This document shows, piece by piece, positions 1 to 64,000 of a stretch of 64,000 nucleotides of DNA. The position numbers were made by a program, and so were the translations under genes. Origin of the DNA: Oscillatoriales cyanobacterium M59_W2019_021. GTDB taxonomy: Bacteria > Cyanobacteriota > Cyanobacteriia > Cyanobacteriales > Geitlerinemataceae. Within the stretch, counting starts at the first letter, position 1. Every line of letters begins with the position of its first letter. The notes under the pieces were generated by a model, which saw only the letters and a program-made list of their open reading frames with translations, was not told the DNA's origin and searched no databases. The stretch spans positions 1 to 64,000 of the forward strand of contig DVED01000071.1 of the NCBI GenBank assembly GCA_015295945.1, in the 5' to 3' direction.

Positions 1-35
1 CTCAGTACGGGTTAAGCAAAACCCTGTATCCCTTG

Positions 36-118
36 TTGGGGTTTGGGGTTTGGGGTTGGTTAGTTGTTAGTTGTTAGTTGTTAGTTGTTTCTCTCCCCCT
101 GCCTCCCCGGCTCCCCTT
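36..118. repeat. Short tandem repeat cluster (GGGTTTGG / TTAGTTG / CCCCTGCC units)
   Basis: Direct reading: ggggtttggggtttggggtt, then (ttagttg)n, then ctccccctgcctcccc; a near copy lies at 25984-26130. Confidence 0.9.
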
Positions 119-246
119 CACCGGAAGCTGTCTTATCCCGTACTGAGGTTCCTATTACTGTCTAACTACTCCTGCCATCCTGCACTAACACTTTATGAGA
201 GGGTCGATCGCGGTAAAATCCCGATCGAGACCGAACATCCCTCATA

Positions 247-1152
247 TTGCCCAAAATCGTCAAAATCGTGTTTCCAGATTTTCTTCCCCCTGCCGTCCGC
301 AATTTGACCGAGCCTACCTCGATCGCCCTCGCCCAAAACCTGTACGTTACCGACATTACCACCCCCTTAAGCCCGCAGCCCATTCCCACCGCCGCCGTGC
401 GTCAAGGCACGGGCGATCCGCCGATCCTGCTGCTGCACGGGTTCGATAGTTCGGTATTCGAGTTTCGTCGCTTGTTGCCCCTGCTAGCCACCGATCGCGA
501 AACCCTGGCGGTCGATTTACTGGGTTTTGGATTTACCGATCGCTTGACCGTCAGCGCCATTGCCTGTGACACCATCAAAACCCACCTCTACGAGTTTTGG
601 AAAACCGAAATTACCCGACCGATGGTCTTGGTGGGCGCGTCCATGGGAGGTGCGGCGGCGATCGACTTTACCCTCACCTATCCCGAAGCCGTCGATCGCC
701 TGATTTTAATCGGCAGTGCCGGAATTGCCAAAGGTCCGATCGTCGGCAAATTTCTCGTCCCCCCCTTCGACTATTTCGCTGCTGACTTTCTGCGTCGCCC
801 GCAAGTCAGAAAAAGCATCAGCCAAACGGCGTATTACGACAAAACCTTAAATTCTGCGGACGCGCAATTGTGCGCGGCGCTGCACCTGGCTATGCCGGGT
901 TGGCATCGCGCCACCATCGCCTTTACCAAAAGCGGTGGCTACGGTTCGTTTCGCGATCGCCTCCATCAAATTCAGCAGCAGACCCTGATCCTCTGGGGCA
1001 GAAACGATCGCATTTTGGGAACCCGAGATGCGGCACAATTCGAGAAGGCGATCGATCGCAGCCAACTGATTTGGATCGACAACTCCGGTCACGTTCCTCA
1101 CCTAGAAAAACCCCAAGTTACAGTCCAACATATTCTAGACTTTGTGAAATGA
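247..1152 (+). CDS. alpha/beta fold hydrolase
   Basis: ILLLHGFDSS oxyanion motif, VGASMGGAAA nucleophile elbow, WGRNDRI and SGHVPHLEKP catalytic Asp/His motifs. Confidence 0.9.
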   Translation: MPKIVKIVFPDFLPPAVRNLTEPTSIALAQNLYVTDITTPLSPQPIPTAAVRQGTGDPPILLLHGFDSSVFEFRRLLPLLATDRETLAVDLLGFGFTDRLTVSAIACDTIKTHLYEFWKTEITRPMVLVGASMGGAAAIDFTLTYPEAVDRLILIGSAGIAKGPIVGKFLVPPFDYFAADFLRRPQVRKSISQTAYYDKTLNSADAQLCAALHLAMPGWHRATIAFTKSGGYGSFRDRLHQIQQQTLILWGRNDRILGTRDAAQFEKAIDRSQLIWIDNSGHVPHLEKPQVTVQHILDFVK

Positions 1153-1169
1153 GGGATAGTTGCTTATTG

Positions 1170-1295
1170 GGTATGGGGTGTTGGGGATTTGGGGTTTGTT
1201 AGTGGTTAGTTGTTAGTGGTTAGTTGCTTCTCTCCCTCTGCTCAAGAAAGCTTCCCCTGCCTCCCCGGCTCAAGAAAGCTCCCCTGCTCATCTCA
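1170..1295. repeat. Short tandem repeat cluster
   Basis: ggggatttggggtttgttagtggttagttgttagtgg..., then ctcaagaaagct-tcccctgcctccccgg repeated twice. Confidence 0.8.
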
Positions 1296-1425
1296 ACACG
1301 CAGGCAGGGAGTATCGCCATTGCCCCGACAAAATGTAACAATTACTTTACAATCGCAGAAAGAGGCGATCGGTTGTATCTCCATCAGAGTCGAACCCATC
1401 GATTACCCATTACCCCCACACCTTT

Positions 1426-2331
1426 ATGTTTTCTGGAACGACAACACCATCGACATCAATTCCCACCGCCACCTGGCAGTGGCGCGGATTTCCCATCGGC
1501 TATCAAACCCTGGGAGAAACCGGACCCGCCGTCGTCTTAATTCACGGTTTCGGCGCATCGGGGGGACACTGGCGCAAAAATCTCCCATTTCTAGCGCAAA
1601 CTTGCCGCGTTTATACCATCGATCTCATCGGTTTCGGACGGTCTGCCAAACCGACCCCCGGACAGGACATCGACTATACCTTTGAAACTTGGGGGGATCA
1701 AATTGCCGATTTTTGTCGGGAAGTGGTGGGAGGCAAAGCGTTTTTAGCGGGCAATTCCATCGGTTGTATCGCGGCGATGCAGGCAGCCGTCAGCCATCCG
1801 GAGATCGCCCTCGGTGTCGTCCAGCTTAACTGTTCGTTGCGGTTATTGCACGATCGCCGTCGGGAGTCCCAATCTTGGGCGAAGCGCATGGGTGCGCCTC
1901 TGTTACAGCGTTTGCTGAGTGTCAAACCCGTGGGCGAGTTTTTCTTCCGGCAACTAGCAACGCCGAAAACTGTCCGCCAGATTTTGCTCAAAGCCTATCG
2001 ACGATCGGAAGCTGTCACCGACGAGTTGATCGATCTGATTTTACAACCCGCACGAGATCGAGGGGCAAGCGATGTTTTCGTTGCCTTTACCCGCTATTCC
2101 CAAGGTCCTTTACCGGAAGAATTACTGGAAAAATTGCCCTGTCCGACGCTGATTTTGTGGGGGACGGACGATCCCTGGGAACCGATCGAATTGGGTCGCA
2201 AATTCGCGGATTTTGCAGCGGTCGATCGCTTTATTCCCCTAGATGGCGTGGGGCATTGCCCCCAAGACGAAGCTCCGGAACTCGTCAACCCGATCGTTCG
2301 GGATTGGATTTTAACAGCGACCAATGGGTAA
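1426..2331 (+). CDS. alpha/beta fold hydrolase
   Basis: VVLIHGFGASGGHW, AGNSIGCIAA nucleophile elbow, LWGTDDPWEP, GVGHCPQDEAP. Confidence 0.9.
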   Translation: MFSGTTTPSTSIPTATWQWRGFPIGYQTLGETGPAVVLIHGFGASGGHWRKNLPFLAQTCRVYTIDLIGFGRSAKPTPGQDIDYTFETWGDQIADFCREVVGGKAFLAGNSIGCIAAMQAAVSHPEIALGVVQLNCSLRLLHDRRRESQSWAKRMGAPLLQRLLSVKPVGEFFFRQLATPKTVRQILLKAYRRSEAVTDELIDLILQPARDRGASDVFVAFTRYSQGPLPEELLEKLPCPTLILWGTDDPWEPIELGRKFADFAAVDRFIPLDGVGHCPQDEAPELVNPIVRDWILTATNG

Positions 2332-2865
2332 TGGGTGATTGGGAATTGACCAACCCCAAAGGACTGATGACAGACAAAAAAAACCAGCTCGCGCTAGGCT
2401 CAAAGCTGGGAGAAAGTTCAATGACGACGCTTTTTTTCAGAAAGATAGATTTCTGTCTGCGAGTTGCTGCTTATCTCAAGCTTTCAAACTCTGTGATTTT
2501 TATCCCTCTTGTAAACTAATGTAACGCATTAATTAAGTTTTGTAAATAGGTCGAAGAGAAAAAGTCTCCCCAAGGTTCTCCAACCTGTCTGAATGAGGTC
2601 ATCAGAAGGCAGAAGCCAGAAGAGGAGTTTTTGTCAGAAGCTTGAACTCCTCCCAAAAACTCTTTCCCCTCAAGGAAGAGGCTTGTACCCGCGATTCTTG
2701 GTCAAATCCACCGGAATTTACTCGATCCGGTCGAGATCGCCTGGCATCGATCGACCCGTCAATAGGTCTCACAACGGCTCTGGGAACTGCTATAGCCCCC
2801 AGAAGTGTTAGCGTAGGTAACAGACCAACGTTTGTTGCGACGCAACCTCAGCCCATTCTCCCCTC

Positions 2866-3636
2866 ATGAGCGTAACTCCCCCAAAATTGAGCCAGTGGAA
2901 ACAACAAGGAAAGCGCATCGTGGCGCTGACGGCGTGGGATTACGCGATCGCCCAAATTCTCGATCGTGCTGGGGTGGATGTCATTCTGGTCGGGGATTCT
3001 CTGGCAATGGTGGCGCTGGGATACGACACCACCTTACCGCTGACTTTAGAGGAAACGTTGCACCACGCCAAAGCCGTTTGTCGTGGGGTCAAAGATGCTT
3101 TAGTCGTTGTGGATTTGCCCTTTTTAACCTACCAGGAAAGCCCTCAACAAGCCTTACATTCGGCAGGACGGGTGTTGAAAGAAACGGGTGCGGGTGGGGT
3201 GAAAATTGAAGGCGGCTATCCGGAAATGGCCCAAACCGTGGTGCGTTTGGTTCGTGCGGGAATTCCGGTGATGGGTCACGTTGGCTTAACTCCGCAGTCG
3301 GTGCGCCAAGTGGGATATCGGCAACAGGGAAAAACTGAAGCCGATCGCGATCGGATTTTATCCGAAGCGATCGCCCTCGAATGTGCTGGAGCCTTCGCGA
3401 TCGTCCTCGAACACATCCCCGCCGATTTCGCCGCCACGATTACATCCAAACTCTCCATTCCCACCATCGGCATCGGTGCGGGTTCCCACTGCGACGGACA
3501 AATCCTCGTTACCCACGATTTGTTGGGACTCTCCGACAAACAACCTCCCTTCGCCAAGGTCTACGCCAACTTGCGGCAAACCATAACTCAAGCTGTTGAT
3601 GAATACTCTCGGGAAGTTCGCGATCGATCGTTCTAG
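2866..3636 (+). CDS. panB: 3-methyl-2-oxobutanoate hydroxymethyltransferase
   Basis: [81 protein letters not shown] are PanB motifs. Confidence 0.97.
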
Positions 3637-3719
3637 AGGATTTGACGGAACCCTGATGTTTTGGCGAAGTTCTCCAATCTGGGCTTTTCCGAATGTGTAA
3701 CAACCCTATCTTAGCCTAG

Positions 3720-3739
3720 ATGTTCCAAATTTGGAACAT
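3720..3739. promoter_or_regulatory. Perfect 20-bp palindrome, candidate operator of the adjacent HTH gene
   Basis: ATGTTCCAAATTTGGAACAT equals its own reverse complement; lies 35 bp upstream of the HTH start codon. Confidence 0.55.
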
Positions 3740-3774
3740 TTACTCAGTTATAAGCCTCTGACACAATGTGAGGC

Positions 3775-4002
3775 ATGGGCAGAGCAGGGAAAGCACTGAA
3801 ACAGGTATTAGAAGCGTATGGCATCAGTCAAAATCGATTAGCCGTTGTCATGGATGTAGGACGTTCCAACATTCACCGTTGGGTGAATGGAACCACCGAT
3901 CCGGTTGCTGAAGCTGTACTGGAAATTCGGGATGCGCTACAGCAGATCGATCCAGAGGCGGCAACGGAATTCATTCGCCTGTATTTGGGAGAAGAAGATT
4001 AA
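3775..4002 (+). CDS. XRE-family helix-turn-helix transcriptional regulator
   Basis: LEAYGISQNRLAVVMDVGRSNIHRWVNGTTDPVAEAVLEI is a Cro/CI HTH pattern. Confidence 0.88.
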   Translation: MGRAGKALKQVLEAYGISQNRLAVVMDVGRSNIHRWVNGTTDPVAEAVLEIRDALQQIDPEAATEFIRLYLGEED

Positions 4003-4400
4003 ATTTTGTACATTTATTGCTGGGAAGATATCGCTCGATATGAGGGGATGACGATCAAAGAACTCGAATCGCGCTGGCTAGCCGAAGAAAATTTTGAACT
4101 GGAGTAAATCCGCCCATTCCCCACTCCCAATTAAGTTGTGAATTTCGTCCCGATCGCCGTAAACTAGTCAATTATACGCAGGCTGTCGATCTATTTTCGG
4201 TCTCTGTTATAGGTAAATTTGCTCACTTATCGCTTGCTCCGTTTTCAAAGCCTGCTGTTCGATACGGCGTGTTAGCAGACTTGGCAACTGGAATGCCTGT
4301 TAAACTCCAGTTGTGCCGTCGATCGACTTCCATCGTGTCATTAAGCCTTCACGGGTAGTCTTCGTAGCTACCCCTCTTTCGTAGTATCCGACATCCGCAC

Positions 4401-6014
4401 ATGACTGTACAAACGCAAACTCCCGAAACTCCCTTGGACTCTAGCTTCAAAGCCCTCGATCAGCAAACGATTATCATCCTTGATTTTGGGTCTCAGTATT
4501 CAGAATTGATCGCCCGGCGCATCCGCGAGACTCAAGTGTATTCCGAAGTGCTGTCCTACCGCACTAGCGCTAAAGAATTGCGCCAATTCAACCCCAAAGG
4601 CATCATCCTCTCCGGGGGTCCGAGTTCGGTGTACGACAACAACGCGCCGAAATGCGATCCCGAAATTTGGCAACTCGGTATTCCCATTTTGGGGGTGTGC
4701 TACGGGATGCAACTGATGGTGCAACAATTGGGCGGTGTCGTCGAACGCGCCAAACGCGCCGAGTATGGCAAAGCGGCACTATTTGTAGACGATCCCACGG
4801 ATTTGCTGACCAACGTGGAAGATGGCAGTACCATGTGGATGTCCCACGCCGATTCCGTCACCCAGTTACCCTCCGGTTTTGAGGTGCTGGCGCATACGGA
4901 AAATACGGAGGGGGCAGCCATTGCCGATCACGAGCGAAAATTCTACGGCGTGCAGTTCCACCCCGAAGTGGTGCATTCCGTCGGCGGATTGGCGCTAATT
5001 CGCAACTTCGTCTACCACATCTGTCGGTGCGAACCCACTTGGACGACAGAAGCCTTCGTGGAGGAAGCCATCCGGGAAGTTCGGGCGAAAGTGGGCGATA
5101 AGCGCGTGTTGTTGGCGCTGTCGGGGGGTGTAGATTCCTCCACGCTGGCGTTCTTGCTGCACAAGGCGATCGGCGATCGCCTCACCTGTATGTTCATCGA
5201 TCAGGGGTTCATGCGCAAGTACGAACCGGAACGGTTGGTGAAACTCTTTGAAGAACAGTTTCACATCCACGTCGAATACGTTAACGCTCGCGAGCGCTTC
5301 CTGGAAATGCTCGATGGCGTGACCGATCCCGAAGAAAAGCGCCGCCGCATCGGACACGAGTTTATCCGGGTGTTTGAAGAAGAATCCAAGCGCCTCGGAC
5401 CGTTTGATTATTTGGCGCAAGGAACGTTGTATCCCGACGTGATCGAGTCGGCGGATACCAATGTCGATCCCCAAACGGGAGAACGGGTGGCGGTGAAGAT
5501 TAAGAGTCACCACAATGTCGGCGGATTGCCGAAGGATCTGCGGTTTAAGTTGGTCGAACCGTTGCGGAAGCTGTTTAAGGATGAAGTGCGGAAAGTGGGG
5601 CGATCTCTCGGATTGCCCGAAGAAATCGTCGGGCGCCAACCTTTCCCCGGTCCGGGATTGGCAATTCGCATCCTCGGCGAAGTGACCGCAGAACGCCTGA
5701 ATATTCTTCGGGATGCCGATTTGATCGTCCGCCAGGAAATCAACCGTCACGGGTTTTACAATCAGTTGTGGCAGGCGTTCGCGGTGTTGTTACCCATTCG
5801 CAGCGTGGGGGTGATGGGCGATCGGCGCACCTATGCCTATCCGGTGGTTCTCCGCTTTGTTTCTAGCGAAGATGGGATGACGGCGGATTGGTCGCGGGTT
5901 CCTTACGATCTCCTGGAGTTGATTTCTAACCGCATCGTCAACGAAGTGGAAGGGGTCAATCGGGTGGTTTACGATATCACCTCCAAACCCCCTGGAACGA
6001 TCGAGTGGGAGTGA
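4401..6014 (+). CDS. guaA: GMP synthase (glutamine-hydrolyzing)
   Basis: GATase [15 protein letters not shown]...GVCYGMQ...GVQFHPEV; synthetase [11 protein letters not shown]...[14 protein letters not shown]...KPPGTIEWE. Confidence 0.99.
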
Positions 6015-6027
6015 TAGAAGAAGAATT

Positions 6028-6061
6028 CAGGAGTTCAGGAGTTCAGGAGTTCAGGAGTTCA
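6028..6061. repeat. Tandem octamer repeat (GTTCAGGA)n
   Basis: ttcaggagttcaggagttcaggagttcaggagttcag immediately after guaA; the inverse ctcctgaactcctg occurs near 6174. Confidence 0.9.
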
Positions 6062-6211
6062 GAATCAATCAGTGGAGAATTCTAAACTGGCTCCTGACTC
6101 CTAAATTCTATTTTGGTAATAAGACATAAGTTATGGAAATCTTCATAACTTATTTACTTTTTCGGGCTTGATTACTCCTGAACTCCTGTAGGCGAAGCCA
6201 GCTCGCAGCGC

Positions 6212-6886
6212 TTACTCCTCAGATATCGCTTTCTGGCATTCTGCGACCGGAAGGCGATTTTTCATGGCTTCCACTAGGCGATCGTACGCTTGGGAGTTGG
6301 ACTCTATCAGGGTTTTGGCTTGTAAGATCGCCCACCGTTCTCGCGCTGAGATATCGGAGATTGCCGGACGCAGTTGAGTGAGAACGCCGCGCAGTTGTAA
6401 GAGATCGTCGTCGCCTCCTTCTGCCGAACCGTAGGCGAGGGTTTCCGCTGCGATCCCCGCCATCCAAATGGTGGCGTAGCGATTGAGCAGGCGATCGCTA
6501 ATTTGACCTTGTTGCAGTTGTTCGAGGAGTTGGCGATCGTCGAATTGCACGCCACCGCGTCCTTTTTGACCTTGCCGGAAGGCTTCCCAAGCGGAGAGGG
6601 TATACCCGGAGATGGGAACCTCCAATAAGTGTGCCACCAGGAAGTGTCCCGCTTCGTGCCGCGTCACCCGCAACCGCCGTTCTTCCGAGGTTCCGGCGAT
6701 CGCATCGAGGAGAATTTCCAATCCGCGACCCTGCCAACCCAAGGTATCGATCGTCACCAACCCCAACAATCCCGCCACCGCCACTGCCGGAACCGTCGGC
6801 GATAGATTAATTAGCGGTCCGAGTAACGCCGACATGGTGAACAGGAAAACGGTAATCGCAATAAGATTTAAGCTGATAGGATTCAT
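6212..6886 (-). CDS. FtsH/M41-peptidase-like membrane metalloprotease lacking an AAA domain
   Basis: HEAGHFLVAHLLEVPISGYTL zinc motif and GIAAETLAYGSAEGGDDDLLQL, typical of M41; two N-terminal TM segments; start taken at MNPISLN. Confidence 0.75.
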   Translation of the reverse strand: MNPISLNLIAITVFLFTMSALLGPLINLSPTVPAVAVAGLLGLVTIDTLGWQGRGLEILLDAIAGTSEERRLRVTRHEAGHFLVAHLLEVPISGYTLSAWEAFRQGQKGRGGVQFDDRQLLEQLQQGQISDRLLNRYATIWMAGIAAETLAYGSAEGGDDDLLQLRGVLTQLRPAISDISARERWAILQAKTLIESNSQAYDRLVEAMKNRLPVAECQKAISEE

Positions 6887-7105
6887 GGGTAATGGAGAAG
6901 GCGATCGGGAGAACATCACTGCTTCATTATTACGGATCGATCGTCCCTTGGGGGATTTCTGGAATCGCGCATCACCACATTGACGCTTAAGGCGGGTTTT
7001 CAAACTGCTGAAGAAGGGCGAAGCATTTGGGTTCTAGATCTTGGGTTTAGCTGGGGATTTACCGCCCAAATGCTAAGCGCAAGAGCGCTGGCTTCGCCTA
7101 CGCCC

Positions 7106-8065
7106 CTACGAGCGATCGAACCCGAAAAAGAGTCGCAACACGTATTCCATCCGACCCGACCACGATTCTTCGGTATGCTGACCGATGGGATCTTCGACGA
7201 CAAACAAATCTTCGTTTTCCCGATAGCCAAATTGTCGAATCAGGAGATCGCGCATTTCTCTGCCGCGAACGGTCGATCGTTCTTCGATAAATGCGTTGTG
7301 GAATCCCCCGTCTCTCACCAAACCCCAGTCCAAATAAATTTGCGGTCGTCGGGCGGGATCTTTAAGGGTTTTCGACGCTAAATCGACCAGTGCCGAAGAT
7401 TCCAACGACGCCAACGAAGGACCGAATAATTGAAATAACGACATATCCGTCACCGAATCCAAACCTACCCAAAACGATGGCGACAGTGCCGCTACCCGCC
7501 GGAATTTATCGGGATGTTGGGTGGCAGTATAAAAGGCAGCCAAACCTCCGTGAGACGAACCCAAAATCAGGGTGTTTTCTGCCTCGGGAAGCGTTCGATA
7601 TTCGTCGTCGATAAAGCCTTTAACCGAGTGTGCCAGATAGCGGGCATAAGCGTCCAAACCGCCCCAATTTTGACCCCAAACGGGTGCGTGGGTGTATTCA
7701 AAATCGCGATCGACCGGAGCAATGGCAACGATGATGACCCGACCGATGGCATTACTAAGATACAGTCGCGAGAGTAAGGTGGGGAGGTTCCAGGTTTTGC
7801 CATACGCACCTCCGGGAAAAAAGACCGTATGACCGTCGTTGGCGTAAATGACGGGGTAGCGTTCTCTAGACACTTCGTAGTTGCGGGGTAGGAAGAGGTG
7901 TACGGTCCGCGGCGTGTCTTCGGGTCCGGCAACTTGAAAGCGATCGTAGGTATGGAAAAATCCGCCCCAATGCCCGCGATCGTGAAACCAACACTCCTGT
8001 CCGCCTTTGATAAATTGCTCTGCCATCGTGTCGATCGATTTTTTGCGCTTGCTGATTGCGAACAC
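7106..8065 (-). CDS. Esterase family protein (enterochelin-esterase-like alpha/beta hydrolase)
   Basis: VHLFLPRNYEVSRERYPVIYANDGHTVF, LILGSSHGGLAAFYTATQHPDKFRRVAALSPSFW. Confidence 0.85.
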   Translation of the reverse strand: MFAISKRKKSIDTMAEQFIKGGQECWFHDRGHWGGFFHTYDRFQVAGPEDTPRTVHLFLPRNYEVSRERYPVIYANDGHTVFFPGGAYGKTWNLPTLLSRLYLSNAIGRVIIVAIAPVDRDFEYTHAPVWGQNWGGLDAYARYLAHSVKGFIDDEYRTLPEAENTLILGSSHGGLAAFYTATQHPDKFRRVAALSPSFWVGLDSVTDMSLFQLFGPSLASLESSALVDLASKTLKDPARRPQIYLDWGLVRDGGFHNAFIEERSTVRGREMRDLLIRQFGYRENEDLFVVEDPIGQHTEESWSGRMEYVLRLFFGFDRS

Positions 8066-8120
8066 TCTGACACAGGTGGGGTCATTCCGGCAATATGACG
8101 GTTTTGCTGTGGGATAAAGG

Positions 8121-8330
8121 GCGATCGACCTTTTCGTAGGGTGTGTTGAGCGATAGCGAAACGCACCATTTGTTTGTCGAGTTGAGTTTTCATCCTGCCT
8201 CGAACTTAAGTGCGAGGCTAATAGCTGAACTCCATTAAAATGGACTAATCAGATAAATTCTTCTAGTTTTGAGTCATCTTTAGGTGAGTTGAGCTATGAT
8301 CCCAGGAATTAATTCCTGGGTGGGATTAGG
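8121..8330. repeat. Duplicated intergenic element, copy 1 (MITE-like)
   Basis: About 200 bp block repeated with a 290 bp offset; contains the palindromes CCTCGAACTTAAGTGCGAGG and CCCAGGAATTAATTCCTGGG. Confidence 0.8.
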
Positions 8331-8384
8331 CGATCGATCGAGAGCTATAAAAATCGGCAGTTTGAACTTTAAGGTTGTTTTGAT

Positions 8385-8424
8385 AAAAAAACGATCGCTC
8401 TTGGGGAAGGGCGATCGTTTTTTT
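8385..8424. terminator. Bidirectional intrinsic-terminator-like hairpin
   Basis: AAAAAAACGATCGC - loop - GCGATCGTTTTTTT perfect inverted repeat flanked by A and T tracts. Confidence 0.65.
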
Positions 8425-8617
8425 CGTAGGGTGTGTTGAGGGACGAAACGCACCTTTTTTTGTCGGGTTGAGTTTCCATCCCGCCTCAAACTTAAGTGTG
8501 AGGCTCATAGCCCAACTCCATTAAAATGGACTCATAAGATGGAGAATTCTAGTTTTCAGTCATCTTTAGATGAGTTGAGCTATGAGCCAAGGAATTAATT
8601 CCTGGGCGGGATTGGGC
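8411..8617. repeat. Duplicated intergenic element, copy 2 (MITE-like)
   Basis: Near-identical to 8121-8330; palindromes CCTCAAACTTAAGTGTGAGG and AGGAATTAATTCCT. Confidence 0.8.
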
Positions 8618-8955
8618 TTTCGCACTGACGAAGAACTGCCCAGTTTGAGACCGACCTGCTGATTCGATCGCCCCCTGGCTTGCCCAAATCTTTCTCAATG
8701 GCTCCAAAGGTGACGGGAACGATCGCCCGGTGAGTTCTGTGGGACGATCGCCCACTCGCCCAACTTTTGCCAAAATCCCGGTCTGGACTTAAACTAAATA
8801 CTTAATCTGAAACTCAGAGTGCATCGATTCGATCTTAAAAACTTAGGAATTGCGCAACCCTCCATTCCCGTCACCGAGTTGCCCGTTCCCATAATCCTGC
8901 TGACTCGACGACCCCTCAACTCCATTACTCTGTAGCCCGAGAACTCGCCAACGCC

Positions 8956-10155
8956 ATGCCACTACCCGCCCCGATCCGTTCTTTCAAAGCACGACTGCGC
9001 CCTCTCAGCCAGCCGGATACCTGGACCTCCGTCTTGGGACTCCTATTATTAATGCCTCTAGGATGGCAAATTATCGACCATCTCCAACAACCCCCGCCGG
9101 AAGCCAAAACGCCTCCGCCCAAACCCGATGCCGATGCGACGGCACAGCTCGAACCCAATGCGGCGACGAGTGACAATGCTACAGCAGCCGAACTCGATAA
9201 CTCGGATGTCTTAAATCAGTTGCTCGATAAAGCTGACAAAATCGAGTCTCCTTTGGCGGCCATTTCCGGCTCCACTCCTCAAACAACAAGGGTTGACGTT
9301 GCTTCCACGGGAGCGGCGGGTTCGCAACTCGACACGGATGCGATTCTCGAAAAATTTGCTGCGGGTGGCTCTCCCACCGCTTCCCCCGTCGTTCCTGCCA
9401 ACTCCGAACCCCCAATCCGGATCTATCCGACGGGATCGATCGCCCAAACCATTTTGCAACGCAATCCCATTTCTGCCAATCCGTCGAATTCTGGGGCGCC
9501 GCTCCCCAGTGCTCTGCAAGCTGCCCTAGAAAAGTCGGCAGAACGGGAAGCGGCTCAAAGCGATCCCCTACCGCAAGCCCCGCAGAACGATCTCGCCTTG
9601 GTCGCCCCTCCTCCTCTCCCGGAACCCTCAACCTCGGCACTCTCCGTTCCTCAACCGATTCCCCTAGCACCACCCCTGACTCCGGCTGACTCCAATCTTC
9701 CGGCTGGGGTGTCCGTGCCGACTTCGGAGTTTCCGACGTCCGATTTTTCAACGCCGGAACCCTCAACCCCGGACTCTCCCACCTCGTATTTACCGTTCCC
9801 GACATCGCCGCTACCCACTTATTCTGGGGAAGAACGCGCCGTTCCTCGCGAGTCTGGCAACCTGCCACCTGGTTTCAACTCAGTCCCGACTTCTACCCAG
9901 CAGACGAAACTTTACCCCTATATTCCCGAACGGGTTTATTCTTCTCCGCTACCCGCGTTGCCTCCCGCTCCCATGGAAGCGAACTCGAATAATAGCGGAT
10001 TTCGCCCGCTTCCCAATCCGACTCTGACGCCTCAATCTCAAAATCCAGCGGCAATTCCGCAGGCGGGAGGCAATCCGAGCGATCTAGAGGCAACGCCGTT
10101 TTCTGTAGAACGATCGACAGGGGGTGGCGAAATTAATACGTTTGCCAATCCCTAG
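8956..10155 (+). CDS. Proline/serine-rich hypothetical protein with one N-terminal TM segment
   Basis: N-terminal VLGLLLLMPLGWQIIDHL hydrophobic segment followed by ~330 aa of P/S/T-rich sequence; no family recognised. Confidence 0.7.
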   Translation: MPLPAPIRSFKARLRPLSQPDTWTSVLGLLLLMPLGWQIIDHLQQPPPEAKTPPPKPDADATAQLEPNAATSDNATAAELDNSDVLNQLLDKADKIESPLAAISGSTPQTTRVDVASTGAAGSQLDTDAILEKFAAGGSPTASPVVPANSEPPIRIYPTGSIAQTILQRNPISANPSNSGAPLPSALQAALEKSAEREAAQSDPLPQAPQNDLALVAPPPLPEPSTSALSVPQPIPLAPPLTPADSNLPAGVSVPTSEFPTSDFSTPEPSTPDSPTSYLPFPTSPLPTYSGEERAVPRESGNLPPGFNSVPTSTQQTKLYPYIPERVYSSPLPALPPAPMEANSNNSGFRPLPNPTLTPQSQNPAAIPQAGGNPSDLEATPFSVERSTGGGEINTFANP

Positions 10156-10304
10156 TTTCAGCTTGAGATCGATCGCGGTTTCAAAAAAGGTAACTGAAAC
10201 GCGATCGAACGGATTCGATCGTATCCTGAAACCAGACGACCTCATGTATCCTATCCCAAGCAGCCGATGGTGCTGCTTTTTTGTGTTTGGGCACTGTTTC
10301 CCCT

Positions 10305-11072
10305 TCAATCGATTAAAATTTCTTCATCGTTGATTTCTAAATCGTCCTGCCATTCGATATCGGGAATCGATTCAAACGCTTGGCGTAACGACTCTTCCCA
10401 CAATTTGCGAATTTGCGCGAGGTACGGACTGCCTAAGCGCAATTTCAGCCGATTCTGGATGGCAAAACTATCGGTTTTGTAGGCAATCAAATTAATGGGC
10501 GGTCCGACGGAAATGTTCGATTTCATGGTGGAGTCGATGGACAGTAACGCGCATTTTGCTACCGCTTCCAGAGGGGTATCGTAACTGAGGGTGCGATCGA
10601 GAATGGGTTTGCCGTACTTCGTTTCCCCAATTTGTAAAAATGGCGTTTCGGGCGTAGCTTGAATGAAATTGCCTTGAGGATAGATTAAATAAAGCTGGGG
10701 TGCTTCTCCTTGAATTTGTCCGCCTACTAATAAATTACACTGAAAATCAATGCGATCGCGCTCCAGCCAAGGACGTTCTCGATCTTGAATTTCCCGAACT
10801 TTATCCCCTAAGTAACGCGCGATGTCGTAAAAAGTGGGCGAGTTATACAGATTGGTGACATTGCCATCTTGTAAATCTCGCTTGACTTCAGCAATGATGG
10901 CTTGAGTTATCGATAAATTTCCACTGGTACAAATTAAAATCGCTCGCTTGTCCGGCAAGCAAAATTCAAACAGTTTGCGATAGGTGGAAATGTAGTCGAC
11001 TCCAGCATTTGTGCGCGAGTCCGCAGCCAGAACGATCCCGCACTGATTGACAATTCCCAGGCAATAGGTCAT
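10305..11072 (-). CDS. Anbu-type proteasome-like peptidase
   Basis: MTYCLGIVNQCGIVLAADSRTNAGVDYISTYRKLFEF: N-terminal Thr after Met, Ntn-hydrolase beta-subunit fold signature. Confidence 0.88.
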   Translation of the reverse strand: MTYCLGIVNQCGIVLAADSRTNAGVDYISTYRKLFEFCLPDKRAILICTSGNLSITQAIIAEVKRDLQDGNVTNLYNSPTFYDIARYLGDKVREIQDRERPWLERDRIDFQCNLLVGGQIQGEAPQLYLIYPQGNFIQATPETPFLQIGETKYGKPILDRTLSYDTPLEAVAKCALLSIDSTMKSNISVGPPINLIAYKTDSFAIQNRLKLRLGSPYLAQIRKLWEESLRQAFESIPDIEWQDDLEINDEEILID

Positions 11073-11222
11073 AAAAACTTAGGGTTTGGGGTTTGGGGTT
11101 TGGTCATTGGTGAGAAACAACTAACCACTAACCACTAACTATGAGGAGTAGTCGATTTCGGCACGAGCAGTGTACCATAGGGAGAACGATCGCCGATCCT
11201 CTGGTTAGTTTGAGTCGTTTCT

Positions 11223-12704
11223 ATGGAATTGTCTCCACCTCTCGCGCCTGGTTTTTTGTTGGACGATCGCTACGAAGTTCTGCGGTGTTTGGGTGGCGGT
11301 GGCTTCGGACGAACGTATTTAGCCAAAGACCGACATCGTTTCGACGAATTCTGCGTCCTCAAGGAATTTGCCCCCCAAGTTCGAGAAGAATCCGCCCTGC
11401 AAAAAGCGGCAGAACTCTTTCAACGAGAAGCGGGGGTTCTCTACCAACTCAAACACCCGCAAATTCCCGAGTTTCGGGCATTTTTGACCGTTACCGTCGG
11501 TGAGAAAAAGGCGCTGTTTTTAGTCGAACAGTATATCGATGGTGAAACGTACGCCCAATGGCTGCACCGAGGACGCCGTTTGAGCGAAGCCGAAGCCATC
11601 CCATTTCTGTCAGACTTGCTCCCCATTCTAGAATACTTGCACGATCGCGGCGTCATTCATCGCGATATTTCGCCGGATAACCTGATTTGCGATCGCGCCA
11701 CCGGAAAACCCATCCCCATCGATTTCGGCAGCGTCAAACAATGGGTGCAAAAAGCCACCCAACCGCCGGGGTCGCCGGCAACCCAAATCCACAAACCCGG
11801 TTACACGCCGCCGGAACAAATCCAAGGTCGCGCCATTCCCAGTAGCGACTTGTACGCACTCGGGGTCACGGTGCTGGTGTTATTGACCGGAAAATCGCCG
11901 TTGGATTTTTACGACGAAAACGAACAAACGTGGCATTGGCGGCAGTTCTTGCGGCTGCAACCGCCCTTAGAAGCGATAGTCGATCGCCTGTTAGCCATTC
12001 GTCCGATCGATCGGTACGCTTCGGCGAGGGAAGTGCTGGATGACTTAACTCCCCTCGCCCATGCCGCCACGCCCGCGGTTCCCGTGACAGTACCGCATCC
12101 CCTGCCAACTCCTGCCGTACCCGTTCCTTCCCCCACATCTACTGTCAAAACCGTCGTCGTTTCCCCCGCCGCACCGCCTTCCGTGACTCCACCCGTTGCC
12201 ACCGTTCAACCATCGCCGTCCCCTCCGCTTCTCCAAAGTGCTGTCTTGCCTTTTCTGCAACGGATGGGGCGATCGTTTGCTGCCTTGGTGGTGTTGCCGT
12301 TTCGCCTCTTGCATCGCGTCTGGAAAACGATGACATTCGGCATCCGGGTTGCCAATTGGGTGACGGTGTGGACGTGGCGGTTGGCTATTGTGGCGGTGGG
12401 GGTGGCAATTGCGGCAATCCTTTGGAAACCCGATTTATTAAGCGCTCTCAAACCCATTCCCCGCCAACCCGAGACGGCGGAAACCGCGACGGTGGAAGAT
12501 TGCTATACGGCGATCGAGCGATATGCCACTTCGGGATTTCCGGTTGCTTCGCTGTATGCCGAAGTTGATCGTCTCTTGTACGATCGCTTTCCCGAACTTC
12601 AAGGGCGATCGTTAACCGACAAACCCGACGACGCACCGTTTCGCGAAGCGTGGTGCGACATTGCTCAACAAGTTTTGGAGGCTGAAATCGGGCGATCGCC
12701 ATGA
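11223..12704 (+). CDS. Serine/threonine protein kinase with C-terminal TM and IMS-like domain
   Basis: YEVLRCLGGGGFGRTYLAKD P-loop, VIHRDISPDNLI catalytic loop, PIDFGSVK, GYTPPEQ; Pro-rich linker then TM. Confidence 0.93.
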   Translation: MELSPPLAPGFLLDDRYEVLRCLGGGGFGRTYLAKDRHRFDEFCVLKEFAPQVREESALQKAAELFQREAGVLYQLKHPQIPEFRAFLTVTVGEKKALFLVEQYIDGETYAQWLHRGRRLSEAEAIPFLSDLLPILEYLHDRGVIHRDISPDNLICDRATGKPIPIDFGSVKQWVQKATQPPGSPATQIHKPGYTPPEQIQGRAIPSSDLYALGVTVLVLLTGKSPLDFYDENEQTWHWRQFLRLQPPLEAIVDRLLAIRPIDRYASAREVLDDLTPLAHAATPAVPVTVPHPLPTPAVPVPSPTSTVKTVVVSPAAPPSVTPPVATVQPSPSPPLLQSAVLPFLQRMGRSFAALVVLPFRLLHRVWKTMTFGIRVANWVTVWTWRLAIVAVGVAIAAILWKPDLLSALKPIPRQPETAETATVEDCYTAIERYATSGFPVASLYAEVDRLLYDRFPELQGRSLTDKPDDAPFREAWCDIAQQVLEAEIGRSP

Positions 12705-12762
12705 TTCTCAAAGCCGAATGACAAATCGTGCGATTTCGTGACAGTTGGGTCGGATGGCGAGA

Positions 12763-13614
12763 TTAGTCTGCTGAGTGCAAGTTGCGACTTTGCTCCGCTC
12801 GGAATTGCGTTTCTTGGGAGTTCTGGGCGTACTGTTGCGCTCGATTTCGGGCGGTTTGATACCGAGAATCGTCTGGGGGAAGGGTTGCCATCAACTCCGA
12901 TGCTTTTTGCCATTTGGCGGCAATTTCCAGCCATTGCGCCGTGGTTTGGGCGGTTTGACCTTCCCGAGAGGCTTGTTCGGCTAAGGCAACGGCGGCGGCA
13001 AACGGATCGGTAACGTTCGGCGTCGGCGTGGCGACAACGGGAATCTCGGTCGGGACTGGGGTTTCGGGTATGGGGGCAAACCACTGGCGATAGGCAAATC
13101 CTCCGAGAAAAAGGAGGGCTAAACTGATGCCAATTCCTCCGAGAATGCCTTGTTTAAAATAACTGTGCCGCAGGGGAGTCGGGGCTAGAGTTGTCGTGAA
13201 GATTTCCCGAGACCGCCGATCGTTCCGGGATTGCCAAGTGCTGCGAAGTTGCCGGAGGAGGTTGGGTTGGGCGATCGCGATTTTTTGCGACCACAGAAGT
13301 TGCTTGTCGGGATCGCGGCGAATTTCCTCCAACCACAGGAGTTGCTGTTCGCGGACTAGCCGACTGTTGATGTTGACGCGGCGAATGTTCCGAGGCGCGA
13401 TCGCTTCTAGGATCTCGCGAATCCGCTGCACCAGCGTCGATTGCTCGAGTTGTTCCGCTTGGTTGGCTTCGCACAAAAGCTGCAACATTCCATCTTCAAA
13501 CACGGCGCGAATTCTCACGCCGGAATCGGCTAATCGCTCGTTAAGCACTTGAACGAGCGCGACAATGCTGCCTTGCTGGGCTTGGTGCGCGATGGTATCG
13601 ACGGGATTGACCAT
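12763..13614 (-). CDS. Conserved hypothetical membrane protein (one TM segment)
   Basis: Long ORF, TM GGIGISLALLFLGGFAY; start taken at MVNPVDTIAH. Confidence 0.7.
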   Translation of the reverse strand: MVNPVDTIAHQAQQGSIVALVQVLNERLADSGVRIRAVFEDGMLQLLCEANQAEQLEQSTLVQRIREILEAIAPRNIRRVNINSRLVREQQLLWLEEIRRDPDKQLLWSQKIAIAQPNLLRQLRSTWQSRNDRRSREIFTTTLAPTPLRHSYFKQGILGGIGISLALLFLGGFAYRQWFAPIPETPVPTEIPVVATPTPNVTDPFAAAVALAEQASREGQTAQTTAQWLEIAAKWQKASELMATLPPDDSRYQTARNRAQQYAQNSQETQFRAEQSRNLHSAD

Positions 13615-14076
13615 ATGTAATAGGAAAAAATTGATCGCCTGCATCCGCAGACCGCGTAAATTCGATCTCAGTTAACCATAGATTAATGTAAAGTATCTTA
13701 GTCGTCCTTGACGATTGTTTCCCAGAAATTTCCCAACTTTCAACCCCAAATCTCCATTTCTGTCCGATAATTAAAACCTATTTATATAGGTATATCCGTT
13801 TAAAATCTAAATATCTGCGATCGAATGTTAACGGTTTTGGGAAACATTTCTCCTACGGGTTTACAGGGTTGGCGGGGCGTGGTACGATTTTGTCAAGTTA
13901 TCGATCGTGTTTGGGTGGTTTGGTATAACTACTCGATGTCGATCGTTCCCTCAAAGTCTTACCCCACCGTTAAATTCCGCTCTACACTGGATATTCGCCA
14001 TCGCCTTCGAGACATCCATTTTTTTTACCGTTTTTAGGGTCGGGTTGACAAAAATAGAAAAATGTGCAGGTACGAC

Positions 14077-14250
14077 TCAACCCAATTGGAATTGACTGCC
14101 GTTATTGAGGTCTAACCCCACCACTCCAGTCACGATGCCGCCGAGGCGAATTGGGGTATTGCCGTTGACTTTCCGCAGTTGGTAGTCGGTGGCAGAGCCT
14201 TGCAGTTGGAGGCGATCAGTATTGCTACTGGGTAGAAAGCGCCATGTTCG
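14077..14250 (-). pseudogene. Possible 3' remnant of a protein-coding gene
   Basis: TWRFLPSSNTDRLQLQGSATDYQLRKVNGNTPIRLGGIVTGVVGLDLNNGSQFQLG* reads like a genuine C-terminus; upstream part of the ORF is not protein-like. Confidence 0.3.
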
Positions 14251-14540
14251 TCTCCTAGTCGTAGCTTGGCGGAAATCAGCCGACTTTTTCAAATTCGCGA
14301 AAGGCTTACTGGCTCGGCATTTTGCATTTTGAATTCCGCGTAGCTTTACTAAAAATCTGCTGCGATCGGCGATTGACCCCTCAAAACCCGCCCCCCAATG
14401 TACCGCATCCCAACCAGAAGCACTATACACGGCGATCGCAACCCAAATCTGCCGTACGACCGATCTCCGAGTTGCCTCGAATGCGCCAAAATAAAAGCAG
14501 ATAGCCAATTAAATTTTGGATTCACTGGGAATAACACCAT

Positions 14541-15269
14541 ATGAGTAATACCAGTAATTTTCGTCAAGCCATTCGGCAGGCGAACAGCCAGCCGTTAGTC
14601 GGCTCCAACGTCATCGCCAACGCCTTACCGTTTGTCGGCGGCGGATTGGTGCTGACGGCGATGGGAACTTACGGCGGTTTGCACGTTCTGCAAAACAACC
14701 CGGCAATCTTCATGCCTACCTTCTGGGTTGCCTTAATTGCCGAACTCGTTTTATTTTTCATCGCCCGTGGCGTCGCTGAAAAGGGCAACAACAGCACGGC
14801 ACTGCCCTTACTGGCAACTTACAGCCTACTTTCCGGTTACACTCTCACCGGGTTGGTTGCCCTCGCCCTTTCCACCCCCGGAGTCGGTATTACTGGAATT
14901 GGGGTGGCTGCCCTCGGTTGCGGCATTACCTTCGTTGCCGCCCGTCAAATCGGGTCTAACCTCTCCGACGCCGATGGCATGGCACTGACGAAGACGGTAC
15001 AGTTAGGGGTCATCGCTCTGCTGGTCGTTCTCGTCCTGCAATTTCTGTTTGCCATGTTTGGCGTCTTTACGCCAACTTGGTTGGAAATCGGCATTTCTGG
15101 CATCGGTGTATTCCTGTTTGCCGGGGTAGCGGTCGTGGATTTCTACATCCTGCCTCGCACGTATCGGGACGACCAATATCTGCCCGCCGCCCTGTCGATG
15201 TATTTGACCTACATCAACTTGTTCGTGTTCATCCTGCGATTGTTAATTGCCTTCAACAGTCGCGATTAA
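14541..15269 (+). CDS. Bax inhibitor-1 family membrane protein
   Basis: Seven hydrophobic segments, FPTFWVALIAELVLFFIARGVAEKGN, YRDDQYLPAALSMYLTYINLFVFILRLL (BI-1 C-terminal pattern). Confidence 0.85.
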   Translation: MSNTSNFRQAIRQANSQPLVGSNVIANALPFVGGGLVLTAMGTYGGLHVLQNNPAIFMPTFWVALIAELVLFFIARGVAEKGNNSTALPLLATYSLLSGYTLTGLVALALSTPGVGITGIGVAALGCGITFVAARQIGSNLSDADGMALTKTVQLGVIALLVVLVLQFLFAMFGVFTPTWLEIGISGIGVFLFAGVAVVDFYILPRTYRDDQYLPAALSMYLTYINLFVFILRLLIAFNSRD

Positions 15270-15296
15270 ATTCGGAACCTTAACACACCAATCGAG

Positions 15297-15328
15297 AAGC
15301 CCGGTTTTGCTACAAAGCCGGGTTTTTT
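15297..15328 (+). terminator. Rho-independent terminator
   Basis: AAGCCCGG-TTTTGCTACAAAG-CCGGG-TTTTTT directly after the BI-1 gene. Confidence 0.9.
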
Positions 15329-15492
15329 ATTCATACGTTAGGCTTGAAAATGGTGAGATCGATATTGCAATCGATTCTAATCGAGAAGAGCGAGAGTTAT
15401 GATAGCAGAATTCTGTCAATTGCCAAGCCTAAAATTAATAGATAGAAATAGATTGCCAAACTGTTATGCCATAGCAATGGCAGTCAATTCCA

Positions 15493-15756
15493 ATGTCAGA
15501 ATATGATGCCATGAGACAGGAAGCGAGGGCAATGTCTTGTCGAGAAAGACTGGAGTTAGATCGCAGTTTAGAAATGGGTTGGAAACTGTTTCCATGGGAG
15601 TGCAGGGCGCAATTTCGGATTGTTAGCGGTGTAGAAATTTTGTGTCTAACTTCTAGTCAAATGGAAAGTTTGTTTGCCAAGCATTCATACTTACAGGAAC
15701 ATTATCCTCAAATTGAGGCGATCGAAGACGATCCGATACCACAATTACTATGGTGA
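15493..15756 (+). CDS. Hypothetical protein
   Basis: 87 aa ORF with plausible protein composition; no family recognised. Confidence 0.5.
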   Translation: MSEYDAMRQEARAMSCRERLELDRSLEMGWKLFPWECRAQFRIVSGVEILCLTSSQMESLFAKHSYLQEHYPQIEAIEDDPIPQLLW

Positions 15757-15778
15757 ATTCATATCTATTCTCTAAACT

Positions 15779-16381
15779 TTAAATTGCTACATTCTGATAA
15801 ACGGCAACTAGTCTCACAGTTAAACCGAGACTTGAAAGCTCGATCGTGCTATCCGGTCGATCGAACTCTCGCAAAAACCAACCTCCTTCGGATTTACAAT
15901 AGTAAAGAATCTTCTTTTGATATTGGTCTACCATCAAATAGTCTTGCAATTCGGGAATCGATCGATAAAACGAAAATTTATCGCCTTGGTCGTAGTTGCG
16001 AGTAGACTCCGAAAGCACTTCAATAATCAGACAAGGATTGGTCAGTGCTTTTCCTCCTCGCTCTAAAGCCATCCATTGGGGTAGATTGGCAAGCATCAAA
16101 TCTGGATAGACATATCGCTTATACTGAGGAATCCACAGCTTAATATCCGAAGCATATAGCTTGACGCCTTCTGGCAGTTGAGGTTTTAACTCCAAAATTA
16201 GATTGATTGAAATTTCATTATGTTCGGGGGACTCTCCTGCCATTGGTATAATTTCTCCATCGTGGTATTCGCTTCTGAATTCAGCGGTTTCTTCCAATTC
16301 CAGGTATTCTTCCACGCTGTAAAGTTTGGAAATTCCTAACATTGTCTTTTCTCGTGAGTGACGATCAGTAACATCTAGCAT
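15779..16381 (-). CDS. Uma2 family (putative restriction-endonuclease-fold) protein
   Basis: YSVEEYLELEETAEFRSEYHDGEIIPMAG, PDLML, PCLIIEVLSESTRNYDQGDKFSFYRSIPELQDYLMVDQ. Confidence 0.95.
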   Translation of the reverse strand: MLDVTDRHSREKTMLGISKLYSVEEYLELEETAEFRSEYHDGEIIPMAGESPEHNEISINLILELKPQLPEGVKLYASDIKLWIPQYKRYVYPDLMLANLPQWMALERGGKALTNPCLIIEVLSESTRNYDQGDKFSFYRSIPELQDYLMVDQYQKKILYYCKSEGGWFLREFDRPDSTIELSSLGLTVRLVAVYQNVAI

Positions 16382-16549
16382 CGATCGCGCCGACGATCAA
16401 CTAATTCTACAAGCCAAACTTAGACAATTGTAACAACCCGAAAGAGTTTGTACCGAATTCGTTTAAAATTTGTATGGATTTGCCCATCCAGATCTATTGC
16501 TAACATTTGAAAGGCGATCGCCGCTGTCGGAAAAATCGGAAGAAGATTT

Positions 16550-18520
16550 ATGAAAAGCTTGTGGAACGATATCGAAGCGCAACACTATGCCGATGACTTA
16601 GCCTTGCGGGTTTATACCTCCCGCCTGTTGGGACGCGAACCTTCCCTCGTTCTCCACGGTGGCGGCAACACCTCCGTGAAAATCCGCGAGAAAAATATCG
16701 TCGGCGAAGAAGAAGATATCCTCTACGTCAAAGGTAGCGGTTGGGATCTCGCCACCATCGAAGCGGCTGGATTTTCCCCCGTTCGCATTCCCCACTTGCT
16801 GAAACTGGCGAAACTGGAAGCCCTCTCCGACCCCCAGATGGTCAACGAACTAAAAACCCAGATGACTCGCGCAAGCGCACCTTCTCCCTCCGTCGAAACC
16901 ATTCTTCACGCCACGCTGCCTTATAAATACGTCGATCACAGCCACGCCGATGCGGTCATTACGATTACCAACACCCCCGGCGGATTCGATCGCATTCGAG
17001 AGATTTACGGCAATCGTGTAGTTATTATCCCCTATGTCATGCCGGGATTCGATCTGGCTCGATTGTGCGCCCAAAAATTTGGAGCCGAAGCCACGGAAAC
17101 AACTGTGGGCATGGTGTTAATGAATCACGGCTTATTTTCCTTCGGAGAAACCGCTCGAGAGTCCTACGAACGCCACATCGAACTGGTTTCCCTCGCTGAA
17201 GATTACTTGCAAAAACACGGTGCTAGCAGTCCCCCTGCCGCCCAAGCAACAACTGCACCCGACGAAAAACCCCTGCGTCACACCCTCGCCGAATTGCGCC
17301 ACCAACTCTCCCAAACCGCCGGATTTCCCGTCATCCTGGCAACCCACCGCACCCCCAAAACCCTCGCCTACGCCAACCGCGACGATATCGGCACGATTTC
17401 CCAACAAGGACCCCTGACGCCGGATCACGTCATCCGCACCAAGCGCATCCCTATGTTAGGGCGGGATATAGCGGCGTATGCTGACGCCTACAAAGCCTAT
17501 TTCCAAGCCCATGCGACCGAGAGTTTAACGATGCTCGATCCCGCCCCCAGGGTGATTCTCGACCCAGAATTGGGGATGTGTACGGTGGGGCAAACGGCGA
17601 AACAGGCGCAAATTGTCGCGGATATTTACGATCGCACGATAAATGCGATCGAATCTGCCACAATTTTAGGCAGCTACCAAGCCCTTTCTCCCAAAGATAT
17701 TTTCGCCGTTGAATATTGGGATTTGGAACAAGCCAAGCTGCGTCAAGGGGGCAAACCTCCGGCATTTACCGGGGAAGTGGCGTTAGTTACCGGGGCAGCT
17801 TCAGGAATTGGCAAAGCGTGCGTGGAGTCGCTCTTAAAACGGGGGGCTGCCGTCATCGGTTTGGATATTAATCCTCAAATTGAAACATTACAGTCTCGTC
17901 CCGATTTTTGTGGCATTGCCTGCGATGTTACCAACGAATCGGCAATTGTTGCGGCGTTAGAACGGGGAATTCAAAAGTTCGGCGGCGTGGATTTATTAAT
18001 TCTCAATGCCGGAATTTTTCCCGCAGGTTGTCCGATTTCTAAATTGGGAAGCGACGAATGGCGCAAGGTGATGTCGATTAATCTCGATGCCAATTTAGTT
18101 TTGATGCGGGAGTGTCACCCCTTCCTAAAACTCGCACAAAAAGGCGGTCGCGTCGTCATCATCGGCTCGAAAAATGTCCCTGCACCAGGTCCCGGCGCAG
18201 CGGCTTATTCTGCCTCGAAAGCGGCATTAAACCAACTGGCGCGAGTGGCGGCGTTAGAATGGGGAAGTGATGGTATTCGCATCAATACACTACATCCTAA
18301 CGCCGTTTTCGATACCGGAGTTTGGACGGAAGAAGTTTTACAAGCTCGTGCCAAACATTACGGTTTAACGGTAGAAGAATACAAAACCAATAATGTGTTG
18401 AAAGTGAAGGTAACGAGTCAGTCGGTGGCGGAGTTAGCAGCAGAAATGTGCGGCGATTTATTCGCGAATACGACGGCAGCGCAAATTCCAGTAGATGGAG
18501 GGAACGATCGAGTTATTTAG
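16550..18520 (+). CDS. Bifunctional class II aldolase / short-chain dehydrogenase (RhaD-like)
   Basis: N-terminal LHGGGNTSVK, DHSHADAVI; C-terminal VALVTGAASGIGKACVE, YSASKAALNQLARVAALEW. Confidence 0.95.
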   Translation: MKSLWNDIEAQHYADDLALRVYTSRLLGREPSLVLHGGGNTSVKIREKNIVGEEEDILYVKGSGWDLATIEAAGFSPVRIPHLLKLAKLEALSDPQMVNELKTQMTRASAPSPSVETILHATLPYKYVDHSHADAVITITNTPGGFDRIREIYGNRVVIIPYVMPGFDLARLCAQKFGAEATETTVGMVLMNHGLFSFGETARESYERHIELVSLAEDYLQKHGASSPPAAQATTAPDEKPLRHTLAELRHQLSQTAGFPVILATHRTPKTLAYANRDDIGTISQQGPLTPDHVIRTKRIPMLGRDIAAYADAYKAYFQAHATESLTMLDPAPRVILDPELGMCTVGQTAKQAQIVADIYDRTINAIESATILGSYQALSPKDIFAVEYWDLEQAKLRQGGKPPAFTGEVALVTGAASGIGKACVESLLKRGAAVIGLDINPQIETLQSRPDFCGIACDVTNESAIVAALERGIQKFGGVDLLILNAGIFPAGCPISKLGSDEWRKVMSINLDANLVLMRECHPFLKLAQKGGRVVIIGSKNVPAPGPGAAAYSASKAALNQLARVAALEWGSDGIRINTLHPNAVFDTGVWTEEVLQARAKHYGLTVEEYKTNNVLKVKVTSQSVAELAAEMCGDLFANTTAAQIPVDGGNDRVI

Positions 18521-18665
18521 GTAATTGGTAATTGGGGTTTATAGTATAGTAGGGTGGGCAGCATTAGCGATTTAAGAATTGTGTAAATCTATGTCGTGTA
18601 GCTGCCCACTATTTAGTCTGATCGATCTACAATAATTCTTGTAGTCGCACATTCAATTTAAGATA

Positions 18666-18887
18666 ATGCAATCTAATCCAAACTCGAGAACTGGAAGAAT
18701 TGGTATAGCTGGCACACAACTTATTTTTGAAAGACTAGGTTGTATTTTTCGCGAGTAACCGACAGAAGATTATGGAATTGATGCCCATGTTGAATTTATT
18801 GAAAATGGTAAAGCAACTGGAAAGTTAATTGCCTTGCAAATTAAATCAGGAGATAGCTGGTTTAAAGAAAAAAAGGAGACAATATAA
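18666..18887 (+). pseudogene. DUF4365-like gene remnant with in-frame stop
   Basis: MQSNPNSRTGRIGIAGTQLIFERLGCIFRE*PTEDYGIDAHVEFIENGKATGKLIALQIKSGDSWFKEKKETI*; TAA at 18756-18758 interrupts an otherwise continuous domain. Confidence 0.75.
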
Positions 18888-18951
18888 AAAAAATGAATTT
18901 GAGTTGTAGAAAATTAATTAGTTCATTAGAATAGGTTCAAAAGTGAGGATA

Positions 18952-19135
18952 ATGACGATCGCGAAAACCCAAAAACTCAATACCACGATCGAAGACTATC
19001 TCGAATTTGAGGTCAACTCGGACGAACGGCATGAATATATCATCTGAATATAATGGTTTAGCTTCTAGCCTGGTGTTGGCATCCATTTCCGTTGAGATTT
19101 GTTTAGCCGATCTTTACGAAAGTATTGAGTTTTAG
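18952..19135 (+). pseudogene. Uma2 family pseudogene with large internal deletion
   Basis: N-term MTIAKTQKLNTTIEDYLEFEVNSDERHEYII* and C-term LVLASISVEICLADLYESIEF* remain; the ~130 aa core is missing. Confidence 0.75.
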
Positions 19136-19237
19136 AGACTCTGAGAATGGAAAATCGAAATTCTTCAGTTTTCTCGGATCGTTCGCGACATCTCTAGAAA
19201 ATTGAAATAACCTATAGCCAATCCCCAACGATCGATC

Positions 19238-19915
19238 GTGTTTAGACTTCTTGTTTTCCTAACCATTTTCGGACTGAGTTGGATAAATATTCCCAGTTCG
19301 ATCGCCCAATCCCCAGAACCCGCCTCGCCAGATACGGGAACTCCCGAGGGTCAGCAAGGGGTGGGAGGCACTCGTCCCGAAACCCGTTGTCCGGATGCGG
19401 AGGGCAAACCCTTAACAGTACTGGTTCAGGGTCGCGGACAAGATATCACTCGCGAGGAAAATCCCGTTATTTGGGTGTACGTTCCCTATGCTGCGGGAAA
19501 GATCGGTTATCTCGAATTTTCGTTGCACGATCGCCCCGTAACGCAAACCTTCTACCGCACGGCGATCGAAGTTGCCGACAGTCCCGGACTGGTGAAAATT
19601 CCCATTCCGTATTCCTTGACGCCAAATACAACCTATCGCTGGTACGTTAAACTGTACTGCCAATCCCATCAACCGGGAGACAATACCAAATACTATTACC
19701 TGCAAAATTGGATGCAGTACCGACCCGATGCCCCCACGGAAACGAGTTGGTACGATCGCATTGCCCAAATGGGCGATCGATATTTCGCCGATCCCGACAA
19801 CCCCCAACTCCAAGCAGAGTGGCAGGATTTGTTAGCGTCGATCGGTTTACCGGAATGGATCTCGCAAGTTCCCCTTGCCCATCCTCGATTCGTTCCACCC
19901 GACGAAAGCAAGTGA
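19238..19915 (+). CDS. DUF928 domain-containing secreted protein
   Basis: Signal peptide, GTRPETRCPDAEGKPLTVLV, WVYVPYAAGKIGYLEFSLHD, TTYRWYVKLYCQ. Confidence 0.88.
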   Translation: MFRLLVFLTIFGLSWINIPSSIAQSPEPASPDTGTPEGQQGVGGTRPETRCPDAEGKPLTVLVQGRGQDITREENPVIWVYVPYAAGKIGYLEFSLHDRPVTQTFYRTAIEVADSPGLVKIPIPYSLTPNTTYRWYVKLYCQSHQPGDNTKYYYLQNWMQYRPDAPTETSWYDRIAQMGDRYFADPDNPQLQAEWQDLLASIGLPEWISQVPLAHPRFVPPDESK

Positions 19916-20028
19916 ATCCTGCTGTGACCAATATCACAACGAGATTTGCGTCAAGTCACTGTTACATTAATTTACATTACGTTATATTTGTTAACAACAA
20001 AGCAAAACACACACACGGAAAACGCACG

Positions 20029-20208
20029 ATGTATACCACAGTTAACGAAGACGGCATCCTCAACAACTACGCCACCGAACCCCAAATGTACTACGCCGAG
20101 TATCCCTCACCCGAACAACAACGTCGCTACGCTCAACTCGGCGGACTAGCTGCTCTGTTAGTTAGTGCCGTGATTTTGACAGCAGTCTCTGTTAGTTCTA
20201 TTGTCTAA
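20029..20208 (+). CDS. psb34: Photosystem II assembly protein Psb34 (ssl1498-like)
   Basis: MYTTVNEDGILNNYATEPQMYYAEYPSPEQQRRYAQLGGLAALLVSAVILTAVSVSSIV; start re-assigned to ATG 20029 within the longer ORF 19708-20208. Confidence 0.85.
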   Translation: MYTTVNEDGILNNYATEPQMYYAEYPSPEQQRRYAQLGGLAALLVSAVILTAVSVSSIV

Positions 20209-20260
20209 AGATTTAATCGAACACCAAGATCCTGTTACGAAGTCTTTTCCTCTATCGTTT

Positions 20261-20288
20261 CGCCTCGGTTACCGCCGAGGCGTTTTTT
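20261..20288 (+). terminator. Rho-independent terminator
   Basis: CGCCTCGG-TTACCG-CCGAGGCG-TTTTTTT downstream of psb34. Confidence 0.92.
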
Positions 20289-20326
20289 TGTCAGTTGGGT
20301 CATGAGTCATCTGTTTTCTTGTGAAT

Positions 20327-20782
20327 TTAGCTATCAGACGATCGATCGCCCGGACGGAAAAATTGTTGTAAAATTTCTCCAGGAGATCGATCCCAAGTAT
20401 CGATATGTTCGTAAATCGTTCCCTCAGAATCGAGTTTGTAGGTCGAATAGCCGTTAAAGAAAATCTTAGCTTTCCAAGGAACTCGTAAAGTCCCCCGTAC
20501 CGTCCAGTTTGCCAGAATGGTATCCTCTGCCGATCGATCGACCGAGTGTAAATCGAAGAAGATTTCCGTAAAAAAGAGCCGAGCGTGAAAGCGCAGCGTC
20601 CAGAAAATAATTCGATAGTTCAATTTGCCCTTAAACCGATTGACGGGATCTTTAAATTCGATATTGCGAGTGTAGATCTCGTAAGAAATATCGCGATCGA
20701 ACAGGGTTGGCAAATCGTGCTTCAGTGTTTCGATAGCAGCATCAACGGTCGAGTCTAAAGTTGCGGACATAACAGTTGCCAA
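20327..20782 (-). CDS. DUF2358 domain-containing protein
   Basis: LKHDLPTLFDRDISYEIYTRNIEFKDPVNRFKGKLNYRIIFWTLRFHARLFF...GEILQQFF. Confidence 0.85.
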   Translation of the reverse strand: MATVMSATLDSTVDAAIETLKHDLPTLFDRDISYEIYTRNIEFKDPVNRFKGKLNYRIIFWTLRFHARLFFTEIFFDLHSVDRSAEDTILANWTVRGTLRVPWKAKIFFNGYSTYKLDSEGTIYEHIDTWDRSPGEILQQFFRPGDRSSDS

Positions 20783-20941
20783 TTCAATTCTCTATGGGTT
20801 ATCAATTCAGGATTTTCCCCTTACGTCTTCACCTCCTCAGCCCCTCACCCCCACTTGTCCCAACTCCATACAACTGCCCTAACGTGCGGGGATCGGTTCG
20901 CTTTCGAGGTAAGATCGGAACGATTGAAAGATGAAAGACTT

Positions 20942-21487
20942 ATGCTCAAACGACTTGCTGCCATCCTTCTCGTTCTGTTTAGCCTCACCCTCACCAGTTG
21001 TTCGGTGTCCCCCACCACCGGACTCAAAGCCTACGTAGACGACTATGACGGCTATGAATTTCTTTATCCTAATAGTTGGATCGAAGTCAACGCCACCAAC
21101 CTCGAACCCGACGTCATCTTTCACGACTTAATCGAAAGTTCGGAAAACGTCAGCGTCATTCTCAATCCGTTACCGAACGATAAAACCCTCGCCGATCTCG
21201 GCACGCCAACGGACATCGGATACAGACTCTCCAAAAGCGCGATCGCTCCTCCAGGTTCTAATCGCCAAGCCGAACTCACCAATGCCGAACAGCGCGAATT
21301 CGACGGCAAAACCTACTACCTCTTAGAATACGACGTTAAACTTCCTCAAGGAGAGCGACACAACCTCGCCAGCATTGCCATCAGTCGCGGTCAACTGTTT
21401 ACACTGAACGTTTCGACTACCGACAAACGCTGGTCTAAGATGCAAGAGCAGTTGAAAGCCGTGGCGAATTCATTCCACGTTTACTAG
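20942..21487 (+). CDS. psbP: PsbP (CyanoP) lipoprotein
   Basis: Lipobox LTLTSC; GLKAYVDDYDGYEFLYPNSWIEVNA; RHNLASIAISRGQLFTLNVSTTDKRW. Confidence 0.93.
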   Translation: MLKRLAAILLVLFSLTLTSCSVSPTTGLKAYVDDYDGYEFLYPNSWIEVNATNLEPDVIFHDLIESSENVSVILNPLPNDKTLADLGTPTDIGYRLSKSAIAPPGSNRQAELTNAEQREFDGKTYYLLEYDVKLPQGERHNLASIAISRGQLFTLNVSTTDKRWSKMQEQLKAVANSFHVY

Positions 21488-21516
21488 AAATACTGCGTTA
21501 GAAAACGGCGATCGCG

Positions 21517-22173
21517 ATGACAATTCCCTTACTCATTCTGGCATCGGCTTCTCCGGCACGCCGCCAACTCCTCAAAAGTGCGGGGATCGATCCCATCGTT
21601 TGTCCCAGCGATTTGGACGAGTCCCAAGTGCAACTCGGCAATGCCGTGGCACTGGTTCAAACCTTGGCACAGCTTAAAGCCGAAAGTATAGCCGATCGCA
21701 TCCGAGACGGGAAAGTTCCGCCATTGTGGGAGGAAGACACTCCACCACCCGAATCGATGCTAATTTTGGCGTGCGATTCGATGTTGCAGTTGGGAGATGA
21801 AATTTTCGGCAAACCCGCCAATGAAGGGGAAGCGATCGCGCGTTGGCAGCGAATGCGCGGACAAGTTGGCGATTTATATACCGGACATGCTTTAATCGAT
21901 TTGGCACGCAATACCACGTTGGTCAACTGTCAAGTGACGCGGGTTCATTTCGCACCCGTTACCGATCGCCAAATCGCAGCCTACGTCGCCACCGGAGAAC
22001 CCCTGAACTGCGCCGGATGCTTTGCGATCGACGGCAAAGGCGGTTTGTTCGTGGAAAAACTGGAAGGGTGTCACACCAATGTTATCGGTTTGAGCTTGCC
22101 GTTGTTGCGGCAAATGTTATCGGAATTGGGCTACGAACCGACGGATTTTTGGCGATCGACCTTTCTGGGTTAA
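21517..22173 (+). CDS. maf: Maf-type nucleotide pyrophosphatase
   Basis: [73 protein letters not shown]. Confidence 0.95.
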
Positions 22174-22555
22174 GAGGTTGTCGATCGACTCTTTCTTCAG
22201 AACGATCGGAGTTCCCAAATCGGCAGGCAATGGCAAATTGGAGATTGCCCGTTGAGGAAAAATCTCAATCGTTTCCGCCATCGCTTGCCCTACTAGCGAC
22301 TAGCAAATACTGTCCGCAGAACGCCACAATTCTCGATCGTACAGACAGTTCAAAATCTGGTCGATCTGGTGATATAACGTCAAAGTTTTCTGATATTATG
22401 TAGCCATTACCCGTTAGTGATTGGCAATAGAATCGGTGAAGGGAGTTGCTTTTGTTCCCTTTCCGGTTCTCATTTCTTCTCGAGAGCAATTTGCGTGCGT
22501 TTTTTCGAGCAAATTTTTTTCCTCTACACCCATTTTTCATAATTTCGCAACATTT

Positions 22556-23824
22556 ATGAAATCCAAACTCTGGTCTTCTCTTTTCGCTCTGGGTGCGACC
22601 TTGGTATTAGCAGAGCGGGCGATCGCCTTTTCCCCCAATTCTGCTAACCGAAACACAGAAATCGTCCAGTCTCAACTGCCAACCGACGCACAACTCGTTA
22701 ACAGTTTCCAACTGTTTGGCGAACCGACGATGTGTCGGGGGTTTAGTTTGCCTGCTTTTGCCGTCAGTTCCGACAGTCAATCTTTTGCCGTAATGGCACA
22801 CGGTTTCACAGAACGATTGTGCGGTGGCGGCGAAAGTAATTTGACCTTGTGGAACCTGGCAACGGGCAAAAAAATTAAAACGTTGTTAGAAGGAGGCGTG
22901 GGTGAAGCCTTCTTGATGTCTCCGCCTTTCAATGAAGCCGAACCGAACGATATTACTGCTTTAGCGGGAGACTTAGCGCACGATTTAGTCTTTACTCCCG
23001 ACGGCAAAATGTTAGTTGGGGCGCTATCAGAAATGACGATTAAACTTTGGGATAGCAAAACTGGGGAAGTTCTGCAAACGTTATCGGGACATCGAGCGGC
23101 TGTTCGATCGATCGCCATCACTCCCGACGGTCAAACCTTAATCAGTGGCAGTTCCGATAAAACCATTAAATTCTGGGATTTGAAAACTGGAAGAGTCACT
23201 CGAACGCTAACTGAAACTTATGGCATTCAAGAAATTATTCTCTCGCCCGACGGTCAAAGTCTCCTCAGTATTGCCAACGACAACGAATTCGATCCAACCG
23301 ATGCCAAAATTAATTTGTGGGATGTTAAAACGGGCAAACTTATTCGCGATTTTTACCCCTCCCGCGAGGTCTTGAGACCCATTATTTTCAGTCAGGATAG
23401 CAAAACGATTATCAGTGCGAGTCCGGACAATAGCATTAAATTGTGGGACGCTCGCAAGGGCATCCGCATGCTAACCTTAAAGAGTCATACCGATCGCCTC
23501 CACTGGCTCGCTACGACACCAGACGGTCTTTTCTTAGCCAGTAGCAGCTATGACGGTCAGGTCAAACTGTGGAATTTTCCCGATCGAAAATTTATTCGGA
23601 CGATTCCCATAGAAACAGGCTTTGCGCTTTTAAAGTTTAGTCCGGATGGCAGAATTTTGGCGATCGGAACGGGTGGGGACGTACAATTGTGGAATTGGCG
23701 CATTCCCGAAAAATATCATTCGATCGCGGGTGATTGGGCGCTAGACTTTACCCTAGACGGACAAACCGTACTGGTTAACAATTCGGCAACCTTTAACATC
23801 GACGTTTGGCGGTATCGAAAATAG
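22556..23824 (+). CDS. WD40 repeat-containing secreted protein
   Basis: Signal peptide from MKSKLW; repeated LxGHxxxVxSIAITPDGQTLISGSSDKTIKFWDLKTG units. Confidence 0.93.
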   Translation: MKSKLWSSLFALGATLVLAERAIAFSPNSANRNTEIVQSQLPTDAQLVNSFQLFGEPTMCRGFSLPAFAVSSDSQSFAVMAHGFTERLCGGGESNLTLWNLATGKKIKTLLEGGVGEAFLMSPPFNEAEPNDITALAGDLAHDLVFTPDGKMLVGALSEMTIKLWDSKTGEVLQTLSGHRAAVRSIAITPDGQTLISGSSDKTIKFWDLKTGRVTRTLTETYGIQEIILSPDGQSLLSIANDNEFDPTDAKINLWDVKTGKLIRDFYPSREVLRPIIFSQDSKTIISASPDNSIKLWDARKGIRMLTLKSHTDRLHWLATTPDGLFLASSSYDGQVKLWNFPDRKFIRTIPIETGFALLKFSPDGRILAIGTGGDVQLWNWRIPEKYHSIAGDWALDFTLDGQTVLVNNSATFNIDVWRYRK

Positions 23825-23903
23825 GAAGAGAGCTTTCTTGAGCGGGGGAAGCCGGGGAAGCCGGGGAAGAAGAAAGCAAAAGCGCGAAAGCGCAACTAGC
23901 AAT

Positions 23904-24043
23904 TATAGCAGTCGCCATACCAGTTAGGACAAATTTGGGGTAGGGGCGAAGCATTTGCCCGAAAGCCTCATACACGAACCCATAAGAATTCTGCAAATGC
24001 TTCGCCCAATCTTCATGTCCTAATCGAAGTGGCGACTGCTATA
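23904..24043. mobile_element. MITE-like element with perfect 14-bp terminal inverted repeats
   Basis: TATAGCAGTCGCCA ... TGGCGACTGCTATA; internal GGGCGAAGCATTTGC/GCAAATGCTTCGCCC and TTAGGACA/TGTCCTAA also pair. Confidence 0.75.
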
Positions 24044-24096
24044 CAAACCCCAAACCCCAAACCCCCAACACCAAATGACCAATGACAAATCACCCG

Positions 24097-25500
24097 TTAC
24101 CAGCGATTTTCTAGAGAGCGATCTTCTCGACCAGAACGATTTTCAAAAGAGCGATCCTCTTCCAACGAACGTTCTTCTTCTAACGATCGATCGTCTAAAG
24201 GTTGCTGCCTCAACCAATCCCGCCCTACCTGAATGGTAATATCGGAATTGATCGCTCCGGTACTCTCGATGCGAACTTCTCCAAGTCCCAATTCTTGCTG
24301 AAGGGCTTCGGCACTGTCGATATCTCCCTGTTGGGCGACGATGCGGGTGATTGCCAGGGGTTCTGTCCATGGCTGGTCAACCGTAATATTCTGATATCCC
24401 TCTTTTTCCAATTGCAGGACTAAATTATCGATCGCCCCCGGTTCGTCGGTACTATCTTGAATAGCAATGCGGATATAAGAATCGTCGGTTTTCCAAACTT
24501 TTCTGCCCCGATAGCCGCGATCGAAATGCTCCGCCATCATTTCATCGATCTGTCCGTAATTCGGCAGCCAGTAGCTCGGATCGTTGGGAGTTACAGGAGA
24601 ATTAAACTCTCCGGGCAACATCAACATTTGCGTATTTTCGCGAGAAATATTCGAGGCAAATCCGACCAGTGCCGCGATCTCTTCCAAACTAAGATTGGTA
24701 TCGATATATTCCTGAATCACCGACAGAATTTGAGGGAGTTTCACCACCGTTCCCGGACTGAGGGTTTGTTCCATCAACGCTCGCATAAAGGTTTGCTGGC
24801 GCTGGATGCGACCGATATCGCCCAAGCCATCGTAGCGGTAACGCAGGAATTGCAAAGCTTGTTCGCCGTTGAGGCGCTGTTCTCCTTCTTTAAGATCGAT
24901 ATACAGGTGCTGGGTTTGGTCTGTATATTTCATGTCCTTGGGAACGTAGACCGTCACCCCTCCGAGGGCGTCGATCAGTTTTTCCACCGCCATGATATTA
25001 ATCCGCACGTAGCGATCGATCCGCACCCCATCCAACAATCGGCTCAGGGTTTTCGCACTCAGTGCCGGACCGCCAACGCGATTGGCTTCGTTGATTTTCG
25101 TTTCCCCAATGCCTTCCACCCACGCATAAGTATCGCGGGGCACGGACAGCAGAGAAACCTTCTGGCTTTTGGGATCGAACCGCACCAGGAGCATACTATC
25201 CGACAACCCTTCCAGGGAGTTGACGGTCGGATCGTAACCCGACTCGGTCAGCGGCAAATCCAGATCGGACGAAAGCACCTTCGTCCCCAAAATGAGGATA
25301 TTCACCGGTCGAGTCAGTTCCGGCAGCCGCAGGTTCATTTTGGCAATATCATCTTTGCTGAAAACGGCTTGTTCTTCCGGAGTTAACCGGGACTGCATCA
25401 GCGGCGTACTCGATAGGGAAACGGCAAATAACGCACCAGCCGTTGCCGAAATCATCGCCACGCCACCTAAGCCTAAACCCAGTCCCAACCAGCTTTTCAT
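24097..25500 (-). CDS. LCP (LytR-CpsA-Psr) family protein
   Basis: NILILGTK, SDSMLLVRFDPKSQKVSLLSVPRDTYAWVEGIGETKINEANRVGG, LNGEQALQFLRYRYDGLGDIGRIQRQQTF; start taken at MKSWLG before the TM (ORF extends to 25734). Confidence 0.93.
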   Translation of the reverse strand: MKSWLGLGLGLGGVAMISATAGALFAVSLSSTPLMQSRLTPEEQAVFSKDDIAKMNLRLPELTRPVNILILGTKVLSSDLDLPLTESGYDPTVNSLEGLSDSMLLVRFDPKSQKVSLLSVPRDTYAWVEGIGETKINEANRVGGPALSAKTLSRLLDGVRIDRYVRINIMAVEKLIDALGGVTVYVPKDMKYTDQTQHLYIDLKEGEQRLNGEQALQFLRYRYDGLGDIGRIQRQQTFMRALMEQTLSPGTVVKLPQILSVIQEYIDTNLSLEEIAALVGFASNISRENTQMLMLPGEFNSPVTPNDPSYWLPNYGQIDEMMAEHFDRGYRGRKVWKTDDSYIRIAIQDSTDEPGAIDNLVLQLEKEGYQNITVDQPWTEPLAITRIVAQQGDIDSAEALQQELGLGEVRIESTGAINSDITIQVGRDWLRQQPLDDRSLEEERSLEEDRSFENRSGREDRSLENRW

Positions 25501-25642
25501 ACCGAATTTAGCTATTTTAGGGGGAGATGCTGGAGATTGCGGAGATGGGACACGAGATTGAGAGTGACGGTTTTGAACTGGCACTGGATTCCTCACACGC
25601 GATAAACTTGAAAACGTTGGTTGATAGGAGCCTCGCTCCGAC

Positions 25643-26026
25643 TTAAGGCAGACGATCGCCGATCCGACTGATTCCCGGCAGCCAGAGGGGTTTATTCCGC
25701 CACAGACGCACCATGAGACCGAAGTTGACGACAAAATACGTGGTCGTCAGCACGCTATTGGCGATCCACAAGGGAAGATTCGGCAATTCCGAATACTGCA
25801 CGCCCGTTCCTAACAAAATGTAACCTGAAAGCCACATTAACGCTAGAGCGATCGCCAAACGACCGATCGATTTCTCCTGCGGCGTTCCTTTGCCCCGAAA
25901 CAACATCCACCACGCCGGGAAAAACCCGAACACGGGGATCAAATAGATAAACAGTGTCACACGGTTTAATTTGTCATTTGGTATTGGGGGTTTGGGGTTT
26001 GGGATTTGGGGTTGGTTATTTGTCAT
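25643..26026 (-). CDS. Hypothetical membrane protein
   Basis: Three hydrophobic segments (VTLFIYLIPVFGFFPAWWML etc.); first ~18 aa encoded by short tandem repeat DNA. Confidence 0.7.
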   Translation of the reverse strand: MTNNQPQIPNPKPPIPNDKLNRVTLFIYLIPVFGFFPAWWMLFRGKGTPQEKSIGRLAIALALMWLSGYILLGTGVQYSELPNLPLWIANSVLTTTYFVVNFGLMVRLWRNKPLWLPGISRIGDRLP

Positions 26027-26130
26027 TCGTCATTTGGGGTTTGGGGTTGGTTAGTTGTTAGTTGTTAGTTGTTAGTTGTTTCTCTCCCCCTGCTTCCCTT
26101 GCTCCCCCTGCCTCCCCTGCTCCCCCTGCT
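25984..26130. repeat. Short tandem repeat cluster
   Basis: ggggtttggggtttggg...catttggggtttggggttgg(ttagttg)n tttctctccccctgcttccc; near copy of 36-118. Confidence 0.9.
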
Positions 26131-26157
26131 CTTTTGATCCGGAACTTCCTCACCTCC

Positions 26158-27786
26158 TCACTCAGGCACTGTCCACCACGCCAGGGCGTAGGGTTGGGTG
26201 GGTTCGTTAACTTGTCGGCGGTATTCGACGCGGATTTTGTAGCGTCCGGTGGCGGGGATTGGGTGGAAGATGTGTTCGACGCTATCAACGGAACTGGTAG
26301 AAGACCAAATGCTGTTGGTGGGGTCGTCTTCGTCGGCGGGCATCAGATAGAGGTTGAGATCGTTCAAACCGCGATCGCGAAAGGTTTCCCCCTCATCGTA
26401 CTCCCCATTTTGGTTGGTATCCTCGAGATCGACAATGCGATCCCAAGCGAGGGTCGCGGCGACGAAACTGCCCTGTTTCAGGGGCGCTTCGATAATGTAA
26501 TCGCGATACTCCGTGGCGGTGACTTCGCCGTAGTTCCAGCCGATGGTGGGAACGGGATCGGTGGGTTTCCACTGACCGGGACTGAACTGCTGATAGGCGC
26601 GGAAGGCGTTGAGGTGTCCGGTTCCCATGTCGCCGTTGAGGGGAATTTCGGGATCTTGGAAAGCGTCCGATTCCAGCCAGTTTTTGCCGCTTTTATCGAT
26701 AATCGTGCGAGTCATACCTTGGCGCAAGCCATTGCCGCCATCTTGTACTTTATCGGCAGCGTTGAGCAGAACGGCTTTCATCACCTCGTGACGGCGGGCG
26801 TCGGGGCTCCAGTTGGGTTGTGCGGCACTGAGTTGACGATCGCCGTATTCTTGTAATAAGGCAACCGTGGCGACGACGTGGGGTGATGCAAAGCTGGTTC
26901 CCGTATTTTGGGAAACGCTGCCATCCTGGTTGAGCAAATCGACATTGCGACCGGGGGCGAGCAAACTCACCAAGCGGCGTCCGTCGATGTTGGTTTCTAG
27001 TCCCACTAAGCGACTGTCGGCTCCGGTGAAGACGCTGCCCAGGTTGGAAACGTCTACGTAGCTGAAGACCCCATCTTGAATGCGGCTGAAAGCAACGTTA
27101 ACCCCGTTGAAGTTATCGGTAGGGATGGGAATGCCGCCCGTGCCTTGGTTTCCGGCGATCGAATACAGAACGTTATGCACCCGTGCCGACCAATCCACGC
27201 ACAGGGTCAGCAAGGCGTTGCCGTCGAGTTGGGCTTCGGGTCGGGGATCGAGGGATAGGGGTTCGCCAAAGCTGAAGTTGATCGCTCGCACGTCGTTGCC
27301 ATTTTGCAGGGCGACGTGTTGGGTGGTCAGACATTCTTGAGCTTGGCGGTTCGTACCCATATCCAGGGCGGCGCCAGCGGAGTAGAGGCGAGCTTCCGGG
27401 GCGACTCCCGGTGCGGCTTTGGCTTCGCTAATCATCACCCCGGCGACATTTTGGGCGTGACCGTCGAGGTTGGTATCGCTTTGGGCGCGGCTGTTGCGAA
27501 AAAAGACCCCCGTCGGTGCGGTGCCGCGATCAGGTGGGGTATCCTTATCTAACCCGAATTTGGCGGGTCTGCCAATTTCCACTTGTCCGATGGCGATTTT
27601 GCGACCGAGGAGATTGTAGGGTTCCTCGTGCAGGCGCAGGGCATCGATTCCCGCTTCGCCAACGGACGTTCCCACATCTCGAGAGGTTAGGGAAACGGCG
27701 AATCCGGGAGTGGGAGCTAAAGTGCCTATCAGACCGAAGGTACTGGCGATCGAAGCGAGTTGGCGCGCGATTTTGAGTTCAATCAA
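26158..27786 (-). CDS. S8 family serine peptidase (subtilase)
   Basis: GHAQNVAGVMISEA (His region), SIAGNQGTGG, NTGTSFASPHVVATVALLQEY (Ser motif GTSFASPH). Confidence 0.93.
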   Translation of the reverse strand: MIELKIARQLASIASTFGLIGTLAPTPGFAVSLTSRDVGTSVGEAGIDALRLHEEPYNLLGRKIAIGQVEIGRPAKFGLDKDTPPDRGTAPTGVFFRNSRAQSDTNLDGHAQNVAGVMISEAKAAPGVAPEARLYSAGAALDMGTNRQAQECLTTQHVALQNGNDVRAINFSFGEPLSLDPRPEAQLDGNALLTLCVDWSARVHNVLYSIAGNQGTGGIPIPTDNFNGVNVAFSRIQDGVFSYVDVSNLGSVFTGADSRLVGLETNIDGRRLVSLLAPGRNVDLLNQDGSVSQNTGTSFASPHVVATVALLQEYGDRQLSAAQPNWSPDARRHEVMKAVLLNAADKVQDGGNGLRQGMTRTIIDKSGKNWLESDAFQDPEIPLNGDMGTGHLNAFRAYQQFSPGQWKPTDPVPTIGWNYGEVTATEYRDYIIEAPLKQGSFVAATLAWDRIVDLEDTNQNGEYDEGETFRDRGLNDLNLYLMPADEDDPTNSIWSSTSSVDSVEHIFHPIPATGRYKIRVEYRRQVNEPTQPYALAWWTVPE

Positions 27787-27920
27787 TGGGATTTCTCCAA
27801 GGCGATCGACGATCGAAAATTCGATGAAATATCGGTAAAACCTGTTAAGAACTATACAGAATTTGTTAAAATTTTCTAAAGATTTATTGTTGTCCGCATG
27901 CCGGGGAGACCGTATAGATT

Positions 27921-28625
27921 ATGACCACCCAATCGAAAAAGCCGATCGTTGTGTCGCCATCGATTCTTTCAGCCGACTTCAGCCGTCTGGGAGACGAAAT
28001 TCGAGCAGTAGACGAGGCTGGGGCGGACTGGATTCACGTCGATGTCATGGACGGTCGCTTTGTCCCCAACATTACCATCGGACCGCTGGTGGTACAGGCA
28101 ATTCGCCCGATTACCACCAAGCCTTTAGACGTTCACTTGATGATCGTCGAACCCGAAAAGTACGTTGAGGATTTTGCCAAGGCGGGTGCAGACATCATTT
28201 CCGTTCATGCCGAGCATAATGCCTCCCCTCACCTGCACCGCACCCTCGGTCAAATCCGGGAGTTGGGCAAGCAAGCAGGCGTCGTTCTCAATCCTAGCAC
28301 TCCTTTAGAGTTGATCGAATACGTGCTGGAATTGTGCGATCTGATCTTGATTATGAGCGTCAACCCCGGTTTCGGCGGTCAGAGTTTCATTCCCGGCATC
28401 GTTCCCAAAATTCGCCAACTGCGCCAGATGTGCGACGAACGGGGTCTCGATCCCTGGATTGAAGTTGATGGCGGTTTGAAGGGGAACAATACCTGGCAGG
28501 TGTTGGAAGCGGGTGCTAATGCGATCGTTGCGGGTTCGGCAGTGTTCAACGCGCCGGATTACGCCGAAGCGATCGCCGGTATTCGCAATAGCAAGCGTCC
28601 CCAACCGGAATTAGCCACGGTGTAG
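27921..28625 (+). CDS. rpe: Ribulose-phosphate 3-epimerase
   Basis: [69 protein letters not shown]. Confidence 0.98.
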
Positions 28626-28665
28626 TTCTCTATACTGAACTTTTGAGATCGAGTCCGATCACCCG

Positions 28666-28690
28666 AGCGCCGAGATATCATCTCGGCGCT
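28666..28690 (+). terminator. Hairpin terminator downstream of rpe
   Basis: AGCGCCGAGAT-ATC-ATCTCGGCGCT then TTGCTGTTT. Confidence 0.7.
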
Positions 28691-28865
28691 TTGCTGTTTG
28701 GGGTTTGTTATTGGTTAACCTGCTCCCCCTGCTCAAGAAAGCTCCCCCGACTTCCCCGGCTCCCCTGATATCCCGTTCGCCGACGCGCCAACGGCTAGCG
28801 CGGTCGAACGAAGGGTACTATGATGAATGAGAAAATCGGAAGGTTTCCGCTGAGAATGCACGCAA

Positions 28866-29855
28866 ATGACAGAATATAATGTTTATGGCTTAGGAAATGC
28901 CTTAGCCGATATCGAATTTGAAATTAGTGTCGATCGCCTGCAAGAATTAAAGATCGAGAAAGGGGTGATGACGCTGATCGATGCCGATCGCCAACACGAA
29001 ATTTTGGATCGGTTGAGCGATTTGTCTCCCAAGTTGAGTTGCGGGGGATCGGCAGCCAATACGGCGATCGCCATCAGCCAATTTGGCGGTCACTCTTTTT
29101 ACTCTTGCAAAGTGGCTAACGACGAGACGGGACAAGTTTATCTCGAAGATCTGATTCGTAACGGCGTTGATAGCAATTTACTGTTGACCGATCGCCCCGA
29201 TGGGGTGACAGGAAAGTGTATTGTTTTTGTCACTCCAGATGCCGATCGGACAATGAATACCCACTTGGGCATTTCGGCGGAGTTTTCCCCCGAAGAACTG
29301 GTTCCCGAGGCGATCGTCAAGTCGCAATACTTGTATGTAGAAGGGTATTTAGTCACGTCACCAACTGGGAGAGCGGCGGCAATCCGCGCCTGTGAAATCG
29401 CTCGAGAGGCGGGAGTCAAAACCTCTCTTTCTCTGTCCGATCCCAATATGGCTGAATTTTTTAAAGATGGCTTGTTGGAAATGATCGGTTCGGGTATGGA
29501 TTTTATTTTTTCCAACGAAAGCGAAGCGTTGAAATTGGCAAAAACTGAGGATATGTCTGAGGCGATCGCTTACTTAAAATCTCTGGCTAAAGGATTTGCA
29601 ATTACGCGCGGACCGTCGGGTTCTTTAATTTTCGATGGCGAGGAAATGCTGGAAATTCCTCCGGTGAAAGTCGAGGCGATCGATACAGTTGGTGCGGGCG
29701 ATATGTATGCGGGAGCTTTTCTTTATGGCATTACTAACGGGATGAATTTTACCCAAGCTGGGAACTTAGCGTCTCGAGCTGCGGCTAAACTCGTGACCTC
29801 CTTCGGTCCGCGTTTGCATATTGCCGAAACTCGAAAACTTTTGGAAGTTGGGTAA
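28866..29855 (+). CDS. PfkB-family sugar/adenosine kinase
   Basis: GNALADIEFEI, LSCGGSAANTAIAISQFGGHSFYSCKVANDETG, AIDTVGAGDMYAGAFLYG. Confidence 0.95.
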   Translation: MTEYNVYGLGNALADIEFEISVDRLQELKIEKGVMTLIDADRQHEILDRLSDLSPKLSCGGSAANTAIAISQFGGHSFYSCKVANDETGQVYLEDLIRNGVDSNLLLTDRPDGVTGKCIVFVTPDADRTMNTHLGISAEFSPEELVPEAIVKSQYLYVEGYLVTSPTGRAAAIRACEIAREAGVKTSLSLSDPNMAEFFKDGLLEMIGSGMDFIFSNESEALKLAKTEDMSEAIAYLKSLAKGFAITRGPSGSLIFDGEEMLEIPPVKVEAIDTVGAGDMYAGAFLYGITNGMNFTQAGNLASRAAAKLVTSFGPRLHIAETRKLLEVG

Positions 29856-29926
29856 TGGGTAATTGGTGATGCGTTTCGTTCCTAAACACACTCTACCTAC
29901 TAATGAATAACCAAGAAAAATAACGC

Positions 29927-31471
29927 ATGACTCCTGCAAGTTTGCCGCCGATCGTTGAGCAAATGTTGCAACCGACATTTTATCCGCATTCAGTTGTGGA
30001 ACCTATTCGTTTGTTGCAAACTCACATTTCTTTTATTTTGCTGACGGGAGACTATGTTTACAAAATCAAAAAGCCCGTTAACTTCGGCTTTTTAGATTAC
30101 TCGAGTTTGGAAAAACGGCAGCATTTTTGCCAGCAAGAATTGGAGATGAACCAACGGGGAGCAGGCGAAATTTATCTGGAGGTGTTGCCGATTTCTCAAC
30201 GGGGGGAAGAGTTTGTGTTGGGAAGTTCGGAAAATATCGTCGAGTATGCGTTAAAAATGCGCCAGTTTCCCCAAGAAAATTTATGGACGAGTTTGTTTGA
30301 TCGCGGGGAATTGAGCGATAGTCATTTGGAAGAGTTAGGGAGAACGATCGCCCGATTTCATGCCGAATCTCCCACGGATGAGTATATCCAAAGTTTCGGT
30401 TTACCCGATCGTATTCGCGAGGCGATCGAGGACAATTACCGAGCCACAGAACTCTATATCGGTAGGGTACAAACGAGACAGCAATTCGAGGAAACCAAAG
30501 CTTTTACTGATCGCTTTTTTCGGGAGAATCGAGATCTGTTCGATCGTCGCATCGCTGCGGGGAAAATTCGCGCCTGTCACGGCGACTTGCACTTGAAAAA
30601 TATCGCCACTTGGCACGATAAAATTATTCTCTTCGATTGCATCGAATTTAACGAACCTTTCCGATTGGTGGATGTCATGTACGATGTGGCATTTGTCGTC
30701 ATGGATTTGGAGGCGAGAGATCGCTCAGATTTGGCGAATATTTTCCTCAATACTTACGTTGAAGAAACCGGAGATTGGGAAGGGTTGCAAGTTTTACCGC
30801 TTTATCTGTGTCGGCAAGCCTACGTTCGGGCAAAAGTGACCTCGTTTCTGTTAGACGATCCGGGAATTTCTGAGGAAGAAAAACAGAAAGCGAGCCAAAG
30901 TGCGGCAGATTATTATCACTTAGCTTGGCAGTACGCTCGACCCCGCCAAGGGCGATTTATCGTGATGTCGGGGTTATCTGGTGTGGGGAAAAGTACCGTG
31001 GCGGGTTGGGTGGCGCGTCGTTTGGGTGCCGCACGCATTCGATCGGATGCGGTCCGCAAACACTTGGCGGGAATTCCGTTAGATCGACGGGGGGAGGCAG
31101 CCATTTATTCGGAATTCATGACGCAACAAACCTACGATCGCCTGTTGGAATTGGGGCAACTGTTAGCCGCTAAAGGATGGTCGGTTATTTTAGATGCGAA
31201 ATTTGATCGCTCAGTGTGGCGCAAACGGGCGATCGAATTGGCAACTGCTGCCAATCTGCCAATTCGCATTCTCCACTGTCAGGCACCGCCGGAGGTGTTG
31301 CGCGATCGCCTCAACCGCCGTACCGGGGATATTACCGACGCCACCGCCGATTTGCTCGATTCCCAACTCGCCGCCGCCGAACCCTTCGACGAAAGCGAAC
31401 GAAATTACGCGATCGCCATAGACACGACCCAACCCTTAGCGGCACAATTAGAAAGTCTGTTATCGCTCTGA
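29927..31471 (+). CDS. Fused aminoglycoside-phosphotransferase-like / P-loop kinase (AAA family ATPase)
   Basis: N-term YVYKIKKPVNFGFLDYSSLEKR, CHGDLHLKNIATW, FDCIEFNE; C-term MSGLSGVGKSTVAGWVARRLGA, RLNRRTGDITDAT. Confidence 0.92.
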   Translation: MTPASLPPIVEQMLQPTFYPHSVVEPIRLLQTHISFILLTGDYVYKIKKPVNFGFLDYSSLEKRQHFCQQELEMNQRGAGEIYLEVLPISQRGEEFVLGSSENIVEYALKMRQFPQENLWTSLFDRGELSDSHLEELGRTIARFHAESPTDEYIQSFGLPDRIREAIEDNYRATELYIGRVQTRQQFEETKAFTDRFFRENRDLFDRRIAAGKIRACHGDLHLKNIATWHDKIILFDCIEFNEPFRLVDVMYDVAFVVMDLEARDRSDLANIFLNTYVEETGDWEGLQVLPLYLCRQAYVRAKVTSFLLDDPGISEEEKQKASQSAADYYHLAWQYARPRQGRFIVMSGLSGVGKSTVAGWVARRLGAARIRSDAVRKHLAGIPLDRRGEAAIYSEFMTQQTYDRLLELGQLLAAKGWSVILDAKFDRSVWRKRAIELATAANLPIRILHCQAPPEVLRDRLNRRTGDITDATADLLDSQLAAAEPFDESERNYAIAIDTTQPLAAQLESLLSL

Positions 31472-31489
31472 AATTGGAAATATTACCTG

Positions 31490-31823
31490 TCAGAGTAACC
31501 CCCACCTAAAGGATGGGGGATCGGGTAGACAACCAACTGCCGGAATCTGACTACACCTGCTTAGCCTAATCCTGGTACGTACTTCCGGATATTTCGCGCT
31601 TTCCGGACTATCTACAAACCCGTGTTGTCGGGTGTGGGGTAATGCTCAGACATCTTGGATTAGGTGGTGGAGCGGAAAATGCGGTCTTGGGGAGCAATTT
31701 TCCAAGACAGGCGACGGGATTTATCCCAAATACAGGTTTCGAGAGTTCCTGGGTTATACCGCTAAAAACTCTCCCCCTTGTTAAGCCGTCCTCGAAGAAC
31801 GGGGTTTCAAACCCAAGGAGTTT
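31490..31823 (+). ncRNA. Candidate structured RNA / IS200-IS605-end-like element
   Basis: Hairpin CCCCCA...TGGGGG at left; CCTAATCC/GGATTAGG enclosing TCCGGA..TCCGGA and ACCCG..CGGGT; GTCTTGG/CCAAGAC; right end CCGTCCTCGAAGAACGGGGTTTCAAACCC. Confidence 0.35.
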
Positions 31824-31825
31824 TG

Positions 31826-32296
31826 ATGACTCAGGCAGAAGATAATTCAAATCACGACAATTCCAACGACGCGCAATCGGTGTCGCCTTCGTTAACGACG
31901 ACATCGGGGTTGATCGGATTGCAACTCGGTGCCCTTTTCGCCCTCAGCTTTTCCTTAATCGGTTACCCCATTGCCTTAAGTTTATTCCTCGGCACGATCG
32001 CGGGGGTAGCGATCGCCGCATTGGTGAAGTGGTGGCAAATCGACGATGACGAAGAAGAAGCCCTCAAAGTCTCCTTCTCTGATGAAGAAATTTACGGCTT
32101 GCGGAAACGCAACCGCCGCTCCCGACAAAAACGATATTTGGAGATGCGCAATCGCTATCGCACCCGTCGCGAACGCAAAGCACTCACCAGTATGTTTTTC
32201 GAGACGGGCGGAAATCCCAACTTGTCTCCAACGGGTTCGCCAGGGGGATCGCCACCACCCACTGCCGAAGGTGAAGGCGATCGCGAAGAAGCTTAA
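31826..32296 (+). CDS. Hypothetical membrane protein with basic C-terminal region
   Basis: RBS aaggag 5 nt upstream of ATG 31826; hydrophobic LIGLQLGALFALSFSLIGYPIALSLFLGTIAGVAIAALVKWW then RKRNRRSRQKRYLEMRNRYRTRRERKAL. Confidence 0.8.
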   Translation: MTQAEDNSNHDNSNDAQSVSPSLTTTSGLIGLQLGALFALSFSLIGYPIALSLFLGTIAGVAIAALVKWWQIDDDEEEALKVSFSDEEIYGLRKRNRRSRQKRYLEMRNRYRTRRERKALTSMFFETGGNPNLSPTGSPGGSPPPTAEGEGDREEA

Positions 32297-32372
32297 AGTG
32301 GATGAAGAGATGAGGAGAAAATGGGGGTGAAAAACACCCATTACCGATTACCCATTACCCATTACCATTCTC

Positions 32373-33158
32373 ATGTTTCTCTTCCTCTCCAAATTCTTAC
32401 CCCTCTTCGTCTATCCTCTAGGATTGACCTGTTTGCTCACGATCGCCGCGTTGGTGCTGATGTGGAAGCGTCCTCGGTGGGCGGCAATTGCCCTTTCCGT
32501 GGCGTTGACGGTGCTGGTGTTGGCGGGTAACGGATGGGTGTCGTCGGCATTGGCGCGATCGCTCGAACGGCAACACCTGCCCGCCGCAGAAGTCCCCACC
32601 GCTCAGGCGATCGTCATTTTAGGCGGGGCAACTCGATCGCCCGAACCCCCTCGTCCGTGGGTGGAAGTCAACGAAGCGGGCGATCGCCTCCTCTACGGTG
32701 CTAAACTCTATCGCGAAGGCAAAGCTCCTGTTGTCATTCTCTCCGGCGGTCGGATCGACTGGCAAGGACCTGGACCTTCGGAATCGGAGGATATGGCAGT
32801 ACTCCTGGAACCGATGGGGGTTCCGGCATCCGCCATTTTGCAAGATCCCACCTCGTTGAATACGCGGGAAAATGCGGTGAATGTCAAACGCATCTTGGAA
32901 GAAAAAGGGATTCGGCAAATTTTACTAGTCACCTCAGCAATGCACATGCCGCGATCGGTTCTGATTTTCCAACGCCTCGGCATCGATCCCATCCCCGCAC
33001 CCACGGATTTTCTCACCGACGATCTCGGCGAAATTGTGACGGGTTGGCAAGATGTCGTTCTCAATTTAGTCCCCGATGCCGACTCGCTTTACCTTTCAAC
33101 TCGGGCGATGAAAGAGTATATCGGGATTATCATTTATCGCCTTCGCGGTTGGGCGTAA
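32373..33158 (+). CDS. YdcF/ElyC family (DUF218) membrane protein
   Basis: AIVILGGATRSPEPP, DRLLYGAKLYREGKAPVVILSGG, ESEDMAVLLEPMGVP, LNTRENAVNVKRIL, LVTSAMHMPRSVLIFQRLG. Confidence 0.95.
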   Translation: MFLFLSKFLPLFVYPLGLTCLLTIAALVLMWKRPRWAAIALSVALTVLVLAGNGWVSSALARSLERQHLPAAEVPTAQAIVILGGATRSPEPPRPWVEVNEAGDRLLYGAKLYREGKAPVVILSGGRIDWQGPGPSESEDMAVLLEPMGVPASAILQDPTSLNTRENAVNVKRILEEKGIRQILLVTSAMHMPRSVLIFQRLGIDPIPAPTDFLTDDLGEIVTGWQDVVLNLVPDADSLYLSTRAMKEYIGIIIYRLRGWA

Positions 33159-33174
33159 ATCAGTCGCACGACAA

Positions 33175-34131
33175 ATGCGCGTTGTCATTTCCATCATTAA
33201 TTATCGAACTCCCGATCTGACTTTAAACGGTTTGCGTTCTTTGTCATCGGATATCGATCTCGATCGGGATTTCGTCGTGGTGGTGGATAATGCTTCGGGA
33301 GACGATTCGGTCGATCGAATTGAAGCGGCGATCGCCCACAACCAATGGCAGCCATGGGTTCGCGTTTTTCCCTCCCCCGTTAACGGCGGTTTTTCTGCCG
33401 GACATAACCTGGTTTTCCAACAGTTTCCTGCCGATGCTTATCTGTTACTGGGCAGCGATACGATCGTCCGTCCTGGGGCAATTTCAACCCTAAAAAATGC
33501 CCTCCAAAGCGATCCTAAAGTCGGTTTAATCGGTCCGCGATTGGAAGCGTTGGATGGCACGCCCCAAATTAGTTGTTTCTGCAATCGATCGCCCATCGGT
33601 GAATTTCTCGACGCCGCTTCCACCGGAATTTTGACCCGATTTCTCAAAGCTTACGATATTCTCATTCCCGTTTCGGATGTGCCGATCGAAGCCCAATGGA
33701 TTAGTTTTGCTTGTGTCTTGATTCGTAGCGAAGTTATCCAACAAATTGGTAAAATGGATGAGGGATATTTTCTGTATTTTGAAGATATCGATTACTGCCG
33801 CAGAGCCAGAGCGGCGGGTTGGCACATTCGCTACATTCCGACAGCAAAAGTGGTGCATTTCAAAGGCGGTAGCGGTGCGGTACAAGCTAATCGGAGAAAC
33901 CGACAGCGATTGCCGACTTACTACTACGCTTCGCGATCGCGGTATTTTGCCAAATTTTACGGCAGAATGGGATTGTGGGGGGCAAATAGCTGTTGGCTAG
34001 CTGGACGAACGATCTCCTGGATGCGAGAAATTATAGGCAATAAAATGCCTCACACTTGCGAGGGTGAGGCTTGGGATATTTGGACGAACGGACTCCATCC
34101 GATGAAAGCCAATTGTTACCACGAAGATTGA
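33175..34131 (+). CDS. Glycosyltransferase family 2
   Basis: VVISIINYRTPDLTLNGLRSL, VVVVDNASGDDSVD, NGGFSAGHN, GPRLEALDGTPQIS, MDEGYFLYFEDIDYCRRARAAGW. Confidence 0.95.
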   Translation: MRVVISIINYRTPDLTLNGLRSLSSDIDLDRDFVVVVDNASGDDSVDRIEAAIAHNQWQPWVRVFPSPVNGGFSAGHNLVFQQFPADAYLLLGSDTIVRPGAISTLKNALQSDPKVGLIGPRLEALDGTPQISCFCNRSPIGEFLDAASTGILTRFLKAYDILIPVSDVPIEAQWISFACVLIRSEVIQQIGKMDEGYFLYFEDIDYCRRARAAGWHIRYIPTAKVVHFKGGSGAVQANRRNRQRLPTYYYASRSRYFAKFYGRMGLWGANSCWLAGRTISWMREIIGNKMPHTCEGEAWDIWTNGLHPMKANCYHED

Positions 34132-34268
34132 AAGGCGATAACATTTTGTTGGCTGAATGGGTGACGCACGATCCCCCTAAATCCACGCCATTTGCTCCAC
34201 TTGGGGAAACCCCAAGACCGCAATGGCTCCCCTTTATCAGGGAAACTTTTAACCTCTAAATTCTCAGT

Positions 34269-35240
34269 TTATCCATCAGATTCTAAGTGAGAAGCGGACA
34301 TTTTTTCGTGTTGACGGCGACTCGCGCGAGCGCGACGATAGCCGTAAATCCCGAGCAGAACGATCGCCAAATACGGACTGAAACTCAACGCCCAAATTCC
34401 CATTTTTAACAGCGTAAAAGTTAGATTTTTAACCGCACTGGTGGCATCTTCCCAAGTTTCTTTAAATTGCAAAGGAACGGGGCGCTTGAGTTCGGGGGTG
34501 CTGGCGGCAGGGGCTTCCAAATTTAAATAAATTGTCGCGTAAGAAATTTGAGTTTGCAAATTTTTTTGCTGCGCGTCAATTTGCTCGATCGACTGGCGAA
34601 TCGTACTCAATTCTCGGGCAACATTGAGCACTTCCGCCACCGATCCCGATCGTTGTTCCATAATCTTCAGCAACAGTTCTTCCTGTTTCCGCAGGTTGCG
34701 CAATCGTGCCTCGAGATCGACCAATCGATCGGAAACATCTTCCGCCGTTCGCGATTGACTTTTCACCGTTCCCATCTGGGCAAATTGTTGTAAAGTCGCT
34801 TCCAATTTGCTTTGGGGAATGCGAATTTGCATCGACACCGTTTGCAGTCCATTGCGACTGTCCGAGCGATTGTCTTGGAGATCGATAAAATAGCCTTGCT
34901 GCTGTTTGATAATTACCGACACTGCCGAGACAACTTCATCGCTGGATTCGACAATTAAGGTCAGTGCCGCTTTTTGGATTAAGTTGGGAATGGGTGCGGG
35001 GACTTCAAGAGTGGGATTTTCAACGGCTGTACTTCCCGATGCGTCGGCAGGTGCTTCGGCAGATTGCTCCGGAGCAGCGGTTTTTGCCAGTTCTTGCATA
35101 TTTTGAACGGAGACGGGTTGGTTGCCGCAACTGGCTAAGGCGAGGCAAGAGACGAAACCGAGAACGCACCAACGGATCGATACTCCCAAAGGGAGTCGCT
35201 TACGCGATCGGGCGTTAGAATTGCAGTGAGAGGAAATCAT
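34269..35240 (-). CDS. DUF4349 domain-containing lipoprotein
   Basis: Lipobox CLALASCG; LTLIVESSDEVVSAVSVIIKQQQGYFIDLQ, SQSRTAEDVSDRLVDLEARLRNLRKQEELLLKIMEQ, C-terminal TM. Confidence 0.9.
   Translation of the reverse strand: MISSHCNSNARSRKRLPLGVSIRWCVLGFVSCLALASCGNQPVSVQNMQELAKTAAPEQSAEAPADASGSTAVENPTLEVPAPIPNLIQKAALTLIVESSDEVVSAVSVIIKQQQGYFIDLQDNRSDSRNGLQTVSMQIRIPQSKLEATLQQFAQMGTVKSQSRTAEDVSDRLVDLEARLRNLRKQEELLLKIMEQRSGSVAEVLNVARELSTIRQSIEQIDAQQKNLQTQISYATIYLNLEAPAASTPELKRPVPLQFKETWEDATSAVKNLTFTLLKMGIWALSFSPYLAIVLLGIYGYRRARASRRQHEKMSASHLESDG
35178..35210. repeat. Coding palindromic repeat, copy A
   Basis: cgatactcccaaagggagtcgcttacgcgatcg; 32/33 identical to the reverse complement of 36976-37008. 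Confidence 0.85.
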
Positions 35241-35420
35241 AATTCATGCCATGGGGTATGTTGCCTCTAGGGTATCTTCGAGATGGAGAGATTGATCGAC
35301 CGATACCAAAATTGAAACGGAAAATTGGGTAATGGGTAATGGGTAATTGGAGATACGAGCTTTCCTAACGCTCGTCAATTTCTAACCTCTCCTGCAACTC
35401 CTGCAACTCCTTCTTAAAAA

Positions 35421-36260
35421 ATGTTACTAGAATTAGCCATTGGCGATGCTTACGGTGCGGGATTCGAGTTTGCCGACGAGATGTTATCGGCGAACGATTT
35501 GAGCGGTTACGTGCAGCATCCGCGATCGTTTTTTCAAGCGGAACGGTATACCGACGATACTCAAATGAGTTTGGCAATTGCCGAAACTATCGTGAATCGG
35601 CAACCGTGGACGGAACGGGTTTTGGCGGAGAATTTCCTCAAGGTTTTTAAACGCGATCCCCGCAAAGGTTACGCCAAGCGGATGTACCAATACTTGCAAG
35701 AAACCGAGGATGCAGAATCTTTTATTAAAAATGTAACGTGGTCGAGCGATGCGAGCGGTGCGGCAATGAGATCGGCACCCATTGGCGTTTTTTCAACGAT
35801 CGATCGGGTCATGGCTGCCAGCCAACTTCAAGCCGCTATTACCCATAAATCGAAAGATGGGATTAATGCTTCAGTGGCGGCAGCATTAATGGCACACTAT
35901 TTCATCTACAATTTGGGCAACAAGCAACAGTTAGGTGAATTTTTAGATACTTACGTTTGCGGTTACCATTGGATGCGACCGCAAACCGAAAGAGTTAGCA
36001 TGCAAGGGATTTGTTGCGTTCGTGCGGCGGTAACGGCAATAATAAAAGGCGATTCCCTCAGTCAGATTCTCCGAGATTGCGTGGCTTTTGGAGGAGATGT
36101 AGATACAGTGGCGGCGATCGCTTTGGCGGCTGCTTCGTGCAGTTCGGAAATCGAATCGGATTTGCCGGAAGTGTTAATTTCGGGTTTAGAAAATGAAGCC
36201 TACGGACGCGATTATTTAGTCCAACTCGATCGGCAATTGATGGGTTTGGTTAGGGGTTAG
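35421..36260 (+). CDS. ADP-ribosylglycohydrolase (DraG-like) family protein
   Basis: LLELAIGDAYGAGFEF, YTDDTQMSLAIAETIV, GGDVDTVAAIALAAA metal-binding motifs. Confidence 0.93.
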   Translation: MLLELAIGDAYGAGFEFADEMLSANDLSGYVQHPRSFFQAERYTDDTQMSLAIAETIVNRQPWTERVLAENFLKVFKRDPRKGYAKRMYQYLQETEDAESFIKNVTWSSDASGAAMRSAPIGVFSTIDRVMAASQLQAAITHKSKDGINASVAAALMAHYFIYNLGNKQQLGEFLDTYVCGYHWMRPQTERVSMQGICCVRAAVTAIIKGDSLSQILRDCVAFGGDVDTVAAIALAAASCSSEIESDLPEVLISGLENEAYGRDYLVQLDRQLMGLVRG

Positions 36261-36302
36261 GGGTTTATCGCCAATAACGAATGACCCATGACCCATGACG
36301 AT

Positions 36303-37118
36303 TTAGAGTCGATCGGAAATTGCGACGATTCCACCAACCTCTACTTTCGCAACCACTCCCGTTTTGGTATGACCGAAGTGTTTTTTCAGGAGGGATAAAA
36401 GCGGTAAATCCCGCTCTCCAGTTGTGGGATGAACTTCGATATTATTGCAGCGACCGATGGGGGCAGAAATCGAAATTTGTGCCGTGCCTAACGATCGCCT
36501 CTGACCGATCCATTCAAATTCTTCCCACGGCTTCGTCCCTTCAAAAACCACATTGGGACGAAAGCGGCGAACGTCGATATCGCAACCCGCTACTTCGGAA
36601 ATCGCATCGAGAGTGGCTCGACCGATGAGGGAAATGTGGACCCGATGGCGATCGGGATATCGCGTATTTCCCGCCAAATCCCCCACCAATCGTACCGCTC
36701 CCGGCTGGGGGTGTCGTGCCGATTCGGTCGGGGTTAAACCTGCCAGATAGTCGGTAAAGAAGGCATCAATGCGATCGCGATCGGTTTGCAGGCTGGCAGC
36801 CAAGACCTCAACCCCATTGTGGGAAACGATCAGGCGATCGCTCTGTTCCTCGTAACGGCAATCCAACGCCGCCAAATCGGGCCAATCGTTCTGTACTGCA
36901 AAGTGCTGTTTCGACATCCACGGCACGATGCGTCCCGGTTCTGCGGCGGCATCGACAAACATTAACGCCAACGCTCGATCTCGTAAGCGACTCCCTTTGG
37001 GAGTATCGCCCCGCATCCCCAACCCCGGCTCTAACACCGCTCGATCAATCTCCTGCGGGGTCAATCCCTTAATCGGATGAATCCATAATTGGGTCACGAT
37101 GGGTTGGTCGTTGGTCAT
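36303..37118 (-). CDS. MOSC domain-containing protein
   Basis: VTQLWIHPIKGLTPQEIDRAVLEPGLGMRGD, FRPNVVFEGTKPWEEFEW; start set at MTNDQPIVTQ. Confidence 0.9.
   Translation of the reverse strand: MTNDQPIVTQLWIHPIKGLTPQEIDRAVLEPGLGMRGDTPKGSRLRDRALALMFVDAAAEPGRIVPWMSKQHFAVQNDWPDLAALDCRYEEQSDRLIVSHNGVEVLAASLQTDRDRIDAFFTDYLAGLTPTESARHPQPGAVRLVGDLAGNTRYPDRHRVHISLIGRATLDAISEVAGCDIDVRRFRPNVVFEGTKPWEEFEWIGQRRSLGTAQISISAPIGRCNNIEVHPTTGERDLPLLSLLKKHFGHTKTGVVAKVEVGGIVAISDRL
36976..37008. repeat. Coding palindromic repeat, copy B
   Basis: cgatctcgtaagcgactccctttgggagtatcg inside the MOSC gene. Confidence 0.85.
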
Positions 37119-37235
37119 TTGTCGTTGGTCATTGGTCATTGGTCATTTGGGGTTTGGGGTTGGTAATTGGCAAACATCTTCTCCCTCTGCTTCCCCTGCC
37201 TCCCTTGCTTCCCCTGCCTCCCTTGCTTCCCCTGC
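37100..37235. repeat. Short tandem repeat cluster
   Basis: (ggtcattggtcattt)n, ggggtttggggttgg, (ttcccctgcctcccttgc)n. Confidence 0.85.
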
Positions 37236-37244
37236 CTTCTCGAG

Positions 37245-38930
37245 TTACTCCCGACCTCCGGACATCACCGATGCCGTGGTGGGGACGAAATCGTGACTCT
37301 CGAAGTGTTGGTAAGCCACGGTGGAAATTTGGCGAATCAGATCGCCAGCACGCTCGTCGCCATCGGTACGCTCGACCATCACCACGGCAATATACCGCTT
37401 GCCAGTCGGCAAAGCCACCAAACCCGCATCGGCAAGAATCGAGTTAATCGTCCCCGTTTTGTGGGCAATGCTCGCACCTTCTCCCAACCCTTGCGGCAGC
37501 AGAGAATCGTTTTCCGTTTCCTTCATGATCTCCAGCAGGCGATCGCGGCTGGGCAGGGAAATGACTTTACCGCGATCGACCGCTAAAATCAGCTTAGCCA
37601 GATCTTGCGGAGAGGTGGTATTCGTTCCCCCTAAATCGGGCAAGGCATTGTGGAGTACCGTTTGAGTGAGTCCCCAAGACCGAAATTTCTGATTTAACGT
37701 CTCTGTCCCACCCAGGCGATCGATCAGCATATTCGTTGCGGTATTATCGCTGGCGACGATCGCCGCCGTTGCCACTTCTAACGCCGTATAGCGAGTTCCC
37801 GGCGGGTCGTACTGCATGAAACCCGCTTCGGGAACGATTTGCTCGGGTTTTAAGGTCAACTCTTCGTCCAAGCGAATCGTACCCTCGTCGATGGCTTGAA
37901 AAAAGGCAACCAAAATGGGAATTTTAATCGTACTCGCCGCCGAAAAGACGTGGGTGTCGTTGAGATTCAGGTAACCTCCCGTCTCGAGATCCACAAAGAG
38001 AACGCCGGGATTCAACTCCGGATTTTGGGCTGCCATCTTCTCAACCTCTGCCTGGAGGTCGGTCAGTTCGCGATTCATCGGCAAGTTGACCGATTTTGCC
38101 GAGATTTCCGCCTGATCAGCTAAACGATGGGATTTGGACGGGTCTTCAGCGGGAGTGCGAATGGCGGGATTCCACAGGGCTAGAAGGGTTCCGGCGATCG
38201 CGCTCAAACCCACCCCGCAAATCAGCATCCTCGTTAAATAGGCGATCGGCGATAGGATCGATTTGGGTTTTGGTGGGTTGCCCGGATGCCATCCCGCCTC
38301 GAGTTCCCCAGGGAAGGGGGATTTCCGGTTGGGTTGCACGGGTAACGGTTTCGGGGAGGCGGACTTGCGCTTTTTCCCTCGAGGCGGCACGGGTCGAGGG
38401 GTGGGTGCGAGTTGGGGATCGGGTAACGATCCCGGTTGCGGGCGGTGTTCCACAGGCAAGCGCACCACTTGGGGATCTCGGGGCGCTCGACTGTCGAGCA
38501 GGTGGATGCCGGAATCCGAGAAACGAGATGGGGGAGGGGCTAGCGGTTGCGGGGTTGTTGGCGTCCCATCGGGGGGTGGCGAGGACTGACGGTCGAAGCG
38601 ATCGAGTCTGGAAATCGCAGCCAGTTTCGGTAAAGACACAGCCGATTGTGGGGAGTGAATCGGCGCGATCTGGGGTGGCTGTGGGAGATCGCCCCGAGAC
38701 TGAGGATTGCCCATCGCACCCTCGAAGGGATCGAGACTTTTGCGGCGTTGCCGTGCAAAGGACGGCAGATTGGGATGCAAGTGGGACAAGTGACGCGGAT
38801 TGCCAGACTTCAACATATTTGGCGATCTGAAAATAGGTCGTAAAGGGTCGATCGGCGATGCTCCTCGATCGTCGCTTCGCAACAAGTGCGGGCTGTTATG
38901 AGGAATCGATCGCCCGATCGGGTGTCGCAA
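37245..38930 (-). CDS. Class A beta-lactamase-like serine hydrolase with long Pro-rich N-terminus
   Basis: FSAASTIKIPILVAFFQ (SxxK), ATAAIVASDNTATNMLIDRLGG (SDN), IAHKTGTINSILADAGLV (KTG). Confidence 0.92.
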   Translation of the reverse strand: MRHPIGRSIPHNSPHLLRSDDRGASPIDPLRPIFRSPNMLKSGNPRHLSHLHPNLPSFARQRRKSLDPFEGAMGNPQSRGDLPQPPQIAPIHSPQSAVSLPKLAAISRLDRFDRQSSPPPDGTPTTPQPLAPPPSRFSDSGIHLLDSRAPRDPQVVRLPVEHRPQPGSLPDPQLAPTPRPVPPRGKKRKSASPKPLPVQPNRKSPFPGELEAGWHPGNPPKPKSILSPIAYLTRMLICGVGLSAIAGTLLALWNPAIRTPAEDPSKSHRLADQAEISAKSVNLPMNRELTDLQAEVEKMAAQNPELNPGVLFVDLETGGYLNLNDTHVFSAASTIKIPILVAFFQAIDEGTIRLDEELTLKPEQIVPEAGFMQYDPPGTRYTALEVATAAIVASDNTATNMLIDRLGGTETLNQKFRSWGLTQTVLHNALPDLGGTNTTSPQDLAKLILAVDRGKVISLPSRDRLLEIMKETENDSLLPQGLGEGASIAHKTGTINSILADAGLVALPTGKRYIAVVMVERTDGDERAGDLIRQISTVAYQHFESHDFVPTTASVMSGGRE

Positions 38931-38947
38931 AGACAGCCGATCGCAGA

Positions 38948-39709
38948 TTAGTCCATCTCGTTTAGGGTATCATCAACCTCGCTCGGCTGCGACAACGCCC
39001 ACTCGACTTGTCGGAGAATTCCCAGCAACAGGGCGGCTTCCTCGGCAGAGAGTTCGGCGCGATTGTACAGTCGGCGGAACTTCTCCATACGAGCGGCTGC
39101 GGTGTGCGGGTACAAGTATCCCACTCTCAGGAGCAAAGTTTCTAGGCGATCGTAGTATTGTTCTAGCAAATCGATGGGGGCAGGCGAAATCGGCAAAGGT
39201 GACAAATTGTCCGAGGCTGTCGCCGCCAGATGTAACTCATAGGCACAAATAGCGACGGACTGGGCTAAATTTAACGAGGGATAAACCTCACTGGTGGGAA
39301 TGCGAACCCGGCGATGGGCGCGACTTAACTCTTCGTTAGTCAATCCCCGATCCTCTCGACCGAAAATTAATGCCGCAGGGGTCTCTAGCAGCCACGGCAA
39401 GGCGGTTCTGGGAGTTTCTAAAGGCTGGGGACAAGCGCGATCTCGTCCGGCAGTGGCGATCGCCCGCTGACAGCCGCTCAGGGCTTCTGGCAATGTGTCT
39501 ACCACCCGCGCTGACTGCAAAACATCGATCCCGTGTACCGCCATCTTCCGCGCCTCATCCCCCAAATAGTCGCATTGGGGATTCACTAACACCAACTGCG
39601 TCAGCCCCATATTCTTCATCACCCGCGCCACCGAACCCACATTCAGCGGTCCGGCAGGTTCGACCAGCACGATAGAAACTCGATCTAATGGATTGAGTTT
39701 TATGGACAT
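38948..39709 (-). CDS. RNA 2'-O-methyltransferase, TrmJ/SpoU family
   Basis: VSIVLVEPAGPLNVGSVARVMKNMGLTQLVLVNPQCD, ALIFGREDRGLTNEEL, YPSLNLAQSVAICAYEL; start at MSIKLNPLD. Confidence 0.95.
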   Translation of the reverse strand: MSIKLNPLDRVSIVLVEPAGPLNVGSVARVMKNMGLTQLVLVNPQCDYLGDEARKMAVHGIDVLQSARVVDTLPEALSGCQRAIATAGRDRACPQPLETPRTALPWLLETPAALIFGREDRGLTNEELSRAHRRVRIPTSEVYPSLNLAQSVAICAYELHLAATASDNLSPLPISPAPIDLLEQYYDRLETLLLRVGYLYPHTAAARMEKFRRLYNRAELSAEEAALLLGILRQVEWALSQPSEVDDTLNEMD

Positions 39710-39862
39710 TTCATAATGGGTAATGGGTAATGGGCGACCAGCCACTAATATGGTTTTTCTTGAATGGTGATACACATCCCGAGCAGGGGGAACAGGGGGA
39801 TGAGGGATGACGTTAGTTGCACCGAAGCGTATTTAGGTGATCGATATAATCACTCAGCAAAG

Positions 39863-40054
39863 TTAAAAATTCAGCCAACCAATCCCCAGGAAAACCGCCC
39901 ATCCTAGGAGGGTAAAGACGCCGAATAGCCCCCACATAAAGGGCAAAATCCACTTTTTATCGGAGTAACCGAGGAGGGGGGTCACGGAAGCGAGGACGAC
40001 GAAGAGGAAGAAGATGATGAGAAGGACGAGTAGGGTTGTAGGTGTCATCGACAT
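39863..40054 (-). CDS. Small hypothetical membrane protein
   Basis: 63 aa, two TM segments MTPTTLLVLLIIFFLFVVLASV / WGLFGVFTLLGWAVFLGIGWL. Confidence 0.6.
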   Translation of the reverse strand: MSMTPTTLLVLLIIFFLFVVLASVTPLLGYSDKKWILPFMWGLFGVFTLLGWAVFLGIGWLNF

Positions 40055-40359
40055 GGCGATCTCGGAAGTTTAGGAGTGACAGGGGTTTGGGGGGCAACTG
40101 GCGGTAGCGATCCGCGACCCTCAAACTCGAGAAGGCAACTGCCATAAACCACTGTAGCAATGAGATGATAAATTAGTAGATTTTTTGGCGATCGTATTGT
40201 TTTACGTACGATAAGTTTTTATAGCTTCGCCCCAAGTTAGAGTACCACATTTCTAAAACCCTGTAAACTCGTTCGATAATTGACCCCATTCTCAATAAAA
40301 AGCGAGAAATTTACGAAAAAATCCCATCGAAGTGGAAGTCGTGACATCAATTTTTCCGG

Positions 40360-42666
40360 TCAACTCATCCCTGGAATCGATCGAGCGGCATCGAGGAGCA
40401 AGCGCTTTTCCGAGCGAGCGATCGCCCGAGCGGTCGATTCTACGGCATCGGGAGAGACCGAAATTGCCGTAATCCCCCACCGGACCAAAGCATCGACGAG
40501 TTCGGGGTAGCGAGCGGGAGCATCGCCGCAGATGGAGCAGGGAATCCCCGCCTCCCGCGCCATTTCGATCGCTTGTTGGATGGCTCGCATCACGGCTGGG
40601 TGTCGTGCGTCGAATCGATCGGCGATCGCCCGATCGTCCCGGTGTGCCGCCAACATCAGTTGAGTCAAATCGTTACTACCGATGGCGATACCGCCAACGC
40701 CCGCCCGCAGGTAATCGGGAAGTAAAAAGATTGCCGACGGCACTTCCAGGGCAATCCAAACACTTGACGAAGACCCCGCCGCTTCCACCCGCTGGCGACA
40801 AAATTCAAACTCTTCGACAGTGCGGACGAACGGCAACAACAACTGTAAATTCGCTCCCCCTGCCTGACGCACCCGTGCCATTGCTGCCAACTCCAAATCG
40901 AACAGCGTCGGATCGATTTGATAGCTCAACGTTCCTCGTACTGCCAGCGCCGAGTCTGCGGTTCGACCGCGAACGCCCCCGTCGAAGGTTCGGTAAAATA
41001 CCGCTCGCGGTGCGAAGGCGCGAGTAAATTTTTGTAGTGCCTCCGCCAACCGATCGACCAATTGAGACGATCGGTCGGTTTCGAGCCATCGCTCGATCGG
41101 TTGCCCCTCTAAAACCTCGCGAACCATCAATTCGGAACGGATCAAGCCCACACCATCGACAGGTAAAGCGGCAACGCGATCGATCGCACTAGGTTGCGAC
41201 AGGTTCACCCAAAGTTGGGTCGCTAAATTCGGTCTTTCCGAAGTGGAGGAGGGAGGAACCGACGACTGGGTTACAGGGGAAGCAATCGCGTTTAAATGTA
41301 CTTCGCCGCGATCCCCATCCAGATGCAGCCATTCCCCACTCTTGATGCGATCGGTCGCACCGACCACCCCCACCACCGCCGGAATTCCCAACTCCCGCGC
41401 GAAAATCGCCGCATGACTGGTGAGTCCCCCCCATTCCGCCACCAATCCCGCCGCATTTTGCAGTAGGGGAAAAGCGTCGGGATCGAGTTTCGATGCAACC
41501 AGGATATAAGGGCTCGATCGCCCAGTGCCACTATTTCGCAACTGCGCTAACGTTCGTGCCGGAGCGATCGCCTGTCCTCCAGACGCCGCCACCCCCCTTA
41601 AAATTGCTGTCGGCGCATTAGCTGCGGATACAGTAGGACGATTCGGTTCGAGGGGAATTTCCATACCATTCGCTCCCAGGGGGTACACTTGCACGATGTA
41701 AATCGAGGATGCGGACGTCAGCGCATTTGGCATCCCAGATGTCGATCCCAACAGCACCCATTCCAGTTTAAAGTTTTCCCCCAAATCGGCACGCAACTGC
41801 CGAGCTAACTCGAGTGCTGCCGAGATCGCCGCGATCGGCAATTTTTCTTCTCCCTCACTTGCCGATGCTTCTGCAAAGGAGGGAGACATTTCGACGAGAA
41901 ACTCTCGACATCGCCCCCGGATTTCTCCTGTTTGCAGATCCACACGATACAAATCGGGGATGACTTCTTTGCGATTCGAGATAAATTCTAGGCCGGGGGT
42001 TGCTTGAATGTCCGCGCGCAACCCGCGAACTTCGAGACTTCCTGAAGCGATCGCCTCGGGTAATGGTTGAACGACGACTGCCAACCGAATGTCCGAGAGG
42101 GCAATTCCGTATCGCTGCCAGCAAAACAAACTGCGCGCGCGAAACAATTCCGCCCAAACCCGCTTCAGTGCCAAAGTGAGATCCTCCGGACGCACCCCGG
42201 CAATCTGGGAGTCGAGCAATTCGTTCAAACGGACTTGAGTCCCTTTTCCCAAACGACTGGGAACGCTGAGAGAGGGATGAACGATCGCCGTAGTCACCGA
42301 CTCGGATCTGACGATTTCTGCTAAATCGGAAACCCACCCAGAGGGAAGTTCGGCAGCCAGAATTGCCCGGCGAATGGTAGAAGAAATGGCTTGGAGTTGA
42401 GAGGGATCGTCAACATTGAGGGATAGGGAAGAAGACAACAATTCGGCAAATAACGGCTCTTGCCACCTCTGACTCTGCCAAAAATCAGATAGCATCTGCG
42501 CCGAGACGATCGACCCCGGTAGGATAGGATAGCCTTTTTGGGCAATGCGGCTCAGATCAAACGCCCGATCTCCGAGAAACGCGCGATCCTTTAGCGAGGT
42601 TGTTTCGAGAGCGACAGGTGGGATGCGGTCGAGCCAGCGTAAGCTTAATTCTCGATCTGGGTTCAC
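40360..42666 (-). CDS. Phosphoenolpyruvate-synthase-like / putative PEP-binding protein
   Basis: GLVAEWGGLTSHAAIFARELGIPAVVGV phosphohistidine motif, GVGLIRSELMVRE, FYRTFDGGVRGR, GGIAIGSNDLTQLMLAAHRD, PCSICGDAPARYPE. Confidence 0.95.
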   Translation of the reverse strand: MNPDRELSLRWLDRIPPVALETTSLKDRAFLGDRAFDLSRIAQKGYPILPGSIVSAQMLSDFWQSQRWQEPLFAELLSSSLSLNVDDPSQLQAISSTIRRAILAAELPSGWVSDLAEIVRSESVTTAIVHPSLSVPSRLGKGTQVRLNELLDSQIAGVRPEDLTLALKRVWAELFRARSLFCWQRYGIALSDIRLAVVVQPLPEAIASGSLEVRGLRADIQATPGLEFISNRKEVIPDLYRVDLQTGEIRGRCREFLVEMSPSFAEASASEGEEKLPIAAISAALELARQLRADLGENFKLEWVLLGSTSGMPNALTSASSIYIVQVYPLGANGMEIPLEPNRPTVSAANAPTAILRGVAASGGQAIAPARTLAQLRNSGTGRSSPYILVASKLDPDAFPLLQNAAGLVAEWGGLTSHAAIFARELGIPAVVGVVGATDRIKSGEWLHLDGDRGEVHLNAIASPVTQSSVPPSSTSERPNLATQLWVNLSQPSAIDRVAALPVDGVGLIRSELMVREVLEGQPIERWLETDRSSQLVDRLAEALQKFTRAFAPRAVFYRTFDGGVRGRTADSALAVRGTLSYQIDPTLFDLELAAMARVRQAGGANLQLLLPFVRTVEEFEFCRQRVEAAGSSSSVWIALEVPSAIFLLPDYLRAGVGGIAIGSNDLTQLMLAAHRDDRAIADRFDARHPAVMRAIQQAIEMAREAGIPCSICGDAPARYPELVDALVRWGITAISVSPDAVESTARAIARSEKRLLLDAARSIPGMS

Positions 42667-42761
42667 TGAGTCTTAGCTCGTCGGATGCACTTTCTATTAT
42701 CCCTCTTTACGGAGAGGAGTGGCAGGAGTTATGAAGGCAGAAGGCGCAAGAAAGCAGAGGG

Positions 42762-42905
42762 AGCTTTCTTGAGCAGGGGGAGAATGGGGAGCAAGGGAAG
42801 CCGGGGAGGCAGGGGAAGAAGAAAGCAAAAGCGCGAAAGCGCAACTAGCAATTACAAACCCCAACGACAAATGACAAATGACAAATGACAAACCCCAAAT
42901 GACTA
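42762..42905. repeat. Dispersed repeat (paralogous to 23826-23903)
   Basis: gagctttcttgagc...gaagccgggga...gaagaagaaagcaaaagcgcgaaagcgcaactagcaatta in both places. Confidence 0.85.
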
Positions 42906-43173
42906 CAAAAATCACCTCCCTCCGGATCGGAGAAAGGTGAGTAAACCCCAAGAGATCTAGAAAATGAGAATAGATTGCCCTAGTCGATCGCAGATGTTGT
43001 TATCGTGCGCCAACTGGCAAAAAATTTTCATGCGAGCTTTGTTTGCGTATCTTAGGAGATATTGTGGAGAATACAAAGAAAGCTGGGACTCTTTTACGGT
43101 ATTTTTAAGGAAATTCCGTATATTTAGCGAATTAATAAAGTTTTGGCAAAACACTCGTCTAGAAGAAATATTT

Positions 43174-43830
43174 ATGATATACAAATCTATTTTGGATCTA
43201 TTTCTGAAAAGCCAGTGTTCGCTGTGCGATCGCAGCGCGGAAGCAGAACTTTGCCCCTATTGCCAGCGACAGATCCAGCACGCTCAGTTCGCCAATCCCC
43301 GTCAATTTTGGCAACAACCGCTCCCCGTGTTTTCTTGGGGAGAATATAGCGGTAAGTTGAAAGCAGCGATCGCGGCGATGAAATACGAAAATCGTCCCCA
43401 GCTTGCCAAACCTCTGGGACAATGGTTGGGTCGAGCTTGGCAGAACTCGTTTCCGGGAAAGCGCGATCGACCCACCGTCGTTCCCATTCCCATGCACTTG
43501 CAAAAGCGCCGAGAACGGGGTTTCGATCAAGCAGAATTACTCGCTCGATCGTTTTGCCAAATGACGGGTTTTCCCTTAGAAAAACGGGGTTTGCAACGGA
43601 TGCGCCAAACTCAAGCGCTCTTTAATCTGTCCCCCGAGGAACGACAGCAAGAAGTTGCCGACGCCTTCGAGGTGGGAGCCGGATTTCGCCGCCGACAGCC
43701 TTCTGGCACGGTACTGTTGCTCGATGATATTTACACCACCGGAGCCACCGCCAAAGCCGCTGCAACGGCTTTAAAACGCCGAGGAATCCGCGTTTTGGGA
43801 GTTGCCGCAATTGCCACTCCTAGGCGGTAA
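43174..43830 (+). CDS. comF: ComF family phosphoribosyltransferase-like protein
   Basis: CSLCDRSAEAELCPYCQR zinc finger, VVPIPMHLQKRRERGFDQAELLAR, VLLLDDIYTTGATAKAAATAL (PRPP loop); start at MIYKSIL. Confidence 0.95.
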   Translation: MIYKSILDLFLKSQCSLCDRSAEAELCPYCQRQIQHAQFANPRQFWQQPLPVFSWGEYSGKLKAAIAAMKYENRPQLAKPLGQWLGRAWQNSFPGKRDRPTVVPIPMHLQKRRERGFDQAELLARSFCQMTGFPLEKRGLQRMRQTQALFNLSPEERQQEVADAFEVGAGFRRRQPSGTVLLLDDIYTTGATAKAAATALKRRGIRVLGVAAIATPRR

Positions 43831-43965
43831 TGTTATTTGGTTTTGGGGGTTTGGGGTTTGGGATTGGTAGTGGGTAGGGTGTGTTGAGGCACGAAACGCA
43901 CCATTATTGTTAGTTGCTTCTCTCCCCCGGCTTCCCCTGCTCTTTAATTTTGAACTCCTCACAAT

Positions 43966-45387
43966 ATGGTTCAACCTTTTAATTCGATACCCAAACGAGC
44001 CGATGCGCTCGATGCTTTGCGGGGATTGGCTATTTTGGCGATGGTTTTCTCGGGGGTGATTCCATTTGGCGGAGCGCTTCCGGCGTGGATGTATCACGCG
44101 CAATTACCGCCACCCAACCATCAGTTCGATCCCAAGTTACCCGGATTGACCTGGGTGGATTTGGTTTTTCCGCTCTTTTTGTTGGCGTTGGGTGCGGCGA
44201 TTCCCCTGGCGCAGTCTCGTAATTTTATCGCTGGAAAAACGCAACTTCAAGTAATCTTTTCTCTGTTAAAGCGGGGATTTTTCTTAGGGGTTTTTGCGAT
44301 CTTTTTACAGCACGTTCGACCCTATACTCTCAATCCCAATCCGACCGATCGCACATGGTGGATTGCTTTGGCGGGATTTATCATTCTGTTTTTGATGTAT
44401 ACTCGCTGGTCTCCCGAACGATCAAAAAGGGTGCGACGATCGCTAACGTTGATGGGTTGGGGAGGAGCGATCGCGCTGATGGCAGTGCTGCGCTATCCCG
44501 ACGGTCGGGGGGTTTCGCTCGATCGCAGCGATATTATTTTAATCGTGTTGACCAATGCGATCGTTTTTGGCGGAATTATTTGGGTTGTCACGCGCGATCG
44601 CCCTCAGTTTCGTTTGGGTTTCTTAGCGATTTTACTGGCGTTAAGACTGTCGGCTACGGCTGATGGTTGGGTGGCTGCACTGTGGTCGTCTTCTCCAGTT
44701 CCGTGGATTTTTCAATTCGATTATTTGAAGTATTTATTTATCGTTATTCCCGGAACGATGGTGGGTGATTTGTTGCTGGAGTGGCGGCAATATTCCGAAC
44801 CCGAAAAATCGTCTTGGAGTCGAAATCGATATGCAATTATCAGTATTTTACTCGTCACGACCATCGGGGTTCTCCTGGTTGGCTTGCAATCGCGTTGGGT
44901 TTGGCAAACAACGATCGCCGTTCTTATATTACTCATTTTGGGCGATCGTCTGGTGAAACAGTTTCAGACTGCTACGGAACGGTTAATTTCAACGTTATAT
45001 CGTTGGGGATTCTATGCAACCCTATTGGGTTTGTGTTTTGAACCCTATGAAGGAGGTATCAAAAAAGATAGTGCGACGTTTAGTTATTTTTTTATTACCA
45101 CTGGAATTTCGATATTTATTTTGATTTTGTTCGAGATCGCGATCGAAAAATTCCAACTCGCCTCCAAACTTCAAATTCTCATCGATAACGGTCGCAACCC
45201 AATGATTGCCTACGTGGGATTCGGCAACCTCATTTTACCCCTGCTCAATCTTACCGATCTCCAACAAAAAATTGCCGACCTCAATCTCTCGATCGAATTA
45301 CGAGTTATACTGGCAATCTTTTATACCTTCATTCTAGCGGCGATCGTCAGCAAGCTAACGCAGTTCAAACTATTTTGGAGAACGTAG
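43966..45387 (+). CDS. DUF5009/HGSNAT-like multi-pass membrane acyltransferase-like protein
   Basis: RADALDALRGLAILAMVFSGVIPFGGALPAWMYHAQ...LPGLTWVDLVFPLFLLALGAAIPLA; ~11 TM segments. Confidence 0.88.
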   Translation: MVQPFNSIPKRADALDALRGLAILAMVFSGVIPFGGALPAWMYHAQLPPPNHQFDPKLPGLTWVDLVFPLFLLALGAAIPLAQSRNFIAGKTQLQVIFSLLKRGFFLGVFAIFLQHVRPYTLNPNPTDRTWWIALAGFIILFLMYTRWSPERSKRVRRSLTLMGWGGAIALMAVLRYPDGRGVSLDRSDIILIVLTNAIVFGGIIWVVTRDRPQFRLGFLAILLALRLSATADGWVAALWSSSPVPWIFQFDYLKYLFIVIPGTMVGDLLLEWRQYSEPEKSSWSRNRYAIISILLVTTIGVLLVGLQSRWVWQTTIAVLILLILGDRLVKQFQTATERLISTLYRWGFYATLLGLCFEPYEGGIKKDSATFSYFFITTGISIFILILFEIAIEKFQLASKLQILIDNGRNPMIAYVGFGNLILPLLNLTDLQQKIADLNLSIELRVILAIFYTFILAAIVSKLTQFKLFWRT

Positions 45388-45420
45388 GTGGACGATCTTT
45401 TGATCGCTTTCGATCTAACT

Positions 45421-46002
45421 TCAGGGTAACTCGGTTTCAAAGACAATTCCTTCGTATAAAATTTCGATCGGGAATTCTAATTCTAAGCTGGAAAGCGTTA
45501 CTACATCTCCAGGAATGTAGGGATAGTACAGCCACATCCTTCCTTCTCCCCTACAATAGCGTTCGACGGAAATTTTTTCCGAATCGATTAAGAGATATTC
45601 CTGAAGTGTGGGAATTTTGAGGTAGTTTGTAAATTTTTCTCCTCGATCTTTGGCACTGGTACTGGGAGAAAGAACTTCGGCAATTAGGGTGGGATTTTGG
45701 ATGAATTTGCGAGCTTTGAGATCTTCGGGATCGCAACTGACAATAACATCGGGATAGTAGTATTGGCGTTGCGAGTTGAGTTGTGCTTTCACGTCGGAAA
45801 CGTTGGCTCGACAACCCCGAGAACCCAGATGGGGACGTAATATCGAGTACAAGTTCAGTGCAATATCGTTATGGGGAATGGTACTGCCTGTCATGGCAAA
45901 CACTTCGCCATCAACGTATTCGTAGCGAATGTCTTGCTGAGCTTCCCATTCGAGGTATTCCTCTGCGGTCATTTTTGGGGGGTATTCGGGGATAGCTATC
46001 AT
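45421..46002 (-). CDS. Uma2 family protein
   Basis: MTAEEYLEWEAQQDIRYEYVDGEVFAMTGSTIPHNDIALNL, YYPDVIVSCD, PTLIAEVLSPSTSAKDRGEKFTNYLKIPTLQEYLLID. Confidence 0.96.
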   Translation of the reverse strand: MIAIPEYPPKMTAEEYLEWEAQQDIRYEYVDGEVFAMTGSTIPHNDIALNLYSILRPHLGSRGCRANVSDVKAQLNSQRQYYYPDVIVSCDPEDLKARKFIQNPTLIAEVLSPSTSAKDRGEKFTNYLKIPTLQEYLLIDSEKISVERYCRGEGRMWLYYPYIPGDVVTLSSLELEFPIEILYEGIVFETELP

Positions 46003-46107
46003 ATCGGTTACAGCCTCTTGAATCTTATCTTTATTGTATCGGGCGATCTCTCGGGTGCTGGAAGTGGCAAACTAGAAGTAGCGTTCGGAAATAGGGAGAC
46101 TCAAACA

Positions 46108-46401
46108 ATGACAATCTCCGCCGATAAAAAGATGTGGACGGATGAGGACTTTATGGCATTGTCCGAAGACGGACATCGCTATGAGTTGGTGAATGGGGAA
46201 CTGGTCGTTAGTAGATATTCCAACACCTCCGGTAAAATCAGAGCCAAAGTGCGATCGATGCGGAAATATTTCTCACGATCGACTGATGGCAGAATTGGGT
46301 TTGACCGAACCTTCTCCAGCGAATTAGTTTATTTAAGTGAAAGAGGTATAAGTGAGCGAGTTTTTGAAGTGTGCGATCGAGATCTTCTGGTTGGAGATTA
46401 G
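46108..46401 (+). pseudogene. Uma2 family 5' fragment fused to unrelated tail
   Basis: MWTDEDFMALSEDGHRYELVNGELV matches the Uma2 N-terminus; the endonuclease core is absent. Confidence 0.6.
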
Positions 46402-46420
46402 AACTCTAGTATCTAGATCT

Positions 46421-47206
46421 CTAGTCCGGGTTAGATTTCGCTTTCATCCATAATTTAGCGATTTGAAAAGCTGGATTCACGATTAAAAATTTAGATATCA
46501 ATTTGAAGATAGGTTGATTTTGGATAGCTGAAGCTAAAGGAGGAGACAGTTTTTGATAAACTTGCACAAATAGATTACCAATTGGATGAGATAACAAGTA
46601 TTGATCGCAAAAAACACGTAGAGTTTGAACTTCTAAAGAGTCTTCGCCACACGCAGCAGTAGCAATAAAACAACTTCCTTTGAAGTTTGATTTACATTCA
46701 GGATGAACGTCAAAAGTTTTATATGTATCTATTTCTCCATCATTATAAGAAACTTTAAACCTTACTTTTTCATTATTTTGTATAGGAAGTCCACAGTAAT
46801 TGCAACCATCAAAAATTATTAGTTGACCACAATTTTTGCAATTACTACGATACTTGACAGTAACATATCGTAAATTTAATCCAGTGTCTCCTATTTTTTT
46901 TGGTTCTGAACATCCAAGTTCTAGAATAGGCCGAGAAGTAACTTGATTACAAGTAGGACATTTCAGTTGTATTGGATCATATTTTTGAAAGCAATATGAG
47001 TGATAAGAAAGGCCCCGAGACGCAGATGATCGGAATAGTGTCTCGTTCGACCCAATAGTAATCGCCTCTAATTTTCTTAAACTTTGTTTACAAAGATCGC
47101 ATGAAGTCAAATTTGGATCGTAACTGTTATACCCACAATGAGGACAACAAGAAACCGCAGAACTAACAGGCTTGCCACATTTTATACAAGACTTTAATGT
47201 AGGCAT
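46421..47206 (-). CDS. Multi-zinc-ribbon protein with CFI-box-CTERM domain
   Basis: Five or more CxxC pairs (CIKCGK..CCPHCG, CDLCK, CPTC, CKNCG..CNYCG) then CFIATAACGEDSLEVQTLRVFCDQYLLSHPIGNLFVQVYQKLSPPLASAI. Confidence 0.8.
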   Translation of the reverse strand: MPTLKSCIKCGKPVSSAVSCCPHCGYNSYDPNLTSCDLCKQSLRKLEAITIGSNETLFRSSASRGLSYHSYCFQKYDPIQLKCPTCNQVTSRPILELGCSEPKKIGDTGLNLRYVTVKYRSNCKNCGQLIIFDGCNYCGLPIQNNEKVRFKVSYNDGEIDTYKTFDVHPECKSNFKGSCFIATAACGEDSLEVQTLRVFCDQYLLSHPIGNLFVQVYQKLSPPLASAIQNQPIFKLISKFLIVNPAFQIAKLWMKAKSNPD

Positions 47207-47319
47207 AATATGTATTAAGTGTATTAATGTAAATTCCTGAAAGACAGTTCACTAAATGAAAAATACTTGTTATTTAAGTAAAAGTCAAGACGGCAAAAGT
47301 CGGATTAAAGCGGATACAT

Positions 47320-47340
47320 AAAAATCTTATAAAGATTTTT
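47320..47340. repeat. Perfect 9-bp hairpin between direct repeats
   Basis: AAAAATCTT-ATA-AAGATTTTT, flanked by 47287-47309 and 47345-47367 direct repeats. Confidence 0.85.
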
Positions 47341-47394
47341 GACGAAGACGGAGAAAGTCGGATAAAATGATTTTTAGTCGTTAGGAATGCCTAA

Positions 47395-47877
47395 ATGGAT
47401 GTCTGGGAAGCCATAAAGTTAGTTGATGCTATCGTCTTTTCCCAAACAGGTGAGCATCTAGACGATCTACAAGCTGGTATTGTTGAAGGAGTTTTGAAGC
47501 GAAAGAAATATACTGATATCGCTAAAAGTTATGAATGTACAGAAGGTCACGTGAAGGATATCAGTTATAACCTTTGGCACATTCTGTCTACAGCACTAGG
47601 CGAACAGGTGAATAAGAAAAATTTAAAAACGACATTACTGCGTCATGGCTGTCTTAATATTTGGGGTGGGACTTTTAGCGAAAGCAACGTAATTGGTAAT
47701 GTTCAATTCTGTGGCAGCATATCCCAAAAGCAGATTGTCAATGAATCGCCTGATTTTTCTAGGGGTAAACATCAAGAGAAGATCGAAATTGCCGTCAAAC
47801 TAAGACAGCGAGGATGGGACGATCTCCAAATCATCGAACTCCTCGGTCTTTCTCCAGAAGACATCCAGAATATTTAA
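47395..47877 (+). CDS. Orphan vMAP-N-like (vWA-MoxR associated / STAND-NTPase N-terminal) HTH protein
   Basis: LVDAIVFSQTGEHLDDLQAGIVEGVLKRKKYTDIAKSYECTEGHVKDISYNLWHILSTALGEQVNKKNLKTTL is the cyanobacterial N-terminal HTH usually fused to NB-ARC/STAND domains; no NTPase follows. Confidence 0.75.
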   Translation: MDVWEAIKLVDAIVFSQTGEHLDDLQAGIVEGVLKRKKYTDIAKSYECTEGHVKDISYNLWHILSTALGEQVNKKNLKTTLLRHGCLNIWGGTFSESNVIGNVQFCGSISQKQIVNESPDFSRGKHQEKIEIAVKLRQRGWDDLQIIELLGLSPEDIQNI

Positions 47878-47958
47878 TGGCGATCAAAAAAACTAAGACA
47901 TGTTGTAGGTTGCCAAGCCACTACTACGGTTTCCATCAAAAATTGATTGTCCTGCTCT

Positions 47959-48300
47959 TCAATTCTCTCGAATCATTTCAGAAATGACTCTGGCTAATTC
48001 CGGGAGAGATTCCTCAATCGTCTGCCAAACAACTTCCACATCAACTTGCCAATATTCATGAACTAAAATATCGCGCATTCCTGCCACAGACGACCAAGGA
48101 ATTTCGGGATACTTGTTGCGTAATTCACCAGGGATTTTTTTGGTCGCTTCACCAATAATTTCTAATAACTTAACCACCGCTAAAACTTTTTCTCTGTTAC
48201 TCAAAAAATCTTCAAATGTAATCCCTCTTACAAAAGAATTAATCTCGGAAATTGCGTCCACAATATCTTCTAAAGACTCCCGTAACCCTCGCGGTGTCAT
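47959..48300 (-). CDS. hepT: HepT-like toxin (DUF86)
   Basis: IVDAISEINSFVRGITFEDFLSNREKVLAVVKLLEIIGEATKKIPGELRNKYPEIPWSSVAGMRDILVHEYWQVDVEVVW contains RX4HXY-like RDILVHEY. Confidence 0.95.
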   Translation of the reverse strand: MTPRGLRESLEDIVDAISEINSFVRGITFEDFLSNREKVLAVVKLLEIIGEATKKIPGELRNKYPEIPWSSVAGMRDILVHEYWQVDVEVVWQTIEESLPELARVISEMIREN

Positions 48301-48590
48301 ACCTTCACAGCTTCCTCCAAAACCCGCTCCCGAATTCTCGGTTTTAGACCTTTTTGCGTTACAACATCCACGCGCATTTCCAACATTTCACTTAAATAAT
48401 CCCGCAATTGCGCTAACATCCACAGCGTAGGCGGTCGATCGTAATCGATCAACAGATCGAGATCGCTACTCGGGGTTTGCTGTCCTCGTGCGTAGGAACC
48501 AAAAATTGACATTTCCGACACTCGAAATCGAGCTTGCAATAACTCTCGATGCGCCTGTAAAAGGTGTTGGATTTCCTCTAAACTTTTCAT
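48297..48590 (-). CDS. mntA: MntA-like nucleotidyltransferase antitoxin
   Basis: FRVSEMSIFGSYARGQQTPSSDLDLLIDYDRPPTLW; overlaps hepT by 4 nt. Confidence 0.95.
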   Translation of the reverse strand: MKSLEEIQHLLQAHRELLQARFRVSEMSIFGSYARGQQTPSSDLDLLIDYDRPPTLWMLAQLRDYLSEMLEMRVDVVTQKGLKPRIRERVLEEAVKV

Positions 48591-48596
48591 GGCTGA

Positions 48597-48691
48597 AGTA
48601 ACAAACGTCGGGTGGTGGGTTACGGCACGGATTCAAACGGACTGGTTTTTCCGACAAATCACCCCCGCGCCTAACCCACCCTACGAAAAAT
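48597..48691. repeat. Dispersed intergenic repeat, copy 1
   Basis: gtaacaaacgtcgggtggtgggttacggcacgg...gcgcctaacccaccctacga; inverted relative at 55255-55344. Confidence 0.85.
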
Positions 48692-48719
48692 AAGATCGGG
48701 TTATCAGCACAAGTATCGA

Positions 48720-51149
48720 TTAACTTCTCAAATTCACCTCAAATTTCTTCACCAACGTATCCCGCACTTTTTGATGCGCTTCGTCAACTTCCTTATCGGT
48801 TAACGTCCGATCGCCCGATCGATACAGCAAACGAAATGCCAAACTGCGCTGTCCTTCCGGCACATTTTTCCCGCGATATTCGTCGAACACTTCCACCGAT
48901 TCCAACAATTTGCCCCCGGCTTTCACCATCGCTTTCGATAACTCGGCAACGGAAACGGAAATGGGTGCAAAGAAAGCAATATCACGATCAGACGCCGGAT
49001 AGGTTGAAAAGGGTTGAAAACGGGGAATCAGAGTCGAAGGTTGCCCCACCGCTTCTAACAATAAATCTAACCCAAACTCGAAGGCATAAACCTCATCGGG
49101 CAAATCCTTTTCTTGTCGTAATTGGGGGTGTAACTGTCCGAAGTAACCCAGTTTTCGTCCCCGCAACCACAAACTCGCCGTGCGTCCCGGATGCAAGCGA
49201 TCATCGCTGCTGTCGCTGCGATATTCCACCGCAATCCCCAAGCGATCAAACGCGCTTTCTAACACGCCTTTGGCTTCAAACCAACTCATCGGTTGTGCTT
49301 TGCCAGAAGTCGTCCATCGACCCCGCACCGGATCGCCCCCGAGAATTCCGGCGATCGCATCTCCTTCTTTCAAAGTTTCGCCATCTTTCCAGAAAATACG
49401 CCCCACTTCAAAACCGTTTAACGCCCCATTTCCCTGCTGGTAATTGTATTGAAACGCTTCAATTAATCCTGGCAAAATTTCCGTTCGCAGGGCAGAATAT
49501 TCGGCGAATAAAGGGTTAGCCAGACGAATTTGTCGATCGTCCTCGATGGGTTTCACCAAGGAATAATGCAGCAATTCCGTTAACCCCGCCGCCCGAAATG
49601 CCGCCCTGACTTGACGATTGAGGGCAGTTTCGGCGGAAAGGTAGCCGTAGGAACTTTGTTTGGGCAGCGTGTCGCAGAAGCGATCGTAGCCGTAAAGGCG
49701 GGCGATTTCTTCGATGAGATCGATTTCCCGTTCGATGTCTCGGGCGCGGTAGGGCGGTACTTTCACCGTCCACACTCGGGCGGATGCGGGGACAACTTCA
49801 AAGCCCAAATCCACCAAAATTCGCTGGATATCCGCCTCGGGAATCTCACCAACGGTATCGCCTAACTTCACTTGTCCGAGCACTTCTGCCACCCGATCGA
49901 GCCTCAGTTTGATCAACTTAGACAAGTCAGAAGGACGAGTATCGGCAACTGCCCGTCCGGTTGGCGTTCCCCCCGCTAATTCTACAATTAAGGCGATCGC
50001 CCGTGCTGCCGCTGTTTCCAACTCCGCAAAATTCACCCCCCGTTCGTAGCGGGCGGAGGATTCGGTGCGCAGGGATTGGGTTCGCGCCGATCGGCGGATC
50101 GCCACCGGATCGAACAGTGCCGCCTCCAGGACTAAATTCTGCGTCCCCTCGTACACTTCCGTTTCTTCACCCCCCATGACACCCCCCAAGGCAATGGGTT
50201 TGTCGTTGGCGGTAATCAACAGGGTTTGCGCTTGCAGTTGCCGTTCCTGTCCGTCCAGGGTTTTCAGGGTTTCCCCCTCGGTTGCCAAGCGGACGCCCAG
50301 GGTTAAGTCAGCACTTCCAGCCACTTGTTGCAGTCGATCGCGATCGAAGGCGTGTAACGGTTGCCCCCACTCCAACAGCACGTAATTGGTGACATCCACC
50401 ACATTATTAATCGGGCGCACTCCCGCCGACTGCAACCGCCGCTGCAACCACTGCGGCGACGGCGCGATTTTTACCCCTTCGATAACCGTACCGATATAAG
50501 TAGGACACGCCACCGGATCGGCAATTTTCAAATCCAAGGTTGCGGTGTTGGCAATGGCAACCGCCTTCACCTCGGGTAAGTGGAGTTCGCCCCCCGTCAG
50601 GGCCGCCACTTCTCGCGCCACCCCCACCAACGACAGGGCATCCGCCCGATTCGCCGTCGCCGTCAAATCCAAGACTACATCGTCCAAACCCAGCAATGGA
50701 CGGGCATCGCTACCCAGTTGGGGATTTTCTAACTCGAAGATGTGAATCCCTTCCGATTCCTTAGCTAGCCCCACTTCCGCCAAGGAGCAAATCATCCCCA
50801 CCGACGGGACGCCGCGCAACTTGGCGGGTTTAATTTTCAGGTCGATTTGGGGTAAATAGGTTCCAACTGTGGCGACGGGAACGTAAATATCCGATCGCGC
50901 GTTGGGCGCACCGCAAACGATATTCAGGGGAGACTCGGCGCCGATATCCACCTGACACACGCTCAACTTATTGGCATCGGGATGGGGTTGGCGATCGATA
51001 ATTTTGCCCAAAACCACGCCATCCGCCCAAGTTCGGCGGTCTTCGATGTCTTCCACCTCAAACCCCGCCATCGTCAGCAGGTGGGCTAACGCTTCCGGAG
51101 ACATCTCGACATCGACGAGTTCCCGCAGCCAGTTTAGAGAGATACGCAC
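48720..51149 (-). CDS. pheT: Phenylalanine-tRNA ligase beta subunit
   Basis: [70 protein letters not shown]-terminal FDX-ACB domain. Confidence 0.98.
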
Positions 51150-51339
51150 GGCGATCGTTTATCTAGGGTACATTTGAGCCTATTTATTTTATAGCGATCG
51201 GCACTTAGCTGTCAGCCGTCTTGCACGATCGTCGTTATGGATGGCGTTAACATCGGCTCTGGTTGCCAGAAATTCCCGCACCGCATCCAAGTGGCTTTCG
51301 TCCGTCCGCTGCATTTGAATTGTTATGCGGCGGCTTTAC

Positions 51340-51729
51340 TTACCACACTACTATTGGCAAATTTTCGACTTCCTGAAAATGGGCATCGCGTGTTACCAGA
51401 ATTAGATCGTGTTGTAATGCCAGGGCTGCAATCCAGATATCATTCTCAGGTAACGGACGACCTTTGAGCCTCAATTTATTTTTGACTTCACCATATTGCC
51501 GCGCAGTTTCAGCATCGCACTCCAATATCGCGCTACTAGCAACCAACTCATCAATTCTTGCTAGATTTTCTCGAACTCGCCCTGATTTTCTGGCTCCGTA
51601 ACACAACTCACCGATCGCAAAACTGGGAATGAAAACTTCACTGGCTTGAGCCAGATTGTTTTTGATGATCGCCTCATCTGCAAAAAGAGCAATGATGATA
51701 TTGGTATCGAGCAAATACCTACCACTCAT
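51340..51729 (-). CDS. vapC: PIN-domain toxin (VapC family)
   Basis: YLLDTNIIIALFADE, SFAIGELCYGARKSGR, LPENDIWIAALALQHDLILVTRDAHFQEVENLPI. Confidence 0.95.
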   Translation of the reverse strand: MSGRYLLDTNIIIALFADEAIIKNNLAQASEVFIPSFAIGELCYGARKSGRVRENLARIDELVASSAILECDAETARQYGEVKNKLRLKGRPLPENDIWIAALALQHDLILVTRDAHFQEVENLPIVVW

Positions 51730-51946
51730 TAAGATCTATCCGATCGCAGTCTTGTTCGATCGCCTCGCGCATTAACTGGAGATCGTCAATCGGGATCGAA
51801 CCTGCAAAACGCAACAATTGCTGTCCTGGCGTACCTCGCACTTCCACTTTTACTAACGATCGAACAAATTCAAGTACCTGCCATTGCAAATGTGGTGGCA
51901 TCACCTTCAACCGTTCGACTACTTCGTCAACGATCGGAATGTTCAT
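51719..51946 (-). CDS. VapB-type antitoxin (DUF2281-like)
   Basis: VVERLKVMPPHLQWQVLEFVRSLVK...GSIPIDDLQLMREAIEQDCDRIDLNEW; overlaps vapC. Confidence 0.85.
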   Translation of the reverse strand: MNIPIVDEVVERLKVMPPHLQWQVLEFVRSLVKVEVRGTPGQQLLRFAGSIPIDDLQLMREAIEQDCDRIDLNEW

Positions 51947-52566
51947 AACAACCTCCTTTCTCCTATCCTACATTACTGCCATCGTCAGCAGGTGGGCTGT
52001 GTCATCAATTAAATCTAGAACCCTTTCGGGGCAAGGGTTTCAGGGGTATTTCCAGAGACGTCTAATAACCAATAACAAAAACCAACCCCAAACCCCAAAA
52101 CCCGAACGACCCATTTTCTGCATAGTCATCACCCCGTGAGAGGTATGTGATGAGTAGCGATCGCCAAAGTGAAAGCGATCGGTTCTCTGGGAGGCACGCA
52201 ACTGCGATCGCCATACCGATGAGATGCTCCCACAGGGAAGACAAGATGACAAATATGACGGGTTGCACCGATCTGCCGATGCGAATCATTACGCAACGGT
52301 CACTTCTAGGAAGACCAAGACCGATCCGCAAGCTTACGGAGCCACATCTGACCGCTTTACGTAAGAATTGCACCAGGTATGGGGATTTCCCCCTCGCCGC
52401 CAGGGGTGATTTTTCGCCATAATGGTAGATAGGGAGGGATGACGGAAATTTTTGTCAAATCTTCAGGGCGGTTGGTGGGGCAAGCGGAAAGAAACCGATC
52501 GCGCCCGACACCCGAACTGGCGACTGTCGTTCGCACTCGATGCACTAGATTTTAAGTTGACTGAAG

Positions 52567-54219
52567 ATGAGTTACTGTATCAATCCGGCCTGTCCGAAAC
52601 CTCAGAATCCAGACACGATCGATCGGTGTCTCGCTTGCGGTGCTCCCTTGCTCTTGCACGATCGCTATCGCGTCGTCAAAGTCCTCGGCAAAGGGGGCTT
52701 CGGTACGACTTTCTTAGCGAAAAATGCCGTTTTGCCGGGAAATCCCGTATGTACGGTCAAGCAATTGCGACTGGGATCTAAAGATCCCCAAGTCATAAAA
52801 AGAGCGAGTACGTTATTTCGCCGAGAAGCTGCCACGCTGGGGAAAATCGGCAATCACCCGCAAGTTCCCTCCCTCATCGACTATTTTGAAACGAATAATC
52901 AATTTTATTTAGTCCAAGAATACGTTCAAGGTCTGACGCTCAAGCAAGAAGTGCAAAAGTTGGGCTGCTTCGGCGAAACCCAAGTCCGATCGGTTTTAGA
53001 TGAAATCTTACTCGTCCTCCGCTATTTACAACAACAAGAAGTCATTCACCGCGATATCAAACCCGCCAATATTATCCGACGTCAGATCGATCGCCGACTG
53101 GTACTGATCGATTTCGGAGCGGTGAAAGATGAAGTCAGCCAGACCGTGATGCTCCTCGATGGCGGTTCGCAACTGCCCAACACCTGCTTTGCCATCGGTA
53201 CTCCCGGTTTTGCCCCCCGCGAGCAAATCGCCCTCCAACCCGTCTACGCCAGCGATATCTACGCCCTCGGTGCCACCTGCCTGTATTTGCTGACAGGGGA
53301 ATCCCCCCGACGCTTGGGGTGCGATCCGATGACGGGGGAAATTATCTGGCGCGATCGGGTAACGGTGAGCGATCGCCTCGCCGCAATCTTAGATAAAATG
53401 CTCAAACCCCTGGTTCACTACCGCTACCAATCGGCGGAGGAAGTCCTCGAAGATTTGCATCGCGATCCGGCAGTGACGCCCTCTTTCCCTACCGATGCCA
53501 CGGTGGCGGAAATCACAGCCGGGGATCTGACAGCAGACGACGATCGAGAACCGGAAGTCCCCGCACCGCGTCCTCGCCCCGCCCAAGTCGAAGTGGAGCG
53601 ATCGAACTACTCCGTACTCGCCGCCCAACCGCGTCCGATCTCGACAGTGGAAAAATCCGAAGGAATGGATTCCTTTTACACCGGACTGTCTTCTGCTACC
53701 CCCAGCCGCAGTCTGGTTCGCAACGGGAAAAAAGCGATGGCAGTGGATTGGCAAGACACTCGAGTTGCCGATACCAGCCAACCCTCGGGTAAGTTAACGC
53801 TCTCTGCGTTTAAATCCGCCTATTCGGAAGGAATACGAGATTTTGCCGACTGCGATCTCAGCGGACTGGATCTGCCGAAACTCGATCTCGCTCAAATCAA
53901 TTTATACGGCAGCAAATTGATCCGAACTAACCTCAAAGGCTCGAATTTGTATAAAGCCGATTTGAGTTCGTCGGGTTTGAATGCTGCGAATTTACAACAT
54001 GCCAATTTAAGTCACGCTTATCTGTACTACTCCAATTTATCGGAAGCCGATTTGCGGGGTGCGGATTTGAGCAATGCCTATTTAAAATATGCCAATTTGC
54101 GCGGTGCTAATTTGTGCGGAGCTAATTTAACCAATGCCAAAATTACGCCGGAACAACTCGCTTTAGCCAAAACCAATTGGCGCACGATTTTACCCAATGG
54201 GAAACGCAGTTGGTTGTAA
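52567..54219 (+). CDS. Serine/threonine protein kinase with N-terminal zinc-ribbon and C-terminal pentapeptide repeats (SpkB-like)
   Basis: CINPACPKPQNPDTIDRCLACG; GKGGFGTTFLAKN, VIHRDIKPANII, LIDFGAVK, PGFAPREQ; C-term (A)(N/D)L(x)(x) repeats. Confidence 0.95.
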   Translation: MSYCINPACPKPQNPDTIDRCLACGAPLLLHDRYRVVKVLGKGGFGTTFLAKNAVLPGNPVCTVKQLRLGSKDPQVIKRASTLFRREAATLGKIGNHPQVPSLIDYFETNNQFYLVQEYVQGLTLKQEVQKLGCFGETQVRSVLDEILLVLRYLQQQEVIHRDIKPANIIRRQIDRRLVLIDFGAVKDEVSQTVMLLDGGSQLPNTCFAIGTPGFAPREQIALQPVYASDIYALGATCLYLLTGESPRRLGCDPMTGEIIWRDRVTVSDRLAAILDKMLKPLVHYRYQSAEEVLEDLHRDPAVTPSFPTDATVAEITAGDLTADDDREPEVPAPRPRPAQVEVERSNYSVLAAQPRPISTVEKSEGMDSFYTGLSSATPSRSLVRNGKKAMAVDWQDTRVADTSQPSGKLTLSAFKSAYSEGIRDFADCDLSGLDLPKLDLAQINLYGSKLIRTNLKGSNLYKADLSSSGLNAANLQHANLSHAYLYYSNLSEADLRGADLSNAYLKYANLRGANLCGANLTNAKITPEQLALAKTNWRTILPNGKRSWL

Positions 54220-54396
54220 GGATTTAGCGATCGGCTATCAGCCTGGCAACGCACTTAACGGCTACTAGGCGTCCCTAACTTTCAGTCCGTAGGGGTCGAT
54301 GGAAAAACCGAATCCCTTGCCTTTCTTAGGGTTTTGGGGATTTGGGATTTGGGGTTCGTCAATGACCCATTACCCATTACCGATTACCCATTACCC

Positions 54397-55233
54397 ATGA
54401 CTCATTCTTCTTTAAATACTCGAGTTCTCGGCGAAGGAACGCCGTTGCTGTGTTTGCACGGTCATCCGGGTTCGGGGGAAAGTTTGTCGGTGTTCACCCG
54501 GCATCTGTCGCGGCGGTTCCGTACCATCGCGCCGGATTTGCGGGGATACGGTCGCACGGCAGCACCGGGAGAATTCGAGATGATCGACCATTTAAGCGAT
54601 TTGGAGGCATTGTTAGACCGATTGGCGATCGATCGGTTTTGGTTGCTGGGTTGGTCTTTGGGGGGGATTTTGGCGATCGAATTGGCGTTGCGATTTCCCC
54701 ACCGGGTTGAAGGATTGATTTTGGTGGCAACGGCGGCACGTCCCCGCAGCAGCCATCCTCCGGTGTCTTGGCAAGATTTAGCCTATACGGGGGTGGCAGG
54801 GGTTCTCAATGCGTGGAAACCGGGATGGCAGTGGAATATCGAAACTTTCGGCAAGCGATCGCTCTTTCAACACCTCGTTCGACAACATACCCCAGCCACT
54901 TACCAGTATTTGGCAACAGAAGGCGTTTCGGCGTATTTACAAACCACCGCAGCCGCGAGAAGAGCCTTAGAAAAGGCGCTGCGTCGGGGATATAACCGAC
55001 TGCCGGACTTGAAAAACATTCAATGTCCGTGTCTCGTTCTTGCCGGAGAAGGCGATCGTCACATTACCCCAGAATCGAGTCTGGAAACGGCTCAACACCT
55101 CCCCAACGCGCAATGGCAGTGCTATCCTAATACCGCGCACCTCTTCCCCTGGGAAATTCCCGATCGCGTTTTGCAAGATATCGATCAATGGCTCGACGAT
55201 CGACTAGTACCGCTACGCGGAATTAAAAATTAA
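54397..55233 (+). CDS. alpha/beta fold hydrolase
   Basis: LLCLHGHPGSGES, LLGWSLGGILAIELALRFPHRVEGLILV, LAGEGDRHITPESS, NTAHLFPWEIP; start at MTHSSLN. Confidence 0.92.
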   Translation: MTHSSLNTRVLGEGTPLLCLHGHPGSGESLSVFTRHLSRRFRTIAPDLRGYGRTAAPGEFEMIDHLSDLEALLDRLAIDRFWLLGWSLGGILAIELALRFPHRVEGLILVATAARPRSSHPPVSWQDLAYTGVAGVLNAWKPGWQWNIETFGKRSLFQHLVRQHTPATYQYLATEGVSAYLQTTAAARRALEKALRRGYNRLPDLKNIQCPCLVLAGEGDRHITPESSLETAQHLPNAQWQCYPNTAHLFPWEIPDRVLQDIDQWLDDRLVPLRGIKN

Positions 55234-55254
55234 AAATTAAAAATGCTTATCCAG

Positions 55255-55344
55255 TTTCGTAGGATGGGTTAGGCGCGGGTACGATCGGTCGGAAAAACCA
55301 ATCCGTTTGAAGGAGTGCCGTAACCCACCACCCGATGTTTGTTA
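55255..55344. repeat. Dispersed intergenic repeat, copy 2 (inverted relative to copy 1)
   Basis: cgtaggatgggttaggcgcgggt...ccgtaacccaccacccgatgtttgttac. Confidence 0.85.
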
Positions 55345-55579
55345 CACAACATATGGCACTACGCACATAGAGTAGGACGTATTACCAAGTGAAAAGCTAG
55401 ACATAGCAAGGTTTTTGCTGATAGCTGAAGGCTTAGATTCTATGAAGTTAAGTGACAAACAATCCCTTCTATTTTAACTTTTGTCAAAATTTCGTGACTT
55501 TTGGCGAAAATCCATTTATGGTATTAATCAGGCAAGGTTTTTGGGTTTGCGTTATCGTCTTTCCAAAAACACGAAAACT

Positions 55580-55608
55580 GAGATCCGAGTTAACTTAACT
55601 CGGATCTC
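55580..55608. repeat. 29-bp palindrome with 14-bp perfect arms
   Basis: GAGATCCGAGTTAA-C-TTAACTCGGATCTC. Confidence 0.9.
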
Positions 55609-55797
55609 ACCAGGAGTTCGTTCGAGCGAGAGAAGATCGATCCCGCTATATTTCTGACAACTTCATCGATCTCCAAATCGGTTAGCTCTCTATACCCAAG
55701 ACAGAGAGCTTTAGGCATTTTCATCCTAAAAATAACCAACACCCATTGACCCGATCTCCTTGCAAGGTATCCTTAAACATTGGGGAAATTTTCGGTC

Positions 55798-56034
55798 ATG
55801 AAACCACAGATGAATGCAGCAACTTTATTAAAAGACGTTCGACAACAACAACTCGCTGAAGCCAAACGCCAAGCGCTCAAGCATCCCCGTCGATTTGTCA
55901 AAATTGCCCGAGAACGCGGTTATAACTTCAGCAAAGACAATCTCGAAGCTGAAATCGATCGCTTATCAGATGAGGAATTGGCATCCTTGATGAATCCAGG
56001 TGTCGGACCGCGACAACATCTCGTCGCGCGATAA
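55798..56034 (+). CDS. Nif11-like leader-domain small protein
   Basis: EAKRQALKHPRRFVKIARERGYNFSKDNLEAEIDRLSDEELASLMNPG fits the Nif11 pattern (A.e.Gy.fs...l...i..ls.eEL); no GG cleavage motif. Confidence 0.6.
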   Translation: MKPQMNAATLLKDVRQQQLAEAKRQALKHPRRFVKIARERGYNFSKDNLEAEIDRLSDEELASLMNPGVGPRQHLVAR

Positions 56035-56172
56035 AACTTAACGTCACAGCAGATTGGGGTTGAATCGTTAATAGTTATTCACGTTCATTAGGTCTTCGTT
56101 AAAGCTTAAAATTACGTTGATTAAGTATACATAATCCGTCTGTTGTCGCTGAGTATTGAAGCCAAAAAATAG

Positions 56173-56206
56173 AAACCCAAGTTCCGTTGACTGGAACTTG
56201 GGTTTT
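56173..56206. terminator. Bidirectional hairpin terminator
   Basis: AAACCCAAGTTCC-gttgact-GGAACTTGGGTTTT between convergent Nif11-like ORF and recA. Confidence 0.8.
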
Positions 56207-56260
56207 AGCATTCCTCCGTTCAAAATTTAGGGAGGAAGCGATCGAGCAATCTGGATTTTA

Positions 56261-57325
56261 TTATTCTTCTTCGTCGCTATGCTCGCCTTCAGCCGTGCCA
56301 ACCGAGTTCGCAGAAACCACCACGCCCATTTCTAATTTTTGCCGAACTTCTCGATCGATTTTTTCAGCAAATTCGGCGTTTTCTTCCATATATTGAATCG
56401 TTTTATCCCGACCTTGACCGAGATTGTCGCCATTATAGCTGTACCACGCTCCCCGACGGTTGATAATGCCGATTTCCTCAGCTAAATCGAGCATACATCC
56501 CATGCGCGAAATTCCCTTGCCGAAAAGAATATCGAACTCCGCCACCCGGAAAGGAGGCGCGACTTTATTTTTAGCCACCTTCACTTTGGCCCGGATGCCG
56601 TACTCGTCCGATCCTTTCTTCAACGTTTGGACGCGGCGAATATCCAAGCGCACGGAGCAGTAGAACTTGAGAGCATTTCCCCCGGTGGTGGTTTCCGGGT
56701 TGCCGTAGGTCACGCCGATTTTTTGGCGCAGTTGGTTGAGGAAGATGACGCTACAACCCGATTTCCCGATATTTCCGGTAATTTTCCGCAAAGCGTGGCT
56801 CATCAACCGTGCTTGCAAGCCGATTTGGGTATCTCCCATGTCGCCTTCAATTTCCGCACGGGGAACCAGTGCCGCCACCGAGTCGATCACCACGATATCC
56901 ACTGCCACGGAACGCACCAGTTGATCGACGATTTCCAGCGCCATCTCCCCGGTGTCGGGTTGGGAAACGAGCAAATTGGCAATATCGACGCCTAAAGCTG
57001 CTGCGTAGGTGGGATCGAGAGCGTGTTCGGCATCGACGAAGGCAGCGATGCCGCCGGATTTTTGCACTTCGGAGATCGCGTGCAGTGCCAGGGTAGTTTT
57101 CCCGGAACTCTCCGGTCCGTAGATTTCGATCACCCGACCTTTAGGAAGACCGCCGCCTAATGCCAAATCTAGCGTTAGGGCGCCGCTGGGAATCGTCTCA
57201 ACTCGCATCCGGGTCGCATCCCCCAGACGAACGATCGAGCCTTTGCCAAAGGAACGCTCGATCTGGTTGATCACCAGATCCAAAGCCTTTTGTTTTTCGG
57301 GATTACCGGTAATTGCAGTCGCCAT
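56261..57325 (-). CDS. recA: Recombinase RecA
   Basis: [84 protein letters not shown]. Confidence 0.99.
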
Positions 57326-57423
57326 GCTTCGCCTCTAAAACGTAATAGTCGTGTCAGAATTCAAGCCGCAACGCCAATTCGAGGGGTCGTCGAACTCGCG
57401 CTATCGGTTGAATATGGGATCGA

Positions 57424-57729
57424 TCAGCAGCCCCTATATTCTACATTGCGGTTACGGGTTATGGGGAAGGTGTCTGGCAACAACGCTCGCCCCGATGCCG
57501 ATTGCCAGTGCGATGCCATTTGTTCGTTCGCCCGTGCCGGGATGAGCCTGATAAACTTCAACAAACTGGGAATCTCGGAAAATTCGACTAACAAATCGAT
57601 ATCGCTAGTTTCGGTTTGCTCTTGCCGGACATAAGAGCCGAAAATTCCAAGATTTTTGACGTGGTAACGTTCTGGCAACACGGATTTATGCTGCACGAGC
57701 CATTGCTGAACTTCTTCTAAAGTTTTCAT
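57424..57729 (-). pseudogene. MntA-like nucleotidyltransferase, C-terminally truncated orphan
   Basis: MKTLEEVQQWLVQHKSVLPERYHVKNLGIFGSYVRQEQTETSDIDLLVEFSEIPSLLKF then non-homologous RLIPARANEQM...; no HepT partner adjacent. Confidence 0.65.
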
Positions 57730-57812
57730 ACCAGTCTTATGCTCATCAAGATTGTGCCAATCGATCTGTTTTTTGAATATATTGTATCAATGCTCAACAA
57801 CATCTGAAAAGA

Positions 57813-60359
57813 TCAACCCAAGTTGAGGGGATCGACATCGATCGCCACGGAAACCGAGGCTGGAGTGTGATTTTTTAATTCCCACAACATCGGTAATTTG
57901 AGATCGACCCCCGGAGAAAACTTGATGAGAATTTGCCAGCGAAAGCGATCGGCAATGCGTAAAATCGGCGCGGGAACCGGACCTAAAACTTGGTAGAGTT
58001 CCTCGTTTTCCGGCTGTAACAATTCCACGAGGCGAGCGGCACTTTCCCTCACTTCCCCATCATTTACCCCACTCAAACGCAACAGAATTAACTTACCGCA
58101 AGGAGGATAATTTAACGCTTGTCGCTGAATCAATTCGCTGACGATAAACGACTCGCATTCGTGTCGTTGGACTGCCAAAACGACGGGATGGTGCGTTGAA
58201 TACGTTTGTAAAATCACCTTGCCGGGATCGTCGCCCCGCCCCGCCCGTCCGGCAACTTGAGTCAGGGTTTGAAACGCCCGTTCGCTGGCGGCGTAGTCGG
58301 AAAGGTGCAGCAACCCATCCGCCGCGATAATCCCCACCAAACTCACCGACGGCAAATCCAACCCCTTAGTGAGCATCTGCGTCCCCACCAAGACATCCGC
58401 TTCTCCGGCGGCAAACTGGCGCAACAACTCCCGATGGGAACCCTTGCGCCGGGTGGTGTCGCTGTCGAACCGGAGAACCCGCAAGTTGGGAAACTCGCGC
58501 CCCAACTCCTGCACGACGCGCTGCGTCCCGCTTCCAAAGAATTTGAGGTAGGGAGAACCGCAGTCGGGACAGTGGGGGGGTTGCAGTCGGGTATGTCCGC
58601 AGTAGTGGCAGCGTAGCAACTTCGCCGCGCCTTCTTGGGTGTAGTGGTAGGAGAGGGAAACGTCGCAGTGGGGGCATTCCATCACCTCGCCGCAACTGCG
58701 ACAGGAGACGAAGGTGCTGTGTCCCCGGCGGTTGATGAAGAGGATGCCTTGCTGTCCGGTTTCCCGGAGTTGTCGCAGTTGGGTTTGCAAGGCGCGACTG
58801 AAAATCGATTTGTGTCCCGCGTGCAGTTCCGATCGCATATCCACCACTTCGATCGGCGGTAGGGGACGGGATTGAATGCGATTGGGTAGGGATAAGTAAT
58901 AGGTGTTGGAAGTTGGTAATGGGTAATGGGTAATGGGTAATGGGTCGCTTTCTGCTCCCCCTGCTCCCCCTGCTCCCTCCGCTCCCCCTGCCTTAATTTC
59001 CAACCAACTTTCCAACGATGGGGTTGCCGAACCCAGCACCAGGGGACAATCCACCAATTCCGCTCGCCATTGCGCTACGGTGCGAGCATGGTAGGTGGGA
59101 GAGGGGCGATCTTGTTTGAAACTGCTGTCGTGTTCCTCATCGAGGAGAATCAAGCCTAACTTGGGTAAGGGAACGAACACAGCCGATCGCGTGCCGATGA
59201 CGACTTGGGGTTCTCCGGAGAGCATTTGCCGCCAGGTGTCGTAGCGTTCGCCGTCGGAGAGGGCGCTGTGATAGACGCAAATTTGCTTGCCAAAACGGGC
59301 GCGGAAGCGATCGGTCAGTTGCGGGGTCAGACCGATTTCTGGAACCAGAACCAGGGCGGATTCCCCTCGAGCGAGAATGGGGGCGATCGCCTGTAAGTAG
59401 ACCTCGGTTTTTCCGGAACCGGTGACGCCGTGGAGGAGGACGCGGGAATATCCCGACAGTTGGGAAAGGGTTTGCAATGCCGTTTCCTGTTCTGGGGTTA
59501 AAATTTTTGCGGCGTCGGCATCTACCGCTTCTCCCCGTGCTGTTCGCAGCATTTCCCGTTCTTCCACGACAACGCAACCTTTGCGTTCCAGCGTTTGCAC
59601 CGTTCCTCGCGAAGTTGCCGCCACTTGCAAGAATTCGCTCAACCACATCTCCCCGCCGCGACGTTGCAACACAGTTAGGACTTCTCGCTGGCGATCGGTG
59701 AGATCGCCAAAAGCGGGATTTTCGATGACTAAAGTTACCGCTTGTTGCCGTTTTGGCTTGGCTAACTTAGGAGGTTCCAGGTAACTTTCCACCCATTTAC
59801 GTTTCGTTAGTTCCCGGATACCGCGTTTGGCTCCTCGGACTTGTTGTTGCAGGTATTGGGCGGTGTAGTTTCCGGTTTTGGAAGCTTGCAGGAGAGCGAG
59901 GATTTGACGGGCGGTGGTGCTGACGAAGGCTTCCGCACCGGGCGGGATGGCGGCGGCGTTGAGGCGGAGGCGGCGCTGCGATCGCCCCAACAGTCCAGGC
60001 GGCAGCGCTACCCGAATCGCTTGGATTAAGGGGGTGTAGTAGTAGTTTGAGACTTTCTCGAGTAATTGCCAGTAGTGAGGCGGGAAGAATCCTTGGGTGA
60101 TGATATCGTCTACTTCTTTGAGGCGATCGACCTCTAACTCGGCTGGAGGTCGATCGAGCAAGCGAATGGCGATCGCCCCCACTTGTTGAGCCCCGAAGGG
60201 AACGCTCAAAATATCCCCCGGTTGCGCGTCTAAATCTTCTGGCAAGCGATAGGTAAAGAGTTTATCCGCTCCCGGACAATCGACCAACACCTCGATAAAG
60301 CGATCGGTTGAAGTAGCGGTTCCGTAAGGGGCGATCGGTTCGGCGAGGGTGAAAGACAT
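57813..60359 (-). CDS. priA: Primosomal protein N' (replication restart helicase)
   Basis: LLHGVTGSGKTEVYLQAI, LLDEEHDSSFKQDRPSPTYHARTVA, zinc-binding CRSCGEVMECPHCDVSLSYH..CHYCGHTRLQPPHCPDCG; start at MSFTLAEP. Confidence 0.98.
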   Translation of the reverse strand: MSFTLAEPIAPYGTATSTDRFIEVLVDCPGADKLFTYRLPEDLDAQPGDILSVPFGAQQVGAIAIRLLDRPPAELEVDRLKEVDDIITQGFFPPHYWQLLEKVSNYYYTPLIQAIRVALPPGLLGRSQRRLRLNAAAIPPGAEAFVSTTARQILALLQASKTGNYTAQYLQQQVRGAKRGIRELTKRKWVESYLEPPKLAKPKRQQAVTLVIENPAFGDLTDRQREVLTVLQRRGGEMWLSEFLQVAATSRGTVQTLERKGCVVVEEREMLRTARGEAVDADAAKILTPEQETALQTLSQLSGYSRVLLHGVTGSGKTEVYLQAIAPILARGESALVLVPEIGLTPQLTDRFRARFGKQICVYHSALSDGERYDTWRQMLSGEPQVVIGTRSAVFVPLPKLGLILLDEEHDSSFKQDRPSPTYHARTVAQWRAELVDCPLVLGSATPSLESWLEIKAGGAEGAGGAGGAESDPLPITHYPLPTSNTYYLSLPNRIQSRPLPPIEVVDMRSELHAGHKSIFSRALQTQLRQLRETGQQGILFINRRGHSTFVSCRSCGEVMECPHCDVSLSYHYTQEGAAKLLRCHYCGHTRLQPPHCPDCGSPYLKFFGSGTQRVVQELGREFPNLRVLRFDSDTTRRKGSHRELLRQFAAGEADVLVGTQMLTKGLDLPSVSLVGIIAADGLLHLSDYAASERAFQTLTQVAGRAGRGDDPGKVILQTYSTHHPVVLAVQRHECESFIVSELIQRQALNYPPCGKLILLRLSGVNDGEVRESAARLVELLQPENEELYQVLGPVPAPILRIADRFRWQILIKFSPGVDLKLPMLWELKNHTPASVSVAIDVDPLNLG
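58913..58995. repeat. Short tandem repeat embedded in priA coding sequence
   Basis: (taatggg)n followed by (ctccccctg)n; encodes ...GGAEGAGGAGGAESDPLPITHYPLPTSN... in PriA. Confidence 0.85.
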
Positions 60360-60593
60360 ATTTTTTAAGTAATAAGTAATAAGTTTGGGATTGGGGGTTT
60401 GGGGTTGGGTAGGATGCGTTTCGCGTTCGCGACATGAAAAGCGCAGCAACGCATCATTTTATTGCTTTCTGCTTCCCCGGCTTCCCCTGCCCTATTTTCC
60501 CTCCGTTTTCATAGGTTGGGGAGAGTGACATCCTCCCGACGCTGATGCTTCGCATACAGCGCGGGACTTATAGCTCCCCGAACCCCTCAAAAG

Positions 60594-63168
60594 TCAACGA
60601 TCGCCCTCGGCATGGACTGCTCCGTCCTGACAATCCGGCGTGGGTTGCCAATCCGAACTCGATCGATCGCCACTAGCTATCAATTCTACCGTCCCATCTT
60701 CCCGAACGATCCAACCCGTAGCTTCGACCAATTCTCGCCGGGGTTCTGGTGCGGGGAGTGGCAATGTTTGCACAATCTCTTGGGTTTCTTCGCGATAGTC
60801 GATGAGAGTTCGCAGATCTTCCCACACGATCTGGCTGTTAAGAGTTTCGATCGGGTTTTCGGGGAGTCCGCCGCGTCCGGTAATGGTGAAGGAACTGCCT
60901 TCGGCAGCACCGCAGGTGGAAACAATGCGATCGGTTCTGTCGGTGGTTTCGCCTTGTAATTCCACCAATCCGGCAGTGGCATCGACATCGGGGGTGGTGA
61001 GGGTGACGGTTCCGCTAAATTCCGTCCCTAAATCGGAGGTGGCGGTGATGTCGCTTTCGGGGGTGAGTTGATCGCGAAATGCCGTGCCGAAAATGCCTTG
61101 GGCGGCGATCGAAACCTGTCCGCCGCGTCCTTGTCGGGCGTTGGCGGTAATATCGCTATTTTCTAAAGCCACGAGGGTATCGGTGTCGATGTTAATGTTG
61201 CCACCATTCGCACTTCCGGCATTGGTGGTAATTTGGCTGTTGTGGCGCAATTGTAAGTTTCCGGTTTCCAGCGTAATATTACCGCGATCGCCGGCTGTTG
61301 TCGTTGCAGAAAGCGTGCCACGATCCAGTTCGATCGACCTTGCCCCAATATTGACATTTCCCGCCTGTGCCGTCTGAGAGCCGCTGACGTTAATCCGACC
61401 GCCATCTCGAACCGAGAGATTGCCAGTGGTAACGTTGACACTACCCGCATCGCCCCTTCCCAAGGTTCTCGCTTCCAACGTACTGGCATTGCGACCCACT
61501 CGACCCGCCAACTCCACAGACTCAGATGCCAAAATCGTCACCGTTCCCGCATTCCCCAGATTAAAAGAAGTAGAAACGATTGCCCCTCCCTCTCGCAACG
61601 TCACTTTGGGGGCAATGACTGTAACGTTCCCCGAATTCCCACTACCAAAGGTTCCGGCGGTAATCGAACTCGCAAACTCCCCCGAAGCTGTCGTCCCCCT
61701 CACTTCGACTCCCTCCGACACTCGCACGGTCAATTGTCCCCCATGACCGGAACCTGCGGGAAGCGAGGTAATCACGCCGCCATTGCGAACCCGCAACTGC
61801 CCCGTCTCGATTTCAACATCGCCCGCATTGCCGGAATTCGCATTGGCACTGGAAACCGTACTTACGGTAAACGCCTCTGCCAAAAACGATTCTCCAAAAC
61901 CCAAACCCAGCGAGGCTTGTCCCAGTCGCGGCGCAAAACCTAACAAGGGGGCTTGTCCGCTCACTTCCATCGACTCCGAAGCGCGAATCGATAACAATCC
62001 CCCAGGTCCGGGTCCGAGACTTCCCGCTTCGACTTCGCCGCCATCTCGCACGATAAAATGCCGCGTGTCGATGCGCAAATCTCCTCCTTTACCCAGTCCG
62101 AAGGTGTTGGTCGAAAGCGAACTAAACTGAGGGGTAAATGCACCGGCTATTGCTGTAGGTGCGTCCAAGGGTCCGTCTAGCGGTCCGGTGCCGCTAACTT
62201 CCACCCATTCAGAGGCGCGGATCTCCAGGGTTCCCCCCGGCTTAACCCCAAAGTTATTGGCTTCGACGAAAGAACCGCCGATAATCCTCACGTTTCGTCC
62301 TTGGAGTTGGATGCTGCCGCCGCCGTCGCCGCTAGTATCGATCGCCCCTAACTCCGAAACCAGGATATCTTGAAAAGTCTGTTCCGGCGGATAACTCAAA
62401 CGAAAAGCCGAGGGATTGTCCGGCAGTGGGTCGATCGTCACTCGACCGTTCGCCGCCACGGCACCGAGTTCGATCCGTCCCCCAAAGGCGCTGAGCTTGC
62501 CCCCCGGTACGGTAATATCCCCACCCACGAGCGCTAACGTATTTCCGGGTTGGACTTGCAAACCAACGGGGGTGGGAACTAACTCGGTTATCGTCGGATC
62601 TCGAGAGGGTAACAAAGCGGTGGTTTGCGATCGATTGACGATCAATCCCGGAGTATTGCCCAATTGCAAGCCAATGGGAACGCTAATGGTCAACAGGGGA
62701 GCATTCGCAGGATCGATCGCCCCGAACTCGGTACCGTCGGCAAACTCGAGGCGATCGGCGGTACTCCCTAGAAACGACCCCCCCCAGATCGAGCGCCGCA
62801 TTCAGACCGAAAACGATGCCGTTGGGATTGAGTAGAAACAGGTTCGCGCTACCGTTGGCACGAATTAGCCCGTCGATGTTAGAAATTTGCCCTCCGGTGA
62901 TGCGGGTGATAATGTTGTCGATAGTTACAGCATTATCGAAAAAGGCAGTTTCCCCCGTGCGGACGTTAAATTGTTCCAAACTGTGAAACAAGTTGCCTCC
63001 CACAGTTGTTCCGCCAACAATCCGCTGGATTTGACCTTCCCGGTTAACTTGGGAGTTGTTAGGCAAGGTGGAATCGGGAAAGATTTGGGCAGAAACTGCC
63101 AGGGGATTTGCCAGCCAAATCTCCATCGACAGGGAGAGATATCTCTGCATTCGGATCGCGTGTTTCAT
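60594..63168 (-). pseudogene. Filamentous-hemagglutinin-like two-partner secretion (TpsA) protein, frameshifted
   Basis: 5' part (62683-63168) has the haemagglutination-activity domain ..[44 protein letters not shown]; 3' part (60594-62801) continues ..[17 protein letters not shown].. in another frame; break at G8 tract 62778-62785. Confidence 0.85.
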
Positions 63169-63311
63169 GATGGAAGCGCTAACTCGATCAAGTCATGGTT
63201 AAGGGGGGCAAACGAAAACCGATTGGATTTGCCGTTACTCCTTTCTCCAATTTATTCTCTTCCGACCTCCGATCGCCCGTTTCGATCGCGATCGGTATTT
63301 GTTGGGGGAAG

Positions 63312-63342
63312 TAATCAGTAATCAGTAATCAGTAATCAGTGG
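63312..63342. repeat. Tandem heptamer repeat (AGTAATC)n
   Basis: agtaatcagtaatcagtaatcagtaatcagt. Confidence 0.92.
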
Positions 63343-63409
63343 TTTCTCCCCGATTACCAATTACCGTTCGCGCAGCGACTCCGCAGGAGTATTACCGATT
63401 ACCCTTCAG

Positions 63410-64000
63410 TTAGTTTGGCGACTGTTCGAAATGGGGGTAAATTTCGTTTTCAAATAAATCCGCCATCAGGGTAGGTGGGTAATCTTGGCGAATATCGTAG
63501 TCTTCCCGCACGGGTGGCGACGCCAATTTGCTCAACCACGTTGAGTGAACGGTCATGCCAATATTCAGCCGAGGATGACTCAGCCGATATTTTGGTCCGC
63601 TGCCCAGAGATTTGCCATCGAAAATCCACAATTCGCTTTTATCGGTGACAAAACGATCCGAGAATAACACCACGCAAACAATATATCCATCGGTGGGATC
63701 GTCGGTTCCCGGACGGGGGACGAACTGAGGAGAGTTGCCAAAATATCCCGGTGGAAAATTGTAGGAATCTTCAACGGTCAATTTTGAGGGAGATGTCGAA
63801 GTGCGATCGACGTGCATTCGCAGCAAGTTGGCAGGTTTGCCTTTTTCGACAATTTTCTTCATGTCGGCAGCACCGATCCAGCGATGGGGATAATCTTCGT
63901 ACATCTCGAAGACAAATTGACTCAGCAAATCAGACCATGCTCCCCAACAATTCCAGTAAATTTCGGTGAATCGATCGGGCTGAAATCCCCGCCAAGCATA
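63410..64000 (-). CDS. Carotenoid oxygenase family protein, partial (5' end beyond window)
   Basis: Frame stays open to the window edge: YAWRGFQPDRFTEIYWNCWGAWSDLLSQFVFEMYEDYPHR...; C-term DGYIVCVVLFSDRFVTDKSELWIFDGKSLGSGPKYRLSHPRLNIGMTVHSTW. Confidence 0.8.
   Translation of the reverse strand, partial: YAWRGFQPDRFTEIYWNCWGAWSDLLSQFVFEMYEDYPHRWIGAADMKKIVEKGKPANLLRMHVDRTSTSPSKLTVEDSYNFPPGYFGNSPQFVPRPGTDDPTDGYIVCVVLFSDRFVTDKSELWIFDGKSLGSGPKYRLSHPRLNIGMTVHSTWLSKLASPPVREDYDIRQDYPPTLMADLFENEIYPHFEQSPN

Follow-up and report, generated by a model that had tools for sequence, protein, structure and literature searches.

A very small SDR5-like repeat, probably mobile, lies in frame within genes of an Oscillatoriales cyanobacterium

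Introduction

Two nearly identical short repeats found in two genes of Oscillatoriales cyanobacterium M59_W2019_021 belong, with high confidence, to a very small mobile repeat that resembles the cyanobacterial small dispersed repeat SDR5 and can sit in frame inside genes. The insertion, its target, the insert lengths, the gaps in orthologues and the corresponding empty sites are all observed directly. Here we describe the copies in the window (the whole stretch of 64,000 nucleotides that was analysed), the anatomy and targets of the repeat across the genome, and its relation to known elements.

Empty sites in orthologues document the repeat as among the smallest DNA units that apparently move and are tolerated inside conserved enzymes; its hosts include the usually essential genes folC and coaE. 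Knowledge of the empty target, of the product and of the recipient genes makes the spread of repeats shorter than 30 nt testable. The copies also display one way in which proteins can acquire new short tandem peptide repeats.

The repeat in the window

The copies in the window and their host genes are as follows; in target sequences, here and below, a slash marks the point of insertion.

34269..35240, minus strand: DUF4349 lipoprotein gene, 323 aa, host of copy 1 (Pfam PF14257, 1.1e-49)
35180..35206, plus strand: 27-nt element copy 1, ATACTCCCAAAGGGAGTCGCTTACGCG, flanked by TCG (35177-35179) and ATCG (35207-35210)
36303..37139, minus strand: MOSC-domain protein gene, 278 aa, host of copy 2 (PF03473, 3.7e-11; 16 orthologues)
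36980..37006, minus strand: 27-nt element copy 2, within the MOSC gene; splits the target GGCG/ATCG and adds nine residues, TPKGSRLRD
63369..63392, minus strand: 24-nt subfamily copy, ATACTCCTGCGGAGTCGCTGCGCG, in a region without a long ORF; degenerate target GTA/AACG

Direct comparison of positions 35178-35210 with the reverse complement of 36976-37008 gives one mismatch in 33, in opposite orientation, just as a sequence-only reading of this DNA had stated; a random model expects about 6e-9 such 33-mer pairs in the window. That reading treated all 33 bp as a palindromic repeat. The repeat is real, but the insert proper is 27 bp in both copies—the outer CGAT and ATCG are the split target—and only the inner 15 bp form a true palindrome. 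The related sequence it placed near 63369-63392 is indeed there, as a copy of the 24-nt subfamily. HIP1 is abundant, with 54 exact octamers in the window, and Rfam gave no matches around the DUF4349 and MOSC genes.

Copy 1 makes up codons ~12-20 of the DUF4349 gene, ahead of the signal-peptide core. The MOSC-gene product also matches PF03476 (4.8e-5, slightly short of the Pfam cut-off); against solved structures it gives a weak, partial match to mARC1, insufficient to place the insert in the fold.

Copy number, anatomy and target site

The 212-contig draft, a single genome of the species, holds ~200 copies that fall into a 27-nt and a 24-nt class, counting only copies within two mismatches of the consensus. 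The supposition of a dispersed palindromic repeat, present in genes and read in different frames, was correct: a genome search recovered the 18-nt core of the 27-nt class, ACTCCCAAAGGGAGTCGC, at 47 places in 4.99 Mb with up to two mismatches (reversed control, 1), and in-gene copies occur in several frames and on both strands. The supposition also withstood the refuting condition set for it: the MOSC orthologues do without the segment, and the genome has many further copies. The shorter-stem core of the 24-nt class, ATACTCC-NNN-GGAGTCGC, occurs at 166 places genome-wide with up to two mismatches (control, 6), and a covariance model built from the 47 copies finds at least 143 places, with 150 candidates scored. 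We extracted ~3 kb around most copies and parsed 186 of them.

In its 27-nt form the mobile unit is built from the hairpin ACTCCC-AAA-GGGAGT, the adjoining hairpin CGC-TTAC-GCG and an AT that is repeated. More generally, the unit reads ATACTCC(C)-NNN-(G)GGAGT followed by CGC-TNC or TNAC-GCG, with GCG as the left flank and ATCG as the right flank. Among well-parsed copies, the short class comprises inserts of 24 nt (n=97) and 25 nt (n=4), and the long class inserts of 27 nt (n=52), 28 nt (n=10), 29 nt (n=2) and 26 nt (n=1). The first loop varies greatly, taking 28 triplet forms across 104 copies of the 24-nt class, and the stems are almost fixed—a contrast sharpened by how the copies were found. 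Together, the target arms and the element fold into an outer stem bearing the two adjacent hairpins (folding z -1.3 to -3.2). Stem covariation yielded no compensatory changes within the family, so the case for a role of the fold comes from the folding energies and the variable loop.

Excising the unit in silico rejoins GCG/ATCG, the HIP1 core. The target consensus reconstructed from 166 sites is GGGCGATCG(A/C); 32 of these sites are exact HIP1 and 106 lie within one mismatch of it. The two upstream target positions carry G in 64% and 61% of cases, compared with ~32-35% beside all CGATCG sites. On the right-hand side of the insert CGATCG is regenerated, and tandem copies follow one another at exact 24- or 27-nt steps; these copies run head-to-tail and not as inverted dimers.

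Two side observations concern the extracted loci. Ten copies of the element, at loci L103, L106, L107, L122, L151, L163, L166, L182 and L187, contain a second 24-nt unit, always at the same point. This second unit likewise has a layout of two hairpins (CGTCC-NNN-GGACG, GGC-TAC-GCC) and is absent elsewhere among the extracted loci. Separately, contigs C22 (L094:1-100) and C168 (L172:1480-1583) end within tandem arrays of the 27-nt element, and these arrays are the probable cause of the assembly breaks.

Empty sites in orthologues

Alignment of the MOSC protein with its orthologues from the family and order bears on the earlier suggestion that the protein is longer by about 10 aa. It is extended, though by exactly nine residues: all 16 orthologues lack TPKGSRLRD and nothing else at this place, and in all 16 the junction carries the empty target GGCGATCG, read as GGC GAT CGn. 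These alignments make an in-frame insertion in the MOSC gene well supported. The same reading had proposed an in-frame insertion in the DUF4349 gene, where no alignment with orthologues is possible over the first ~25 residues; because the copy sits in this unalignable lipoprotein start, insertion is only likely here. A TTG within the copy is a possible start codon, and with the unaligned N-terminus it suggests that the copy may lie in the leader or 5' region.

For the other hosts we used a 28-segment protein query, then fetched and aligned the sequences of relatives. Eleven further genes, folC, coaE, nnr and selO among them, show an exact 8- or 9-residue gap in at least one orthologue: EamA (4/4), LOG-like (4/4), GH3 (3/3), NnrD (3/4), trypsin-TPR (2/2), SelO (3/3), FolC (4/4), CbiX (2/3), a response regulator (2/3), PcyA (1/4) and CoaE (1/4). 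The comparison was uninformative for RluE and for a few hosts of low conservation, where the gaps differed in size or the alignment was unclear. A 24-nt insert also lies at codon ~423 of an extracted host gene (L119:229-1683) that matches the CRISPR ring nuclease Csx3 below threshold.

Selection by length, location and frame

Selection acts on the copies by length, location and frame. Gene and intergenic calls were made with a home-made codon-usage scorer, trained on long ORFs and requiring an open frame, which classed the simple copies as 56 in genes, 75 intergenic and 37 ambiguous. The length is a multiple of three in 56/56 intragenic copies versus 63/74 intergenic ones (Fisher p=0.002); for this test the copy at L185, parsed automatically as 31 nt, was set to 24 by eye, and one unclear intergenic parse was excluded. 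Empty GGCGATCG sites number 428 in genes and 96 between genes, against 55 and 69 copies (odds ratio 0.18, p=6e-16). This depletion of copies in genes relative to empty sites indicates that insertions in genes are mostly purged.

Reading frame matters as well: the GAT-CGC frame is used by 45/60 in-gene copies versus 140/428 empty sites (p=2e-11), a signal somewhat inflated by the scorer's open-frame requirement. The frame bias is also partly conditioning, because one alternative frame has a stop with common loops; after allowing for that stop (an estimated ~41% expected), p is ~1e-7. In the favoured frames the repeat encodes hydrophilic peptides, repeats an Asp codon and keeps both sides of the interrupted motif. 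The added peptide is D-TPKGSRLR-D or, in the other orientation, R-VSDSLWEY-R.

Comparison with known elements

The closest known element is SDR5, and the repeat is best described as SDR5-like; the likeness is one of insertion geometry. SDR5 inserts between nucleotides 3 and 4 of HIP1, GCGATCGC (PMC4390886). Here the joined flanks are GCG/ATCG, an equivalent position within the duplicated GCGAT, and it is this shared geometry that makes SDR5-like the best name. SDRs and the present repeat are both dispersed units tens of nucleotides long. The work of Elhai et al. 2008 (Genome Res 18:1484) is said to give SDR sizes of 21-27 nt (a range that takes in 24 and 27 nt), a common fold in SDR4/5/6 and nested insertions, and reportedly confines SDR5 to exact HIP1 octamers. 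The targets here, in contrast, follow GGGCGATCG(A/C), with exact HIP1 in the 32/166 noted above and an extra upstream GG preference; since that exclusivity is absent and SDR5 is likened by description, not sequence, we do not claim strict SDR5 membership. A further difference from SDR5 as described is the large in-frame intragenic set documented here. We found no literature report of the repeat inside proteins in a search of mostly open literature, so subscription papers, the defining SDR paper included, may already describe part of the intragenic set.

The repeat was also compared with other families. HIP1 is an over-represented octamer that is said to spread by substitutions and is not an inserted element; in relaxed form it is the insertion target of the repeat. 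The Rickettsia palindromic elements, to which the repeat was first compared, are likewise palindromic and in frame in unrelated genes, in several frames. They are mostly ~100-150 nt long and rickettsial, with no known targeting of HIP1, whereas the repeat here is 24 or 27 nt long and cyanobacterial with a HIP1-like target. The functional likeness holds, but the two have different lengths, target sites and host groups, and the SDR5-like kind is much closer; the Rickettsia elements are an analogy, not kin. A MITE has the terminal inverted repeats of its cognate transposase. In the copies parsed here, only adjacent internal hairpins are seen.

RAYT genes are associated with REP families of the GTAG type. 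REP and REPIN elements are dispersed 20-40 bp hairpins, sometimes intragenic, served by RAYT transposases (PMC3116915, PMC3733652), and the hairpin of REP elements bears a terminal GTAG or CGTC (PMC3733652). The present repeat is also short, hairpin-forming, dispersed and sometimes intragenic; however, its hairpin is preceded by CGAT with no GTAG or CGTC tag, no inverted dimers are seen and no copy lies in the extracted flanks of the three Y1 genes.

Proposed mechanism and rival explanations

We propose that the element has been copied ~200 times into sites resembling GGGCG/ATCG, each insertion duplicating AT, or up to GCGAT. Such duplication would regenerate CGATCG on the right and so make a further tandem copy possible. 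With a unit of 24 or 27 nt, an in-gene insertion lengthens the reading frame by 8 or 9 codons and leaves it unshifted, and the favoured frame repeats the GAT codon, so that the MOSC motif keeps 'GD' on its left and 'DR' on its right. Mobility would act in trans via a folded single-strand intermediate, either ssDNA or RNA (an RNA intermediate was reportedly proposed earlier for SDRs), in which the internal CGC may pair either with the left-target GCG or with the one at the right end. The folded strand would then be copied into CGATCG sites by an enzyme or by repair, and most copies would be selfish, roughly neutral passengers. We identified no mobiliser, whether a transposase, a reverse transcriptase or something else; the genome has three Y1_Tnp genes, with no copies in their extracted flanks. 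A more specific proposal, which we advance tentatively and hold less likely than not, is a site-specific unit moved by an enzyme that reads the two-hairpin strand. Its length, fixed at 24 or 27 nt, would pre-adapt it to life inside genes, and re-insertion into the regenerated CGATCG would create new tandem peptide repeats in ordinary enzymes.

Two rivals offer other routes of movement. The repeat may be a REP-type element handled on ssDNA by a Y1 (RAYT/IS200-like) HUH transposase, with GCGAT as a tag 5' of the hairpin and insertion 3' of that tag; it is an alternative to the SDR5-like explanation only as regards the mobiliser, which that explanation leaves unspecified. The layout of tag plus hairpin, the three Y1_Tnp genes and a foldable single strand speak for it, but the tag is neither GTAG nor CGTC, the tandem copies lack inverted dimers and the extracted flanks of the three Y1 genes are empty of copies, and we consider it unlikely. 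We are similarly doubtful of an enzyme-free origin, by template switching or hairpin-mediated mispriming at CGATCG (at nicks or in methylation-linked repair) with tandems formed by slippage. Regeneration of CGATCG, arrays with exact 24/27-nt periods and a first loop far more variable than the stems would all suit such a process; against it, stem and tail are near letter-perfect at unlinked loci and in distant genera, which would need a source sequence copied accurately over long distances.

That positive selection keeps the in-gene copies, as protein motifs with a function or as regulatory hairpins, is very improbable, even though many hosts are housekeeping enzymes: it is the DNA and not the peptide that is conserved, in several frames and on both strands, and the copies are depleted in genes and absent from orthologues. 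We give next to no credence to an origin by chance, by assembly artefact or by convergence among HIP1-rich sequences. It could draw on the abundance of HIP1 and the 212-contig draft, but the genome-wide counts refute it, with hardly any hits in the reversed controls, and other genomes carry the element too. The SDR5-like mobile repeat stays our preferred explanation.

Distribution among cyanobacteria

Exact matches to CGATACTCC-N3-5-GGAGTCGC occur in 9/388 cyanobacterial genomes: 107 in the present genome (G000), 21 in G034, 15 in G213, 7 in G139, 4 in G335 and single matches in the others. The other genomes of the same family that were searched gave no matches, either in this survey or in a 13-genome search, the latter with the 27-nt form only.

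Tandem growth inside a protein is seen in an oxidoreductase ORF of G213, where six tandem 24-mers (L258:1479-1622) add 48 residues, DTPRESLR-(DTPQESLR)5. Five orthologues lack these 48 residues, one of them on the window's own contig (G000:C52:73868-75364). Nostocales genomes (Plectonema, Tolypothrix and two Calothrix) have the element at corresponding loci, as single or as tandem copies. At what is seemingly the same ORF position in Plectonema and Tolypothrix (L047/L049), one genus has two tandem copies and the other has one, a natural record of addition or loss.
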